IMG/VR virus record: IMGVR_UViG_3300026521_000011
Location: 1-42,337 of that record
From: a virus
Direction: 5' to 3' (one strand)
DNA length: 42,337 nt
Both the position numbers and the translations under genes were made by a program. Shown piece by piece: positions 1 through 42,337 of the stretch. Numbering within the stretch: position 1 is the stretch's first letter; each line of letters begins with the position of its first letter. Below the pieces are notes generated by a model. The model was not told the origin of the DNA. It was given only the letters and a program-made list of their open reading frames with translations, and made no database searches.

Positions 1-127
1 TTAGATGAGATAATCTCTTTGTTTTGATAGAATAATTATATCATTTAATTTCTTAATATTTAATTAAATTGAATTAAAATTATTTAGTGATAATCTTCTA
101 TAAAATAATATCTAATTATCATCTAAA
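1..127. repeat. 127-bp terminal direct repeat (left copy)
   Basis: Positions 1-127 are identical to 42211-42337, ending in the same ATCATCTAAA. A perfect 127-base overlap at both ends is what a de Bruijn assembler run at k=127 leaves on a circular or circularly permuted molecule. I therefore infer a closed map of about 42,210 bp rather than a true physical repeat, though a short direct terminal repeat cannot be excluded. The repeat contains a leftward promoter at 35-57. Confidence 0.9.
35..57 (-). promoter_or_regulatory. Leftward phage promoter in the control region
   Basis: On the minus strand a TATAAT box (40-35) with an extended TG-A in front is preceded by ATTAAGA, whose start is exactly 17 bases before the TATAAT. 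The 46 bases around it are almost identical to those at 37449-37471. Across the circular junction it points at the small early gene ending its ATG at 42138, in tandem with the promoter at 42165-42187. Assignment is by motif comparison only. Confidence 0.65.
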
Positions 128-295
128 TTTTATAAGATTTTATCATCTAAACTTTGTTATTTATATAATATCTCTTCTATAAATGATTTTATATCTATTA
201 TAATATATTTATATCAATAAAGAAAATAATCTCTTCTACCTATCTCAAAATGATTATTATGATATTTAAGATAATATTAATAATTCTTTAAATAC

Positions 296-517
296 CATAA
301 TATAGATTAGAATATCATTAATTAATTAAATTAAATAGATTTATTAAATAATCTATAAGAATAAAGATATATCATAATATAGATTAGAATCTCATTAATT
401 AATTAAATTAAATAGAATCTATAAGAATTTTGTAAGAATATATTGGCTATCATAATATAGATTAGAATCTCATTAATTAATTAAATTAAATAGAATCTAT
501 AAGAATTTTGTAAGAAT
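296..517. repeat. Three tandem ~77-bp AT-rich repeats
   Basis: Copies begin at 296, 373 and 451 (periods 77 and 78) with CATAATATAGATTAGAAT, followed by CTCATTAATTAATTAAATTA and a tail AATCTATAAGAATTTTGTAA. Copies 2 and 3 are nearly identical. Copy 1 has a different spacer before its tail. This could be a DNA-unwinding element or protein-binding array next to the iterons. Confidence 0.85.
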
Positions 518-632
518 TTTATTTGATTTTGATAATTATTATCATTTTGGTTTGGTGATTTTGATAATCATTTTGGTTCGGAGGCCCCTAGGTCCAATGC
601 GAATCAATAAAGATTATCATATATCCCTCCCA

Positions 633-897
633 AGTACCGAACAAATTTTTCAAACCTTTATTCAATTCAATTAAATTACAAGAGTACCGAACAAATTTTT
701 CAAACCTTTATTCAATTCAATTAAATTACCAAGTACCGAACAAATTTTTCAAACCTTTATTCAATTAAATTACAAGAGTACCGAACAAATTTTTCAAACC
801 TTTATTCAATTCAATTAAATTACAAGAGTACCGAACAAATTTTTCAAACATTTATTCAATTACACAATACTACAAGTAATTCCCAAGTACCTAACAA
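633..897. repeat. Iteron-like array, five ~50-bp repeats plus a decayed sixth
   Basis: The unit starts AGTACCGAACAAATTTTTC and continues AAACCTTTATTCAATTCAA followed by TTAAATTAC. Copies begin at 633, 683, 732, 777 and 827, with a degenerate copy (AGTACCTAACAAATTCC) near 886. Spacings are 50, 49, 45, 50 and 59. The third copy lacks one internal CAATT unit. Directly repeated, strand-oriented units of this size next to the first late gene resemble replication iterons or operator arrays. No initiator gene specific to them is recognised. Confidence 0.85.
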
Positions 898-926
898 ATT
901 CCACTTATTTATCACATTCAACATAA

Positions 927-949
927 TTTAAGAAAATTTAAGATAAAAT
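927..949 (+). promoter_or_regulatory. Rightward promoter for the late operon
   Basis: TTTAAGA at 927-933, then ten bases, then TAAAAT at 944-949, matching the 17-base start-to-start spacing of the other phage promoters. It lies 39 bases before the ATG of the first late gene. Confidence 0.55.
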
Positions 950-987
950 ACAAAATTACAACAATTTTAAATAAAGGCACAACACAA

Positions 988-1470
988 ATGACCAAAATAC
1001 TTTTACAGAGCTATAAAAACGAATACCAAACTACACCAATTTCAATAGAGGACCTTTGCATAAAATATAGTTTAGATATTGAAGAGCTAAAGTCCAAAAC
1101 AGATATAGATAAATGGGAAAAACTATATACACCTCCAGAAACTATAAATGAGGCGGAAGCCGAGGAACACCTAGATATAATAGTTCTTCCGGAAAACAAA
1201 CTAGACAAATCTGAAACTAAAATACTAACAACTAAGGAAGAGATATTAGAGGATATAGATGAGTTTAAAAAGAAAGCAGTTAAAGAGTGTCTAAGGTTTA
1301 TAAAGGATGATGCTAGATATGCTGAAGTCAAGGAGTTTAAGGATATGGTAGCTATAGTTGACTCAATAGAGAAATCATATAAAAATTCTGATACTAATGA
1401 AGGTACAACAATAAATGTTCTTATACAAAATTTAACTCAAAAGTTTAAGGATACTCCAGATGATTGTTAA
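988..1470 (+). CDS. terS: Putative terminase small subunit
   Basis: A 160-residue soluble protein. Small terminase subunits recognise phage DNA and hand it to the large subunit for packaging. The call rests on position: it is the first gene of the late operon and overlaps the large-subunit start by 11 bases. Residues 16-42 (ISIEDLCIKYSLDIEELK) look like a helix-turn-helix-type helical pair, followed by an acidic linker and a helical, oligomerisation-like segment (about 80-150). Sequence similarity to known TerS proteins is not obvious, which is usual for this family. The ribosome site is weak (ATAAAGGCACAACACAA before the ATG). It could be another small DNA-binding protein. Confidence 0.55.
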   Translation: MTKILLQSYKNEYQTTPISIEDLCIKYSLDIEELKSKTDIDKWEKLYTPPETINEAEAEEHLDIIVLPENKLDKSETKILTTKEEILEDIDEFKKKAVKECLRFIKDDARYAEVKEFKDMVAIVDSIEKSYKNSDTNEGTTINVLIQNLTQKFKDTPDDC

Positions 1471-2986
1471 TAATATAGATTTGTCCAATGAGGAAATAAT
1501 ACAAAAGCTTACATCGAAACTATGGAGGCTGAACAACTTATATACAATTGAGGATAAAAACGGAACAAAACAAATTATGAAGCTTAATCCTAGCCAACTA
1601 AAAGTCCTTAAGAAATTTAAACACACTCGTAAGATAATACTTAAGTCCAGACAGCAAGGTATATCAACACTTTATCTAGCTTATAATTTAGATAGTTGTA
1701 TATTTGGTGAAGGGTTCTCAGCTGGTATTCAGAGTTATGGACAGGATGAGTCTAACAAACTCCAGAGAAGAGCTGAACTGATGTGGGATGAATTTCCTCA
1801 AGAGATTAAAGAACTTTTAGGTTTAAAACTAGTTTCTAACAACTCGAAAGGTATGAGCTTCTCAAATAGGTCTATACTTAAAATAGGTAACTTCCGTGGG
1901 GATACTCTTCAGAGTTTACACGTATCTGAACTAGGTAAAATTGCTAAGAAGTTTCCAGAGAAAGCTATGGAGCTTAAAACTGGTGCATTTCAGGCTGTAT
2001 CAGTAAAGAACAAGATTACCATAGAGTCTACAGCTGAAGGTAAAACTGGTATGTTTTATGAGATGTGGCAGAAAGCTGAATTATTATCTAAAAGTGATAG
2101 GGAAATAACTCCACTAGATTTTCAAGCTATATTCCTTAGTTGGATTGAGGACTCTGACTGTCAACTATTTACTGATTTTCCTATAAATGATGAAGTTAAG
2201 AAATATATAAATAAACTAGAAAGAGATTTATCTATTACATTAACAAAACCTCAAAAGAATTGGTTAGCAGCTAAAATGGATGAGTTGGGTGATAAATTCA
2301 ACCAAGAATATCCAGCAACTCCTGAAATGGCATTTGCTCAATCTGTAGAAGGTACATATTATGAACACGAATTTAAGAATTTGGCTATAAAACACAATCT
2401 ATATGACCAAAACCTTAAAGTACACTCTAGTTTTGACTTGGGTATGAATGATACATTCTCAATAGGTTTCTTCCAAATACATCCGGATGGAACAGTTAAA
2501 ATAATAGGTGAATATGCTAATAATGGCCATGGATTAGAACATTATAAAGATGTGTTCTTAGCTTTAACTGCTAAATTCAGGTGGGTACACGGTAGTACAT
2601 ATGTTCCTCACGATATAAAAGTTAGAGAATTAATATCTGGTAAAACTAGATGGACTGCTCTTAAAGAACTAGGATTTAAACCTATATTAGTTAATAAACA
2701 CTCAGTACAGGATGGTATAGAGGTTACTAGACAATTCCTTAAAACTGTTGAGATAGAAGACTCTTGTGATATGATTATAGGTTGTATACAAAACTATAGG
2801 AAGAAATATGATGCTAAATATGATGTATATTTAGATTCTCCTGTTCACGATGAGCATTCTCACCCAGCGGATATGATTAGGTATATGGCTATGGGTATTA
2901 AATATAAAAGAATAACAGATATTTATGTCAATTCAAACAAAATGATAAAATCTACTAAGGTTTTAGGGAACGGCTTTGATATATAA
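1460..2986 (+). CDS. terL: Terminase large subunit
   Basis: The 508-residue packaging motor: an N-terminal ATPase pumps DNA into the prohead and a C-terminal RNase H-like nuclease cuts concatemers. Visible motifs are a Walker A variant SRQQGIST at residues 63-70, the HVSELGKI segment (154-161) in the Walker B/coupling region, and VHSSFDLGMND at 321-331 whose Asp326 is the first nuclease acidic residue. A late acidic cluster (DEHSHPADMIRY) completes the nuclease. Length is normal for the family. The start follows AAGGATACTCCAG and overlaps the small-subunit gene. Confidence 0.93.
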   Translation: MIVNNIDLSNEEIIQKLTSKLWRLNNLYTIEDKNGTKQIMKLNPSQLKVLKKFKHTRKIILKSRQQGISTLYLAYNLDSCIFGEGFSAGIQSYGQDESNKLQRRAELMWDEFPQEIKELLGLKLVSNNSKGMSFSNRSILKIGNFRGDTLQSLHVSELGKIAKKFPEKAMELKTGAFQAVSVKNKITIESTAEGKTGMFYEMWQKAELLSKSDREITPLDFQAIFLSWIEDSDCQLFTDFPINDEVKKYINKLERDLSITLTKPQKNWLAAKMDELGDKFNQEYPATPEMAFAQSVEGTYYEHEFKNLAIKHNLYDQNLKVHSSFDLGMNDTFSIGFFQIHPDGTVKIIGEYANNGHGLEHYKDVFLALTAKFRWVHGSTYVPHDIKVRELISGKTRWTALKELGFKPILVNKHSVQDGIEVTRQFLKTVEIEDSCDMIIGCIQNYRKKYDAKYDVYLDSPVHDEHSHPADMIRYMAMGIKYKRITDIYVNSNKMIKSTKVLGNGFDI

Positions 2987-3004
2987 TCATTAGTTTAAGA
3001 TTAG

Positions 3005-3027
3005 TTTAAACTTAATAATGATATAAT
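3005..3027 (+). promoter_or_regulatory. Rightward promoter before scaffold and capsid genes
   Basis: TTTAAAC at 3005-3011 and an extended TGATATAAT with TATAAT at 3022-3027, again with 17 bases between starts. A further TTAGTTTAA begins 21 bases before the TATAAT, the same arrangement as at 12159-12185. It lies in the 68-base gap between terL and the scaffold gene, where extra transcription for capsid genes makes sense. Confidence 0.65.
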
Positions 3028-3054
3028 ACACTAATTTCAATTTAAAGGATAGAA

Positions 3055-3717
3055 ATGGAACAAGGTAATCCAGAACATACTAATGTAGATGCTACCTCAA
3101 CTAAAAATGGCCAACAAGGTACAGGCCAATCTAGTTCGGGCGTAGATTTCGAAAAACGTTTTAAAGACACTCAAAGTGCTTATACAAAATCTCAACAAGA
3201 GCTAAAAGCAGCTAAGGCAAGGCTCGAAGCACTAGAGAAACTTACAGCACCGAAGATTGAATTGGACGAACAAACTAAGCAAGAACTAGAGTCCTTGAAA
3301 TATGAAGACCCAGATGCTTGGAGAGTTAAAATGAACCAGCTGGAAACTGAGGCACACAGGAAACATAGAGACACTCTCGATGAAGCAGGTAGAATTGCAG
3401 CTCAACAAGCAGAACTGGAAAGACGAAAACAAGTTTTAGAGGAGTTCAATGCGAGCCATCCAGGATTAGTTATCACTGATGAAACTATTCAGTATGATGT
3501 TCCTCCTAGAATTACTCAAAAGCTTGAAAAAGGAGAAGTAAGTTTTGAAACTTATCTCGAGGAAGTTGCAGAGTTCTTACAAGCTCCAAAGGTTATTGGT
3601 GATGGGAATAAAACTCTAAACCAACCAAACTTGAACAAAGTTGGTGGAGATGATACTCCTACAGATGGTTCGGTGCAAAAAGACATCGTTAAAGATTACA
3701 AAAACATAGTATTCTAA
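3055..3717 (+). CDS. Putative capsid scaffolding protein
   Basis: A 220-residue, highly charged protein just before the major capsid gene, the standard place for a scaffold that guides prohead assembly and is then removed. Residues 30-135 are predicted helical coiled coil (heptad-like runs around KSQQELKAAKARLEALEKL and AQQAELERRKQVLEEF). The N-terminus is Gly/Ser/Gln-rich and disordered. The C-terminal 30 residues contain a short basic helix (VQKDIVKDYKNIVF), typical of scaffold tails that touch the coat protein. RBS AAAGGA lies before the ATG. There is no sequence match I can name; the call is from shape and context. Confidence 0.7.
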   Translation: MEQGNPEHTNVDATSTKNGQQGTGQSSSGVDFEKRFKDTQSAYTKSQQELKAAKARLEALEKLTAPKIELDEQTKQELESLKYEDPDAWRVKMNQLETEAHRKHRDTLDEAGRIAAQQAELERRKQVLEEFNASHPGLVITDETIQYDVPPRITQKLEKGEVSFETYLEEVAEFLQAPKVIGDGNKTLNQPNLNKVGGDDTPTDGSVQKDIVKDYKNIVF

Positions 3718-3736
3718 TATGATGTTTAATGAATGG

Positions 3737-3758
3737 CCTCCTACTTTATGTAGAGAGG
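3737..3758 (+). terminator. Hairpin between scaffold and capsid genes
   Basis: CCTCCTAC (3737-3744), loop TTTAT, GTAG-A-GAGG (3750-3758): an eight-pair stem with one bulged A. No strong U tract follows, so it may be a processing or mRNA-stabilising hairpin rather than a full terminator. Confidence 0.4.
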
Positions 3759-3781
3759 TAATATTTATATAAAGGAAAAAT

Positions 3782-4912
3782 ATGGCTGATGGTACAGGAA
3801 AGGTAGATATTGGTTCTGCTTTAGTAAGAAAATCTTGGATGGCAGAAGGACTTCTTCAAAAGTCTGCAACTTCATTTTGGGCACCTTATAAAGGTAAAAC
3901 ATTTGACTCTATCATTTTAGTTGAAAATGATATTAGTGCTTCAAAAGGACATACAGTTACTTTTGATTTTGATGGTAACTTAAGTGGTAAACCTGTTAAA
4001 GGTAACACTACAGCAAAAGGTACTGGTGAACAGAAGAAAAAATTCTCTGACACTTTAACAGTTGCAGACTATAGATATGTAGTTGACAATGGGACAAAAT
4101 TTGACGGTATTGAGATTGGTGACTTATCTATTAATGAGCACTCTGACTCTCGTTCAAAACTTGCAGATTTATGGGTTCGTTCTGAAGACCAAGCATTCTT
4201 TGACTTAGCTCAACAAGGTGCAGAATTTGGTTATAACTTTGATGGTTCAGATGATGCGCATACATTAGACTTAGATGGTATTATGACTATCGAAAAACTA
4301 GTTAAAACTGGTACAGGGTTCGATACTACACCAGCTGGTATTACTAAACGTTTACCACTTAGACCTTTTAAACTTGCAAATGGTGAGCCAGTATGGCTAT
4401 TTGTTATTGATGTAGCTATTAAAGCTAAATTCATTAAAAATGCAGGTAATGTTTTACAAGTAGCAGATGTTCGTGGTAATGATAACCGTCTTATTAAAGG
4501 TGTTCTAGGTAAAATCGGTTCATTCTTGATTGTTGAAGCTCAAACATTCTTCGGTGAAACTGAAGGTGATATCTTAACAAATGGTTACTACAACTATGAT
4601 AATACTGGTGTGGAAATTGCTGGTTTAAGACAAAAAGATACAAATGGTAACTGGACTGGTGAAGCTGATTTCGATGGTACAGCAACTGTTTCTCGTGGTA
4701 TTGTATTAGGTGCTGGAGCATTCCAAAAAGCGAATGGTAAAATGCCAGATTATCAATATGAAGCAACAGACTTTGGTAAATTCTCTGAGTCTTGTCTTGA
4801 AACTTGGTGTGCTGCTAAATCAACTAAATTAGTTGCTGAAAATTCAGACTATGCAGATGGTAAAGTTGCCGGTTATAACTGGGGTTCTATCTTCATCGAC
4901 GTAACTCTATAG
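3782..4912 (+). CDS. Major capsid protein (DUF4043 / N4-gp56 type)
   Basis: A 376-residue coat protein. The stretch around residues 65-145 resembles the DUF4043/N4 gp56-family capsid proteins: GKPVKGNTTAKGTGEQKK, then an aromatic strand segment (SDTLTVADYRYVVDNGTK) and a helix ending in WVRSEDQAFFDLAQQG. Length and position right after the scaffold fit. RBS AAAGGAAAAAT sits before the ATG. Codon use shifts to GGT, ACT and TTC compared with neighbours, as expected for the most highly expressed gene. No proteolytic prodomain is obvious. Confidence 0.87.
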   Translation: MADGTGKVDIGSALVRKSWMAEGLLQKSATSFWAPYKGKTFDSIILVENDISASKGHTVTFDFDGNLSGKPVKGNTTAKGTGEQKKKFSDTLTVADYRYVVDNGTKFDGIEIGDLSINEHSDSRSKLADLWVRSEDQAFFDLAQQGAEFGYNFDGSDDAHTLDLDGIMTIEKLVKTGTGFDTTPAGITKRLPLRPFKLANGEPVWLFVIDVAIKAKFIKNAGNVLQVADVRGNDNRLIKGVLGKIGSFLIVEAQTFFGETEGDILTNGYYNYDNTGVEIAGLRQKDTNGNWTGEADFDGTATVSRGIVLGAGAFQKANGKMPDYQYEATDFGKFSESCLETWCAAKSTKLVAENSDYADGKVAGYNWGSIFIDVTL

Positions 4913-4938
4913 GTTGCTTAGATGAAGAAAGTATTTGC

Positions 4939-4957
4939 AGCGGCAGCTTTTGCCGCT
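4939..4957 (+). terminator. Hairpin after the capsid gene
   Basis: AGCGGCA (4939-4945), loop GCTTT, TGCCGCT (4951-4957): a GC-rich seven-pair stem in an AT-rich gap, followed by TAATTT. Probably a leaky terminator or mRNA 3' end protecting the capsid message. Confidence 0.5.
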
Positions 4958-4977
4958 TAATTTGAAAAGGAAAATTT

Positions 4978-5370
4978 ATGGCTGATTTAAGATTTGAAAA
5001 TAAAAACAACCAAAAGAAAACACTTAGTGCTTTTGCATCTGGGATTGTTGCAACATCTGCTACAATGGATGAGACGCTATTCACTCTTCCTGAAGCATCT
5101 TTAGTTACTAGAGCTTACGCTGTTGTATTAACTGCTTCTGGTGAAGCTACAGATACTGTAGATATTAAGGTTGGTTCAACTGTAGTTGCTGATGAAGTTG
5201 TTACAGGTGTTACTGGTGTTCAAGAAGGTACACAAGCTAAGGGGTATTTCCCTACAGGTGGTAGTGTTACTGTAGTTGCTGGTTCAGATGCTCCAGATGA
5301 TGCTGGACGTCTTAAAATTGTTGTTGAGTACATTGAGACTGAGGTAGCAAACGGTACTTATACAGACTAA
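4978..5370 (+). CDS. Putative head decoration / accessory capsid protein
   Basis: A 130-residue protein directly after the coat gene. It is rich in Val, Thr, Gly and Ala with alternating patterns (KVGSTVVADEVVTGVTGV, GGSVTVVAGSD), indicating a small beta-sandwich with no signal peptide or membrane segment. Position and composition fit a decoration protein that stabilises the expanded capsid. A strong AAAAGGAAAATTT ribosome site precedes it. It could also be a short head fibre. No specific family is recognised. Confidence 0.55.
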   Translation: MADLRFENKNNQKKTLSAFASGIVATSATMDETLFTLPEASLVTRAYAVVLTASGEATDTVDIKVGSTVVADEVVTGVTGVQEGTQAKGYFPTGGSVTVVAGSDAPDDAGRLKIVVEYIETEVANGTYTD

Positions 5371-5371
5371 T

Positions 5372-5396
5372 ATATAAGAGCTTAGAGCTCTTATAT
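5372..5396 (+). terminator. Terminator after the capsid/decoration pair
   Basis: A perfect 11-pair stem (5372-5382 with 5386-5396, core ATAAGAGCT/AGCTCTTAT) with a three-base TAG loop, followed by TTCATTA. It lies just after the decoration stop codon, so it probably sets the 3' end of the abundant capsid transcripts. Confidence 0.65.
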
Positions 5397-5416
5397 TTCA
5401 TTATTGAGGACAAATA

Positions 5417-6058
5417 ATGACTAGAGTAGAAAAGATTTTAGATAGAGTTAGACACGAAGTATCAGATTTAGATAAATCAAGATGGTCTGACATTAATCTA
5501 TTAGGACTGCTCTCTGATGCTCAAGAAGACATAGTTTATAAGACTAACTGCCTACATAATTCAATCACTATACCTACAAGTCCAAATAAGAACACTTATG
5601 TACTTCCTGATGATGTAAGTCTACTGACTAGTATTTCATATGACAATGAGAAACTAAAACTAGTTACTAGAGATTACATTGAAAAAATTAACAAAGACTG
5701 GACAACTGCTGAGGGAGCTCCGGAGTATGCAGTATTTGATAGTTTAGATAGAGGTAGCATAAAGATAACTCCTGTTCCTAGTGATAACTCTCCATTAGAC
5801 ATTTTATATCTAAGTAACCCTTTACCAGTTTTAAGCACTACTGATAGTTTATCTTTACCAAGTAGTTATGATTTAGGCTTATTTTATTACGTTGTAGCAA
5901 GAGCACTAAGTATAGATTTTGATGCTCAAAATACAAATGTTAGTAATAGATATTTAACTATGTATGATAGAGAAGTTAAAAGGTTTTTATCTGAAAGTAG
6001 TAAGAGCTTCTTATCTACTTCTGAGCCTTTCACTAGTAGATATAATGGGTTTGTATAA
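5417..6058 (+). CDS. Head-to-tail adaptor protein
   Basis: A 213-residue protein with the shape of podoviral head completion (adaptor) proteins. It has an N-terminal helix pair (MTRVEKILDRVRHEVSDLDK..RWSDINLLGLLSDAQEDIVYKT), a beta-rich middle (NTYVLPDDVSLLTSISYDNEKL, then GSIKITPVPSDN) and a helical end (LGLFYYVVARALSIDF). It should bind under the portal ring and connect it to the tail. The stop codon's last base is the A of the next gene's ATG (TAATG coupling). The family call is by pattern and position. Confidence 0.72.
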   Translation: MTRVEKILDRVRHEVSDLDKSRWSDINLLGLLSDAQEDIVYKTNCLHNSITIPTSPNKNTYVLPDDVSLLTSISYDNEKLKLVTRDYIEKINKDWTTAEGAPEYAVFDSLDRGSIKITPVPSDNSPLDILYLSNPLPVLSTTDSLSLPSSYDLGLFYYVVARALSIDFDAQNTNVSNRYLTMYDREVKRFLSESSKSFLSTSEPFTSRYNGFV

Positions 6059-6345
6059 TGGAAGTTTATCAATTTGAGCCAAGAGGTAGGCAAGCACCTG
6101 AAACCTTATATGCTTATGATGAAACTAAAGATTTATTACAACTTAGTAACAACATAGTATATAAGTTAAATAGTGATAGGGTAATGAATTCTGAGGATTT
6201 TACTAGGTTTATGAATGAGTTTGATGCTTTAAGTAAAGGAGAAACTCAGTCTGTAGTCTTAGATAAAATTGATGTCTTCTTAGGTAAACTGGGCTTACCT
6301 GATGAGATACCAAGTAAACACAAGGAAAATCTATGGGTTTTATAG
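6058..6345 (+). CDS. Hypothetical late protein
   Basis: A 95-residue acidic, soluble protein translationally coupled to the adaptor gene before it and overlapping the next gene by 13 bases. It has no membrane segment or recognisable motif. The second half is helical (FTRFMNEFDALSKGETQSVVLDKIDVFLGKLG). Its place between adaptor and fibre-like genes suggests a minor tail or assembly role; no function can be assigned. Confidence 0.65.
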   Translation: MEVYQFEPRGRQAPETLYAYDETKDLLQLSNNIVYKLNSDRVMNSEDFTRFMNEFDALSKGETQSVVLDKIDVFLGKLGLPDEIPSKHKENLWVL

Positions 6346-7406
6346 AAAATGTAAATAAGGCTGCGTCTAACGAGCCTAATATAAATATAGTAGCTGATAA
6401 TATTAATGATGTAACTAAAGCATCTGATAATATGGAAACTATTCAAAAAGTCAAGGATAACGAAACTAATATTGATTTGGTTGGAGATGACTTAGGTAAT
6501 CAGTACTCATATATTGAAGATAATGGAGACATTACAGAGCCAGTTTCTGGTGGTACTGGTACTTCCAAGATAGCTACTGTTGCTGATGACTTATTATCTG
6601 AAGATACAATAGGTATAGTTGCTGGTAGTATTGACAAAGTATCTACAGTGTCTTCTAACATTAGTAAAGTTACTAATGTTTCTGATAATATGAGTAAAGT
6701 TATCGAGGTATATGATGACTTAGTTTTACCATATTCTAATATTGAGCACGCTAAAGAGAATGCTGAAATAGCATTTAATAGTGCACAAACAGTTACTATA
6801 TTGGAAGCTCAAGTTGATGCAAATACTACAGCTATTGCAAACTTAGCGACTGCTCAAGGTTCAATAGCTCAAGATTCTAGTATAGTTGTAGATACTACAC
6901 AAAAGTTAATTGGTATTAGTACAGTTACTCCATCTACAGATACTAATGTATTTGAAATAGATGAGGTTAATGATACTATAACTTTTAAATCGAATGCAAG
7001 TGTTAACTTCTTTGCTAATATGGTATTCACTAGTAGTACACCAAACTCTAGAAATGTATCTATTAAAGTTATAAACACTGCAGATGATGTGGTACTAGAA
7101 TGTTTTGATATGGCTCTTACAATACCTAATGGTAGCACGGAAACTATATCACACGCTTTCTTATTGACTGTTGGAAAGAATGGTACTCCTGAAGCACCAT
7201 TAACAGTTAGATTTGAAATAGTTGCTGATGACACTGGTTACACTATGGACTCTTTTAATTCAGTTATAACTACATCAAGTAGTTATGATTTAACTACTGA
7301 AGCTAGTGGAATTAATTATGATAACACAAATAGTGGTATTGCAGCAACAAACGTACAAGATGCTTTAGATGAAGCACTTAACTTAGATTTAGGAGGAATA
7401 GCGTAA
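6333..7406 (+). CDS. Putative tail fibre or appendage protein
   Basis: A 357-residue protein. Residues 1-125 contain repeated short units of the type 'V-[AS]-D-N-[IM]-x-x-V-x-x-[AV]' (VADNINDVTKASDNMETIQKV, VSSNISKVTNVSDNMSKVIEV), a repeat style common in phage fibre stalks. Residues 140-165 are coiled-coil-like. The rest is Thr/Ser-rich beta sequence ending in GINYDNTNSGIAATNVQDAL, a phrase common at collagen-like or fibre repeats. The stop overlaps the next gene's ATG by one base. Probably a trimeric fibre component for host contact. Confidence 0.6.
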   Translation: MGFIENVNKAASNEPNINIVADNINDVTKASDNMETIQKVKDNETNIDLVGDDLGNQYSYIEDNGDITEPVSGGTGTSKIATVADDLLSEDTIGIVAGSIDKVSTVSSNISKVTNVSDNMSKVIEVYDDLVLPYSNIEHAKENAEIAFNSAQTVTILEAQVDANTTAIANLATAQGSIAQDSSIVVDTTQKLIGISTVTPSTDTNVFEIDEVNDTITFKSNASVNFFANMVFTSSTPNSRNVSIKVINTADDVVLECFDMALTIPNGSTETISHAFLLTVGKNGTPEAPLTVRFEIVADDTGYTMDSFNSVITTSSSYDLTTEASGINYDNTNSGIAATNVQDALDEALNLDLGGIA

Positions 7407-7993
7407 TGAGTAAGCAATTACAATTAAGAGGCGGTACTACAGCAGAGCATAGTACCTTTACAGGTGCTGATAGAGAAGTTACAGTAGATACTGATAAGAA
7501 AACTCTAGTAGTTCACGACGGTTTGACAGTTGGTGGTAATCCAATAGCTACAAAAGCCGAGCAAGATGCTTTAAATATTAAAAATGGTGGAGGTGTTCCA
7601 AGAAACTTAAATGGTGATATTTTATATCCTTTGATGTTTTCTAGATTAGCACAAACTATAGATGTTACTGTAACAGGAGTTACTGCTGGTGAATATGCTG
7701 ATATGGTTACGTTTACATACACTCCTAAAAATATAAGCTCAGATATTTACATATCTGCTGCAATAACTAAACCAGATGGTTATAGTGATATAACTGAATT
7801 AGATATAAATGGAACAGTAACTTCTGGTGACCAAGTTGTAGATGCAAATCGATATGGAGAGTTAAAAGACTATGTTTCGAATAGCGATGGTAGCGATTTA
7901 ACAATCACATTAAAGATGCGTAGAATTTCATCTTCTGACGGTGATGTTAAGTTATATGAAGCACATCTTGATATAGTAGAAAAGGCTTTATAG
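7406..7993 (+). CDS. Short tail fibre-like protein with fibre N-terminal motif
   Basis: A 195-residue protein. Residues 4-48 (QLQLRGGTTAEHSTFTG then EVTVDTDKKTLVVHDG) match the widespread phage fibre/tropism-determinant N-terminal repeat 'LRRGT..EH..F.G...EVTVDT.KKTLVVHDG'. The remainder is beta-rich with YADMVTFTYTPKN and a C-terminal strand bundle. Likely a fibre or fibre-attachment protein acting with the gene before it. The start follows AGGAGGAATAGCGTA. Confidence 0.72.
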   Translation: MSKQLQLRGGTTAEHSTFTGADREVTVDTDKKTLVVHDGLTVGGNPIATKAEQDALNIKNGGGVPRNLNGDILYPLMFSRLAQTIDVTVTGVTAGEYADMVTFTYTPKNISSDIYISAAITKPDGYSDITELDINGTVTSGDQVVDANRYGELKDYVSNSDGSDLTITLKMRRISSSDGDVKLYEAHLDIVEKAL

Positions 7994-8269
7994 ATGACAC
8001 TAAATGAATTTTTAAGACTACCTGAAATGATACCACCAGATAAAAGACTACACGCACTTATTGGTGTGGTCTTTGGTAGTACTTATTTGTTACTAGAACT
8101 ACAACACTTCTTTTATGAACCTCTTGCGTACTTAGCTTTCACTATAGCACTCGCTTGGGGAATTGAGATTTATCAAAAGGCTACAAATAGTGGTAACTAT
8201 GATAACTTAGATGCATTAGCAGTTGTAATTGGTAGTGTGTTTGTGTACCTACCTTATTTTCTAAAGTAA
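7994..8269 (+). CDS. Small membrane protein of the lysis cluster
   Basis: A 91-residue protein with probably three hydrophobic segments (about 18-36, 41-58, 71-89), polar loops DKRLH at 17-21 and EIYQKATNSGNYDNLDALAV. The 'DK.lH...E..Q...G..D..D' layout resembles small phage and bacterial VanZ/YfiM-like membrane proteins. It sits immediately before a spanin-like gene and the holin-endolysin gene, so a holin, antiholin or lysis-accessory role is plausible. It starts in the base after the previous stop codon. Confidence 0.6.
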   Translation: MTLNEFLRLPEMIPPDKRLHALIGVVFGSTYLLLELQHFFYEPLAYLAFTIALAWGIEIYQKATNSGNYDNLDALAVVIGSVFVYLPYFLK

Positions 8270-8277
8270 AGGTTTAA

Positions 8278-8682
8278 ATGGGTGATTATAGTTTTGTTAT
8301 AGAGCTTGGAGGTGTTATACTTGCAATGTATGGTAGCTTTGTAATTACGACGTATAAGCAAAGCACTCTTGAGGATAGGACCAGTAAAGTAGAGGAAAAT
8401 GTAAAGCTTGCTAATGACTTCAACACTTCTAATATTAGAAGGTTGGAGCATTACGATAAGATTGAGGATGAAGTATTAGCTAAGTTGCAAGTCCATAGCA
8501 CTGAAATAGCTACTTTAAAAGAGAGTGCAAATCAGTCTATAACATTAAAAGACGTTAAGGAACAGTTTGCACATATATCTGAGTATCAAGCTCAAAAAGA
8601 GTGTATGAGTGCAGATATACAAAAACTAGAGCGTAAATTCAATAGGCTTGAAGATATGCTTTATGAGTTGATAAGGAAGTAA
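8278..8682 (+). CDS. Membrane-anchored coiled-coil protein, possible inner-membrane spanin
   Basis: A 134-residue protein with one N-terminal membrane segment (about residues 7-26, FVIELGGVILAMYGSFVITT). A long charged coiled coil follows to the C-terminus (DRTSKVEENVKLANDF onward to LERKFNRLEDMLYELIRK). This topology and its place between two lysis-type genes fit an i-spanin that bridges the envelope in Gram-negative hosts. No separate outer-membrane lipoprotein with a lipobox is seen nearby, so the assignment is tentative. Confidence 0.5.
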   Translation: MGDYSFVIELGGVILAMYGSFVITTYKQSTLEDRTSKVEENVKLANDFNTSNIRRLEHYDKIEDEVLAKLQVHSTEIATLKESANQSITLKDVKEQFAHISEYQAQKECMSADIQKLERKFNRLEDMLYELIRK

Positions 8683-8683
8683 T

Positions 8684-9610
8684 ATGTTTGGATTAGATTC
8701 AATAGCTTCACTAGCTAAGAGTGTAGTTAGTGGTGTATCTGACCACTTCAAAGGTGAACAAGAAATTACAAAGGTAAAACTAGAAGCTAAAAAACAGCTT
8801 CTGGAAATGGAAACAAAAGCTAAGATAGCAACACAACAAGCTAAGATTGATATGCTTAAAGCTTCACAAGACAATGACTTTAAGTTAGATATGATAGCTA
8901 TGCAGTCTATGAATAAATCTTGGAAAGATGAACTCATTTTAGGTGTTTTTATGCTACCACTTATTCTTGCTTTTGTACCAGAGGCACAAGGTTATATTAT
9001 GGGAGGCTTTCAGTTAATGGAGTTTATACCAGAATGGTGGATTTACCTAACTATAGGTATGGTTGTTTCTATTATGGGACTTAGAGGTATGTTAAGAGAG
9101 TTTATGAATAATCGCAATAAGTTTAAGTTACCATTGAATAAAGTAAAAGACAGGCCTCCTACCAAGCTTATAAATATTATGTCTTCATATAGGTCTAAGT
9201 ACTTTAAGATTGAAGAATTAGTTCCTAAAGAGTTATATGAGAAACATAGTGAGGATGAATTATGGTCTATGCTAGATAGTGGTTTACTTAAGGATTTAGA
9301 TAAACTTAAAGAGGTATTTTCAAATGGAACTATGACTATAAATAACTGGAAATGGGGAGGTAATAGAAACTGGAGCGGTATAAGAACTCCTAAAAGTCCT
9401 GACTACTCAGAAGGAAGTATGCATAGTTTTGGTAAGGCATTTGATATAGTTTTTAGTGATTATAAAGTAGAGAAAGTTCAAAATTTTATTAAACAAAATA
9501 GAGAACAGTTTCTACACATAAATGGTATAGAAAGGAAAATAGGTGATGAATATCCTACTTGGTTGCATATTGATACTAAAGATAGGGGTCATTTATTTTT
9601 TAACGCCTAA
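8684..9610 (+). CDS. Holin-endolysin fusion (3TM holin-like domain + M15 peptidase)
   Basis: A 308-residue two-part protein. Residues 1-75 form an amphipathic, Lys/Glu-rich helix. Residues 84-98 and 118-134 are hydrophobic, with a weaker hydrophobic turn between, resembling the three-segment GTA/phage holin family. Residues 165-308 carry the peptidase M15 (D,D- or L,D-peptidase) zinc motif: SMHSFGKAFD at 245-254 (His247, Asp254) and WLHIDT at 293-298 (His295). The C-terminal domain should cut peptidoglycan cross-links. The open frame has no break, stop or internal start with a good ribosome site between domains. Fusing the membrane pore and the muralytic enzyme is unusual. Confidence 0.8.
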   Translation: MFGLDSIASLAKSVVSGVSDHFKGEQEITKVKLEAKKQLLEMETKAKIATQQAKIDMLKASQDNDFKLDMIAMQSMNKSWKDELILGVFMLPLILAFVPEAQGYIMGGFQLMEFIPEWWIYLTIGMVVSIMGLRGMLREFMNNRNKFKLPLNKVKDRPPTKLINIMSSYRSKYFKIEELVPKELYEKHSEDELWSMLDSGLLKDLDKLKEVFSNGTMTINNWKWGGNRNWSGIRTPKSPDYSEGSMHSFGKAFDIVFSDYKVEKVQNFIKQNREQFLHINGIERKIGDEYPTWLHIDTKDRGHLFFNA

Positions 9611-9620
9611 GGAGAATTTG

Positions 9621-11846
9621 ATGGCACAATTAAACACTTTTAATGGAGGGCTAAACACTAGGTTAGCTCCTCATTTAATAAATGCAAATGAGGCAGTAGA
9701 GTATACTAATGTGGATAACACTAGTATGTCTCTAAGGCCTGTTAAATCTAGTACAAATGAAAATACTAGTATAGGAAAATACTTTATCAACTTTAAAGGT
9801 TCTTGGGTTAGTTCTAGTACTTATAAAGACTATGTTATATTCCAAGATGATTTATATTTTAGTGATGGAGTAAGTAGGCCTCAGTGGACTTCTGATGGAA
9901 CTAACTGGTTAACTTTAGGAGTGGATAGACCTACAAGTGCGCCTACTGTAGAAGAGGATGATTACTCTGGAGGCTTTAATGGTACATATCAATTTTGCTA
10001 CACATACTATAATTCTTCTACTGGCTTAGAAAGTCAGCCAAGTGATTATAGTGAACTTATTACAGTTACTGATAAAAGAATAACAATAAAAGATATGTTA
10101 GGTACAGACCAACCTGGTATTGATAAAATCAGGGTTTATAGAGTTGGTGGTAATTTAACAGAAATGTCTATGTGTGATGAAGCAGATAATCCAGGTGATG
10201 GATATAGTGTAGCAGTAAATACAGGTATTCCAGATACTGATATACTTGGTGTACTTGATAGTTATAATAATGCTCCAGCTCCAACAGGACTAAACTACTT
10301 AACTGAAAGTAATGCAATGCTTTTTGGTAGTATAGGTAATAAACTATATTTTAGTGATATAGCTTTTGTAGAGTACTGGAGTGATTTCAATTATATTAAG
10401 TTTGATAATGACATTACAGGTATTGGAGCAACAGCTAATGGTCTTTTAGTATTTACTAAGTATAAAACATACATAGTTACTGGTACAAGTCCATTAACTT
10501 TATCTAAGTATTTACTTAGTTCAAACCAAGGATGTTTAAGCCATAGTTCTATTAGTTTTGCTAAGGACACTTTGATATGGGCATCTTCTGATGGTATATG
10601 TGCTTCTGATGGTGGTATTATACAAGTCGCTAGTAGAGATAAGATGGGTAAGTTAGAGATAACTAGTATTTTTGACTCTATTGTATTTGATGATGTTTAC
10701 TATTTAGCTTATGGTAATCATATACTTGCTTTAGATACTAGATTTGGTAATATACTAAGAATAATTTCTCAACCTATTGATAAGTTTTCAATACATAATG
10801 ATACTCTATACTATTCACTAAGTGGTAGTTTATATAGTTTACTTACTAGTTCTAGCAATATGTCTATGAGCTATAGAAGCCCTTTAATATTAGACAAGCC
10901 AAACTATAAAAGCTTATACTATAACTTTAAGGTAGAGTATATAGGTAGTGTTACAATTAGTGTTATCATAGATGGAACTACTGTAGTTACCAAGTCATTG
11001 AGTTCTACAACTAGAACTACTGTTGAAATTCTTGAGGTTGAAGAACATATTGGGTATAATTTAGAGTTTACTGTTACTGGTACTGGAGAGGTGTTCTTTG
11101 TAGACTACAGAACTTTAGACAAGGATAACATTGCTGGGGCCTTAAAGTTTTATTCAACTACTGAGTTTAAAGAGATAGTTAAGGTAAATAACCAACCTAT
11201 TGAGTTTAATAAAACAGTAGATGGCTATAAGAGTGGTAACATTAATATAGACCCTACAAACCTAAGTATGTTTGATAACTTAAAGGTTAAATTCCAAGGC
11301 TCAGTAGAGTTTAGAGTGTACTTAGATGGAGTAATGTATTCTAAGACTTTAAGTAGTTCATCATTAGTTGAAGAGATTATTGAGTTCCAAGACTTAACTG
11401 GTTACTCATTAGTTTTTGAAGTTATAGGTACTGGAAAGGTTTATGATATAACTTTTGACTCATACAATAAAAGCAACATTGCTGGGGCCTTAAAGTTTTA
11501 TTCAACTACTGAGTTTAAAGAGATAGTTAAGGTAAACAACCAACCTATTGAGTTCAACAAAACATCAACTGGTTATAAGAGTGGTACTATACCATTTAAT
11601 ATAACTAACCATAAAATGTTTAAAAACCTTATGATTTGTTATACAGGCTCAATAGATATAAAAATATATCTTGACAATACTGAAGTACTTAATAAGTCTT
11701 TAAGTAGCACTGAGTTAGAAGTTAAGGAAATACTTTTACCTTCATCAATTAGTAGAGCTTATTATATAATCATAGAGTACTCAGGTACAGGTAAACTATA
11801 TGATGTGGAAATGGTTCCACTAGAAAGGCAAACAAATGGTAGGTAA
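9621..11846 (+). CDS. Large tail protein with C-terminal tandem beta repeats
   Basis: A 741-residue virion protein starting MAQLNTFNGGLNTRLAPHLI. I chose this ATG because AAGGAGAATTTG lies right before it; an upstream in-frame ATG at 9543 lies inside the previous gene and would add an unlikely hydrophobic leader. The N-terminal 'FnGGlnTrlaPhli..nea..ytNvdn' phrase is typical of podoviral tail tube/stabilisation-type proteins. Residues 420-740 consist of about three beta domains of ~116 residues, with a 30-residue segment (starting NIAGALKFYSTTEF) duplicated almost exactly. Probably tail hub, nozzle or spike. Confidence 0.72.
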   Translation: MAQLNTFNGGLNTRLAPHLINANEAVEYTNVDNTSMSLRPVKSSTNENTSIGKYFINFKGSWVSSSTYKDYVIFQDDLYFSDGVSRPQWTSDGTNWLTLGVDRPTSAPTVEEDDYSGGFNGTYQFCYTYYNSSTGLESQPSDYSELITVTDKRITIKDMLGTDQPGIDKIRVYRVGGNLTEMSMCDEADNPGDGYSVAVNTGIPDTDILGVLDSYNNAPAPTGLNYLTESNAMLFGSIGNKLYFSDIAFVEYWSDFNYIKFDNDITGIGATANGLLVFTKYKTYIVTGTSPLTLSKYLLSSNQGCLSHSSISFAKDTLIWASSDGICASDGGIIQVASRDKMGKLEITSIFDSIVFDDVYYLAYGNHILALDTRFGNILRIISQPIDKFSIHNDTLYYSLSGSLYSLLTSSSNMSMSYRSPLILDKPNYKSLYYNFKVEYIGSVTISVIIDGTTVVTKSLSSTTRTTVEILEVEEHIGYNLEFTVTGTGEVFFVDYRTLDKDNIAGALKFYSTTEFKEIVKVNNQPIEFNKTVDGYKSGNINIDPTNLSMFDNLKVKFQGSVEFRVYLDGVMYSKTLSSSSLVEEIIEFQDLTGYSLVFEVIGTGKVYDITFDSYNKSNIAGALKFYSTTEFKEIVKVNNQPIEFNKTSTGYKSGTIPFNITNHKMFKNLMICYTGSIDIKIYLDNTEVLNKSLSSTELEVKEILLPSSISRAYYIIIEYSGTGKLYDVEMVPLERQTNGR
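11127..11216 (+). repeat. 90-bp intragenic direct repeat, copy 1
   Basis: AACATTGCTGGGGCCTTAAA opens a 90-base segment repeated at 11475-11564 with only about three silent-type differences. It encodes NIAGALKFYSTTEFKEIV and the following 12 residues. The period of 348 bases equals one 116-residue beta domain. Confidence 0.9.
11475..11564 (+). repeat. 90-bp intragenic direct repeat, copy 2
   Basis: Second copy of the 11127-11216 unit in the tail protein. Near identity at the DNA level, much closer than the flanking parts of the same domains, suggests recent duplication or gene conversion. Confidence 0.9.
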
Positions 11847-12156
11847 GAAAAGTGAAGGTAGTACGTTTATACAAGTTCCTCAGGATGTTGAGAACCCTCA
11901 ACAACTTAGAAGGTTCTTGAGTCAGCTAATTCAACAGATTGATGTAGCTTTTAGCAACACTAGTTACTTAGATAATGGTTTTGTAGCTAAGAAGGACTTA
12001 CCTTCATTAGCTACAAATAACCCTAAACAAAGTGTTATAGGCTCTTTAGACCAAACTATTAGTGACCCACCTACACAGGCAGAGGTTCAAGCTATTAGTG
12101 ACAAAGTAGATGAAATTCTAGTTGCACTTAGGAAGTCTAAAATTATATATAATTAA
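11836..12156 (+). CDS. Hypothetical small late protein
   Basis: A 106-residue soluble protein overlapping the tail gene by 11 bases. The N-terminal half has FIQVPQDVENPQQLRRFLSQ followed by LIQQIDVAFSNTSYLDNGFV, and the C-terminus is helical (SDKVDEILVALRKSK). Similar small 'vp..v.n...L..fl..l...ld' proteins lie near fibre and tail genes in many podoviruses, but no function is established that I can cite. It ends just before a promoter. Confidence 0.65.
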   Translation: MVGKKSEGSTFIQVPQDVENPQQLRRFLSQLIQQIDVAFSNTSYLDNGFVAKKDLPSLATNNPKQSVIGSLDQTISDPPTQAEVQAISDKVDEILVALRKSKIIYN

Positions 12157-12162
12157 TCTTAG

Positions 12163-12185
12163 TTTAATATAAATTTAGGTATAAT
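12163..12185 (+). promoter_or_regulatory. Rightward promoter before the SET-domain gene
   Basis: TTTAATA at 12163 and TATAAT at 12180-12185, 17 bases start to start. TTAGTTTAA at 12159-12167 lies 21 bases before the TATAAT, as in the promoter at 3005-3027. The extended TG is replaced by GG here. Confidence 0.55.
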
Positions 12186-12224
12186 AAACATAAATTTATA
12201 TTATATAAGTTAATTGGAGTTACT

Positions 12225-12902
12225 ATGATTGAGGCTATTATACCAGTAGAACATACATTAGTTGATGGCACATATACTAGAATTGCATATGCTGTTAAAG
12301 GTCAAGTAATAGTAGGATGCCCTCATAAGAAAGGAGGTGTAGCTATTTTATTAAATGGTTCTATTCAACAGATAGATGGAGACACCAAGTATACTATTTC
12401 AGCACCTAAGGTCTTTAATACCAAAGCAGATACACAAAGAGCTGCTTTAGCTCTTGAAGACTGCACATATATGACTGTTCATAGTGTTAAGGCTACAACA
12501 GTTGAGGAGGCTGAAAAGGAAGTATTTGAAGGAGTTCCTCAATTAACTAGAATAAGAAATAGTTTTAATTCTCTTCTTATAGAACATAACATTACTGAGG
12601 ATGATGTAAATAAGGAGATGGAGTCTCTACCAGTTACTATAGAAGACTCAGACAAATACTACTTAGGAAATTCTAACATTCACGGAATAGGGACCTTTAG
12701 TAAAATTGAGTTTAAGCCTGGTGATGTGATAGCTATGAGTGTTCTAGATGGTAATAGACTAGCAACTGCAAGGTATGTTAATCACTCAGATATACCTAAT
12801 GCAAAATTAGTTGATTATAAAGAAAACAGTGTAGCTCTAGTAGCTACTGAACATATACCTATCGGGTATGAAATTTTAATAGATTATAAAAGGAGATTAT
12901 GA
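12225..12902 (+). CDS. SET-domain protein (putative lysine methyltransferase)
   Basis: A 225-residue protein with two parts. Residues 1-105 are beta-rich and of unknown fold. Residues 145-222 carry the SET lysine-methyltransferase core: NIHGIGTFSK (151-160, the G-x-G-x-F strand), ARYVNHSDIPNA (182-193, the R-[FY]-x-NHS-x-x-PN motif at the cofactor/pseudoknot site), and GYEILIDYK (214-222, the Gly-x-E-[LI]-x-x-DY catalytic end). It is compact, with no post-SET cysteines. Located between tail and internal virion genes under its own promoter, it may modify a virion or host protein; the substrate is unknown. Its stop overlaps the next start. Confidence 0.8.
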   Translation: MIEAIIPVEHTLVDGTYTRIAYAVKGQVIVGCPHKKGGVAILLNGSIQQIDGDTKYTISAPKVFNTKADTQRAALALEDCTYMTVHSVKATTVEEAEKEVFEGVPQLTRIRNSFNSLLIEHNITEDDVNKEMESLPVTIEDSDKYYLGNSNIHGIGTFSKIEFKPGDVIAMSVLDGNRLATARYVNHSDIPNAKLVDYKENSVALVATEHIPIGYEILIDYKRRL

Positions 12903-13624
12903 TGTCAGCAGTAGCAACAGCTGCAATAGGTTCAGCAGTAATTGGAGGTGCAATAGCATATGATGCAGCAGAGAAATCAGCAGCTGCATCTGATAGAGCA
13001 ACTAAGGCAGCATCAGAGGCAGCAGATGAACAATTAGCTTTTCAAAAGCAACAGTATCAGGATTGGCAAGATGTATACGGACCAATTGAAGATAACTTAG
13101 CGGAGTTTTATCAGAACTATGATGCAGACCAAATAACATCATTGGGATTACAAAATATAGAACAAGAGTATAATGCTTCTAAGTCATCTTTACTTAAAGA
13201 AATGGCACAGAGAGGATTAGATACTAGTGGTCTTACAGCTGCAGGTTTAACTCAACTAGAGGCTTCAAAAGCTTCAGAAAGAGCTAATGTTAGGTCGCAA
13301 GCACCTTTACAAGCAGCACAAGCTCAACAATCATTTTTAGGTATGGGCTTAGGTCTTGAAAGCTCATTACAGCAAGGTGTATCTGGGGCTTATCAGAGTC
13401 AACAAAGTATATATAGTCAACAAGCTCAATTACAGGGTCAGCAAGCAGCTGTAGCAGCCCAAGGTGTTGGACAAGCTATAGGTAGTATAGGGACAGGCAT
13501 AGGTACATATGCTCAAATACAAGCAAATCAGCCTGCTCCAACTCAAACCAGTCAGCCATTACTACAAACTTATGACCCTATGGGTGGTTCAGTAGTAGCT
13601 GGTGGATATACTCCAATACAATAA
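12899..13624 (+). CDS. Internal virion / DNA-ejection protein
   Basis: A 241-residue Ala/Gln/Ser-rich protein. It has a Gly/Ala N-terminal hydrophobic stretch (residues 3-20), then charged helix and the phrase QYQDWQDVYGPIEDNLAEFY, common in podoviral internal virion proteins. A Gln/Ala-rich low-complexity helical region follows (residues 130-200). Such proteins sit inside the capsid and are ejected to help DNA cross the envelope. Two adjacent ATGs (12899, 12902) share the ribosome site AAAGGAGATT. The gene overlaps the SET gene's stop. Confidence 0.72.
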   Translation: MMSAVATAAIGSAVIGGAIAYDAAEKSAAASDRATKAASEAADEQLAFQKQQYQDWQDVYGPIEDNLAEFYQNYDADQITSLGLQNIEQEYNASKSSLLKEMAQRGLDTSGLTAAGLTQLEASKASERANVRSQAPLQAAQAQQSFLGMGLGLESSLQQGVSGAYQSQQSIYSQQAQLQGQQAAVAAQGVGQAIGSIGTGIGTYAQIQANQPAPTQTSQPLLQTYDPMGGSVVAGGYTPIQ

Positions 13625-13639
13625 TAAAGGATTAGAAAT

Positions 13640-15214
13640 ATGAATGGTTATATGGCAGGAGGGATAGCTAGCGGTATTGCACAGGCTTCCCAAAATATTC
13701 AAAGAGGTATGTTACAAGCTCAAGAGATTAAAAATCGTAAAGAGCTACAGGCAACTCAACAGCAGCAACAAACTAAACAGTTTGAGCAGGAAAGTAATCT
13801 TAAATATATGCAGCTACAACAGATGCAAATGCAGTTAAAACAGTTAACAGATATAAACACAAAAAAGGAAACTTACTCTGGGTATGATGCTTATAGAGCC
13901 TCTAATGGTGATGTTAAGTATCTTAACCAAATGATAAAAAATCCTGAAATTCGCAAACATATGAATGGAGTTAATGGTATTTATAAATTAGATACTAGTT
14001 CACAGGAAGACAGAGCTTTACTTAAAAAGATTGGTCTAACAGATGAGCAAATAGACTCAGAAGGTTTTGACCAAACTAGGTATGTTAAAACTACTAGAGA
14101 TGGTCAAGCACCTGGAACATTTGATGTAGTAGATTTATATGGGGCATATGCTAAGACTGGTTATATGAACACTATGAGAAAAGAGGAGATTGATGACTTA
14201 ACTTTAAAAGCTAAGCAGTTACAAGTTAAGCAACAAGAGATGCAAGTTGGTAGCGCTGAAGAGTGGCTAAAAAATAACCCAACTAAAACTTATCAGGATT
14301 ATTTACAAGAAGGTAAAACAGAGTCTAAACAAACTATTACTAATGCTTCTTTAAAAGATGAATACGCTAACCTAGAAGTTAAAGCATCTAAAAATGAATT
14401 AACTCCTGATGAGAAAATTAGGCATAAAGTTTTAAATAAGCTATTTAGTACTGATAGCGATGAGAAGAGACAAATCTTAACTAGAGGTATGGAAATTACT
14501 GATAAGTATAAAGATAAGTTGTTTGATGAAAGTACCGAAATTAGTAATGATGATATTTTAAATGCTAAGCTATATGCACAGCAGGCAGGAATTCATCCAG
14601 ATACAAAGGATAATAGAGAGCTTAAAGACCAATTCAATACAGTGAAAACTGGTAGAAGATTAGTTGATGAAGTTATGAAATTAGATGATGAAGAATTATC
14701 AAGAGGTATGTTAGATACTGGTATTCAAAATCTTAGAAAACTACTTAGCGATAAGAGTTTTAAAGAGTTGAGCCCTGAAGAGCAAAAGAAAACTCTAAAA
14801 AGCATTAATATGAATACAAAACTAGGTATGTTTCTAGCTAAATATATTAAAAGTATTTCTGGTACAGCAGTTGCACAATCTGAGTATGATAGATTATCTG
14901 GATTATTTAGTGGTAGTGCATTTGAAAATACAGCAGCTTTAAAAGAAGGTGTAAAAACTTTTGTTGATGAATTAGATACTCAGTTTAGAGATAGTGCACA
15001 AACTAGTTTATTAGATAATCCATCTACAACACTAGATTTAGTTAAAAGATATAAAGAGCTAAATAAAGGAAAACCTAAAGAAGTTGTAAAAGAGACAGAA
15101 CAAATCTCTGAAGAAAAGACAACTAATGGTCCTAAGGTAGGAGATATTGTAAGTGGATATAAATATATTGGTGGTAACCCATCAGAACCAACTAGCTGGG
15201 AGGAAGTTAAATAA
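13640..15214 (+). CDS. Putative internal virion protein
   Basis: A 524-residue protein, Gln-rich at residues 35-75 (ATQQQQQTKQFEQESNLKYMQLQQ), then largely alpha-helical and charged. The Gly/Ala start (MNGYMAGGIASGIAQASQNI) resembles the neighbouring internal virion protein. Context (between an ejection-type protein and the portal) suggests packaging in the head or tail and release during infection. The C-terminal ~40 residues are a flexible charged linker ending in a short GPKVGDIVSGYKYIGG segment. Its stop shares a base with the portal ATG. Confidence 0.62.
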   Translation: MNGYMAGGIASGIAQASQNIQRGMLQAQEIKNRKELQATQQQQQTKQFEQESNLKYMQLQQMQMQLKQLTDINTKKETYSGYDAYRASNGDVKYLNQMIKNPEIRKHMNGVNGIYKLDTSSQEDRALLKKIGLTDEQIDSEGFDQTRYVKTTRDGQAPGTFDVVDLYGAYAKTGYMNTMRKEEIDDLTLKAKQLQVKQQEMQVGSAEEWLKNNPTKTYQDYLQEGKTESKQTITNASLKDEYANLEVKASKNELTPDEKIRHKVLNKLFSTDSDEKRQILTRGMEITDKYKDKLFDESTEISNDDILNAKLYAQQAGIHPDTKDNRELKDQFNTVKTGRRLVDEVMKLDDEELSRGMLDTGIQNLRKLLSDKSFKELSPEEQKKTLKSINMNTKLGMFLAKYIKSISGTAVAQSEYDRLSGLFSGSAFENTAALKEGVKTFVDELDTQFRDSAQTSLLDNPSTTLDLVKRYKELNKGKPKEVVKETEQISEEKTTNGPKVGDIVSGYKYIGGNPSEPTSWEEVK

Positions 15215-17040
15215 TGAAACCAACTATAGAAAATCTTAAAGATACATTCAAGATTAGCTATGATGCTTTTGAGGAGTCTCGTAATGAGGCTCTGAAAGTA
15301 TTAGACCTATATCATAATAGGCACTATACAACGGACCAGCTAAATACATTAGCTCTTAGAGGACAACCAGCTGAAACATTTAACATTATTAAGTTATTTG
15401 GTAGAATGTTATTAGGTTACTACTCTACAATAGTTAATAATGTTAAAATTAACCCAGCTAAAGAAGAGAGTATTATCACTGCTTCAGTTCTTCAAGATAC
15501 TACTGATTATGTGTTTAGAACTAATAACTTTGCTTTAGAAGGTGATAAGATAAAGTTAGATTGTATCTTAACAGGTTTAATGTGTAGTTATACAGATGTA
15601 GTTAAAACTGATGAAGCTGATGAGTTTGGAAGACCTAAGTATGAGATTAAAATTAATCACGTGCCTTCATTAGAGATAGCTCTTGACCCAATGAGTAGAT
15701 TAGATGATTATTCTGATGCTAGATATATTCATAGGTTTAAATGGGTAGCTGAAGAAGAAGTAGATAGTTTATTTGGTAAACGTAAAAGAGAAAAACTAGA
15801 TGCTTATTATAACCATCTAAATATAGATGAAGCAGAATTTGCTTATACATATGGTACAGAGTTCCAAGGACAGTATAAAAGATTTGATAACTACTTAATA
15901 GTTCATACTATTATGAAAGATGGAGACAAGACTTGGTCTGTTTATTGGAGTGGAGAAACTATATTAAGTAAAGAAGAAGTTACTTATAAAGAGGTAAAAA
16001 ACCCTTATAGGGTTCAGAAGCTTAATACTTCAAATAAAGTAGAGTTCTATGGTATGTTTAGAGAGATTACTGAAACACAGAATGCTATCAACCAAGCATT
16101 AATTAAAATTCAGTTAATGGTAAATACTCAAAAAGCTTTTGTTGAAGATGGAGCAGTCGATAATCTATCAGACTTTACAGACCAGTTCAATAGAGTAAAT
16201 GCTATTATACCTGTTAAAGATTTAGCTGGTATTAGAATTGAGAGTTTAACTCGTGAGGTATTAGACCAATATACTGTTATTGATAAAGCACTAGATAGAG
16301 TTCAAAGAGTTCTAAGTATTAATGATAGTTTCTTAGGTATGGCATATGCATCTGATAGTGGAGCTAAGGTTAAGTTACAGCAAAATGCTTCAATGGTTGC
16401 ACAAAGATATAGTACTTCTAAGATTGAACAATTCTATAGATTACTTGGTTGGGATATAGTTAATCTAATTAAACAATACTTTACTGCTCACGATATTGTT
16501 AGAGTATCTGATAATTATCAAGGTAATAAATGGGTTGAATTAAATAAACCATTAGAAATTCCTACTGGATACATAGACCCAAGAACAGGTATGCCTCAAA
16601 CTCGTATGGTGTTTGAGGAAGTGTTAGACCCAGCTAGTGGTAAGCCGGTTAAAGATGAAGATGGTAATATAGTTATGGCACCTATTCCAACTATGGATAC
16701 TGATATAACTTTTACTAAAGCTGAGATTGAGATAGACTCTGTTAGTTTTAATGATGATGATGAAAAGAACCAACAGCTATTAGAGCAGTTTATTAACGGT
16801 CCTTTAGGTAATATTCTTAGTCAAGTTAACCCTGCTGGTTACTTTAGAGCTGGTGCATTATCAATTAAAAATGTTAAATCTAAATATAGCCCAGAACTAG
16901 CAAATATACTAGATGAAACAGCTATGATGTTAGGTGGACAACAGCAAGCAGCTATGCAACAAGGCCAGCTTCCCGGGCAAATGAGCCAAGGCCAAGCTAT
17001 GAATAATATGCCAGGTAGAGCACAAATAGGAGGTGAATAA
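15214..17040 (+). CDS. Portal protein (P22-like)
   Basis: A 608-residue protein forming the dodecameric ring at the capsid vertex through which DNA is packaged and ejected. Recognisable features are the N-terminal FNIIKLFGRMLLGYY segment, the 'IALDPMSRLDDYSDARYIHR' stretch near residue 155 (typical of P22-type portals: 'dp.s...d.sDAry'), a long helical stem (VRAINDS-like region around VLSINDSFLGMAY) and a Gln/Met/Gly-rich tail. It lies ~10 kb downstream of the terminase and capsid genes, although portals normally sit between terminase and scaffold. It is coupled to its neighbours by one-base overlaps. Confidence 0.85.
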   Translation: MKPTIENLKDTFKISYDAFEESRNEALKVLDLYHNRHYTTDQLNTLALRGQPAETFNIIKLFGRMLLGYYSTIVNNVKINPAKEESIITASVLQDTTDYVFRTNNFALEGDKIKLDCILTGLMCSYTDVVKTDEADEFGRPKYEIKINHVPSLEIALDPMSRLDDYSDARYIHRFKWVAEEEVDSLFGKRKREKLDAYYNHLNIDEAEFAYTYGTEFQGQYKRFDNYLIVHTIMKDGDKTWSVYWSGETILSKEEVTYKEVKNPYRVQKLNTSNKVEFYGMFREITETQNAINQALIKIQLMVNTQKAFVEDGAVDNLSDFTDQFNRVNAIIPVKDLAGIRIESLTREVLDQYTVIDKALDRVQRVLSINDSFLGMAYASDSGAKVKLQQNASMVAQRYSTSKIEQFYRLLGWDIVNLIKQYFTAHDIVRVSDNYQGNKWVELNKPLEIPTGYIDPRTGMPQTRMVFEEVLDPASGKPVKDEDGNIVMAPIPTMDTDITFTKAEIEIDSVSFNDDDEKNQQLLEQFINGPLGNILSQVNPAGYFRAGALSIKNVKSKYSPELANILDETAMMLGGQQQAAMQQGQLPGQMSQGQAMNNMPGRAQIGGE

Positions 17041-19172
17041 TGAAACCGTGGGAAATGTTTAAAAGTCAAGAACCTAGTGTGGAGGCTCAACAAGAGTCTC
17101 CTAAGCCTTGGGAGATGTTTAAAAGTCAAGAGACACCAGAAGTTCCTAAAGAACAACCTCAAGTAGAGAAAGAGCCATCTATTAGTTTAGACTTATCGAA
17201 ACCTAGTGAGCAATTTGGATATGAAGTTCCAGGAACAGTACAGGCAGAAGATACTAGTACTACTATGACTTTACCTGAAGTAGAACAAAGTGCTAAGCAA
17301 AGACAAGAGAACATAGAGTATCCTAAACAAGTAGTAGCTGGAATGAGACAATCTGTTAGTTTACCAGCTGCAAAAGTAGTTGAGGACTCTTTAGCTAAAT
17401 TAGGTATTGATGTTGGAACTGAGAGCTCTAAGAACTTATCTAAGATTAATAAGTATATCAAAAAGTATAATGATTCTCATCCTGACCAAGTAATCCATCC
17501 AGCTACTATAGGTAATATAGCTAGTCAATTAGTCGTACCGGCATCTAAAGGTATTAAATCAGTAGCAGCTACAGAAGCTATTTTAAATGCTTTAGATGGT
17601 ATAGGCAAAAGAGAGGATTACGATGATGTTGCTAAAGACGCAGCTGTAGGTGCCGCCTTTGGTGCTGGTAGTATGGCTTTATTTAATAGATTGACTCGTG
17701 ATGTAGGGCCTTTAAGCTATGAAGCAAAAATCTTAATAGATAAACATCCTGAGTTAAATGAGGAAGATGTTCTTAAAGCTTTGGATGGTGTACCTAAGGC
17801 AGACCAAGCATACGCTTTAGCTAATATGGTTGATGATGACTTTGTGGACTTTACTGCTAAATCTTTGCAAACTAATAGGGATAAATTACTTCTTAAGCAA
17901 CAACTAGCAGATAGAACTAAATTAGTTAAAAAGACTATAGGCAATGTAGATAAACAAGTTGAAGAAGCTAAGGATGTATATTCTAAAATGGTTGACGAAG
18001 TAGCAGTCAATAATCCTAATGTTGTAAAGTTTGACTCTATGTTAGATGACTTAGATAAGCTAGTTAAACGTTATGATAAAACACCTAGTAGAGCTTTATC
18101 TATTGTAAACAATATGAAAGCTGATATAGAAGCAGGTAATGGTTTTATGGATGTTAGAACTGCTTTACAGTTTAGAAAAGACCTAAACTACTTAATAGAT
18201 AAATCAACTAGGTATGAGGAAAAGAAAGCATTAAATACTCTTAAAGGTAATGTTGACAAGTTTATATCTGAAAATGTAGATAGCGAGACACTTAGTACTA
18301 TAGATAATGCTATAACAAACTATAGGAGAGCTATGAATAATAGAGATTTTATAGATATTATGGATAAATTCGTAAAGAAAAAAGCTACTGATTGGGTAGG
18401 GTTAAAGAAAGCTCTTAAGAAAGAGAAACTCAGTTCTCCTGAAGTGGATGATGCTATAGATATAGTTAAAGAGTTTGGTGAAAAGTTTAAAAATGATAAA
18501 CAGCTCAGAACAGCAGTTAAAACTAAAGGTCAACAACCAGACGCTGGTGGTGCTCTTAGTACTTGGAGCTATGCAGTTAGTGAAGCAAAAGATGCTTTAA
18601 GATTTTTCGGTGAAAGATATAGAGAGCTAAAAGTTCAGAAAGCTATTTTAAAAAGTATTAGACAAGCTAAAAGCCCATTAGAAGCATTTAAAAATATGGA
18701 ACGTAATAGTGTACCACCTAAGTTACGTAAAGATATGCAAAAAGCTTTATTGCTAGAGTATAAGCCTAGGATGAAAACTACTGGTGATGTTGATTTATAC
18801 CCTAAATATGTTTCAAAAGAAGGTACAGTTGGTTCCGATGCCTCTCAAGTAGCTTTACACGATGCTCAAAGAAATTTAGTTCGAGAAGCATTAGGTAAAA
18901 ACTATAGCGATGAAGTAGTAGAACAAACTAATGATATAGTTCATAATATGGTTAATGGTAAAAGGCCAGATAAGATTATGAAAATGGTTAGTCAAAGAAT
19001 GAAGGCTGATGATAAAGCCGGAAATATGAAAATGCTAAAGAAAATTATAGACCGAGAGTCTGACCTAATAGTTAAAAGAATTCAAAAAGATTTAGGTATA
19101 AAATTACCTAAAAGTGAAGCCGAGAAAATCTATAAACTAAGATTAGATGATATGTTAAAGGAGTGTGAATGA
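17040..19172 (+). CDS. Large internal virion / ejection protein
   Basis: A 710-residue protein, mostly helical and charged. The N-terminus carries a decapeptide repeat, KPWEMFKSQE at residues 2-11 and again at 22-31, separated by Pro/Gln/Glu-rich linker. A helix-rich body follows, with a Gly/Ala stretch at about 197-212 (AAVGAAFGAGSMALF) that could insert into a membrane. No lysozyme or transglycosylase motif is evident. Position after the portal and before the ADP-ribosyltransferase suggests packaged cargo released with the genome. The start shares its A with the portal's stop. Confidence 0.6.
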   Translation: MKPWEMFKSQEPSVEAQQESPKPWEMFKSQETPEVPKEQPQVEKEPSISLDLSKPSEQFGYEVPGTVQAEDTSTTMTLPEVEQSAKQRQENIEYPKQVVAGMRQSVSLPAAKVVEDSLAKLGIDVGTESSKNLSKINKYIKKYNDSHPDQVIHPATIGNIASQLVVPASKGIKSVAATEAILNALDGIGKREDYDDVAKDAAVGAAFGAGSMALFNRLTRDVGPLSYEAKILIDKHPELNEEDVLKALDGVPKADQAYALANMVDDDFVDFTAKSLQTNRDKLLLKQQLADRTKLVKKTIGNVDKQVEEAKDVYSKMVDEVAVNNPNVVKFDSMLDDLDKLVKRYDKTPSRALSIVNNMKADIEAGNGFMDVRTALQFRKDLNYLIDKSTRYEEKKALNTLKGNVDKFISENVDSETLSTIDNAITNYRRAMNNRDFIDIMDKFVKKKATDWVGLKKALKKEKLSSPEVDDAIDIVKEFGEKFKNDKQLRTAVKTKGQQPDAGGALSTWSYAVSEAKDALRFFGERYRELKVQKAILKSIRQAKSPLEAFKNMERNSVPPKLRKDMQKALLLEYKPRMKTTGDVDLYPKYVSKEGTVGSDASQVALHDAQRNLVREALGKNYSDEVVEQTNDIVHNMVNGKRPDKIMKMVSQRMKADDKAGNMKMLKKIIDRESDLIVKRIQKDLGIKLPKSEAEKIYKLRLDDMLKECE

Positions 19173-19729
19173 GTTGTAATAAACTTCTAAGAGAAGCACT
19201 TGATGGTATGGACTCATTTGACGTTATAAATGAATGGACTACAAGTAGTTCTAATATAGTTAGGTCATACTTAGATAAAGGAAGCCACGAAAAACTAGAT
19301 GAGTTCTTTAAGAAAGAAAAACCTACCTATGAGTATAACTCTTATAGGTATGGTACGGTGGATAAAGACTTAGGTTTAAAGAAAGGAGACTTAGTAGAAA
19401 ATCCTTTCCCATTTGCTACTAGTAAAGACCAAGATTTAATAGAAGTATTTAAAGGCTATTCTAGAAGAAGGGCCAGCAGACCTAAGGAAAATAAAAGACT
19501 TGTTAAGTATCATATAGATAACTCAGAAGTTCCTCAGTATGATATATCTGATGTTAATAGTCTGGAGAAAGAAGTTATAGTTAAACCTAAAAGTAAGTTT
19601 ATAGTTAAAGATACTTATGAGGATGATGGAGTATTGAACGTAGTTCTAAAATCTACAAAATCTGACGGTCAAACTAAGAAACTACTTGGATTAGCTGGAG
19701 GATTAAACTCCATAAATGAAGATAATTAA
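19169..19729 (+). CDS. Putative ADP-ribosyltransferase, last gene of the late operon
   Basis: A 186-residue protein with the order of motifs seen in R-S-E class ADP-ribosyltransferases. These are YRYG (Arg60, NAD-binding Arg), PFPFATSKDQDLIEVF (79-94, counterpart of the 'x-S-T-S' strand), and SLEKEVIVKPKSKFIV (131-146), where Glu133-Lys-Glu135 fits the catalytic E-x-E before the typical 'EVil..gs.F.V' strand. A C-terminal beta strand (GVLNVVLKST) completes the fold. Such enzymes attach ADP-ribose from NAD to host proteins, and several phages carry them inside the virion. The middle Ser-Thr-Ser is degenerate (ATS), so activity is inferred, not certain. Confidence 0.62.
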   Translation: MSCNKLLREALDGMDSFDVINEWTTSSSNIVRSYLDKGSHEKLDEFFKKEKPTYEYNSYRYGTVDKDLGLKKGDLVENPFPFATSKDQDLIEVFKGYSRRRASRPKENKRLVKYHIDNSEVPQYDISDVNSLEKEVIVKPKSKFIVKDTYEDDGVLNVVLKSTKSDGQTKKLLGLAGGLNSINEDN

Positions 19730-19766
19730 TCTATATCTCTTGTATATGAGATAATTTATCTAAGAT

Positions 19767-19793
19767 GATATAAGATATTAAATATCTTATATC
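19767..19793. terminator. Palindrome in the convergent intergenic region
   Basis: GATATAAGATATT (19767-19779), one base, AATATCTTATATC (19781-19793): a perfect 13-pair inverted repeat between the ends of the rightward and leftward blocks, flanked by AT-rich sequence. Its symmetry and place fit a bidirectional terminator. The stem is AT-only, so strength is uncertain. Confidence 0.5.
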
Positions 19794-19837
19794 TATCCAT
19801 ATACTTAAAATATGTGATTATTTCTATCATATATTTT

Positions 19838-19851
19838 GAGATAATTATCTC
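19838..19851. repeat. Perfect 14-bp palindrome in the convergent region
   Basis: GAGATAATTATCTC, overlapping the stop of the small leftward gene. A related GAGATAATCTC occurs in the 127-bp end repeat. It may be a second weak hairpin or a binding site. No function can be assigned. Confidence 0.35.
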
Positions 19852-19967
19852 CAAGTTCCGTAGTCATCTTCGTATTTTATATCATCTATGGTAAAATAGT
19901 AGTTTATTGATAACTTAATAACTATTAAAAATATAGCTATTAATAAGAATGATAAAATAAAGCCCAT
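19845..19967 (-). CDS. Small single-pass membrane protein (40 aa)
   Basis: ATG at 19967-19965 directly follows the helicase stop (TAAATG), with AAAGGAG ten bases upstream inside the helicase end. The product starts MGFILSFLLIAIFLIVIKLS (one membrane segment, residues 2-18) and ends in a charged, acidic tail with KYEDDYGTW. It is the last gene of the leftward block. Function is unknown; two other tiny membrane proteins lie 1.5 kb upstream in the same operon. Confidence 0.65.
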   Translation of the reverse strand: MGFILSFLLIAIFLIVIKLSINYYFTIDDIKYEDDYGTWR

Positions 19968-21221
19968 TTATAATATACTCCTTTCATATGTAGAATTGTT
20001 GAAGTCTTCTTTCTTACTCACCTTTTTGTATACCTGCTCACTAATAGCTTTCTTTACAAGTATATGATTAACTACTGTGGTGTTACTACCATTGATATTG
20101 ACCACCCTGTCGCGGCGCTGAATAAACTTGCTGCCAGAATAATCGGAACTAAGTATAACAAAGTGCCTGAGATGGCTAAGGTCAACCCCTTCAGCATGCG
20201 ATGAACTACTATAAATTTTTGCATTTTTAAACCTTTTTTCTAATTTAATTCTCTCACCTACAAAGTGACACATAATCCCAACGTCTTCAGTATCTCCGAA
20301 AGTATCGTAGATATAGTCTATCTTCTCATTATTACCTAAGTCAATATACTCATCATCTACCTTAGCTATACCAGACTCTAACATATGTAAAGAAGTTCTT
20401 AACTTCATAGTAGTATCACAAACTAATGTATACTCATCATTAGCTACAAAACTACTAAACATCTCAGTACGTACTTTAGCTACATTATCTTCTTGTAACT
20501 GGTTATATAACTCTTTAGTTGCTCCGTTTAGTTCTACATAATGTAATTTGTCAGTAGCTTGAACATCTGCACTAATTCCAGCATCTTCTTGAGTCATATA
20601 AACTGTAAACTTATTAATCTCATCTAATAGTTCAGGTTTAAATCTATCATACTGAGCTATATCTCTACCAGCAGCTTTGATATAATAAGGTTCTCCATAC
20701 TTCCTAAAGAAATCATAAAAGTTCTTGAATGGGAATGGATTAAACTTAGATATACTCATCTGGTGGTATATACTATTAGGTGACTCGACTATAGCAGTTC
20801 CACTTAAATGAATGCGGGGCATATTGTAACAAAGAGATTTAATAGTTTTATACCTACCACTAGGTTTTCCTACAGTACCTAAGTTATGTGACTCATCAAT
20901 TATAACTAAATCATAGTCATTAGGATTTAACTTAAGGATAGGTTTTCTTTTAGCATTATCCCATTTACCTACTTGTTCATAGTTTGTAACGTGATATTTG
21001 TGTTTGAGAGTCGCACTGTTCAGAAACTTCTCCCAACCTGGAATTGCTGCCTTCTTTGTTAGAATTAATACACTGTTTATCTTTTCGCTTTTTTCTGCTA
21101 TTAATAAACTTGTGTATGTTTTCCCAGACCGTGGCTTTCCAGCTAAATATACATAGCCAGTGCTTTTCAAAATTTCCCAACATTGCTCTGCCTTTTCTAT
21201 TTGATGTTTAAACGGTTTCAT
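19968..21221 (-). CDS. SF2 DNA helicase
   Basis: A 417-residue superfamily 2 helicase/translocase. It has a GKPRSGKT Walker A near residue 32, IIDESHNLG (DESH box, motif II), HLSGTAI (motif III), and in the second RecA domain HFVILSSDYSGSKFIQRRDR (motifs V and VI, with the arginine finger). It is shorter than most SNF2-type enzymes but resembles phage DEAD/DEAH helicases involved in recombination or replication restart. The start overlaps the gene before it by 14 bases, with AGGAGTACAAA as ribosome site. Confidence 0.85.
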   Translation of the reverse strand: MKPFKHQIEKAEQCWEILKSTGYVYLAGKPRSGKTYTSLLIAEKSEKINSVLILTKKAAIPGWEKFLNSATLKHKYHVTNYEQVGKWDNAKRKPILKLNPNDYDLVIIDESHNLGTVGKPSGRYKTIKSLCYNMPRIHLSGTAIVESPNSIYHQMSISKFNPFPFKNFYDFFRKYGEPYYIKAAGRDIAQYDRFKPELLDEINKFTVYMTQEDAGISADVQATDKLHYVELNGATKELYNQLQEDNVAKVRTEMFSSFVANDEYTLVCDTTMKLRTSLHMLESGIAKVDDEYIDLGNNEKIDYIYDTFGDTEDVGIMCHFVGERIKLEKRFKNAKIYSSSSHAEGVDLSHLRHFVILSSDYSGSKFIQRRDRVVNINGSNTTVVNHILVKKAISEQVYKKVSKKEDFNNSTYERSIL

Positions 21222-21450
21222 TTTGTACTCCTAGTATAATTAAACTCATATCATTATATGTAGTATGGTTGTCTATTTTTTCATTTGATATTCCTAAGTC
21301 TTTATTTAAAACTTTATAAGCCTTCTCTATCTGGTCCTTAAAGTATTTTGTTCTCTCATCCCAGTTAGGGTTCATCAAGTTATGACTGATAGTATTAACT
21401 TTGAAAAAGTAATATGTAGTATCATTTTTGTAATCTTTAGTGTATTTCAT
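21208..21450 (-). CDS. Hypothetical protein (80 aa)
   Basis: A soluble, aromatic- and Asn-rich 80-residue protein (MKYTKDYKNDTTYYFFKV at the start), helical in the middle (YFKDQIEKAYKVLNKDL). The ribosome site AAGGAGTAAAA precedes the ATG. It overlaps the helicase start. No family recognised. Confidence 0.6.
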   Translation of the reverse strand: MKYTKDYKNDTTYYFFKVNTISHNLMNPNWDERTKYFKDQIEKAYKVLNKDLGISNEKIDNHTTYNDMSLIILGVQNETV

Positions 21451-21459
21451 TTTTACTCC

Positions 21460-21558
21460 TTATAACTCTTCATCGAATGCCTCAATCCATAACCTAGCTG
21501 TGAAAAACACAATAGCAGATATTAATAGTATATCTGCTATTGTAAGAATAGTCTTCAT
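21460..21558 (-). CDS. Tiny membrane protein A (32 aa)
   Basis: ATG at 21558-21556 with an excellent AAGGAGTTGCA ribosome site. The product MKTILTIADILLISAIVFF then TARLWIEAFDEEL has one membrane helix (residues 4-20) and an acidic tail. It shares the M-x-TILTI start and exact length with the next small gene, so the two look like diverged duplicates. Too short for ordinary gene finders. Confidence 0.6.
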   Translation of the reverse strand: MKTILTIADILLISAIVFFTARLWIEAFDEEL

Positions 21559-21567
21559 TGCAACTCC

Positions 21568-21666
21568 TTAAAGTTTATCATAGTAGTAACCATTAGCTAC
21601 CAATAATAATGTATCTGCTACCAAAATAAATAAGGCAATAAGTTCTATAGTTAAAATAGTTCCCAT
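21568..21666 (-). CDS. Tiny membrane protein B (32 aa)
   Basis: ATG at 21666-21664, with the strong site AAAGGAGGTTTATA. The product begins MGTILTIELIALFILVADTL and ends VANGYYYDKL, with one membrane helix. Its ATG overlaps the stop of the gene before it by one base (TAATG). It is like tiny protein A in length and N-terminus. Candidates for its role include holin-like, superinfection-exclusion or toxin-type membrane peptides; none can be chosen. Confidence 0.6.
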   Translation of the reverse strand: MGTILTIELIALFILVADTLLLVANGYYYDKL

Positions 21667-21881
21667 TATAAACCTCCTTTAGAGAAGCCTGGACCTCTAT
21701 TTGCTTTTCTCTTCCTCTTTAATCTAGCCTTAGCTAAGGCTAGATTTTTTTCCTCTTCAGTTTGAGTGTCTTTCCAATTCCTATGAATACTTCTTGCTTT
21801 TCTAATGCCTATAGACTCTTGTTGTAATCTAGTAGACATTGCAATAGTCATCATTAATTGTGCTAATATACTTTTCTTCAT
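21666..21881 (-). CDS. Hypothetical basic protein (71 aa)
   Basis: A 71-residue, strongly basic protein (tail KARLKRKRKANRGPGFSKGG) with a short hydrophobic N-terminus (ILAQLMMTIAMS) and a helical middle. It could bind nucleic acid or sit at the membrane through its N-terminus. The ribosome site is AAAAGGAAATAAA. It follows a perfect hairpin at 21899-21931. Confidence 0.55.
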   Translation of the reverse strand: MKKSILAQLMMTIAMSTRLQQESIGIRKARSIHRNWKDTQTEEEKNLALAKARLKRKRKANRGPGFSKGGL

Positions 21882-21898
21882 TTTATTTCCTTTTACCA

Positions 21899-21931
21899 GT
21901 GAGAGATATCATACCAGATGATATCTCTCAC
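21899..21931 (-). other. Perfect 14-bp intercistronic hairpin
   Basis: GTGAGAGATATCAT (21899-21912), loop ACCAG, ATGATATCTCTCAC (21918-21931). No U tract follows on the minus strand, where CTGGTAAAAGGAAATAAA and then the ATG of the next gene come instead. A processing site (RNase III-type) or translation-control hairpin is more likely than a terminator. Confidence 0.55.
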
Positions 21932-21957
21932 ATATTACTGTATGAACTATAAGTAGC

Positions 21958-22152
21958 TTAACCAGAAATCTGTTTGATATTTGGTTTTTCATCTATAACC
22001 TCACACTTAGTAGATTCTAGCCACTTACGTCTATACTCATCTCGTTCATCTTTAAGTATTTCAATCTGCTTAGTTAGTTCACTTAGTACCTCATTTAAAG
22101 TACTAAGTGATTGCATACCAGCTAACTGAAGTAATCCAGTGTCTTTACTCAT
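21958..22152 (-). CDS. Hypothetical coiled-coil protein (64 aa)
   Basis: A 64-residue protein, helical throughout (LSTLNEVLSELTKQIEILKD, then RDEYRRKWLE), ending in a short flexible tail. It overlaps the nuclease gene stop by four bases (ATGA). Possibly a small partner of the nuclease; function unknown. Confidence 0.55.
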   Translation of the reverse strand: MSKDTGLLQLAGMQSLSTLNEVLSELTKQIEILKDERDEYRRKWLESTKCEVIDEKPNIKQISG

Positions 22153-22433
22153 ATCAATAAACCTTTTAAAAACTCTTCCACTTGCTCAACTTCCCAAGCA
22201 ACTATAGAATGTCCACCAGCTAATCTAATCTGGTCCAAGTTATACTCTTGAAGCTTAGAAACATTATTCCTAGTTTTAGGTGTTTTAACTTCTATACCGA
22301 AGAATACTCCTTCATAACAACCTAAGATGTCAGGTACACCAGATTTAGTAGCACTAACTACCTTAACTACATAACATCCCTCTTTCTCGAGGAATGTTAT
22401 AATTTTCTTTTGTATTTGTTGTTCTGTTGCCAT
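22149..22433 (-). CDS. VRR-NUC domain endonuclease
   Basis: A 94-residue stand-alone VRR-NUC nuclease of the PD-(D/E)xK superfamily. Visible are GVPDILG (Pro34-Asp35), FFGIEVKTP (Glu48-x-Lys50) and the downstream Gln helix (SKLQEYNLDQIRLAGG). Phage VRR-NUC proteins act on branched DNA such as Holliday junctions in recombination or DNA debranching before packaging. Length is typical. It lies in the replication operon between RNR and small early proteins. Confidence 0.88.
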   Translation of the reverse strand: MATEQQIQKKIITFLEKEGCYVVKVVSATKSGVPDILGCYEGVFFGIEVKTPKTRNNVSKLQEYNLDQIRLAGGHSIVAWEVEQVEEFLKGLLI

Positions 22434-22442
22434 CTATAACTC

Positions 22443-24614
22443 CTAGTTAGCACAACTAACACAAGTAGTTTCACTCATATAATATATAGCTTTTACTTCG
22501 TGCTTTAGCATTAACTTTATAGCTTTATCACTAAACTCTTTCATACTAAATAAGTCTGGATTAACTCCAATCTCATTACTTACACCAGTATCAACCCATC
22601 TTTGAATAGCTGCTGCCACTTCTAAGAAGAATACACCATCAAAACTACCTCTAGTTCTATAGTATGGAAACTTAGTATCTGCATAAGCTGGAACTATAAC
22701 TGGTGTCATAGATTGCATATCTTTAAAATGACATAAACTAGTTACTGGTAAGAAGTTTGGTGAAGCTCCTAGAACAACTCCAGTTCCTGCATTCGGTGCT
22801 GGTGATATTAACAAGAAGTTATAAATACCTTTTGTTTTAATATCATTGTTAAGTTTTACCCAGTCTAATCCATTTAAACTAAGTTTATTTAGCTCTTCAG
22901 GTGTATGATTAAACATAGTATCATAGTTAGCTTTATGATATAAAGGATATGAGCCATGCTTTTGAGCTAACTCTATACTTCTCTCATAGGCATAATATGT
23001 GATTAACTCTTGAACTCTTTCAAGTTCTATGATACCATCTTGATTATAAGTCATAGATTTATAAGCTAGATAATCTGCACCACCAACTAAACCTATACCA
23101 GTATTACGTAAATCTCTAGCAGAGTTTTTAGTTTTCTCTGTAGGGAATGTTGAAATATCTATAATAGTATTTAGCATATCTACAGTTTCTCTAACTACAT
23201 AGCGTAATCTTTTATCTGGATTTTTATGCTTAACTATTTCAGTCAAGTTAATGCTCATTAGATTACAAGTATGGTCATACTCTTTAGTATTAATACTAAA
23301 TGACTCTAAACATAGATTACCTGTTTGTGCTTTATAATAAGCTTTAAGGTAGTTGTTAGAGTTTATACCATCTTTGTTTGTTATATTCACTTTACCTATT
23401 TTAAAGTAAACATCCCACATCTGAACCCATAGCTTATGTGCATTAACCTCTTTATGTGCTACTTTATCTAAGTTATCTAAAACTATATTATAAGCATCTT
23501 CCCAATCTTTACCAACTAACTCTGTTAAGTCAATATCTAGGTGTTTGATACAATCATAGTTATTTACTAGGTACACATTCTCCTTAGTTTTAATCTTTTT
23601 AAGAAGATAGTCATTTAGTAAGAACTGTGGTAAAATATCAAAAGATTTCTTTCTTATATCTCCACCATCTTCTGTAGATACCTCTAAGAATTCTAAGAAG
23701 TCTAAGTGGAACCAGTCATTTGCAACAGTAATTGCACCCTTACGGCTACCTAGTTGGTCTACTGTATAAGCAACCAAATCAAAGAACTTAACCCATTTAT
23801 TAATATGAGTTGCTGCACCTGGAACGTGTTGAATATCAGAACCTTCTGGTCTAATCTTACCTACATAGACTGCTAAACCACCGCCAGATTTACTGATTAA
23901 AGAAGCATCACTAACAGCTCCCATAATATCTTCAATGTTGTCTTGAGCCATAATACTAAAACAACTTGCAGTATTTCCACCAAGTCTAAGGTTTTTCTTT
24001 ACTGGTGTAGACTCAGAAGACTCTTTAGAAGCAAATAGCTCATAATACTTTTTAAGTTTCTTCTTAGAACCTCTAGATAGTATTAAAGCATCCATCATAT
24101 TAGCCCATTGAGGATATTCAATATATCCATCTGTATCGTGAACTAAATAACTACTCTTTAAAGATACCACAGACTGAGTTGTTTGCTCAAAATCTACTTT
24201 ACTATTAATAAGTTTCTCTGCAACTCTTAATAGTTTATTTTTAATTTTAAACTTATAGATACCTTTGCCTCTAAGAAGTTTATAACCTTTAATAAACTCT
24301 TCCTGTTTAAGACTAGTATTTTTATGTATCTCTCCGTGAAGTGCAGCCATTTCTAATCTACCAACAGCTAATGCCCATTGGTTATTAGTTGGATTATCTG
24401 GAGTTATAAATAGTTTAGCCTCATAAATAATAACTTTTTGTATTTCAATAGTTGTAATACCATCATAAAAAGCTATAGATAACTTTTGAAGCAACTCTAC
24501 AGGGTTAATATCTAACCCTTTAAAAGCGAAATGAACCATATTAACTAGTTTGTCAGTATTTAATGGTTCTCTTCTACCATCTCTTTTAGTTACTGTTAAA
24601 ACTTTATTTGCCAT
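22443..24614 (-). CDS. nrdA: Ribonucleotide reductase class I, large (alpha) subunit
   Basis: A 723-residue class I RNR alpha subunit reducing ribonucleotides to deoxyribonucleotides. Motifs: an N-terminal ATP-cone-like region, the first active-site cysteine in NTASCFSIM, the NLCLES loop (Asn, thiyl Cys, Glu), the second redox cysteine in HTCNLMSINL, paired tyrosines KAIYYMSE for radical transfer, and a C-terminal CVSC pair that accepts electrons. I chose the ATG at 24614 (MANKVLTV) because AAGGAGTTTGCTA precedes it; two more codons exist upstream. It overlaps nrdB by 11 bases. Confidence 0.95.
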   Translation of the reverse strand: MANKVLTVTKRDGRREPLNTDKLVNMVHFAFKGLDINPVELLQKLSIAFYDGITTIEIQKVIIYEAKLFITPDNPTNNQWALAVGRLEMAALHGEIHKNTSLKQEEFIKGYKLLRGKGIYKFKIKNKLLRVAEKLINSKVDFEQTTQSVVSLKSSYLVHDTDGYIEYPQWANMMDALILSRGSKKKLKKYYELFASKESSESTPVKKNLRLGGNTASCFSIMAQDNIEDIMGAVSDASLISKSGGGLAVYVGKIRPEGSDIQHVPGAATHINKWVKFFDLVAYTVDQLGSRKGAITVANDWFHLDFLEFLEVSTEDGGDIRKKSFDILPQFLLNDYLLKKIKTKENVYLVNNYDCIKHLDIDLTELVGKDWEDAYNIVLDNLDKVAHKEVNAHKLWVQMWDVYFKIGKVNITNKDGINSNNYLKAYYKAQTGNLCLESFSINTKEYDHTCNLMSINLTEIVKHKNPDKRLRYVVRETVDMLNTIIDISTFPTEKTKNSARDLRNTGIGLVGGADYLAYKSMTYNQDGIIELERVQELITYYAYERSIELAQKHGSYPLYHKANYDTMFNHTPEELNKLSLNGLDWVKLNNDIKTKGIYNFLLISPAPNAGTGVVLGASPNFLPVTSLCHFKDMQSMTPVIVPAYADTKFPYYRTRGSFDGVFFLEVAAAIQRWVDTGVSNEIGVNPDLFSMKEFSDKAIKLMLKHEVKAIYYMSETTCVSCAN

Positions 24615-25650
24615 TAGCAAACTCCTTATAATCTTTAATTTTTACACTTGGGTCAAAGTAATTAGCCGAATGAGCCTCAAATATACCAGTCTCTGAAGAG
24701 TCTACATTTTCAACATTAGAAACTCTCTCTAAGTGCAAGTAAGCATTTTCTGCTTCTGTGTATTTAAAAGGTAATTTGAGTAATCTAAATATTTTATTAG
24801 CTCTATGCTTAGTATATTTAGTTATACTATCTTCATTAAATCCTAAGATACCTTGACCTATAATATATGAACTATATTTAGATTCATCTTCAGTAGCTTG
24901 CTTAAGAAAATCTATGATAAACTCTTCATCCCAGTACTCTGGATAATCTTCTTTGTACTTTAATAGAAGCTCTGCAAAAATATCAATATGAGTAACCTCA
25001 TTCTTTTTAATCCAAGAAATGATTATAGAAGTGTTAATCATAGTGCCTTTATACTTTAATGAGAAGAAAAAGTTAAAAATACTATAGAACATAATAGCTT
25101 CTAAAACTAGGTTAGTTAATAAAACTTTTAGTTGTCCTCTTACTGTTTTATCATCTAATGATTTATAAGCTTTAGTTATCTGTAAAGCTCTTGCTCTCAT
25201 AACAGGGTCAGTCTTTATAAGGTCACGAACTCTTCTAGCTTCTTCTTTACTGTATAAAGAATTATAAATATAAGAATAAGAGAAACTATGTAAAGACTCT
25301 TCCATTTCGTGATATGCTAATACGCCCTTAACCTCAGGATATCTAATCTTACTAGATATTTCAGGTAAGTTATTTACCTGCAAGCTATCTAAATTAGTTA
25401 AGTGAGATAAACATCTATCAAAGGCCTCGCTTTCAGCTTGAGACATATTTTTAAAATCTTTAGAGTCATCAGTCACTGGATACTTTAAAGGATGCCAAGC
25501 ATTTGCAAACATTTTCTCTGTATGCCTCTGATAAAATTCTGGTAAAGTTTGGTCTATCATATCAACTAGGCCAGTAGTATTACCACTAAACATTTTAATA
25601 TCTTTTGTATCTGCTAAAGGGTCAAATAGCTCAGTTTTAGTTACTTCCAT
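24604..25650 (-). CDS. nrdB: Ribonucleotide reductase class I, small (beta) subunit
   Basis: A 348-residue beta subunit that holds the diiron centre and tyrosyl radical. Ligand motifs present: LTNLDSLQ (first Asp), MEESLHSFSY (Glu, His and the radical Tyr), NLVLEAIMFY (Glu) and KKNEVTHID (Glu, His). So this looks like an intact Tyr-radical enzyme, not the radical-less variants. The C-terminus (KIKDYKEFANGK) should dock into the large subunit. Preceded by AAGGAAAGTAA and followed immediately by nrdA. Confidence 0.95.
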   Translation of the reverse strand: MEVTKTELFDPLADTKDIKMFSGNTTGLVDMIDQTLPEFYQRHTEKMFANAWHPLKYPVTDDSKDFKNMSQAESEAFDRCLSHLTNLDSLQVNNLPEISSKIRYPEVKGVLAYHEMEESLHSFSYSYIYNSLYSKEEARRVRDLIKTDPVMRARALQITKAYKSLDDKTVRGQLKVLLTNLVLEAIMFYSIFNFFFSLKYKGTMINTSIIISWIKKNEVTHIDIFAELLLKYKEDYPEYWDEEFIIDFLKQATEDESKYSSYIIGQGILGFNEDSITKYTKHRANKIFRLLKLPFKYTEAENAYLHLERVSNVENVDSSETGIFEAHSANYFDPSVKIKDYKEFANGK

Positions 25651-25663
25651 TTACTTTCCTTTC

Positions 25664-26275
25664 TTAATCTTTATTTACAAACTCTTCCATAATGCGTGGA
25701 AACTTCTCAGATAAAACTAAAGCTATCTCATTTGCTATTGCTCTAATTTCCCATTGTGCGTGTGGATCTGTTCTAAGTTTTAAGAATTGACTCCACATCT
25801 GCATATTTCCAGCAATATATAAATCAGTTGTTACCGCTCTTGTTAAAGCAAATCTTGCATCTTCTTTTTTAACACCTTTTTTAATTAATCGATTGTAAGC
25901 TTCTTTAGATTGTTTATTTACCTCTTCAAAAGTAGCTCTCACTACTTCTTTATCAAACTCATCTTTTAAATATTCACAAGGTGGAACAACAAACTCTCTT
26001 TCACTTTGATTAACATATCTTTGTGACTCCCATAAATGGCTATCACTATCTAATATATCAGCAAAACTTGTTCTAAGTGTTTGGACTGCACCAATAGTTG
26101 AAATATCTTCAATTTTGATAACTGCATAAGCAAATCTAAATGTAGCTAAGTGTTTATGCTCTTTCATAGTTTTAATAAGGCCTAAATTTTTTGGTTTACT
26201 GTTGTAACAAATAGCTGCACCTGTTGCTGCCATTTCCTCTGTTCTGTTGTTGTAATCTTCTAATGTTACTTTCAT
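25664..26275 (-). CDS. ThyX-like protein with altered signature motif (ThyX-1)
   Basis: A 203-residue relative of flavin-dependent thymidylate synthase, which makes dTMP from dUMP with FAD and methylenetetrahydrofolate. The C-terminal half is canonical (KKEDARFALTRAVTTDLYIA; QFLKLRTDPHAQWEIRAIA). The signature RHRxxSxNExSxRY is altered: ending at Arg86-Tyr87, the aligned residues give I-L-D for RHR and L-W for N-E, while Ser79, Ser84 and RY remain; or RHR is R-T-S (68-70) with a six-residue insert. I chose the ATG at 26275 (MKVTLEDY), which overlaps the stop before it (ATGA) and follows GGGAGATTATAAA. It may still act, or may need the paralogue at 29390-30253. Confidence 0.8.
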   Translation of the reverse strand: MKVTLEDYNNRTEEMAATGAAICYNSKPKNLGLIKTMKEHKHLATFRFAYAVIKIEDISTIGAVQTLRTSFADILDSDSHLWESQRYVNQSEREFVVPPCEYLKDEFDKEVVRATFEEVNKQSKEAYNRLIKKGVKKEDARFALTRAVTTDLYIAGNMQMWSQFLKLRTDPHAQWEIRAIANEIALVLSEKFPRIMEEFVNKD

Positions 26276-26655
26276 TTTATAATCTCCCAATCTGTATCTA
26301 ATATATCGCTTTGACTTGCTAGCCAAGGTACTACAGTATTATCAGATGTTTTCATAGCAATATATGCTTGATATGGTACCATATCATCTTCAAATACTCC
26401 AACCATTGTTCCTTTCTTATTCCCACTAGCTGGATACTTATTAGCTTCAACATAGTAAATAAACATACCTTTACCGTTCCAACCAGCTCTGCAAACCTTT
26501 TGACCATCTTTCATTGCTTGAATAGCTTCTCCAAAAGTCATACCTTTAAGTTTACCTGAGCCTTTGCACATATTACATTCTATAATATCATCCCAACCAC
26601 ACTCTATGGATACTCTTAATTTTCCAGAGCCTTTACATTTCTTGCATTTACTCAT
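26272..26655 (-). CDS. Zinc-ribbon fused to Tad2 (DUF2829) domain, putative anti-Thoeris protein
   Basis: A 127-residue two-part protein. Residues 4-34 carry two DnaJ-type CxxCxGxG knuckles (CKKCKGSG, CNMCKGSG) that should bind one zinc. From residue 39 it follows the DUF2829/Tad2 pattern closely: MTFGEAIQAMKDGQKVCRAG, then WNGKGMFIYYVE, MKTSDNTVVPWLASQSD and DWEII. Tad2 proteins sequester the cyclic ADP-ribose-type signal of Thoeris defence and so block it. Family membership is clear; the inhibitory role here is inferred. The zinc ribbon is an uncommon addition to the ~80-residue core. It overlaps the ThyX-1 start by four bases. Confidence 0.85.
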   Translation of the reverse strand: MSKCKKCKGSGKLRVSIECGWDDIIECNMCKGSGKLKGMTFGEAIQAMKDGQKVCRAGWNGKGMFIYYVEANKYPASGNKKGTMVGVFEDDMVPYQAYIAMKTSDNTVVPWLASQSDILDTDWEIIK

Positions 26656-27510
26656 TTAATCTATCTCCTCTTTTGTTTTATCGTCTCTAACCCTAATAAA
26701 TGTGGGTTGAATATAAGTCGCTAAGATTTGCTCATACTCAATCTCTATGACTTTACCTATAAAGTATTCATTAGGTAACCCTCTCTGTTCATCACTTAGG
26801 CCACTACCAACTTGTACGCTTCTCCCGGCCTTATCTTGTAATACTAAGCTACCTACCATGCCCATATATTTACCATCACCGCTTAGTACACTTCTACATA
26901 GTAAATCAGCTGTTGGTCTAAGTTTTAGCTTAATAGCGTCATTAACTCTTTTACCTTCTCTATACATATGATTCGGTGACTTAAGATACAAGCCTTCATA
27001 GTCATCTTTAACAACTAATTTAGCTTCATTCTTACACTCTTCTAAAGTATCAATACCGGAAAAATCCACTAGCTCACAGTGTTTACCGTAGTCTAGTTCT
27101 TCTAATATCCAGCATAGTCTGTCTTCAAAAGATAACATAGTATCTATACAGTCAAATACCATAAATCTTTCATTATCTATAGCATTAGTTTCTATGCCTT
27201 TTTCAAAGTTGGTTCTGTAAGTAGTAAGTTTAGCTGAATATCCTCTACTACCTAACTTACCAGATGAGGTATTAATATACTCAGCTTCTAGTATAAAATC
27301 TCTGCCTGGATTATTCTCAATAAGTTCTTCTGCTACGTTTTTAACATAGAACTCTTTTCCACTACTTGTGAAAAATCTAACATTATCACCAGCTTTATGT
27401 ATCTGAACGTAATGACCATCATACTTAATAGAGTGATAAAATCTATCCTCTAGCTTAGACTTAGGAACTTTAACTAAGTCTTTACCTTTACATTGTTTAA
27501 TGAAACTCAT
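26656..27510 (-). CDS. ATP-dependent DNA ligase
   Basis: A 284-residue ligase sealing nicks in DNA. Motif I is KYDGHYVQ (catalytic Lys29), followed by the adenylation-site FILEAEY (motif III-region Glu), DYEGLYLKSP (motif IV) and AIKLKLR (motif V). A short C-terminal OB-fold (from about residue 205, LLCRSVLSGDGKYMGMVGSL) ends in FIRVRDDKT. It is a minimal ligase without an N-terminal DNA-binding domain, similar in size to T7-group enzymes. The start overlaps the upstream gene's stop by one base. Confidence 0.9.
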   Translation of the reverse strand: MSFIKQCKGKDLVKVPKSKLEDRFYHSIKYDGHYVQIHKAGDNVRFFTSSGKEFYVKNVAEELIENNPGRDFILEAEYINTSSGKLGSRGYSAKLTTYRTNFEKGIETNAIDNERFMVFDCIDTMLSFEDRLCWILEELDYGKHCELVDFSGIDTLEECKNEAKLVVKDDYEGLYLKSPNHMYREGKRVNDAIKLKLRPTADLLCRSVLSGDGKYMGMVGSLVLQDKAGRSVQVGSGLSDEQRGLPNEYFIGKVIEIEYEQILATYIQPTFIRVRDDKTKEEID

Positions 27511-28043
27511 TAGTTCTCACTTAAAACTTCATTGTTCTCTATCATAAAAGACTTAGTTAACACGAAAGGGTCTGGGTATTCTAGTATAAATCTACCAGAA
27601 AACCTAATTTTTTCTTTTGTACCATCAGAGAATTTAACTTCTGCAAACTCACCATCTAGGTGACCCTCTATGTCCACACATTTTGGGTCTTCTACTTTAG
27701 TACCTTCAAACTCAGCTAATAGTTCTTCATAGTTGTCATCAGTAGACTTAATGAAAGTGCCATTAGCATTTAAGAACCCTTTACGGTCTTTAATGTCATT
27801 ATATGCAACTTCCCAACACTCAGCTAATGTAGTTCCTTTAAGTTTTGCTATGTTAGTTAATACAACTAACATATCACCGATATCATCCTTAATGTCTTTA
27901 CCTTTAGCTATATTATCGCATAGCTCTCCAGCTTCACTAATCAACTTTAAAGTTTGCGTTTCAGCTTTACCGTTAATAGTGATACCTCTATCAGCACTCC
28001 ATTTAAGTGTAAGTTCTTCATACTCATTTAACGTTTTTAACAT
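27510..28043 (-). CDS. MazG-like nucleotide pyrophosphohydrolase with C-terminal extension
   Basis: A 177-residue protein. Residues 1-105 are a MazG-like all-alpha NTP pyrophosphohydrolase with the metal motif ISEAGEL (Glu37, Glu40) and KDDIGDML (Asp54, Asp57), then the characteristic NDIKDRKGFLNANGTFIK ending. It should convert a (d)NTP to the monophosphate plus pyrophosphate. Residues ~115-177 form an extra beta-rich domain (EVKFSDGTKEKIRFSGRFIL) not part of the usual fold. Sits within the nucleotide cluster. Confidence 0.82.
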   Translation of the reverse strand: MLKTLNEYEELTLKWSADRGITINGKAETQTLKLISEAGELCDNIAKGKDIKDDIGDMLVVLTNIAKLKGTTLAECWEVAYNDIKDRKGFLNANGTFIKSTDDNYEELLAEFEGTKVEDPKCVDIEGHLDGEFAEVKFSDGTKEKIRFSGRFILEYPDPFVLTKSFMIENNEVLSEN

Positions 28044-28052
28044 AAGTTTCCT

Positions 28053-28274
28053 TTAATCTTTATTTAATTCTAACTCTAAGCTTTCAGTTGCAAAAGGGTG
28101 TAATGTGATGTTTTCATCTTTAAACACTTTCTTAGCTACTGAAATACTTGGGTTATAGTCATTGTGTTTGTATGTACTAATCATACTTGTTGACACACCT
28201 AGTTTTTCTGCTATTTCTCTACCATTCAATCCTTCATCTTCTAAGGACTGAATATAAGCCTGAACTAATACCAT
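28053..28274 (-). CDS. Small helix-turn-helix regulator
   Basis: A 73-residue protein. Residues 14-40 (LNGREIAEKLGVSTSMISTY) form a Cro/C1-like helix-turn-helix with a recognition helix starting at Ser28. The C-terminal tail is acidic and flexible. It is the first gene after a promoter (28305-28327) and a terminator (28361-28393), so it likely controls the downstream nucleotide genes or the phage promoters. Ribosome site AAAGGAGGAAACTAA. Confidence 0.78.
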   Translation of the reverse strand: MVLVQAYIQSLEDEGLNGREIAEKLGVSTSMISTYKHNDYNPSISVAKKVFKDENITLHPFATESLELELNKD

Positions 28275-28304
28275 TTAGTTTCCTCCTTTAATTTAATTTA
28301 TATA

Positions 28305-28327
28305 ATTATATCAAAATATATCTTAAA
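28305..28327 (-). promoter_or_regulatory. Leftward promoter before the HTH regulator
   Basis: Minus-strand TTTAAGA (28327-28321), ten bases, TATAAT (28310-28305) with extended TGA in front: the family's 17-base spacing. It drives the segment from the HTH gene toward MazG, ligase and RNR. Confidence 0.7.
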
Positions 28328-28360
28328 TTTATATAAATTGAATATATTTAATAAATTAAA

Positions 28361-28393
28361 TCTTCTCATATATATATTCGATATATGAGAAGA
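28361..28393 (-). terminator. Intrinsic terminator after the HD nucleotidase gene
   Basis: TCTTCTCATATAT (28361-28373), seven-base loop, ATATATGAGAAGA (28381-28393): a perfect 13-pair stem. On the minus strand it is followed by TTTAATTTATT. It separates the upstream replication genes from the HTH-led unit. Confidence 0.7.
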
Positions 28394-28460
28394 TAATCTT
28401 TAGATGATAGATTATATCTATTTATAAATATAATCAAACCTCATTAAAATATGAAGATAT

Positions 28461-28985
28461 TTATCTTATATATTTTGATAGATAATTTTGATATTTTAAA
28501 ATCAAATCTTCAGTGCTATAAGCCATACTATCAACTGTAGCACCTTGACCAATCTTGGCTTCATTTCTAAGATATTGTCTAACTTGAAGTATATCAGCAT
28601 ATTTAACAACTAAACTTTCAACACTTTCACGAGCTATATACTCTTCATATAACTCGTGAATAGGCTCTCCAAAAGACTTCATTACTTTTCGTTCAGCTTT
28701 CTCAACCTCTTTAACTAAAGATGGATGGTTAAGTTTAGCAGTTAATGTTATATCCCCAATCTCACACTCTGCAAAATCGTGGATGATAGCCATTGTCATA
28801 GCTTTACCTAAATCAAATTCATAAGTTTTATGTAACTCTAAAACAAATGCAGCTACAAAGAAACTATGTTCAGCTACCGTTTCTGAAGTAATTCTAGGAG
28901 TTAAACTATATCTCTGTACAAACCTAAGGTTGTAAATTCTATCAGTCATATTCCCTTTAGTATGTTGGTTTTTATTCAATGCCAT
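28461..28985 (-). CDS. HD-domain 5'-deoxynucleotidase (YfbR-like)
   Basis: A 174-residue HD-domain phosphohydrolase. Conserved points are FVQRYSLTP (22-30), SETVAEHS (34-41, His40), IIHDFAE (68-73, His69-Asp70) and KYADIL (Asp131), together the H...HD...D metal set. The 'RYSL.....ET.aEHS' opening is that of YfbR-type deoxynucleoside 5'-monophosphatases. Phage relatives such as DatZ instead hydrolyse dATP, and specificity cannot be told from motifs alone. The start (MALNKNQ) follows GTAGGAGAAGATT and overlaps the preceding gene by 14 bases. Confidence 0.86.
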   Translation of the reverse strand: MALNKNQHTKGNMTDRIYNLRFVQRYSLTPRITSETVAEHSFFVAAFVLELHKTYEFDLGKAMTMAIIHDFAECEIGDITLTAKLNHPSLVKEVEKAERKVMKSFGEPIHELYEEYIARESVESLVVKYADILQVRQYLRNEAKIGQGATVDSMAYSTEDLILKYQNYLSKYIR

Positions 28986-29397
28986 AATCTTCTCCTACTT
29001 CTTTACCTTCAATAATTATTGTAAATAGCTCTTCAACTGTTTTAGCTACTTTACCGCTCTTAGCTAACATTAAGTTAACTTTATCAATACCTGGAGTGTA
29101 ATAAACTATAGGTATTCCTTTAGAAAAAGCATATCCACACTCCCAGATAGTTCCCATATCTTTATCTACAGTAGAAGCTATGATTAATTCTGCAGAGTCT
29201 ATATGCTCTAGGTTGCCTTGAAATATATCATCCCATTGTTTTGAGCTCATTTCAGAAGACCCTAAGTTAGAAACTCTAGGTTTAAATACATTTTCAAACC
29301 ATTTATCTGCAAAATCTTCTAACTCTCTACAAGCTCTCATTTGACCATCATTAAACCATCCGCCAGCTACATAAACTTTAGTTTCTTTGTTAAACAT
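28972..29397 (-). CDS. Nucleoside 2-deoxyribosyltransferase-like protein
   Basis: A 141-residue protein of the nucleoside 2-deoxyribosyltransferase-like fold: KVYVAGGWF (7-15) at the N-terminal strand, NLEHIDSAELIIAST and VDKDMGTIWECGYAFSKG, where the Asp and Glu (TIWEcGyA) mark the active-site region of this family. It could transfer deoxyribose between bases or remove a base from a deoxynucleotide (as in DNPH1-like members). Lies between HD nucleotidase and a ThyX-like gene, consistent with base salvage or pool filtering. Confidence 0.82.
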   Translation of the reverse strand: MFNKETKVYVAGGWFNDGQMRACRELEDFADKWFENVFKPRVSNLGSSEMSSKQWDDIFQGNLEHIDSAELIIASTVDKDMGTIWECGYAFSKGIPIVYYTPGIDKVNLMLAKSGKVAKTVEELFTIIIEGKEVGEDYGIE

Positions 29398-30253
29398 CTT
29401 GAACCTCCTTTAATATGTTTAAATATGTTTCACTTCCTGGGAAGTCTTGACGACGTTTATCATAGATATACTCTTCAGAATTGTAGTCATAAACATCATT
29501 GTTTGGTTTAGGTAAATAACATTTAGAGTTATGTCCCTCTTTAGCTGTTTTAATGAACCAATGGTCTGGACCACCAAAATCCATATTTAGAATATCTTTC
29601 AACTCTGGTAGATGTTTTATGAGTTGTTGGTATAATCTAATAGCTACAACATTATCAGACTCTGGCTGAATTGCTTCATCTTTACGAGTTCTAATAAACT
29701 GAATAATATCTTTAATGTTACCTTTAACATAGTAAAAATTACTTAAACTTCTAGGTAATACTGTACGAGCATCAAAAATACTAACTTCTTTAGAGTCTAC
29801 CATATCTGCATAAAGCTCTTTAGCTAACTTATGTAACTCTTTGTATCTCTCCAAGAATGTATCATTATCTAATATAGAGGGCTTAACTAAAACATCATCC
29901 AATCTCATATCCCTATCAGCTGTACATTGAGCACTAAAACTAAGAGTTCTGTGTCTGATTAAATGTGTTACATCAATCAAATCTAATCCCTCAACTCTGA
30001 AAGTTAAGTTTATAGTTTCTAGTGCAGTAGGGAGAAGTTTACCTTCAAATGTTTGTCTAACAGCTTCTTCTCGTTCCTCATCTGTAAATACTCTATTTGG
30101 AGTATCTTCCCAAGTAGCCAATGTAAACTCTGGTATGTATTGTTTCAATTGGCTCCAAGTAGGGCAGTCCATCATAACCACTTTGATATTATCTAAGTGG
30201 TTTAAGAATTTAGTCTCTGGCTGTTGGTTCCATTTAAGTTTAACATTACTCAT
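29390..30253 (-). CDS. Divergent ThyX-like protein (ThyX-2)
   Basis: A 287-residue second ThyX relative, longer than usual because of N- and C-terminal extensions. Residues 95-117 hold VTHLIRHRTLSFSA, keeping RHR (100-102) and Ser105, but the following N-E is S-A, the second Ser is Cys110 and the final R-Y is A-D. The downstream helix keeps NIKDIIQFIRTRKDE and QPES. It thus preserves exactly the half of the signature lost in ThyX-1. It may methylate or otherwise modify a pyrimidine nucleotide, alone or as a mixed tetramer. The C-terminal ~60 residues (GGPDHWFIKTAKEGHNSKC) are of unknown role. Confidence 0.72.
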   Translation of the reverse strand: MSNVKLKWNQQPETKFLNHLDNIKVVMMDCPTWSQLKQYIPEFTLATWEDTPNRVFTDEEREEAVRQTFEGKLLPTALETINLTFRVEGLDLIDVTHLIRHRTLSFSAQCTADRDMRLDDVLVKPSILDNDTFLERYKELHKLAKELYADMVDSKEVSIFDARTVLPRSLSNFYYVKGNIKDIIQFIRTRKDEAIQPESDNVVAIRLYQQLIKHLPELKDILNMDFGGPDHWFIKTAKEGHNSKCYLPKPNNDVYDYNSEEYIYDKRRQDFPGSETYLNILKEVQDV

Positions 30254-30533
30254 TAGTTTTCCCTTTTAATGTATCTTCAGCAAGTTTAGCATATCCGGCA
30301 ATATCGTGCCAAGTATCTAAATGGTCTGGTGTTGTAGATAATCTACTTAGCTTGTTAACTATGTCAAAAATGTAAACTTGGTGGACTTTATCCATAGGTT
30401 TACCATTGACTTTTTGATGCCTATCAGTAATAATCCCCATTATAGAAGCTCTTAACTCTGAGCCTCCTTCATAATCTCCATATACTGCACCTCGTTCTTG
30501 TAATGTTTCTTCTATTGTTTTATTCTGTTCCAT
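30246..30533 (-). CDS. DUF6378-family phage protein
   Basis: A 95-residue protein matching a widespread phage family: ETLQERGAVYGDYEG near the start, then FDIVNKLSRLSTTPDH and DTWHDIAGYAKLAEDTLKG. The 'ER...YGd...K.sR......D...DiaGYa.La' pattern resembles MazG-like all-alpha folds, but activity is not established. The ATG at 30533 has AAGGA seven bases before it; a TTG two codons upstream is a less likely start. It overlaps the exonuclease gene by 14 bases. Confidence 0.75.
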   Translation of the reverse strand: MEQNKTIEETLQERGAVYGDYEGGSELRASIMGIITDRHQKVNGKPMDKVHQVYIFDIVNKLSRLSTTPDHLDTWHDIAGYAKLAEDTLKGKTNE

Positions 30534-31515
30534 CTTCAAATCCTTCTGGTTTCCATAAATTTAGTTCATAACTATCAGTTTCAGGTAAGTATGTAACTTG
30601 GTGCATATTTACCAGCCTCATATTTTTAATAGCATCGAAAACACTTCTGCCTTTACTGTCATACATTCTAAGTACCTCGTTCCAACACTCTTTAGGAGTC
30701 GAACAACAGCTCAGAGCTTTATCTGCACTCTTAGGTCCTACTCTAAACAAACCTATTACATTATCTCCAGGGTCTCCTGTAAGTACCTGTAAGTAATGAT
30801 GCTTCATAGCTTGCTCTTCCGAAACTTCTATGTAATGCATCTTAATCTCTTCCATAATATTACCCCATCTATTAGTTCCACCAGGCCTAGAGTAATAATT
30901 AAAGTGCTTGTTATCTGGTGTTGTAGGTAATGTATATAATACATCCTTATCTACAGCACAAAGAACATATTTTTCAGGTAATGCTCTTTTTCTAGCAACT
31001 ACAACGTCATCAGCTTCATATAATAAGTTCATAAAAGCTTTACCTGGAAACTCTTCAACAAACTTATCTTTTAAAGCTCTTAAACCTACAGGAGGCTTTT
31101 TAGTTTTATCTTTCATCCTGTTAGCTTTATACTCATCATCAACCTGAGTATATCTAAAGGATTCTCTCCCTCCAGTAAAGTGTAACTCCCAAGACAAACA
31201 ACCTGTTCTGTTTAGAATGTTCTCTAACTTATCAAGAGCATGCTGGAAAGCTATATCTATGTTAAGAGTTCTTAGTATATGTTCCTCTTCATCATATCCA
31301 GGGTCATTTATAATAGATTCCCATTCCTCTTCAGTATAAAGTTCTCTACTTAATAACTCTCCCTCTTCTTGACAAGTTAATGCACTACCGAAAATAACAG
31401 TGTCAGCATCTATCAATGCTATCTTATCATTCTTAGGAGGTAAAACCTCTCCAGTGTTACCTAGTTCGACCTCTACAATTTCTCCCTCAAAATTTCCATC
31501 TATCCCATCAATCAT
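30520..31515 (-). CDS. 5'-3' exonuclease (flap/FEN-type)
   Basis: A 331-residue PIN/FEN-type nuclease that should remove RNA primers or flaps next to the PolA polymerase. Acidic active-site residues are visible in KIALIDADTVIF, LLYEADDVV and AVDKDVLYTLP. A helix-hairpin-helix region follows in VLTGDPGDNVIGLFRVGPKS. The start at 31515 (MIDGIDG) is chosen because GGAGG lies in the end of the polymerase gene and the ATG comes one base after its TAG. A longer frame upstream would overlap polA by ~80 bases and has no conserved residues. Confidence 0.88.
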   Translation of the reverse strand: MIDGIDGNFEGEIVEVELGNTGEVLPPKNDKIALIDADTVIFGSALTCQEEGELLSRELYTEEEWESIINDPGYDEEEHILRTLNIDIAFQHALDKLENILNRTGCLSWELHFTGGRESFRYTQVDDEYKANRMKDKTKKPPVGLRALKDKFVEEFPGKAFMNLLYEADDVVVARKRALPEKYVLCAVDKDVLYTLPTTPDNKHFNYYSRPGGTNRWGNIMEEIKMHYIEVSEEQAMKHHYLQVLTGDPGDNVIGLFRVGPKSADKALSCCSTPKECWNEVLRMYDSKGRSVFDAIKNMRLVNMHQVTYLPETDSYELNLWKPEGFEDGTE

Positions 31516-31516
31516 A

Positions 31517-33307
31517 CTAAACCTCCACCGGCATTGGTATATCTTTATATTTAAACAATGGTGTTTTTGAGATTTCTTCCCATCCCTTAACCATAGCAAA
31601 CCTTAATCTTTCAGTCCATAATGACTCATCGTCTTTAGGAACTCTTAAATAGATAGCATCGTGAACTACATTGTATATAAACTTAATAGATTCAGGATAA
31701 TCTTTGATTAAATAATGAACAGCTAATTTAGTTGTTTCTCCACCACTACCTTGAACAGGCCCATTAATTCCATCAGTACCCATTTTAGGTTTAACTCTTC
31801 TACCTAATGCTGTTTGGTATGTAAAACCAGGCTTTTTATAGTTATTCCAAACATATTGATGGTACTTTTTAATGAAAGGGTACTTATTAAAGTACGTATT
31901 TCTCAATCTTTCAGCTTCTTCCAATGTACATTTAATACCATAACTAACATATGAATAATTCTGATAAGTTGCAGCAGACATACCGAATACATAACCGAAG
32001 TTAATAGCTTTAGCTAGTGTTCTATCTGTTTTTGTAATCCATTTACCCTGGTCTGCCGAACCAGTTTTAATTGTATCATAATCACTACCTAATATACCTT
32101 TCTCAGGATGTAATGTTTTACCAGTAGATAAAATAGCCATATTTGTATGTAAATCTTCTCCTTTGATGAGTTCATTGTACATATTAACTTCACCAAATAT
32201 AGCCGCAGCAATACGAAGCTCTAGTGTAGAGTAATCTAAACCAACTACAACACTTCCATTTTTAAACATATCTCCTTTAGTTCTAACTAGTTCATCATTT
32301 TCAGGAGTTCCTAGTTGTGTATCAGCTTTAAACAATGGTTGAAAAGCTCTAGGAATTTGTTGAGCATTAAAACCATTAGGTAAATCTCCACCACTAGAAG
32401 TAAAACGACCCGTAATTGCACCTGCTACATTAAACTTAGTATACATTATAGGAAACTGAATACTGTTTAAATAGCTTATCTCTTTCAAACTCTTTTTAAG
32501 TTGTATTAGTTTACCTGCTTTATCAGCTAATGGATTATCTGAAGCTGCATATTTAACCAATGTATCATAATCAGATTTATCTATACCTAGATAAGCTCTA
32601 ACTTGTTTATAACTATTTGGATTAAACCCATCAGGAAACTCTGGACGTAAATTATCAACAGCTTTCTGGCACTCAATCATCTTTTTATCTCTAGCTTCTG
32701 TATCAACTAGTAGACCGTTTTGTTGGTACTCTATAGCATACTTCATAGATAATATATCTACTTTATAAGCTAAAATATCTCTACCATTTTGAATGTTTTG
32801 ATTTTTCCATATTAGACTTAAAGCATATACATCAATAGCTGAATATCTTAGTTGAGCTTGACTTAAATAAGCTCCTTTAACAAACCCTTGTTTCTGTAAG
32901 GCTTTCTTATCCAATCCTTCATATAGTTTACCTAACCCCATATTATCTACAGTTTTATCTAGGTTAAACTCCATAAACTCTGGATAAGCTGTCCTAACTA
33001 AGTAGAATAAATCATCAAATCTATCAGTAGTCATATTTAGTGTACCAAAGTCATATGAAGCATTATACCATACAGTCCATAAAGGTTTTATAAAATCTTT
33101 AATGTCTTGCAATGGGATTATATCAGTATCTAGGATATAAACATTTTGAACTTGCTCATCTCCATCAGATGGTAATGGTTGATATAGTTGAACTAATCTA
33201 GTGTTTGTATATAACCCATCTGTTTCAATATCTGAAAAAGCAGGTAAATCTTTTGTAAAATGTTTTAGCTCTTCTAAGCTATTTGGTATAGTGAACTTTA
33301 TATTCAT
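31517..33307 (-). CDS. polA: Family A DNA polymerase
   Basis: A 596-residue replicative polymerase of T7-like layout: N-terminal 3'-5' proofreading exonuclease (AFSDIETDG with Asp26 and Glu28; YNASYDFG; YSAIDVYAL) and C-terminal polymerase (VVGLDYSTLELRIAA motif A; DRTLAKAINFGYVFG motif B; NVVHDAIYLRV motif C). Two positions depart from the family norm: motif C reads V-H-D-A instead of V-H-D-E, and the O-helix tyrosine after NFG is Phe (NFGYVFG). The catalytic Asp residues are intact. Ribosome site AAAGGGACACT. Confidence 0.95.
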   Translation of the reverse strand: MNIKFTIPNSLEELKHFTKDLPAFSDIETDGLYTNTRLVQLYQPLPSDGDEQVQNVYILDTDIIPLQDIKDFIKPLWTVWYNASYDFGTLNMTTDRFDDLFYLVRTAYPEFMEFNLDKTVDNMGLGKLYEGLDKKALQKQGFVKGAYLSQAQLRYSAIDVYALSLIWKNQNIQNGRDILAYKVDILSMKYAIEYQQNGLLVDTEARDKKMIECQKAVDNLRPEFPDGFNPNSYKQVRAYLGIDKSDYDTLVKYAASDNPLADKAGKLIQLKKSLKEISYLNSIQFPIMYTKFNVAGAITGRFTSSGGDLPNGFNAQQIPRAFQPLFKADTQLGTPENDELVRTKGDMFKNGSVVVGLDYSTLELRIAAAIFGEVNMYNELIKGEDLHTNMAILSTGKTLHPEKGILGSDYDTIKTGSADQGKWITKTDRTLAKAINFGYVFGMSAATYQNYSYVSYGIKCTLEEAERLRNTYFNKYPFIKKYHQYVWNNYKKPGFTYQTALGRRVKPKMGTDGINGPVQGSGGETTKLAVHYLIKDYPESIKFIYNVVHDAIYLRVPKDDESLWTERLRFAMVKGWEEISKTPLFKYKDIPMPVEV

Positions 33308-33364
33308 AGTGTCCCTTTAGTTTAGTTGAATTTAATTAAATTAAATACTTTGTTCAAAAATAAA

Positions 33365-33390
33365 GGAGTTCCTGCATTCACAAGAACTCC
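33365..33390 (-). terminator. Intrinsic terminator after ssb
   Basis: GGAGTTC (33365-33371), 12-base loop, GAACTCC (33384-33390). On the minus strand the stem is followed by TTTATTTTTG. This is the clearest rho-independent terminator in the window and lies between ssb and polA, so it should keep SSB message much more abundant than polymerase message. Confidence 0.78.
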
Positions 33391-33396
33391 AATAAT

Positions 33397-34047
33397 TTAT
33401 AGGTCAGGAGTTTCACCTTCAGAAGGGATAGCTGTAACAGCATCACCTAAATCTAAATCTTCACCTTCAATCTCTTCAGTTTCAACCTCATTACCTTCAT
33501 ACTTAACGAGTTTAGCTAATTGAACAGCAGTTAAATATAATGTAACTTTATGAGTTCCACCAACATTGTTACCCATAGATGTACCGTGGATAATACCTTC
33601 AGAACCTTCTCCAATTGACCAGTCAGCAGCTTGGATAGCAGCAGTAATATCTGTACCTTTTCTATCATACACTTTAACTACTTGAGGGTTTCCATCAGGC
33701 CATTTAGTGTTAGTTTTAAAACTAATGATAACATTACCAGTAGGAATGCGTCTAACCTCTTCAGTTGCAGGGTCAATAACACCTTCAGGGTCTTTCATCA
33801 TCTCATCTTTAATACCAGTAGTTTTAGGTAAACCTTTAACACCAAATTGAGATTTGTAATTTTCCCACTCAGCCATAACTTGTTCTTCGAAATGTTTATG
33901 AACTTCACCATCTTTTGGACAAACTAAAGAAGCAACATATTGCATTCTAGGCTCTTCGCCTTTCATTGCTTGGTTTGAACCTTCACCAGTAATAAACACA
34001 TACTTTAACTTTGAAACTTTTGTTTTAACTTTTGTACCTTTTGCCAT
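33397..34047 (-). CDS. Single-stranded DNA-binding protein (DUF2815/gp2.5-like)
   Basis: A 216-residue protein resembling phage DUF2815-type SSBs. It has a beta-rich OB-like body (KLKYVFITGEG; GNVIISFKTNTKW; VVKVYDRKGTDI; AADWSIGEGSEGIIHG; GTHKVTLYLTAVQL) and a strongly acidic, flexible C-terminus ending in PDL, as needed to recruit replication partners. The ATG at 34047 is preferred (MAKGTKVK, after AAAGGATGTCAAG) over an upstream one lying in the structured RNA. Preceded by that RNA and followed by a strong terminator, it looks independently regulated. Confidence 0.78.
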   Translation of the reverse strand: MAKGTKVKTKVSKLKYVFITGEGSNQAMKGEEPRMQYVASLVCPKDGEVHKHFEEQVMAEWENYKSQFGVKGLPKTTGIKDEMMKDPEGVIDPATEEVRRIPTGNVIISFKTNTKWPDGNPQVVKVYDRKGTDITAAIQAADWSIGEGSEGIIHGTSMGNNVGGTHKVTLYLTAVQLAKLVKYEGNEVETEEIEGEDLDLGDAVTAIPSEGETPDL

Positions 34048-34098
34048 CTTGACATCCTTTGTTATCTTTTTTATCTCTAATATGAGAACTCTTTTATT

Positions 34099-34234
34099 CC
34101 TCTGCACACCGAGGTCGTGTTAGCCTGATAGACTTAATGAAGCTCCTACTTAGAGTTGGGAGTTGAACCCATACTTATTACTGCCTGCAGTCCTAAGAGA
34201 TACTTCATTAAATCTACCAGAGACAAAGCTCTAG
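34099..34234 (-). ncRNA. Candidate structured RNA upstream of ssb
   Basis: Read on the minus strand this gap folds into six helices. Hairpin CTAGAG/CTCTGG (34234-34217); a 16-pair helix joining 34218-34203 with 34142-34127 (GGTAGATTTAATGAAG with CTTCATTAAGTCTATC, two G-U pairs possible only in this strand); inside it CTTAG/CTAAG (34197-34193 with 34153-34149), hairpins ACTG/CAGT (34191-34180) and TGGG-TTCAACT-CCCA (34171-34157), the last with a tRNA T-loop sequence; then CCTC/GAGG (34114-34099). It is GC-richer than the surrounding DNA. I could not fold a tRNA cloverleaf. It may be a cis-regulatory leader of ssb or a separate RNA. Confidence 0.55.
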
Positions 34235-34249
34235 CAGTCTGCACCAAGA

Positions 34250-34723
34250 TTACTTAGCATCTTCTTCAGGAAGTTTTGCAGTAACTTTAGAGTAGTCAGG
34301 CTTAACAGCTTTAGCTTTCTCTAGTTTTGCTTTACCTTCTTCAGGTTTCATATCACCATTAAGAACATCAGTCATAATAGCTTTTTCAGTTGCAGCAAGT
34401 GCTTTTGTATGTTGTTTACGAATAGCTTCACCTTGTTTAGAAACACGTTTAAGCATTGAACCATCTGTACCTTTAATACCTTTTCCAGATTTGTCATCAT
34501 AGAAGAAAGCCGAAGTAGCTGGTAACCAAACACCTGAAAGTGAACATTGAATATGAGTAACTTGACCATTACCATCAACTTTAGTAACTGTAGAAAGGTC
34601 TACTGAACTACCACCACTTTTTGGTTCTAACAATGTTTTTAACTCTGCTGTAAACTCTTTACTTACTTTGTGTGCTTCACAAATTGCCATCGCCGATGCG
34701 AAAATCTCTTTTTTACTTGCCAT
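34250..34723 (-). CDS. Hypothetical early protein, paralogue of the 41061-41576 product
   Basis: A 157-residue protein starting MASKKEIFASAM; this ATG has AAAGGACCCTAAA before it, while an upstream in-frame ATG at 34780 lies in leader hairpins. It shares with the 41061-41576 product an N-terminal helix pair ending in ELKTLLEPKSGGSS (versus ELRELLAPKAGGGSS), a middle 'K.dg.G.v....C' beta unit, a basic helix (VSKQGEAIRKQHTKALAATE) and a C-terminal Lys/Glu helix. Likely a DNA- or SSB-associated early protein; no function known. The paralogue's Cys-x-x-His pair is lost here. Confidence 0.62.
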   Translation of the reverse strand: MASKKEIFASAMAICEAHKVSKEFTAELKTLLEPKSGGSSVDLSTVTKVDGNGQVTHIQCSLSGVWLPATSAFFYDDKSGKGIKGTDGSMLKRVSKQGEAIRKQHTKALAATEKAIMTDVLNGDMKPEEGKAKLEKAKAVKPDYSKVTAKLPEEDAK

Positions 34724-34766
34724 TTTAGGGTCCTTTAAGTGTGCTATGCACGAATTTAATAGTTTA

Positions 34767-34804
34767 ACGACCTTCTTCAAGTCGAAGAGATATTATCTAT
34801 CTCT
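34767..34804 (-). promoter_or_regulatory. Two 5'-leader hairpins downstream of the early promoter
   Basis: On the minus strand, AAGAGATA-GATAA-TATCTCTT (34804-34784) and CGAC-TTGAAGAAG-GTCG (34783-34767) lie just after the expected start point of the 34817-34839 promoter and before the 34723 ATG. A base-paired 5' end protecting an abundant early mRNA is the simplest reading. Confidence 0.5.
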
Positions 34805-34816
34805 TAAAAGATATGA

Positions 34817-34839
34817 TATTATATCAATTTATTTCTTAA
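34817..34839 (-). promoter_or_regulatory. Leftward promoter upstream of the 34250-34723 gene and ssb
   Basis: Minus-strand TTTAAGA (34839-34833), ten bases, then TGA and TATAAT (34822-34817). Fits the family spacing exactly. It lies just beyond the end of the Dda-like helicase gene, so the small paralogue gene, the structured RNA and ssb form its transcript up to the 33365-33390 terminator. Confidence 0.7.
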
Positions 34840-34871
34840 ATCTTCATTAAATTAAATTAAATCTCTAAATT

Positions 34872-36203
34872 TTAATTATTTAAGAAAATTTTATCTTTAC
34901 TTCTGGACATAGCTACATAAAGCAATTTCATCCTCTCATTTTTATCTATACAAATGCTCAAATCTTCTGAATCTACATATACATTTTGATACTCAGAACC
35001 TTGGCTCTTATGTATCGTCATACAATGGTTAAAGTCTAGTATAGACACATAGTCATTTATAGCTTTATACTCTTTGTATACTTTCTTAGAGTCTTTACCT
35101 TGTTTATTTAGCTCAACTAGATTTTTACCTAGTTTAGACCTAATTAGTTTATTCTGATAACTACCAAAAATTCCAGGTATAACTAACCTATTGCCAGTAT
35201 CTACATCATAACAAGTGTAAAACTTTACATACTTAAGAGAGTTTAACACTTTCATAGGATTATATTTAGTATCTTTAGTTATATCTCCAACAACTGTTGT
35301 TAATACATCTTCAGTAGAACATTTATCAGTAATGCTAACAAGCTCTAAAGTTTTCTTAAGGCTTGGACAATATAATATATCACCCAGTCTAGGAGTTTTA
35401 TAACCTTGTATAGATATGTTATGATTCTCTACAGCTTTGTTTGTATAGCATAACATTATCTTGTCATCACTATCATCCAATTTATATAGCTTATCTATAT
35501 CTTTGTTCCTAAGAAACGACTTAGTAGGTTCTAAGTAACTCATAGGTTTCTTACCCTCTATCATATCTACCAACTTAGATAAAGGAATACTTATATCCGA
35601 TGTAGACCTATGTATAGTTGTAAGCCTCTCCCAGAATGGTTCGTGTGGGTATACTGCAGGAGGTCCATCAACTGGTGAGAGCTGGTTTAAATCTCCTACG
35701 TATAAAACTTTTAAAGGTTTTATAGACTCTTCAACAATCTCAGTTGGCTCATCTGAACATATACACTGCTCATCAGAACTATCTAGTTGTTGACCACACT
35801 CTTTACAGGTGTAAGTAGTTAGCAACATAGAATCTTGTAAATCTCCCAATGACATATAATCTTTCTCGCCAACAAAACTAAACTCATCAATAACTAAAAG
35901 TTCTAATACTTCTGGTTTACCTCTTTGAGAGTTAGTCATAAGAGCTCTAATATGTTTAGCTTTCTCATTAATGCCTGGACGCTTCTTCAGAAAGCTATGC
36001 AATGTACTAATATCTGTATCTTTTGGTAGTTTAGAAACTAATATATCTTTAGCTTTATGAGTATAAGCCACAACTTTATAAGTTACACCTAGTTTGTTTA
36101 AAGTTTCTATAACACCATACAAATATGTTGTTTTACCAGAACCTGCAGGCCCTGTTATAAAGGCCTCTAGTTCATCATCTTGTTCTAAGAATTTAGTTAT
36201 CAT
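34872..36203 (-). CDS. SF1 (Dda/RecD-like) DNA helicase with zinc-ribbon insertion
   Basis: A 443-residue superfamily 1B helicase: FITGPAGSGKTTYL (Walker A, residues 16-29), STLHSFL (motif Ia), LLVIDEFSFVG (Walker B), YVGDLNQLSPVDGPP (motif III), HCMTIHKSQGSEYQNVYVD (motif V) and LYVAMSRSKDKI (motif VI). Inserted after Walker B is a metal-binding ribbon, CKECGQQLDSSDEQCICSDE. Similar phage enzymes clear proteins from DNA and help origin firing or recombination. Replaces the missing T7-type helicase partner together with the PrimPol/SF3 protein. Confidence 0.88.
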   Translation of the reverse strand: MITKFLEQDDELEAFITGPAGSGKTTYLYGVIETLNKLGVTYKVVAYTHKAKDILVSKLPKDTDISTLHSFLKKRPGINEKAKHIRALMTNSQRGKPEVLELLVIDEFSFVGEKDYMSLGDLQDSMLLTTYTCKECGQQLDSSDEQCICSDEPTEIVEESIKPLKVLYVGDLNQLSPVDGPPAVYPHEPFWERLTTIHRSTSDISIPLSKLVDMIEGKKPMSYLEPTKSFLRNKDIDKLYKLDDSDDKIMLCYTNKAVENHNISIQGYKTPRLGDILYCPSLKKTLELVSITDKCSTEDVLTTVVGDITKDTKYNPMKVLNSLKYVKFYTCYDVDTGNRLVIPGIFGSYQNKLIRSKLGKNLVELNKQGKDSKKVYKEYKAINDYVSILDFNHCMTIHKSQGSEYQNVYVDSEDLSICIDKNERMKLLYVAMSRSKDKIFLNN

Positions 36204-36241
36204 TTCTGTCTCCTTTTATCTAATTAGTTACTTGTTATCCA

Positions 36242-36454
36242 TTATTTAACCTCTAATAAATTATTTACCAGCTCTCTAGCCATATTAAATATGTAAAATA
36301 ACTCCTCTTCCTCAATAGGTAATGACTCAGTTAAACTATGTTTACAATGTACCTTATCATATGTATGAATACCTACAACTTCTTGACCTCTCATAACCTC
36401 TACCTTAAACTCTCTTTTAGAGTCTCTTAAAACTTTACCTAATTTGTATTTCAT
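36242..36454 (-). CDS. Hypothetical protein (70 aa)
   Basis: A 70-residue soluble protein with a beta-rich first half (REFKVEVMRGQEVVGIHTYD) and a helical end (EEEELFYIFNMARELVNNLL). Ribosome site AAAGGATAAGAG. It lies ten bases after the 36465-36968 gene. No family recognised. Confidence 0.6.
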   Translation of the reverse strand: MKYKLGKVLRDSKREFKVEVMRGQEVVGIHTYDKVHCKHSLTESLPIEEEELFYIFNMARELVNNLLEVK

Positions 36455-36464
36455 CTCTTATCCT

Positions 36465-36968
36465 TTATACTTTACAGTTTGATTTATGTGCTTCTACATA
36501 GTCTTCCCAAGATAATTTACCTTGCATAAATAGTCCCATAAGCTTACAGTCTGGTGTTGTTCTTTCCCAGTTATACAGTACTTTCTTACCAGTTAGTTTC
36601 TTACTTATAAAAGTTCTTAAGTGCCTTTCAACTTGCCTGTCGTCTATCTTGTCTCTAAGAACTTTATATGTAACTAAGTATTCTGTACCTATAAACTCCT
36701 CTCTGCAGTACTCTATTTTAGTGATAGGTCTTTGCTCAATGTTAAGATACTTAATAGCTCTCTTAGTGTTTATTAGTTTATCTAACTCCTTCAAGCTATC
36801 CTCAGTATCTTTATCATTAAGAACTTTAATAGACTTAACTACCTCTTTAACTGAGTCCTTACGGTATGTTTGTATTCCACTCATTACCATAAGAGTGTCT
36901 TGAGCAAGGTTAAACTCTAAGCTTTCTCTTATAAGCCATTCATATTTCTTTATTGTTTCTGGTGTCAT
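36465..36968 (-). CDS. Hypothetical early protein (167 aa)
   Basis: A 167-residue soluble, Lys/Glu-rich protein of mixed helix and strand (EYLVTYKVLRDKID; a basic RQVERHLRTFISKKLTGKK stretch). No motif is recognised. Its ATG overlaps the stop of the 58-residue gene before it by one base, so the two are probably translated together. Confidence 0.6.
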   Translation of the reverse strand: MTPETIKKYEWLIRESLEFNLAQDTLMVMSGIQTYRKDSVKEVVKSIKVLNDKDTEDSLKELDKLINTKRAIKYLNIEQRPITKIEYCREEFIGTEYLVTYKVLRDKIDDRQVERHLRTFISKKLTGKKVLYNWERTTPDCKLMGLFMQGKLSWEDYVEAHKSNCKV

Positions 36969-37144
36969 TATATATCTCCTAATATTTCAGTTAAATCAGA
37001 ATCACCCCAACCGTGAGAGTCTATAATAGACTCATAGTCTTCAGGTTCTGAATCCCTTAGCTCTTGTAAAAGCTCTTCGTACTCTTGTTGTTCAACCTCT
37101 AGTTTATCCATATAAGTTTGTAAAGCAGATTCGTTAGCATCCAT
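36968..37144 (-). CDS. Very acidic small protein (58 aa)
   Basis: ATG at 37144-37142 after a strong AAAGGAGAACA site. The 58-residue product (starts MDANESALQTYMDKLEVEQQ) has about 19 Asp/Glu against one Lys and one Arg. It is helical to about residue 31 with a WGDSDLTEILGD tail. It overlaps the end of the upstream gene by 11 bases and is coupled to the next gene (TAATG). The charge would suit a DNA mimic or a partner of a basic protein; no homology recognised. Confidence 0.6.
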   Translation of the reverse strand: MDANESALQTYMDKLEVEQQEYEELLQELRDSEPEDYESIIDSHGWGDSDLTEILGDI

Positions 37145-37415
37145 TGTTCTCCTTTATTTGTGATAAAATAACTTCTTTTTGGTTATCTCCTATAGAACCT
37201 TCTGGTATATCATCTAATATCTTATAAAACTCTTCTTCAGTTATATTACATATAAAAACTTCCCATTTATATTGATAGTTATAAACTTTGCCGAATTTAC
37301 GTTTATCAATGTATACTACAAATTCATCATTGTTTTCATCATACCAAGTAAGTAGTACCTTACCTTTAATATTTTTTACAGGTTTAATGCTAGTAATAAA
37401 CTGCTCTCTTGTCAT
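37134..37415 (-). CDS. Hypothetical early protein (93 aa)
   Basis: A 93-residue protein of alternating strands (KGKVLLTWYDENNDEFVVYI, YQYKWEVFICNI) followed by a helix (EEFYKILDDIPEG). It is the first gene after the 37449-37471 promoter with a ribosome site AAAGGATAAGAG. No family recognised. Confidence 0.6.
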   Translation of the reverse strand: MTREQFITSIKPVKNIKGKVLLTWYDENNDEFVVYIDKRKFGKVYNYQYKWEVFICNITEEEFYKILDDIPEGSIGDNQKEVILSQIKENNGC

Positions 37416-37448
37416 CTCTTATCCTTTATTTAATTTATTTATAGAGAA

Positions 37449-37471
37449 ATTATATCATTTAATTTCTTAAT
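37449..37471 (-). promoter_or_regulatory. Leftward promoter after the PrimPol gene
   Basis: Minus-strand ATTAAGA (37471-37465) and TGATATAAT (TATAAT 37454-37449). About 46 bases around it are nearly identical to those around the promoter at 35-57, so one is probably a copy of the other. It feeds the 37415 to 34872 gene group. Confidence 0.72.
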
Positions 37472-37524
37472 ATTTAATTAAATTGAATTAAAAATATAAG
37501 AAATTAAATTATATAATTATTAAA

Positions 37525-37560
37525 ATTTACCATCTTTAGACAAACTAAAAGATGGTAAAT
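37525..37560 (-). terminator. Intrinsic terminator after the PrimPol gene
   Basis: ATTTACCATCTTT (37525-37537), ten-base loop, AAAGATGGTAAAT (37548-37560): a perfect 13-pair stem. The minus strand continues TTTAATAATTATATAATTTA. Lies nine bases after the PrimPol stop codon and before the next promoter. Confidence 0.75.
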
Positions 37561-37569
37561 TAGATATTG

Positions 37570-39879
37570 TTATAAGTCTACAGAGTCCATTGAAATTTCA
37601 TCAACTCCGTTCATAGGCCTATAATCCCCAGGAATCTGAACAACCTGTAAGTTGTATAACTTCCCATCGTGTAAGTACGACACTTTGTTCTTCAGTTTAC
37701 GAAGTTTAGTCTTAATCTCCACTGGGTCTAGTCCTGGAATATCTCCAGCTATATCAACTAATGACCTAAGGTTTAAGTCTTGAGTAGATGTTGTATTATA
37801 AACTAACATTCTACCCTCTTCCCTAAATTTCGACGGCTTGAACATACTATCTAGGTCGTGTTTAGATATGCTAAGGTCTTCAGTAAATACCTCTATTAAA
37901 GCTGTTAAGTTTTTATCCTCTATCGCCTCAACTATTTTATCCATAGGACTTATAGTAATTTGGATATATTCCTCATAATCCTCATTCTTCCAAGGTCCAT
38001 TATCCCTATACTCAGTATGTGAAATCTGAGGAAGTGTTTTGATATAGTTTGCAAAGTGAGGTAACTCATACTTCATCTTTTCCACAAACTCTCTTGTATC
38101 ATCAGTTATTTTAGAGAGTTTGTTAGGACATCTAAACAAAACAAGCCTACGGTCATTCTTCGACATATCCGTTATGAGCTTAGTGTTCATATTAGTAGTT
38201 ATTATCGGAGTCATATAGTGTCGTTTGTTCTCCCCTGTTATATCTTTACCTTTCCTAGATGGTGAAAACGTCGGTTTACCTGTTATGTTCTTCAGTGTAC
38301 CTACTAGTTTTTCCTGCTCTTTCTTAGAAGCACCTTCACCAACCTCATCAAGAACTATATAGTCTGTTTCTCCCATCCATATGTTAAATGAGTTTGTTAG
38401 TTTCTCCAAATCTGCATCTTGCATACGTGAAGGTCCTGCGAAGTACGGTAGTATCAGTGTTGTAAACAAACCTTTACCAGCTCCTCCAACACCTGCAAAC
38501 ACAAAATATAGTTCAGAATGCTCGTAAGTTCTATGTTTATGAGCTAAAAACTTCATCAGCCTCAATCTGTTGTCTGGGTCAACTATTAAGTTTTCCAAGA
38601 ATTTAAGTATAGTTCCAGGATACCTAGGGTCCTTAACAGCCAATGTTCCGTTCAGTATCTTAACTCCCTCAGATGGCTGAAACTGGTTAAATATAATCTC
38701 TTTGTTCGGTAGTTGTGTTTTACCTCTAAACTCCTCTGGAGTGTTTACTAACTGTACAGAATCAGCCTTCTTAAGTATCACCTCTCCCTTAACCTTTATC
38801 CTATCCCTTGAATAACTAAGTATTCTGTTCGTCATCTCCGTTTGAGTATGAAACAAGTTCACCGCATCCGTAGTTCTGTTGTGTTCTATAAATAGTGACT
38901 GCTCAGAGTCATACATAACCTCCATCATAACATTGTGTCTGTTCGGGTATGTATATCCCTCCTGCTTCCACTCAGGGTTGTAAGTCCACAGTATATCCCC
39001 AGTGACTGAGTTTAGACGTGTTTTTATATCATAGTTACAGTCCGATATAACTCTACTCTCTGGCATAGGGTCTTCCCATAATGAGTTCAGATATAACATA
39101 AACTTCTTGAAATTGTCCTCAGATACTGATGGGTCTTGTGCAAGCTTAAATCTCACAGAGTTCATCCAGTCTGTACCCTCTCCCTGTTTAACATCCCGTG
39201 GGTGTCTAGCCTCTAGCTTACGAGGGATTATATCCTCTATCATATCCTCTATGTACTGCTCTTGCTCAAGCAAATAACCTAATGTGCTGTTCGACATCAA
39301 GTTTGGATTGTACTCATCGTTCGATAGTGTAGACAAGTTTAGTTGTAGGTGTGGATTATCCAACAAAACCCTCAACGTATGAGCATAAATCAAGTCTATA
39401 ACAGCCTTCGGAATCCTAGTCGACGGAAGTTGTTCCAGTGGAGGTGTTAGAAGTGTTTTAGTCTTGTTTGCTGGTGTAGCTAGATATATAAGCTTGTTAT
39501 CCACCTGTATATCTATATTGGCCTTCTTAGCCTCCTTAGAAATCTTCTTTAGTTGGTCGTAGTCCTCCTTGTGGAAACTATATAGGAGGTGTCCTCCCTT
39601 GAGGTCGCTCTCCGCCACATATTCTGCTGTATCATTATCCGCCAGAAGTGCTTGTTTAAACAGTGGAGAATTATCTATATCTATACCTATAAAGTCCTCC
39701 CTTGCAATAGCTCCTAGAACCGGAGTATTTTGAGTGTTTCGTTTGGACTGATATTGTATCCAGTTGTCTGGAAAGCCTGGGTTGGTTTTCGTTCCATCCG
39801 AGTTCCTCCTTAGAGTTTGGGAGGACATTGGGACAGTGTGAAATATTTTAGTATAATCTATGTTGTTTGTGTTATCCAT
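37570..39879 (-). CDS. Primase-polymerase / SF3 helicase
   Basis: A 769-residue replication protein. The N-terminal AEP primase-polymerase has FIGIDIDNS (63-71, Asp67 and Asp69 of the D-x-D pair), GGHLLYSFHKED and IDIQVDNKLIYLATPANK, matching the later catalytic strands. The C-terminal superfamily 3 (D5-like) helicase has FAGVGGAGKGLF (Walker A), YIVLDEVGEG (Walker B), ITTNMNTKL (motif C) and NDRRLVLFR (arginine finger). It should unwind and prime the origin. The base composition differs from its neighbours, with more CC-containing codons. Only a weak ribosome site (AAGGCACATTA) precedes it. Confidence 0.85.
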   Translation of the reverse strand: MDNTNNIDYTKIFHTVPMSSQTLRRNSDGTKTNPGFPDNWIQYQSKRNTQNTPVLGAIAREDFIGIDIDNSPLFKQALLADNDTAEYVAESDLKGGHLLYSFHKEDYDQLKKISKEAKKANIDIQVDNKLIYLATPANKTKTLLTPPLEQLPSTRIPKAVIDLIYAHTLRVLLDNPHLQLNLSTLSNDEYNPNLMSNSTLGYLLEQEQYIEDMIEDIIPRKLEARHPRDVKQGEGTDWMNSVRFKLAQDPSVSEDNFKKFMLYLNSLWEDPMPESRVISDCNYDIKTRLNSVTGDILWTYNPEWKQEGYTYPNRHNVMMEVMYDSEQSLFIEHNRTTDAVNLFHTQTEMTNRILSYSRDRIKVKGEVILKKADSVQLVNTPEEFRGKTQLPNKEIIFNQFQPSEGVKILNGTLAVKDPRYPGTILKFLENLIVDPDNRLRLMKFLAHKHRTYEHSELYFVFAGVGGAGKGLFTTLILPYFAGPSRMQDADLEKLTNSFNIWMGETDYIVLDEVGEGASKKEQEKLVGTLKNITGKPTFSPSRKGKDITGENKRHYMTPIITTNMNTKLITDMSKNDRRLVLFRCPNKLSKITDDTREFVEKMKYELPHFANYIKTLPQISHTEYRDNGPWKNEDYEEYIQITISPMDKIVEAIEDKNLTALIEVFTEDLSISKHDLDSMFKPSKFREEGRMLVYNTTSTQDLNLRSLVDIAGDIPGLDPVEIKTKLRKLKNKVSYLHDGKLYNLQVVQIPGDYRPMNGVDEISMDSVDL

Positions 39880-39898
39880 TAATGTGCCTTGTTTGTTA

Positions 39899-40248
39899 TT
39901 AAAGTTCTATGAATTCTTCGGAGTTGTTAGAATTACTTAAATTTCCGAGGAATAACCTGTAAAACGTTTCGTCGTCAATATCTATTATATTTGCATCTAT
40001 ATAGTTATTGGAAGTTTTGTAGTCCTTCCTCCAATGAACTATGTTACTATACCTTTGTTTGAGGTACTTTAGAGGTATTTGATTTGGGTGTTGTCCATTA
40101 TTCCTGGGTGAGAAGCTAGGTGTGGTTTGTTGTTGTAAAGCCTTATGTGTTTAGCTCCTGTCCTTGTAATGTAGATGGATTCGCTTAGTTTCTCTTCAGT
40201 CAATGTGGGATTATTTTGTAATATGGTACTTATCCTTAAAATTTCCAT
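39899..40248 (-). pseudogene. Split reading frame: small gene with probable -1 frameshift
   Basis: From the ATG at 40248 (site AAAAAGGAGACCAACA) one frame runs 59 codons to a stop at 40069: MEILRISTILQNNPTLTEEK, then LSESIYITRTGAKHIRLYNN. A second frame (-1) is open without any ATG, GTG or TTG from 40150 to a stop at 39899. Its 83 codons look clearly protein-like (PSFSPRNNGQHPNQIPLKYL, QRYSNIVHWRKDY). Joined near 40140 they give a ~120-residue protein. Options are a sequencing error, a decayed gene or programmed frameshifting; no classical slippery heptamer is seen. If only the first part is made, it is a 59-residue helix-turn-helix-like protein. Confidence 0.5.
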
Positions 40249-40272
40249 TGTTGGTCTCCTTTTTAGAATTTT

Positions 40273-40295
40273 ATTCTATCATTAAAATCTTTAAA
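40273..40295 (-). promoter_or_regulatory. Leftward promoter before the split small gene and PrimPol
   Basis: Minus-strand TTTAAAG (40295-40289), ten bases ending TGA, then TAGAAT (40278-40273). One mismatch in the -10 box but the family spacing is kept. About 25 bases before the 40248 ATG. Confidence 0.55.
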
Positions 40296-40444
40296 AATCA
40301 AGAAAAATTAAATAAAATATATTTTTCTTAATTCTTTATATATGAAGAATTAAGAAAATGATAAAAATCCGATGATTTCTCTATAAAGAATTATAAAGAA
40401 TTAAGAAAATCTAAAAATCTAAAAATTCTTCAAAATCCAGTTTT

Positions 40445-40482
40445 TTCCGGTCTATAGGGTTTTTTTCCCTTCCGAGCCGGAA
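40445..40482. repeat. GC-rich nested inverted repeat
   Basis: TTCCGG (40445-40450) pairs with CCGGAA (40477-40482), with GGG and CCC flanking a run of seven T inside. This is a GC island in otherwise almost pure AT DNA. It could be a hairpin, an origin element or a terminator for the leftward gene ending at 40642. Confidence 0.4.
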
Positions 40483-40641
40483 CTTATAGATATATAGATT
40501 TTTTATCATTTTTAGAATATATAGAATATAAATAATTTATATAGATTAAGAAATGATTAAGAAATAATAAATTCCAAACCACTCTTAACTAGGTTTAACA
40601 ATCCCAAACTACTAAATAGAATTCCTACCTTTAATATATAG

Positions 40642-40983
40642 TTATTCATCATCTTCCTCTGCTCTTTTAGCTATCTCTGACATTGTTATAAACATATCGT
40701 CGTCTATCATAGTTATTCTATTGACTTTTTCCATAACACTCCTGTAAGTTTCATTAGGTTCTAGTGGAACACTTATCTTATACAAACTCTTAACTGTTAG
40801 TTTGGGTGTATCATTTCCATCAATATTAATAAAGCCCTCAGAACTTGGTACTTTATTAATAGTTCTATATCCGTCAATAGTTCCTGTATCTCCCTCAACA
40901 TTTATAAAGAACTTAGTAGTCCAGCGTGTTCTTATACCATTAGTTAATCCTGTGATTAGGTTATACTCTTTAGTGAATTCCAT
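40642..40983 (-). CDS. Hypothetical early protein (113 aa)
   Basis: A 113-residue acidic, soluble protein: beta-rich middle (KFFINVEGDTGTIDGYRT, GFINIDGNDTPKLTVKSL) and helical, acidic C-terminus ending EEDDE. Ribosome site TTGGAGTAACAA. No family recognised. Confidence 0.6.
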   Translation of the reverse strand: MEFTKEYNLITGLTNGIRTRWTTKFFINVEGDTGTIDGYRTINKVPSSEGFINIDGNDTPKLTVKSLYKISVPLEPNETYRSVMEKVNRITMIDDDMFITMSEIAKRAEEDDE

Positions 40984-41060
40984 TTGTTACTCCAATATGT
41001 TAATTTATTAAATCATTAATAGGTTTATAGAGTCACAGTATTCCAATGGACTCTATAAAC

Positions 41061-41576
41061 CTATTTATCTTTATCTTTAGCTTTAGTATCACCATTAAAC
41101 TCTGACCAATCCTCTTCTAAATTATATAGTTCTGGATTGTTTAGGTTTTCCGATAATTTTTTAGCTTCTTTGGCTTTCTCTTGAGCTTCCTCGAATTTAG
41201 ATTCAGCCATAAGAGTTATAACTTCTTTGTCCATATCTTTAGATTGTTTTCTTAATTTATTGGACTTACTAGCGGCCGCTTTACAATAACTCTTAGGTTT
41301 TCCGTTAGATACAACCATATTGTCAATCGGCTCATAAGTTTGATGGTATTTACACCAAGCTTCGACTATCTCTCCTGTCTTTTTATCTAGTTTTGGTGGG
41401 TGTTGAGAACTTCCTCCACCTGCTTTTGGTGCTAACAATTCTCTTAACTCTTCCGATGCCTCTTTAGGTAACTTGTGTTTCTTAATTAGTTTCTCAACTT
41501 CTTTCCATACTTGTGTTTTGTTTAACGCCTTAGTTTGAGTTCTCACTTGTGAGTTCTCTTTTTGGTCATTTGCCAT
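41061..41576 (-). CDS. Hypothetical early protein with Cys/His motif, paralogue of 34250-34723 product
   Basis: A 171-residue basic/charged protein: helix pair (VWKEVEKLIKKHKLPKEASE, LRELLAPKAGGGSS), a small metal-site-like unit EAWCKYHQTYEP with a later Cys (PKSYCKAAA), a basic helix (SNKLRKQSKDMDK) and a Lys/Glu-rich tail. Domain order matches the 34250-34723 product. The C-x-x-H...C pattern suggests a degenerate zinc finger as in HNH-adjacent or recombination-directionality proteins, but this is not assigned. A NotI-like GCGGCCGC lies inside. Ribosome site AGGAGTATATT. Confidence 0.62.
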   Translation of the reverse strand: MANDQKENSQVRTQTKALNKTQVWKEVEKLIKKHKLPKEASEELRELLAPKAGGGSSQHPPKLDKKTGEIVEAWCKYHQTYEPIDNMVVSNGKPKSYCKAAASKSNKLRKQSKDMDKEVITLMAESKFEEAQEKAKEAKKLSENLNNPELYNLEEDWSEFNGDTKAKDKDK

Positions 41577-41625
41577 AATATACTCCTGTATAATAGATAT
41601 AGTTCTTGGAATTAATGAACTCCAT

Positions 41626-41652
41626 AGAATCCTCTTATTTGAAGAGAACTCT
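41626..41652 (-). other. Intercistronic hairpin with G-U pairs, copy 1
   Basis: AGAATCCTCTT (41626-41636), loop ATTTG, AAGAGAACTCT (41642-41652). It pairs completely only in minus-strand RNA, using two G-U pairs. The flanks (TAATGAACTC before, GGAATTA after) are shared with the copy at 41870-41897. Confidence 0.6.
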
Positions 41653-41657
41653 AGGAA

Positions 41658-41828
41658 TTATTTAAACCACCAAGTTAGGTTAGAATCCTCTAAACAAGAT
41701 ATTAACCCTTCGGAGGCCACAACTATAGTTTGTTTATCTAATTCAACTAAAATAGTTGGCATATACATATTATTAGATTCACAAAATTCTTTTAATTTAT
41801 CTTTGGTTACACTTATTTCAACAATCAT
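41658..41828 (-). CDS. Small hypothetical protein (56 aa)
   Basis: ATG at 41828-41826 after AAGGGATATAAA. The product begins MIVEISVTKDKLKEFCESNN and ends SNLTWWFK, with a mixed strand/helix pattern and no membrane segment. It sits between two copies of a ~55-base hairpin repeat. Unrecognised early protein, too short for usual gene finders. Confidence 0.55.
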   Translation of the reverse strand: MIVEISVTKDKLKEFCESNNMYMPTILVELDKQTIVVASEGLISCLEDSNLTWWFK

Positions 41829-41869
41829 TTTATATCCCTTGGTTTAATTTGAATTCTAATGAACTCTAT

Positions 41870-41897
41870 AGAATTCTCTTATTTGGAAGAGAATTCT
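41870..41897 (-). other. Intercistronic hairpin, copy 2
   Basis: AGAATTCTCTT (41870-41880), loop ATTTGG, AAGAGAATTCT (41887-41897): a perfect 11-pair stem overlapping the stop of the 41896-42138 gene. Part of a ~55-base unit also present at 41613-41665. Confidence 0.65.
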
Positions 41898-42138
41898 AAG
41901 AATTAATTAAATTATAAATCTCTTCATAATGATTATTCATATCATCAGTTAATATATTTTCAATTAGTTCCACTTTATCATAAAGATAAATATTATATTT
42001 AATCTCTAAATGAATTATTAATCTGTCTATCAATCTCTTATATCTGGATTGTAATTCATCTAAAGATATTTTATTATCTTCATATAATTTAAAATTTTTA
42101 TCTCTTATTTTAAGAGATTCATTAATTAGATTTTTCAT
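41896..42138 (-). CDS. First leftward early protein (80 aa)
   Basis: An 80-residue charged, helical protein (IRDKNFKLYEDNKISLDELQ, YKRLIDRLIIHLEI) with no membrane segment. It is the first gene after the tandem leftward promoters at 42165-42187 and 35-57, with AAAAGGATATAAG before the ATG. Such first early genes often inhibit host functions; nothing in the sequence shows which. Confidence 0.6.
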   Translation of the reverse strand: MKNLINESLKIRDKNFKLYEDNKISLDELQSRYKRLIDRLIIHLEIKYNIYLYDKVELIENILTDDMNNHYEEIYNLINS

Positions 42139-42164
42139 CTTATATCCTTTTGATTTATAGAGAA

Positions 42165-42187
42165 ATTATATCATCTTAAATCTTAAA
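42165..42187 (-). promoter_or_regulatory. Main leftward early promoter
   Basis: Minus-strand TTTAAGA (42187-42181), ten bases ending TGA, then TATAAT (42170-42165), about 27 bases before the first early ATG. Downstream TTTCTCTATAAAT is shared with the 37449-37471 promoter, extending similarity into the transcribed leader. Confidence 0.72.
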
Positions 42188-42210
42188 TTTCAATTAAATT
42201 GAATTCAATC

Positions 42211-42337
42211 TTAGATGAGATAATCTCTTTGTTTTGATAGAATAATTATATCATTTAATTTCTTAATATTTAATTAAATTGAATTAAAATTATTTAGTGA
42301 TAATCTTCTATAAAATAATATCTAATTATCATCTAAA
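42211..42337. repeat. 127-bp terminal direct repeat (right copy)
   Basis: Identical to 1-127; see the left copy. Features in 1-127, including a promoter, are therefore counted once on a circular map. Confidence 0.9.

Follow-up and report, generated by a model that had tools for sequence, protein, structure and literature searches.

Two ThyX relatives in one phage genome: a probable dTMP synthase and a divergent ThyX-fold protein that may (hydroxy)methylate deoxypyrimidines for modified DNA

Why should one phage carry two members of the Thy1 family (PF02511)? The window analysed here, the whole 42,337-nucleotide stretch of virus record IMGVR_UViG_3300026521_000011, encodes two such proteins, ThyX-1 and ThyX-2, on its minus strand, 3.1 kb apart. 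An earlier note had recognised the pair, and domain searches bore this out. It had further claimed that the signature motif is split cleanly between two paralogues, which would either form one mixed enzyme with complete sites or have each moved to a new pyrimidine-modifying reaction. The reading we favour, at a probability of slightly more than one half, is that ThyX-1 makes dTMP and that ThyX-2 serves DNA modification as a flavin-dependent C5-(hydroxy)methylase of deoxypyrimidines, so that the two would do separate jobs. The relevant features are as follows.

22443–24620, minus strand: ribonucleotide reductase large subunit (phrog_84, E 4e-126)
24604–25650, minus strand: ribonucleotide reductase small subunit (PF00268, E 2.5e-49), directly downstream of ThyX-1
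25664–26275, minus strand: ThyX-1, 203 aa, probable dTMP synthase (PF02511, E 3e-38; TIGR02170, 97.8 bits)
26015–26074, minus strand: ThyX-1 motif region R68–Y87 (RTSFADILDSDSHLWESQRY), including an insert of six residues, 77–82 (26030–26047)
27510–28043, minus strand: MazG-like gene, flanking the cassette slot downstream (PF03819, E 2.5e-5; phrog_1992, E 3e-36)
28461–28985, minus strand: HD-domain phosphohydrolase, YfbR-like (PF13023, E 4e-21; PF12917, E 3e-16; phrog_7076 dATP triphosphohydrolase, E 4e-19)
28972–29397, minus strand: nucleoside 2-deoxyribosyltransferase-like (NDT) protein (PF05014, E 1.7e-13; PDB 6evs, E 1e-12)
29390–30253, minus strand: ThyX-2 (287 aa), a divergent protein with the ThyX fold that may act as a deoxypyrimidine C5-(hydroxy)methylase (PF02511, E 1.5e-17)
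29912–29956, minus strand: ThyX-2 motif RHRTLSFSAQCTADR (residues 100–114), from alignments
30246–30539, minus strand: DUF6378 gene, flanking the cassette slot upstream (PF19905, E 1.5e-7), overlapping the ThyX-2 start

In the phylogenetic tree, ThyX-1 fell inside a viral ThyX subfamily (support 97/88) and ThyX-2 belonged to a clade of its own (100/100), set off by a long branch. The two clades were far apart, which rules out sister paralogues or a recent duplication inside the phage. The dN/dS ratios were 0.07–0.20 for ThyX-1 and 0.06–0.13 for close ThyX-2 pairs; both proteins are under purifying selection, and the decay of one copy is thereby ruled out. A cellular origin of ThyX-2 was also considered and rejected, as no relative was found in a scan of genome contigs.

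ThyX-1 scored well above the PF02511 cut-off (131.8 versus 24.8 bits) and exceeded the TIGR02170 equivalog cut-off (97.8 versus 87.9 bits). It shares with known ThyX proteins the fold, the substrate-loop Ser-Arg-Tyr and the C-terminal Arg and Gln positions, but it lacks the His-Arg of RHR and carries a 6-aa insert. In the family-guided alignment, only the first Arg and the Ser of the RHRx7S signature were present, with the insert between them; this insert, SDSHLW, lies immediately ahead of S84 and is defined against the subfamily. The earlier description of ThyX-1 was correct for S84, R86 and Y87, but R68, the first Arg of RHR, has not been lost, and the residue taken for the first Ser is non-homologous, the corresponding position (R68+5) being D73, where the subfamily has Asp or Gly. 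Among five relatives, the R68–Y87 region varied at two positions only. The viral subfamily as a whole has lost the His and second Arg of RHR, has kept the first Arg, Ser, Arg and Tyr, and has Gln at the FAD-phosphate Arg of NxR (Mtb R190), within GN[MLF]QMW. In solved ThyX structures, the first Arg of RHR contacts both the isoalloxazine and dUMP (PMC6514825). RHR is variable in cellular ThyX as well, being RHT in Hydrogenothermaceae and Aquificota, and nothing can be read into the loss of N-E, which is missing from many ThyX proteins that otherwise look intact (RHRxxSFTQQSQRY, RHRIASYSQQSQRY and others). ThyX-1, which lies beside the ribonucleotide reductase genes, is probably the phage's dTMP synthase, of the ordinary thymine-building type; the flavin-phosphate-binding loop is altered throughout its viral subfamily. 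Provided that these single-copy genes encode active enzymes, viral ThyX can do without the textbook RHR signature.

ThyX-2 also exceeded the PF02511 cut-off (64.5 versus 24.8 bits) but fell below the TIGR02170 equivalog cut-off (47.9 versus 87.9 bits). The best Foldseek matches of its AF2 model were ThyX structures (E about 1e-10); the models were of moderate quality (pLDDT about 79, TM 0.5–0.6), which confirms the fold and is too weak for active-site geometry. Like other ThyX proteins, ThyX-2 has RHR and the C-terminal Arg and Gln positions; it differs in a C-terminal extension and in its substrate loop. The alignments agreed with the earlier note that RHR and the first Ser are kept and that N-E, the second Ser and Arg-Tyr are gone. 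The clade motif is RHRxxSxSAQC[TS][AG]DR, in which the substrate-site Ser-x-Arg-Tyr is replaced by an invariant Cys110 at the Ser position, Ala or Gly at 112 and an invariant Asp113 at the Tyr lid position. The proposed complementary split is therefore real only in part, holding for ThyX-2 and needing correction for ThyX-1. A move to a new reaction is supported for ThyX-2 by its gene context but not for ThyX-1, in which the motif change is subfamily-wide and the protein looks like a working ThyX.

The distribution of the two proteins bears on whether they could act together. Among the virus records searched for PF02511, the two variants co-occurred nowhere outside the window, an outcome that the earlier note had itself named as refuting a mixed enzyme. 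ThyX-1 was the sole PF02511 match in four other records, including that of the syntenic sister phage G004, which lacks ThyX-2. ThyX-2 was the sole match in phage GR1 and, of the remaining records searched, in all but G002, whose second ThyX is a different one that already bears RHR (RHRIASYTVKSTRY), and two further ThyX-2 phages, G009 and G012, encode a canonical ThyA (E 4.5e-64 and 5e-76). ThyX-2 is thus found in four thymidylate-synthase settings (with ThyX-1, with another ThyX, with canonical ThyA and with none). It is therefore not a subunit of ThyX-1, and only in a minority of cases could it be the sole thymidylate synthase.

The geometry of a hetero-tetramer with complete composite sites is not impossible, given that three subunits contribute to each site in solved ThyX, where RHR and the substrate Ser/Arg/Tyr belong to different chains (PMC6514825), and that ThyX-2 has RHR and ThyX-1 has S-R-Y. 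The idea nevertheless fails, for outside the window each variant was found without the other or, in the case of ThyX-2, alongside an RHR-bearing ThyX or a ThyA; moreover, the wider ThyX-1 subfamily shows the same His/Arg loss in single-ThyX records, and the two clades are distant. We regard a mixed enzyme as very improbable. It is also unlikely that ThyX-1 is something other than a thymidylate synthase, with its changed flavin loop marking another cofactor or reaction. The subfamily-wide loss of the His and Arg of RHR and the Gln at the Mtb R190 position are what such a reading would draw on, but ThyX-1 passes the equivalog cut-off, retains the key dUMP-site residues (Arg, Ser, Arg and Tyr) as well as the Arg of the second subunit, is the only ThyX in the other four records that encode it and adjoins the ribonucleotide reductase genes.

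ThyX-2 lies in a tightly packed cassette, in which the NDT gene start overlaps the ThyX-2 end and the HD gene start overlaps the NDT gene end. The NDT protein scored 51.2 bits against a PF05014 cut-off of 28.8, and the catalytic-type Glu of its DxGTxxExGxA motif was invariant in the eight sequences aligned. The HD protein belongs with PF12917/PF13023 and keeps H...HD...D, its catalytic-type residues being invariant in the alignment; it shares the motif and families of the YfbR 5'-deoxynucleotidase and DatZ-type HD dNTPases but scores only 45 bits against a YfbR equivalog cut-off of 122. The DUF6378 flank is conserved in G004 and G002, and the MazG-like flank in G004. Domain searches also identified a Tad2-like anti-defence gene near the cassette. 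Neither a glucosyltransferase nor a dNMP kinase was recognisable in domain scans of the window phage.

Wherever the flanking sequence of a record was long enough to tell, ThyX-2 was linked to NDT-like and YfbR-like HD genes. The three occurred together in three backgrounds that share few other genes: the window with L003 and L024, the GR1-like phages of 79–85 kb, and L031 (GR1 is a complete genome; most other records may be fragments). A TMPK-like kinase is encoded in the GR1-like phages and L031. The cassette region of GR1 and G009–G012 also encodes a phrog_2888 alpha-glucosyltransferase, which is absent from L026/G008. For this protein, homology extends to gp313 of phage G and, weakly, to a T-even AGT, on PHROG and phage-record matches only, with no match to T-even AGT among PDB sequences for the GR1 protein. 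Taken together, these genes make up a T4-like set.

In G004, the slot between the exo-DUF6378 and HTH-MazG genes holds, instead of ThyX-2, a ThyA-family protein, together with a PF00145 gene. The best PDB match of this protein was the CMP 5-hydroxymethylase MilA (5.5e-8), with thymidylate synthase entries at 1.6e-5 or weaker, and it has Asp at the position setting cytosine preference. MilA works with an NDT-fold partner, MilB. In phage YuA, a relative of the HD protein adjoins a ThyA-type enzyme annotated as a putative deoxyuridylate hydroxymethyltransferase. ThyA-family hydroxymethylases (T4 gp42, phage dUMP hydroxymethylases and MilA) share with ThyX-2 the presumed job and a gene context in which the precursor hydroxymethylase accompanies a pool-cleaning phosphohydrolase, a kinase and a glucosyltransferase, but they differ in their unrelated fold and chemistry, being folate-dependent without flavin. 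In the domain scan, ThyX-2 matched PF02511 only, and PF00303 was matched nowhere in the window; its likeness to these enzymes is functional analogy only.

Parallel cases exist within the ThyX family. PolB (PDB 4p5a, 4p5b), a UMP/dUMP methylase of polyoxin biosynthesis, demonstrates that ThyX can change substrate (PMC5003785). This ThyX relative, recruited to another pyrimidine C5 reaction, ranked with the best matches to ThyX-2 both by sequence profile and by fold, but it belongs to an antibiotic cluster and has a canonical-type substrate loop (RHRTWSFNEES), whereas ThyX-2 is found in a phage NDT-HD cassette. NDT and a divergent ThyX recur in SP-15, LIS04 and Streptococcus phage GXN1, contiguously as NDT-HD-ThyX in the last. 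The DNA of Bacillus phage SP-15 contains hypermodified thymine, and its second ThyX (gp130) has been proposed as a hydroxymethyluridylate synthase (PMC5977210). SP-15 resembles the window in having two Thy1 proteins, of which gp130 is encoded close to an NDT gene (gp127), and an HD gene (gp90) elsewhere in its genome; gp130, however, represents another ThyX branch without RHR, and its role is putative. The ThyX-2 profile did not recognise gp130, so direct orthology was rejected and the example is parallel rather than orthologous. Literature searches on ThyX with dCMP hydroxymethylase, on Geobacillus phage GR1 and on ThyX with dihydroxypentyluracil returned nothing useful.

Taken as a pathway, these observations suggest that ThyX-2 was neofunctionalised, keeping the FAD-binding RHR and remodelling the substrate loop around the invariant Cys and Asp. 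It would most likely place a one-carbon unit on C5 of a deoxypyrimidine monophosphate, with dCMP favoured over dUMP, yielding a (hydroxy)methylated nucleotide for modified DNA. The HD protein may clear away the canonical nucleotide that competes with this product, and the NDT-like protein may strip or exchange the base of that nucleotide. The product would be raised to the triphosphate by a phage kinase in GR1-like phages, or presumably by a host kinase in the window phage, and in GR1-like phages the alpha-glucosyltransferase would decorate the modified nucleotide, as in T4. To our knowledge, all known phage pyrimidine-precursor hydroxymethylases are ThyA-type. We advance only tentatively the stronger proposal that ThyX-2, with its invariant Cys at the substrate-site Ser position, is the first flavin-dependent deoxypyrimidine hydroxymethylase (acting on dCMP or dUMP), in a recurrent NDT-HD-ThyX cassette that replaces unrelated ThyA-type hydroxymethylases in several phage lineages. 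If true, an unrelated flavoenzyme would have come to perform the same DNA-masking chemistry. The conserved cassette would then help to explain the second ThyX of SP-15 and could mark, at the genomic level, DNA modification so far hidden in phages of thermophiles and Firmicutes, with the cultured phage GR1, whose host is Geobacillus stearothermophilus ATCC 10149, as a testable starting point.

Two other functions for the cassette were weighed. ThyX-2 could be a thymidylate synthase with an unusual motif, in a cassette that salvages dTMP while the HD and NDT proteins recycle host deoxynucleotides. The ThyX fold, RHR and the nearby TMPK-like kinase agree with this, and GR1 and G008 have no other recognised thymidylate synthase, so dTMP synthesis by ThyX-2 is possible there. 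We give this reading little weight overall, since ThyX-2 fails the equivalog cut-off, has other conserved residues in place of the substrate-site Ser, Arg and Tyr, and would be redundant in the window, G002, G009 and G012. Alternatively, the cassette could serve nucleotide-pool control or counter-defence, the HD and NDT proteins degrading particular dNTPs or signals and ThyX-2 acting as a sensor or another flavoenzyme. Both partners have general nucleotide-degrading folds and the Tad2-like gene is nearby, but this is quite improbable, because the glucosyltransferase, the kinase, the SP-15 and YuA contexts and the replacement by a hydroxymethylase-like protein in the G004 slot all indicate modified DNA.

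The two ThyX relatives that the earlier note had recognized are both PF02511 proteins encoded on the minus strand. ThyX-2 forms a tightly packed operon with overlapping ends together with a nucleoside 2-deoxyribosyltransferase-like (NDT) gene and a YfbR-like phosphohydrolase (HD) gene, and ThyX-1 is followed by two ribonucleotide reductase genes. No tRNA gene was found in the 42.3-kb viral contig.

25664-26275, minus strand: ThyX-1, 203 aa (PF02511, E = 3e-38)
26272-26655: Tad2-like gene (PF11195, Thoeris anti-defence 2), overlapping the ThyX-1 start, with an N-terminal CxxC zinc-finger-like part
28461-28985: HD/YfbR-like gene, overlapping the NDT-like gene
28972-29397: NDT-like gene, overlapping ThyX-2
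29390-30253, minus strand: ThyX-2, 287 aa (PF02511, E = 1.5e-17)

The alignment of ThyX-2 with nine viral contigs or phages (36–83% identity to the window; n = 10) yielded the common motif R[HY]R..[SA][FL]SA[QD]C[TS][AG]D[RK], in which Cys110 and Asp113 were invariant (10/10). In the MAFFT alignment, Cys110 coincides with the substrate-site Ser and Asp113 with the Tyr lid, bearing out the suggestion that ThyX-2 lacks the second Ser and R-Y, since Cys110 and then [AG]-Asp113 stand there. ThyX-2 scored far below the TIGR02170 equivalog cut-off (47.9 vs 87.9), and its AF2 model (pLDDT 79.7) matched ThyX and PolB structures. In the phylogenetic tree, ThyX-2 formed the starred clade on a long branch and ThyX-1 was nested in its own subfamily; with these separate positions, an origin of the pair by duplication within the window phage was rejected.

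Wherever a record reached far enough beyond ThyX-2, NDT and HD were found with it (L025, which ends close to ThyX-2, was left out). NDT and HD are contiguous with ThyX-2 in the window, L003, and L024, stand one kinase gene away from it in L031, and lie within about 5 kb of it in the group of Geobacillus phage GR1 (OK896991), where a phrog_2888 alpha-glucosyltransferase also occurs in the cassette region (GR1 and G009–G012); this enzyme shows a relationship to phage G gp313 and a weak one to a T-even alpha-glucosyltransferase. Among the ORFs compared, GR1 and L031 shared only NDT, HD, a TMPK-like kinase, and ThyX-2. Relatives of NDT and HD were found in 25 and 44 of 50,697 phage records, respectively, and GR1 and Streptococcus phage vB_SagM-GXN1 took the first two places in each set. 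GR1 has a second NDT-like gene distant from the cassette (8500-8823), as do the viral records G008, G009, and G012.

The NDT (unannotated), HD, and ThyX-like genes of GXN1 are also contiguous (L151:6986-9341). The association is repeated in SP-15 (gp127 NDT, gp130 ThyX-like, gp90 HD), and that of NDT with a ThyX-like gene recurs in Listeria phage LIS04. The PF02511 scores of the GXN1 protein (23.6 bits) and gp130 (26.4 bits) are marginal, and both proteins fall on branches of the fold other than that of ThyX-2. SP-15 has hypermodified DNA, and gp130 was put forward as the phage's hydroxymethyluridylate synthase (PMC5977210). YuA has an HD relative next to a ThyA-type enzyme whose annotation reads putative deoxyuridylate hydroxymethyltransferase. 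The sparsely annotated GXN1 record contains a second YfbR-like gene (42033-42428). The mostly unannotated Xanthomonas phage phiXF1 (L153) carries HD (YfbR-like), NDT-like, and two weak PF02511 matches, possibly a further modification system.

The earlier note had proposed, as one of two options, that ThyX-1 and ThyX-2 could form one mixed enzyme. Among related phages, each was found without the other: a ThyX-1 relative is the only PF02511 gene of G003–G006, including the syntenic sister phage G004, which shares helicase, SSB, ligase, and structural genes with the window, whereas ThyX-2 is the sole ThyX in G007–G013 and in GR1, whose genome is complete and circular (most other records compared may be fragments). 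Furthermore, ThyX-2 occurs beside another ThyX bearing RHRIASYTVKSTRY in G002 and beside a canonical ThyA in G009 and G012. This distribution is strong evidence against both an obligate ThyX-1/ThyX-2 enzyme and a role of ThyX-2 as no more than the thymidylate synthase of these phages.

The best hint of what ThyX-2 does comes from G004, in which the same flanks (exo-DUF6378 and HTH-MazG) enclose other genes in place of ThyX-2, NDT, and HD:

L033:5537-7245: MilA-like ThyA-family gene and PF00145 C5-methyltransferase-like gene (motif QPSCSKFS)

The best PDB match of the ThyA-family protein was the CMP 5-hydroxymethylase MilA (5.5e-8; best thymidylate synthase, 1.6e-5), and at the position judged by eye to correspond to E. 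coli ThyA Asn177 it has an Asp that aligned with the Asp of MilA. Asp at this position is the known switch to cytosine substrates. The two genes are a candidate cytosine-modification pair of the sister phage. Because a hydroxymethylase-like gene replaces the cassette, comparable chemistry is hinted at for ThyX-2, whose substrate is possibly dCMP. A phage with its own thymidylate synthase beside a second C5 enzyme resembles T4 (td and gp42).

In the mechanism proposed for ThyX-2, FADH2 would take over a one-carbon unit from CH2-THF, like that of ThyX, and a different pyrimidine nucleotide would fit into the remodelled loop. Cys110 may serve as the C6 nucleophile, which ThyX does without, and the final step could be completed by water, not hydride, to give a hydroxymethyl product. 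That a ThyX can change its substrate is known from PolB (PMC5003785).

The five-member ThyX-1 clade (73–81% identity) keeps the motif LRTSFADxxDSDSHLWESQRY, and more distant relatives (L036, L045–L050, and the MAG contigs L057, L058, and L074) carry R-x-x-H-[AL]-[DG]-x-L...S-[QY]-R-Y without the six-residue insert (SDSHLW) seen in that clade. Because the close and distant motifs agree, the loss of H and the second R of RHR extends to the whole subfamily. The substrate-loop S, R, and Y are retained, as the earlier note had it; however, RHR is not wholly lost, since its first R, which touches the isoalloxazine and dUMP in solved ThyX structures (PMC6514825), remains subfamily-wide. The absence of N-E, which the earlier note listed for both proteins, is uninformative because many ordinary ThyX proteins lack it. 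A further change throughout the subfamily is a Gln (GN[MLF]QMW) in place of the Arg of NxR that binds the FAD phosphate (Mtb R190). These changes are coordinated around the flavin phosphates; decay was rejected because dN/dS was 0.07–0.20. ThyX-1 lies above the TIGR02170 cut-off.

Cellular ThyX proteins do not all carry the textbook signature either: those of Hydrogenothermaceae and other Aquificota have RHT instead of RHR (L087, L088, L090, L091, L104, L108, L112, L115, L129, L132, and L134). In a Rhodoferax MAG (L100), the ThyX gene is apparently interrupted by an intein, with ...HNFVANGFVVHN immediately preceding SQESQRYVD in a 705-aa frame. The Tad2-like gene adjoins ThyX-1 in the sister phage too. 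The ribonucleotide reductases after ThyX-1 differ between the window (22443-25650) and the sister (L033:10660-13771), which has an extra dCMP deaminase, indicating that nucleotide genes are swapped as modules.
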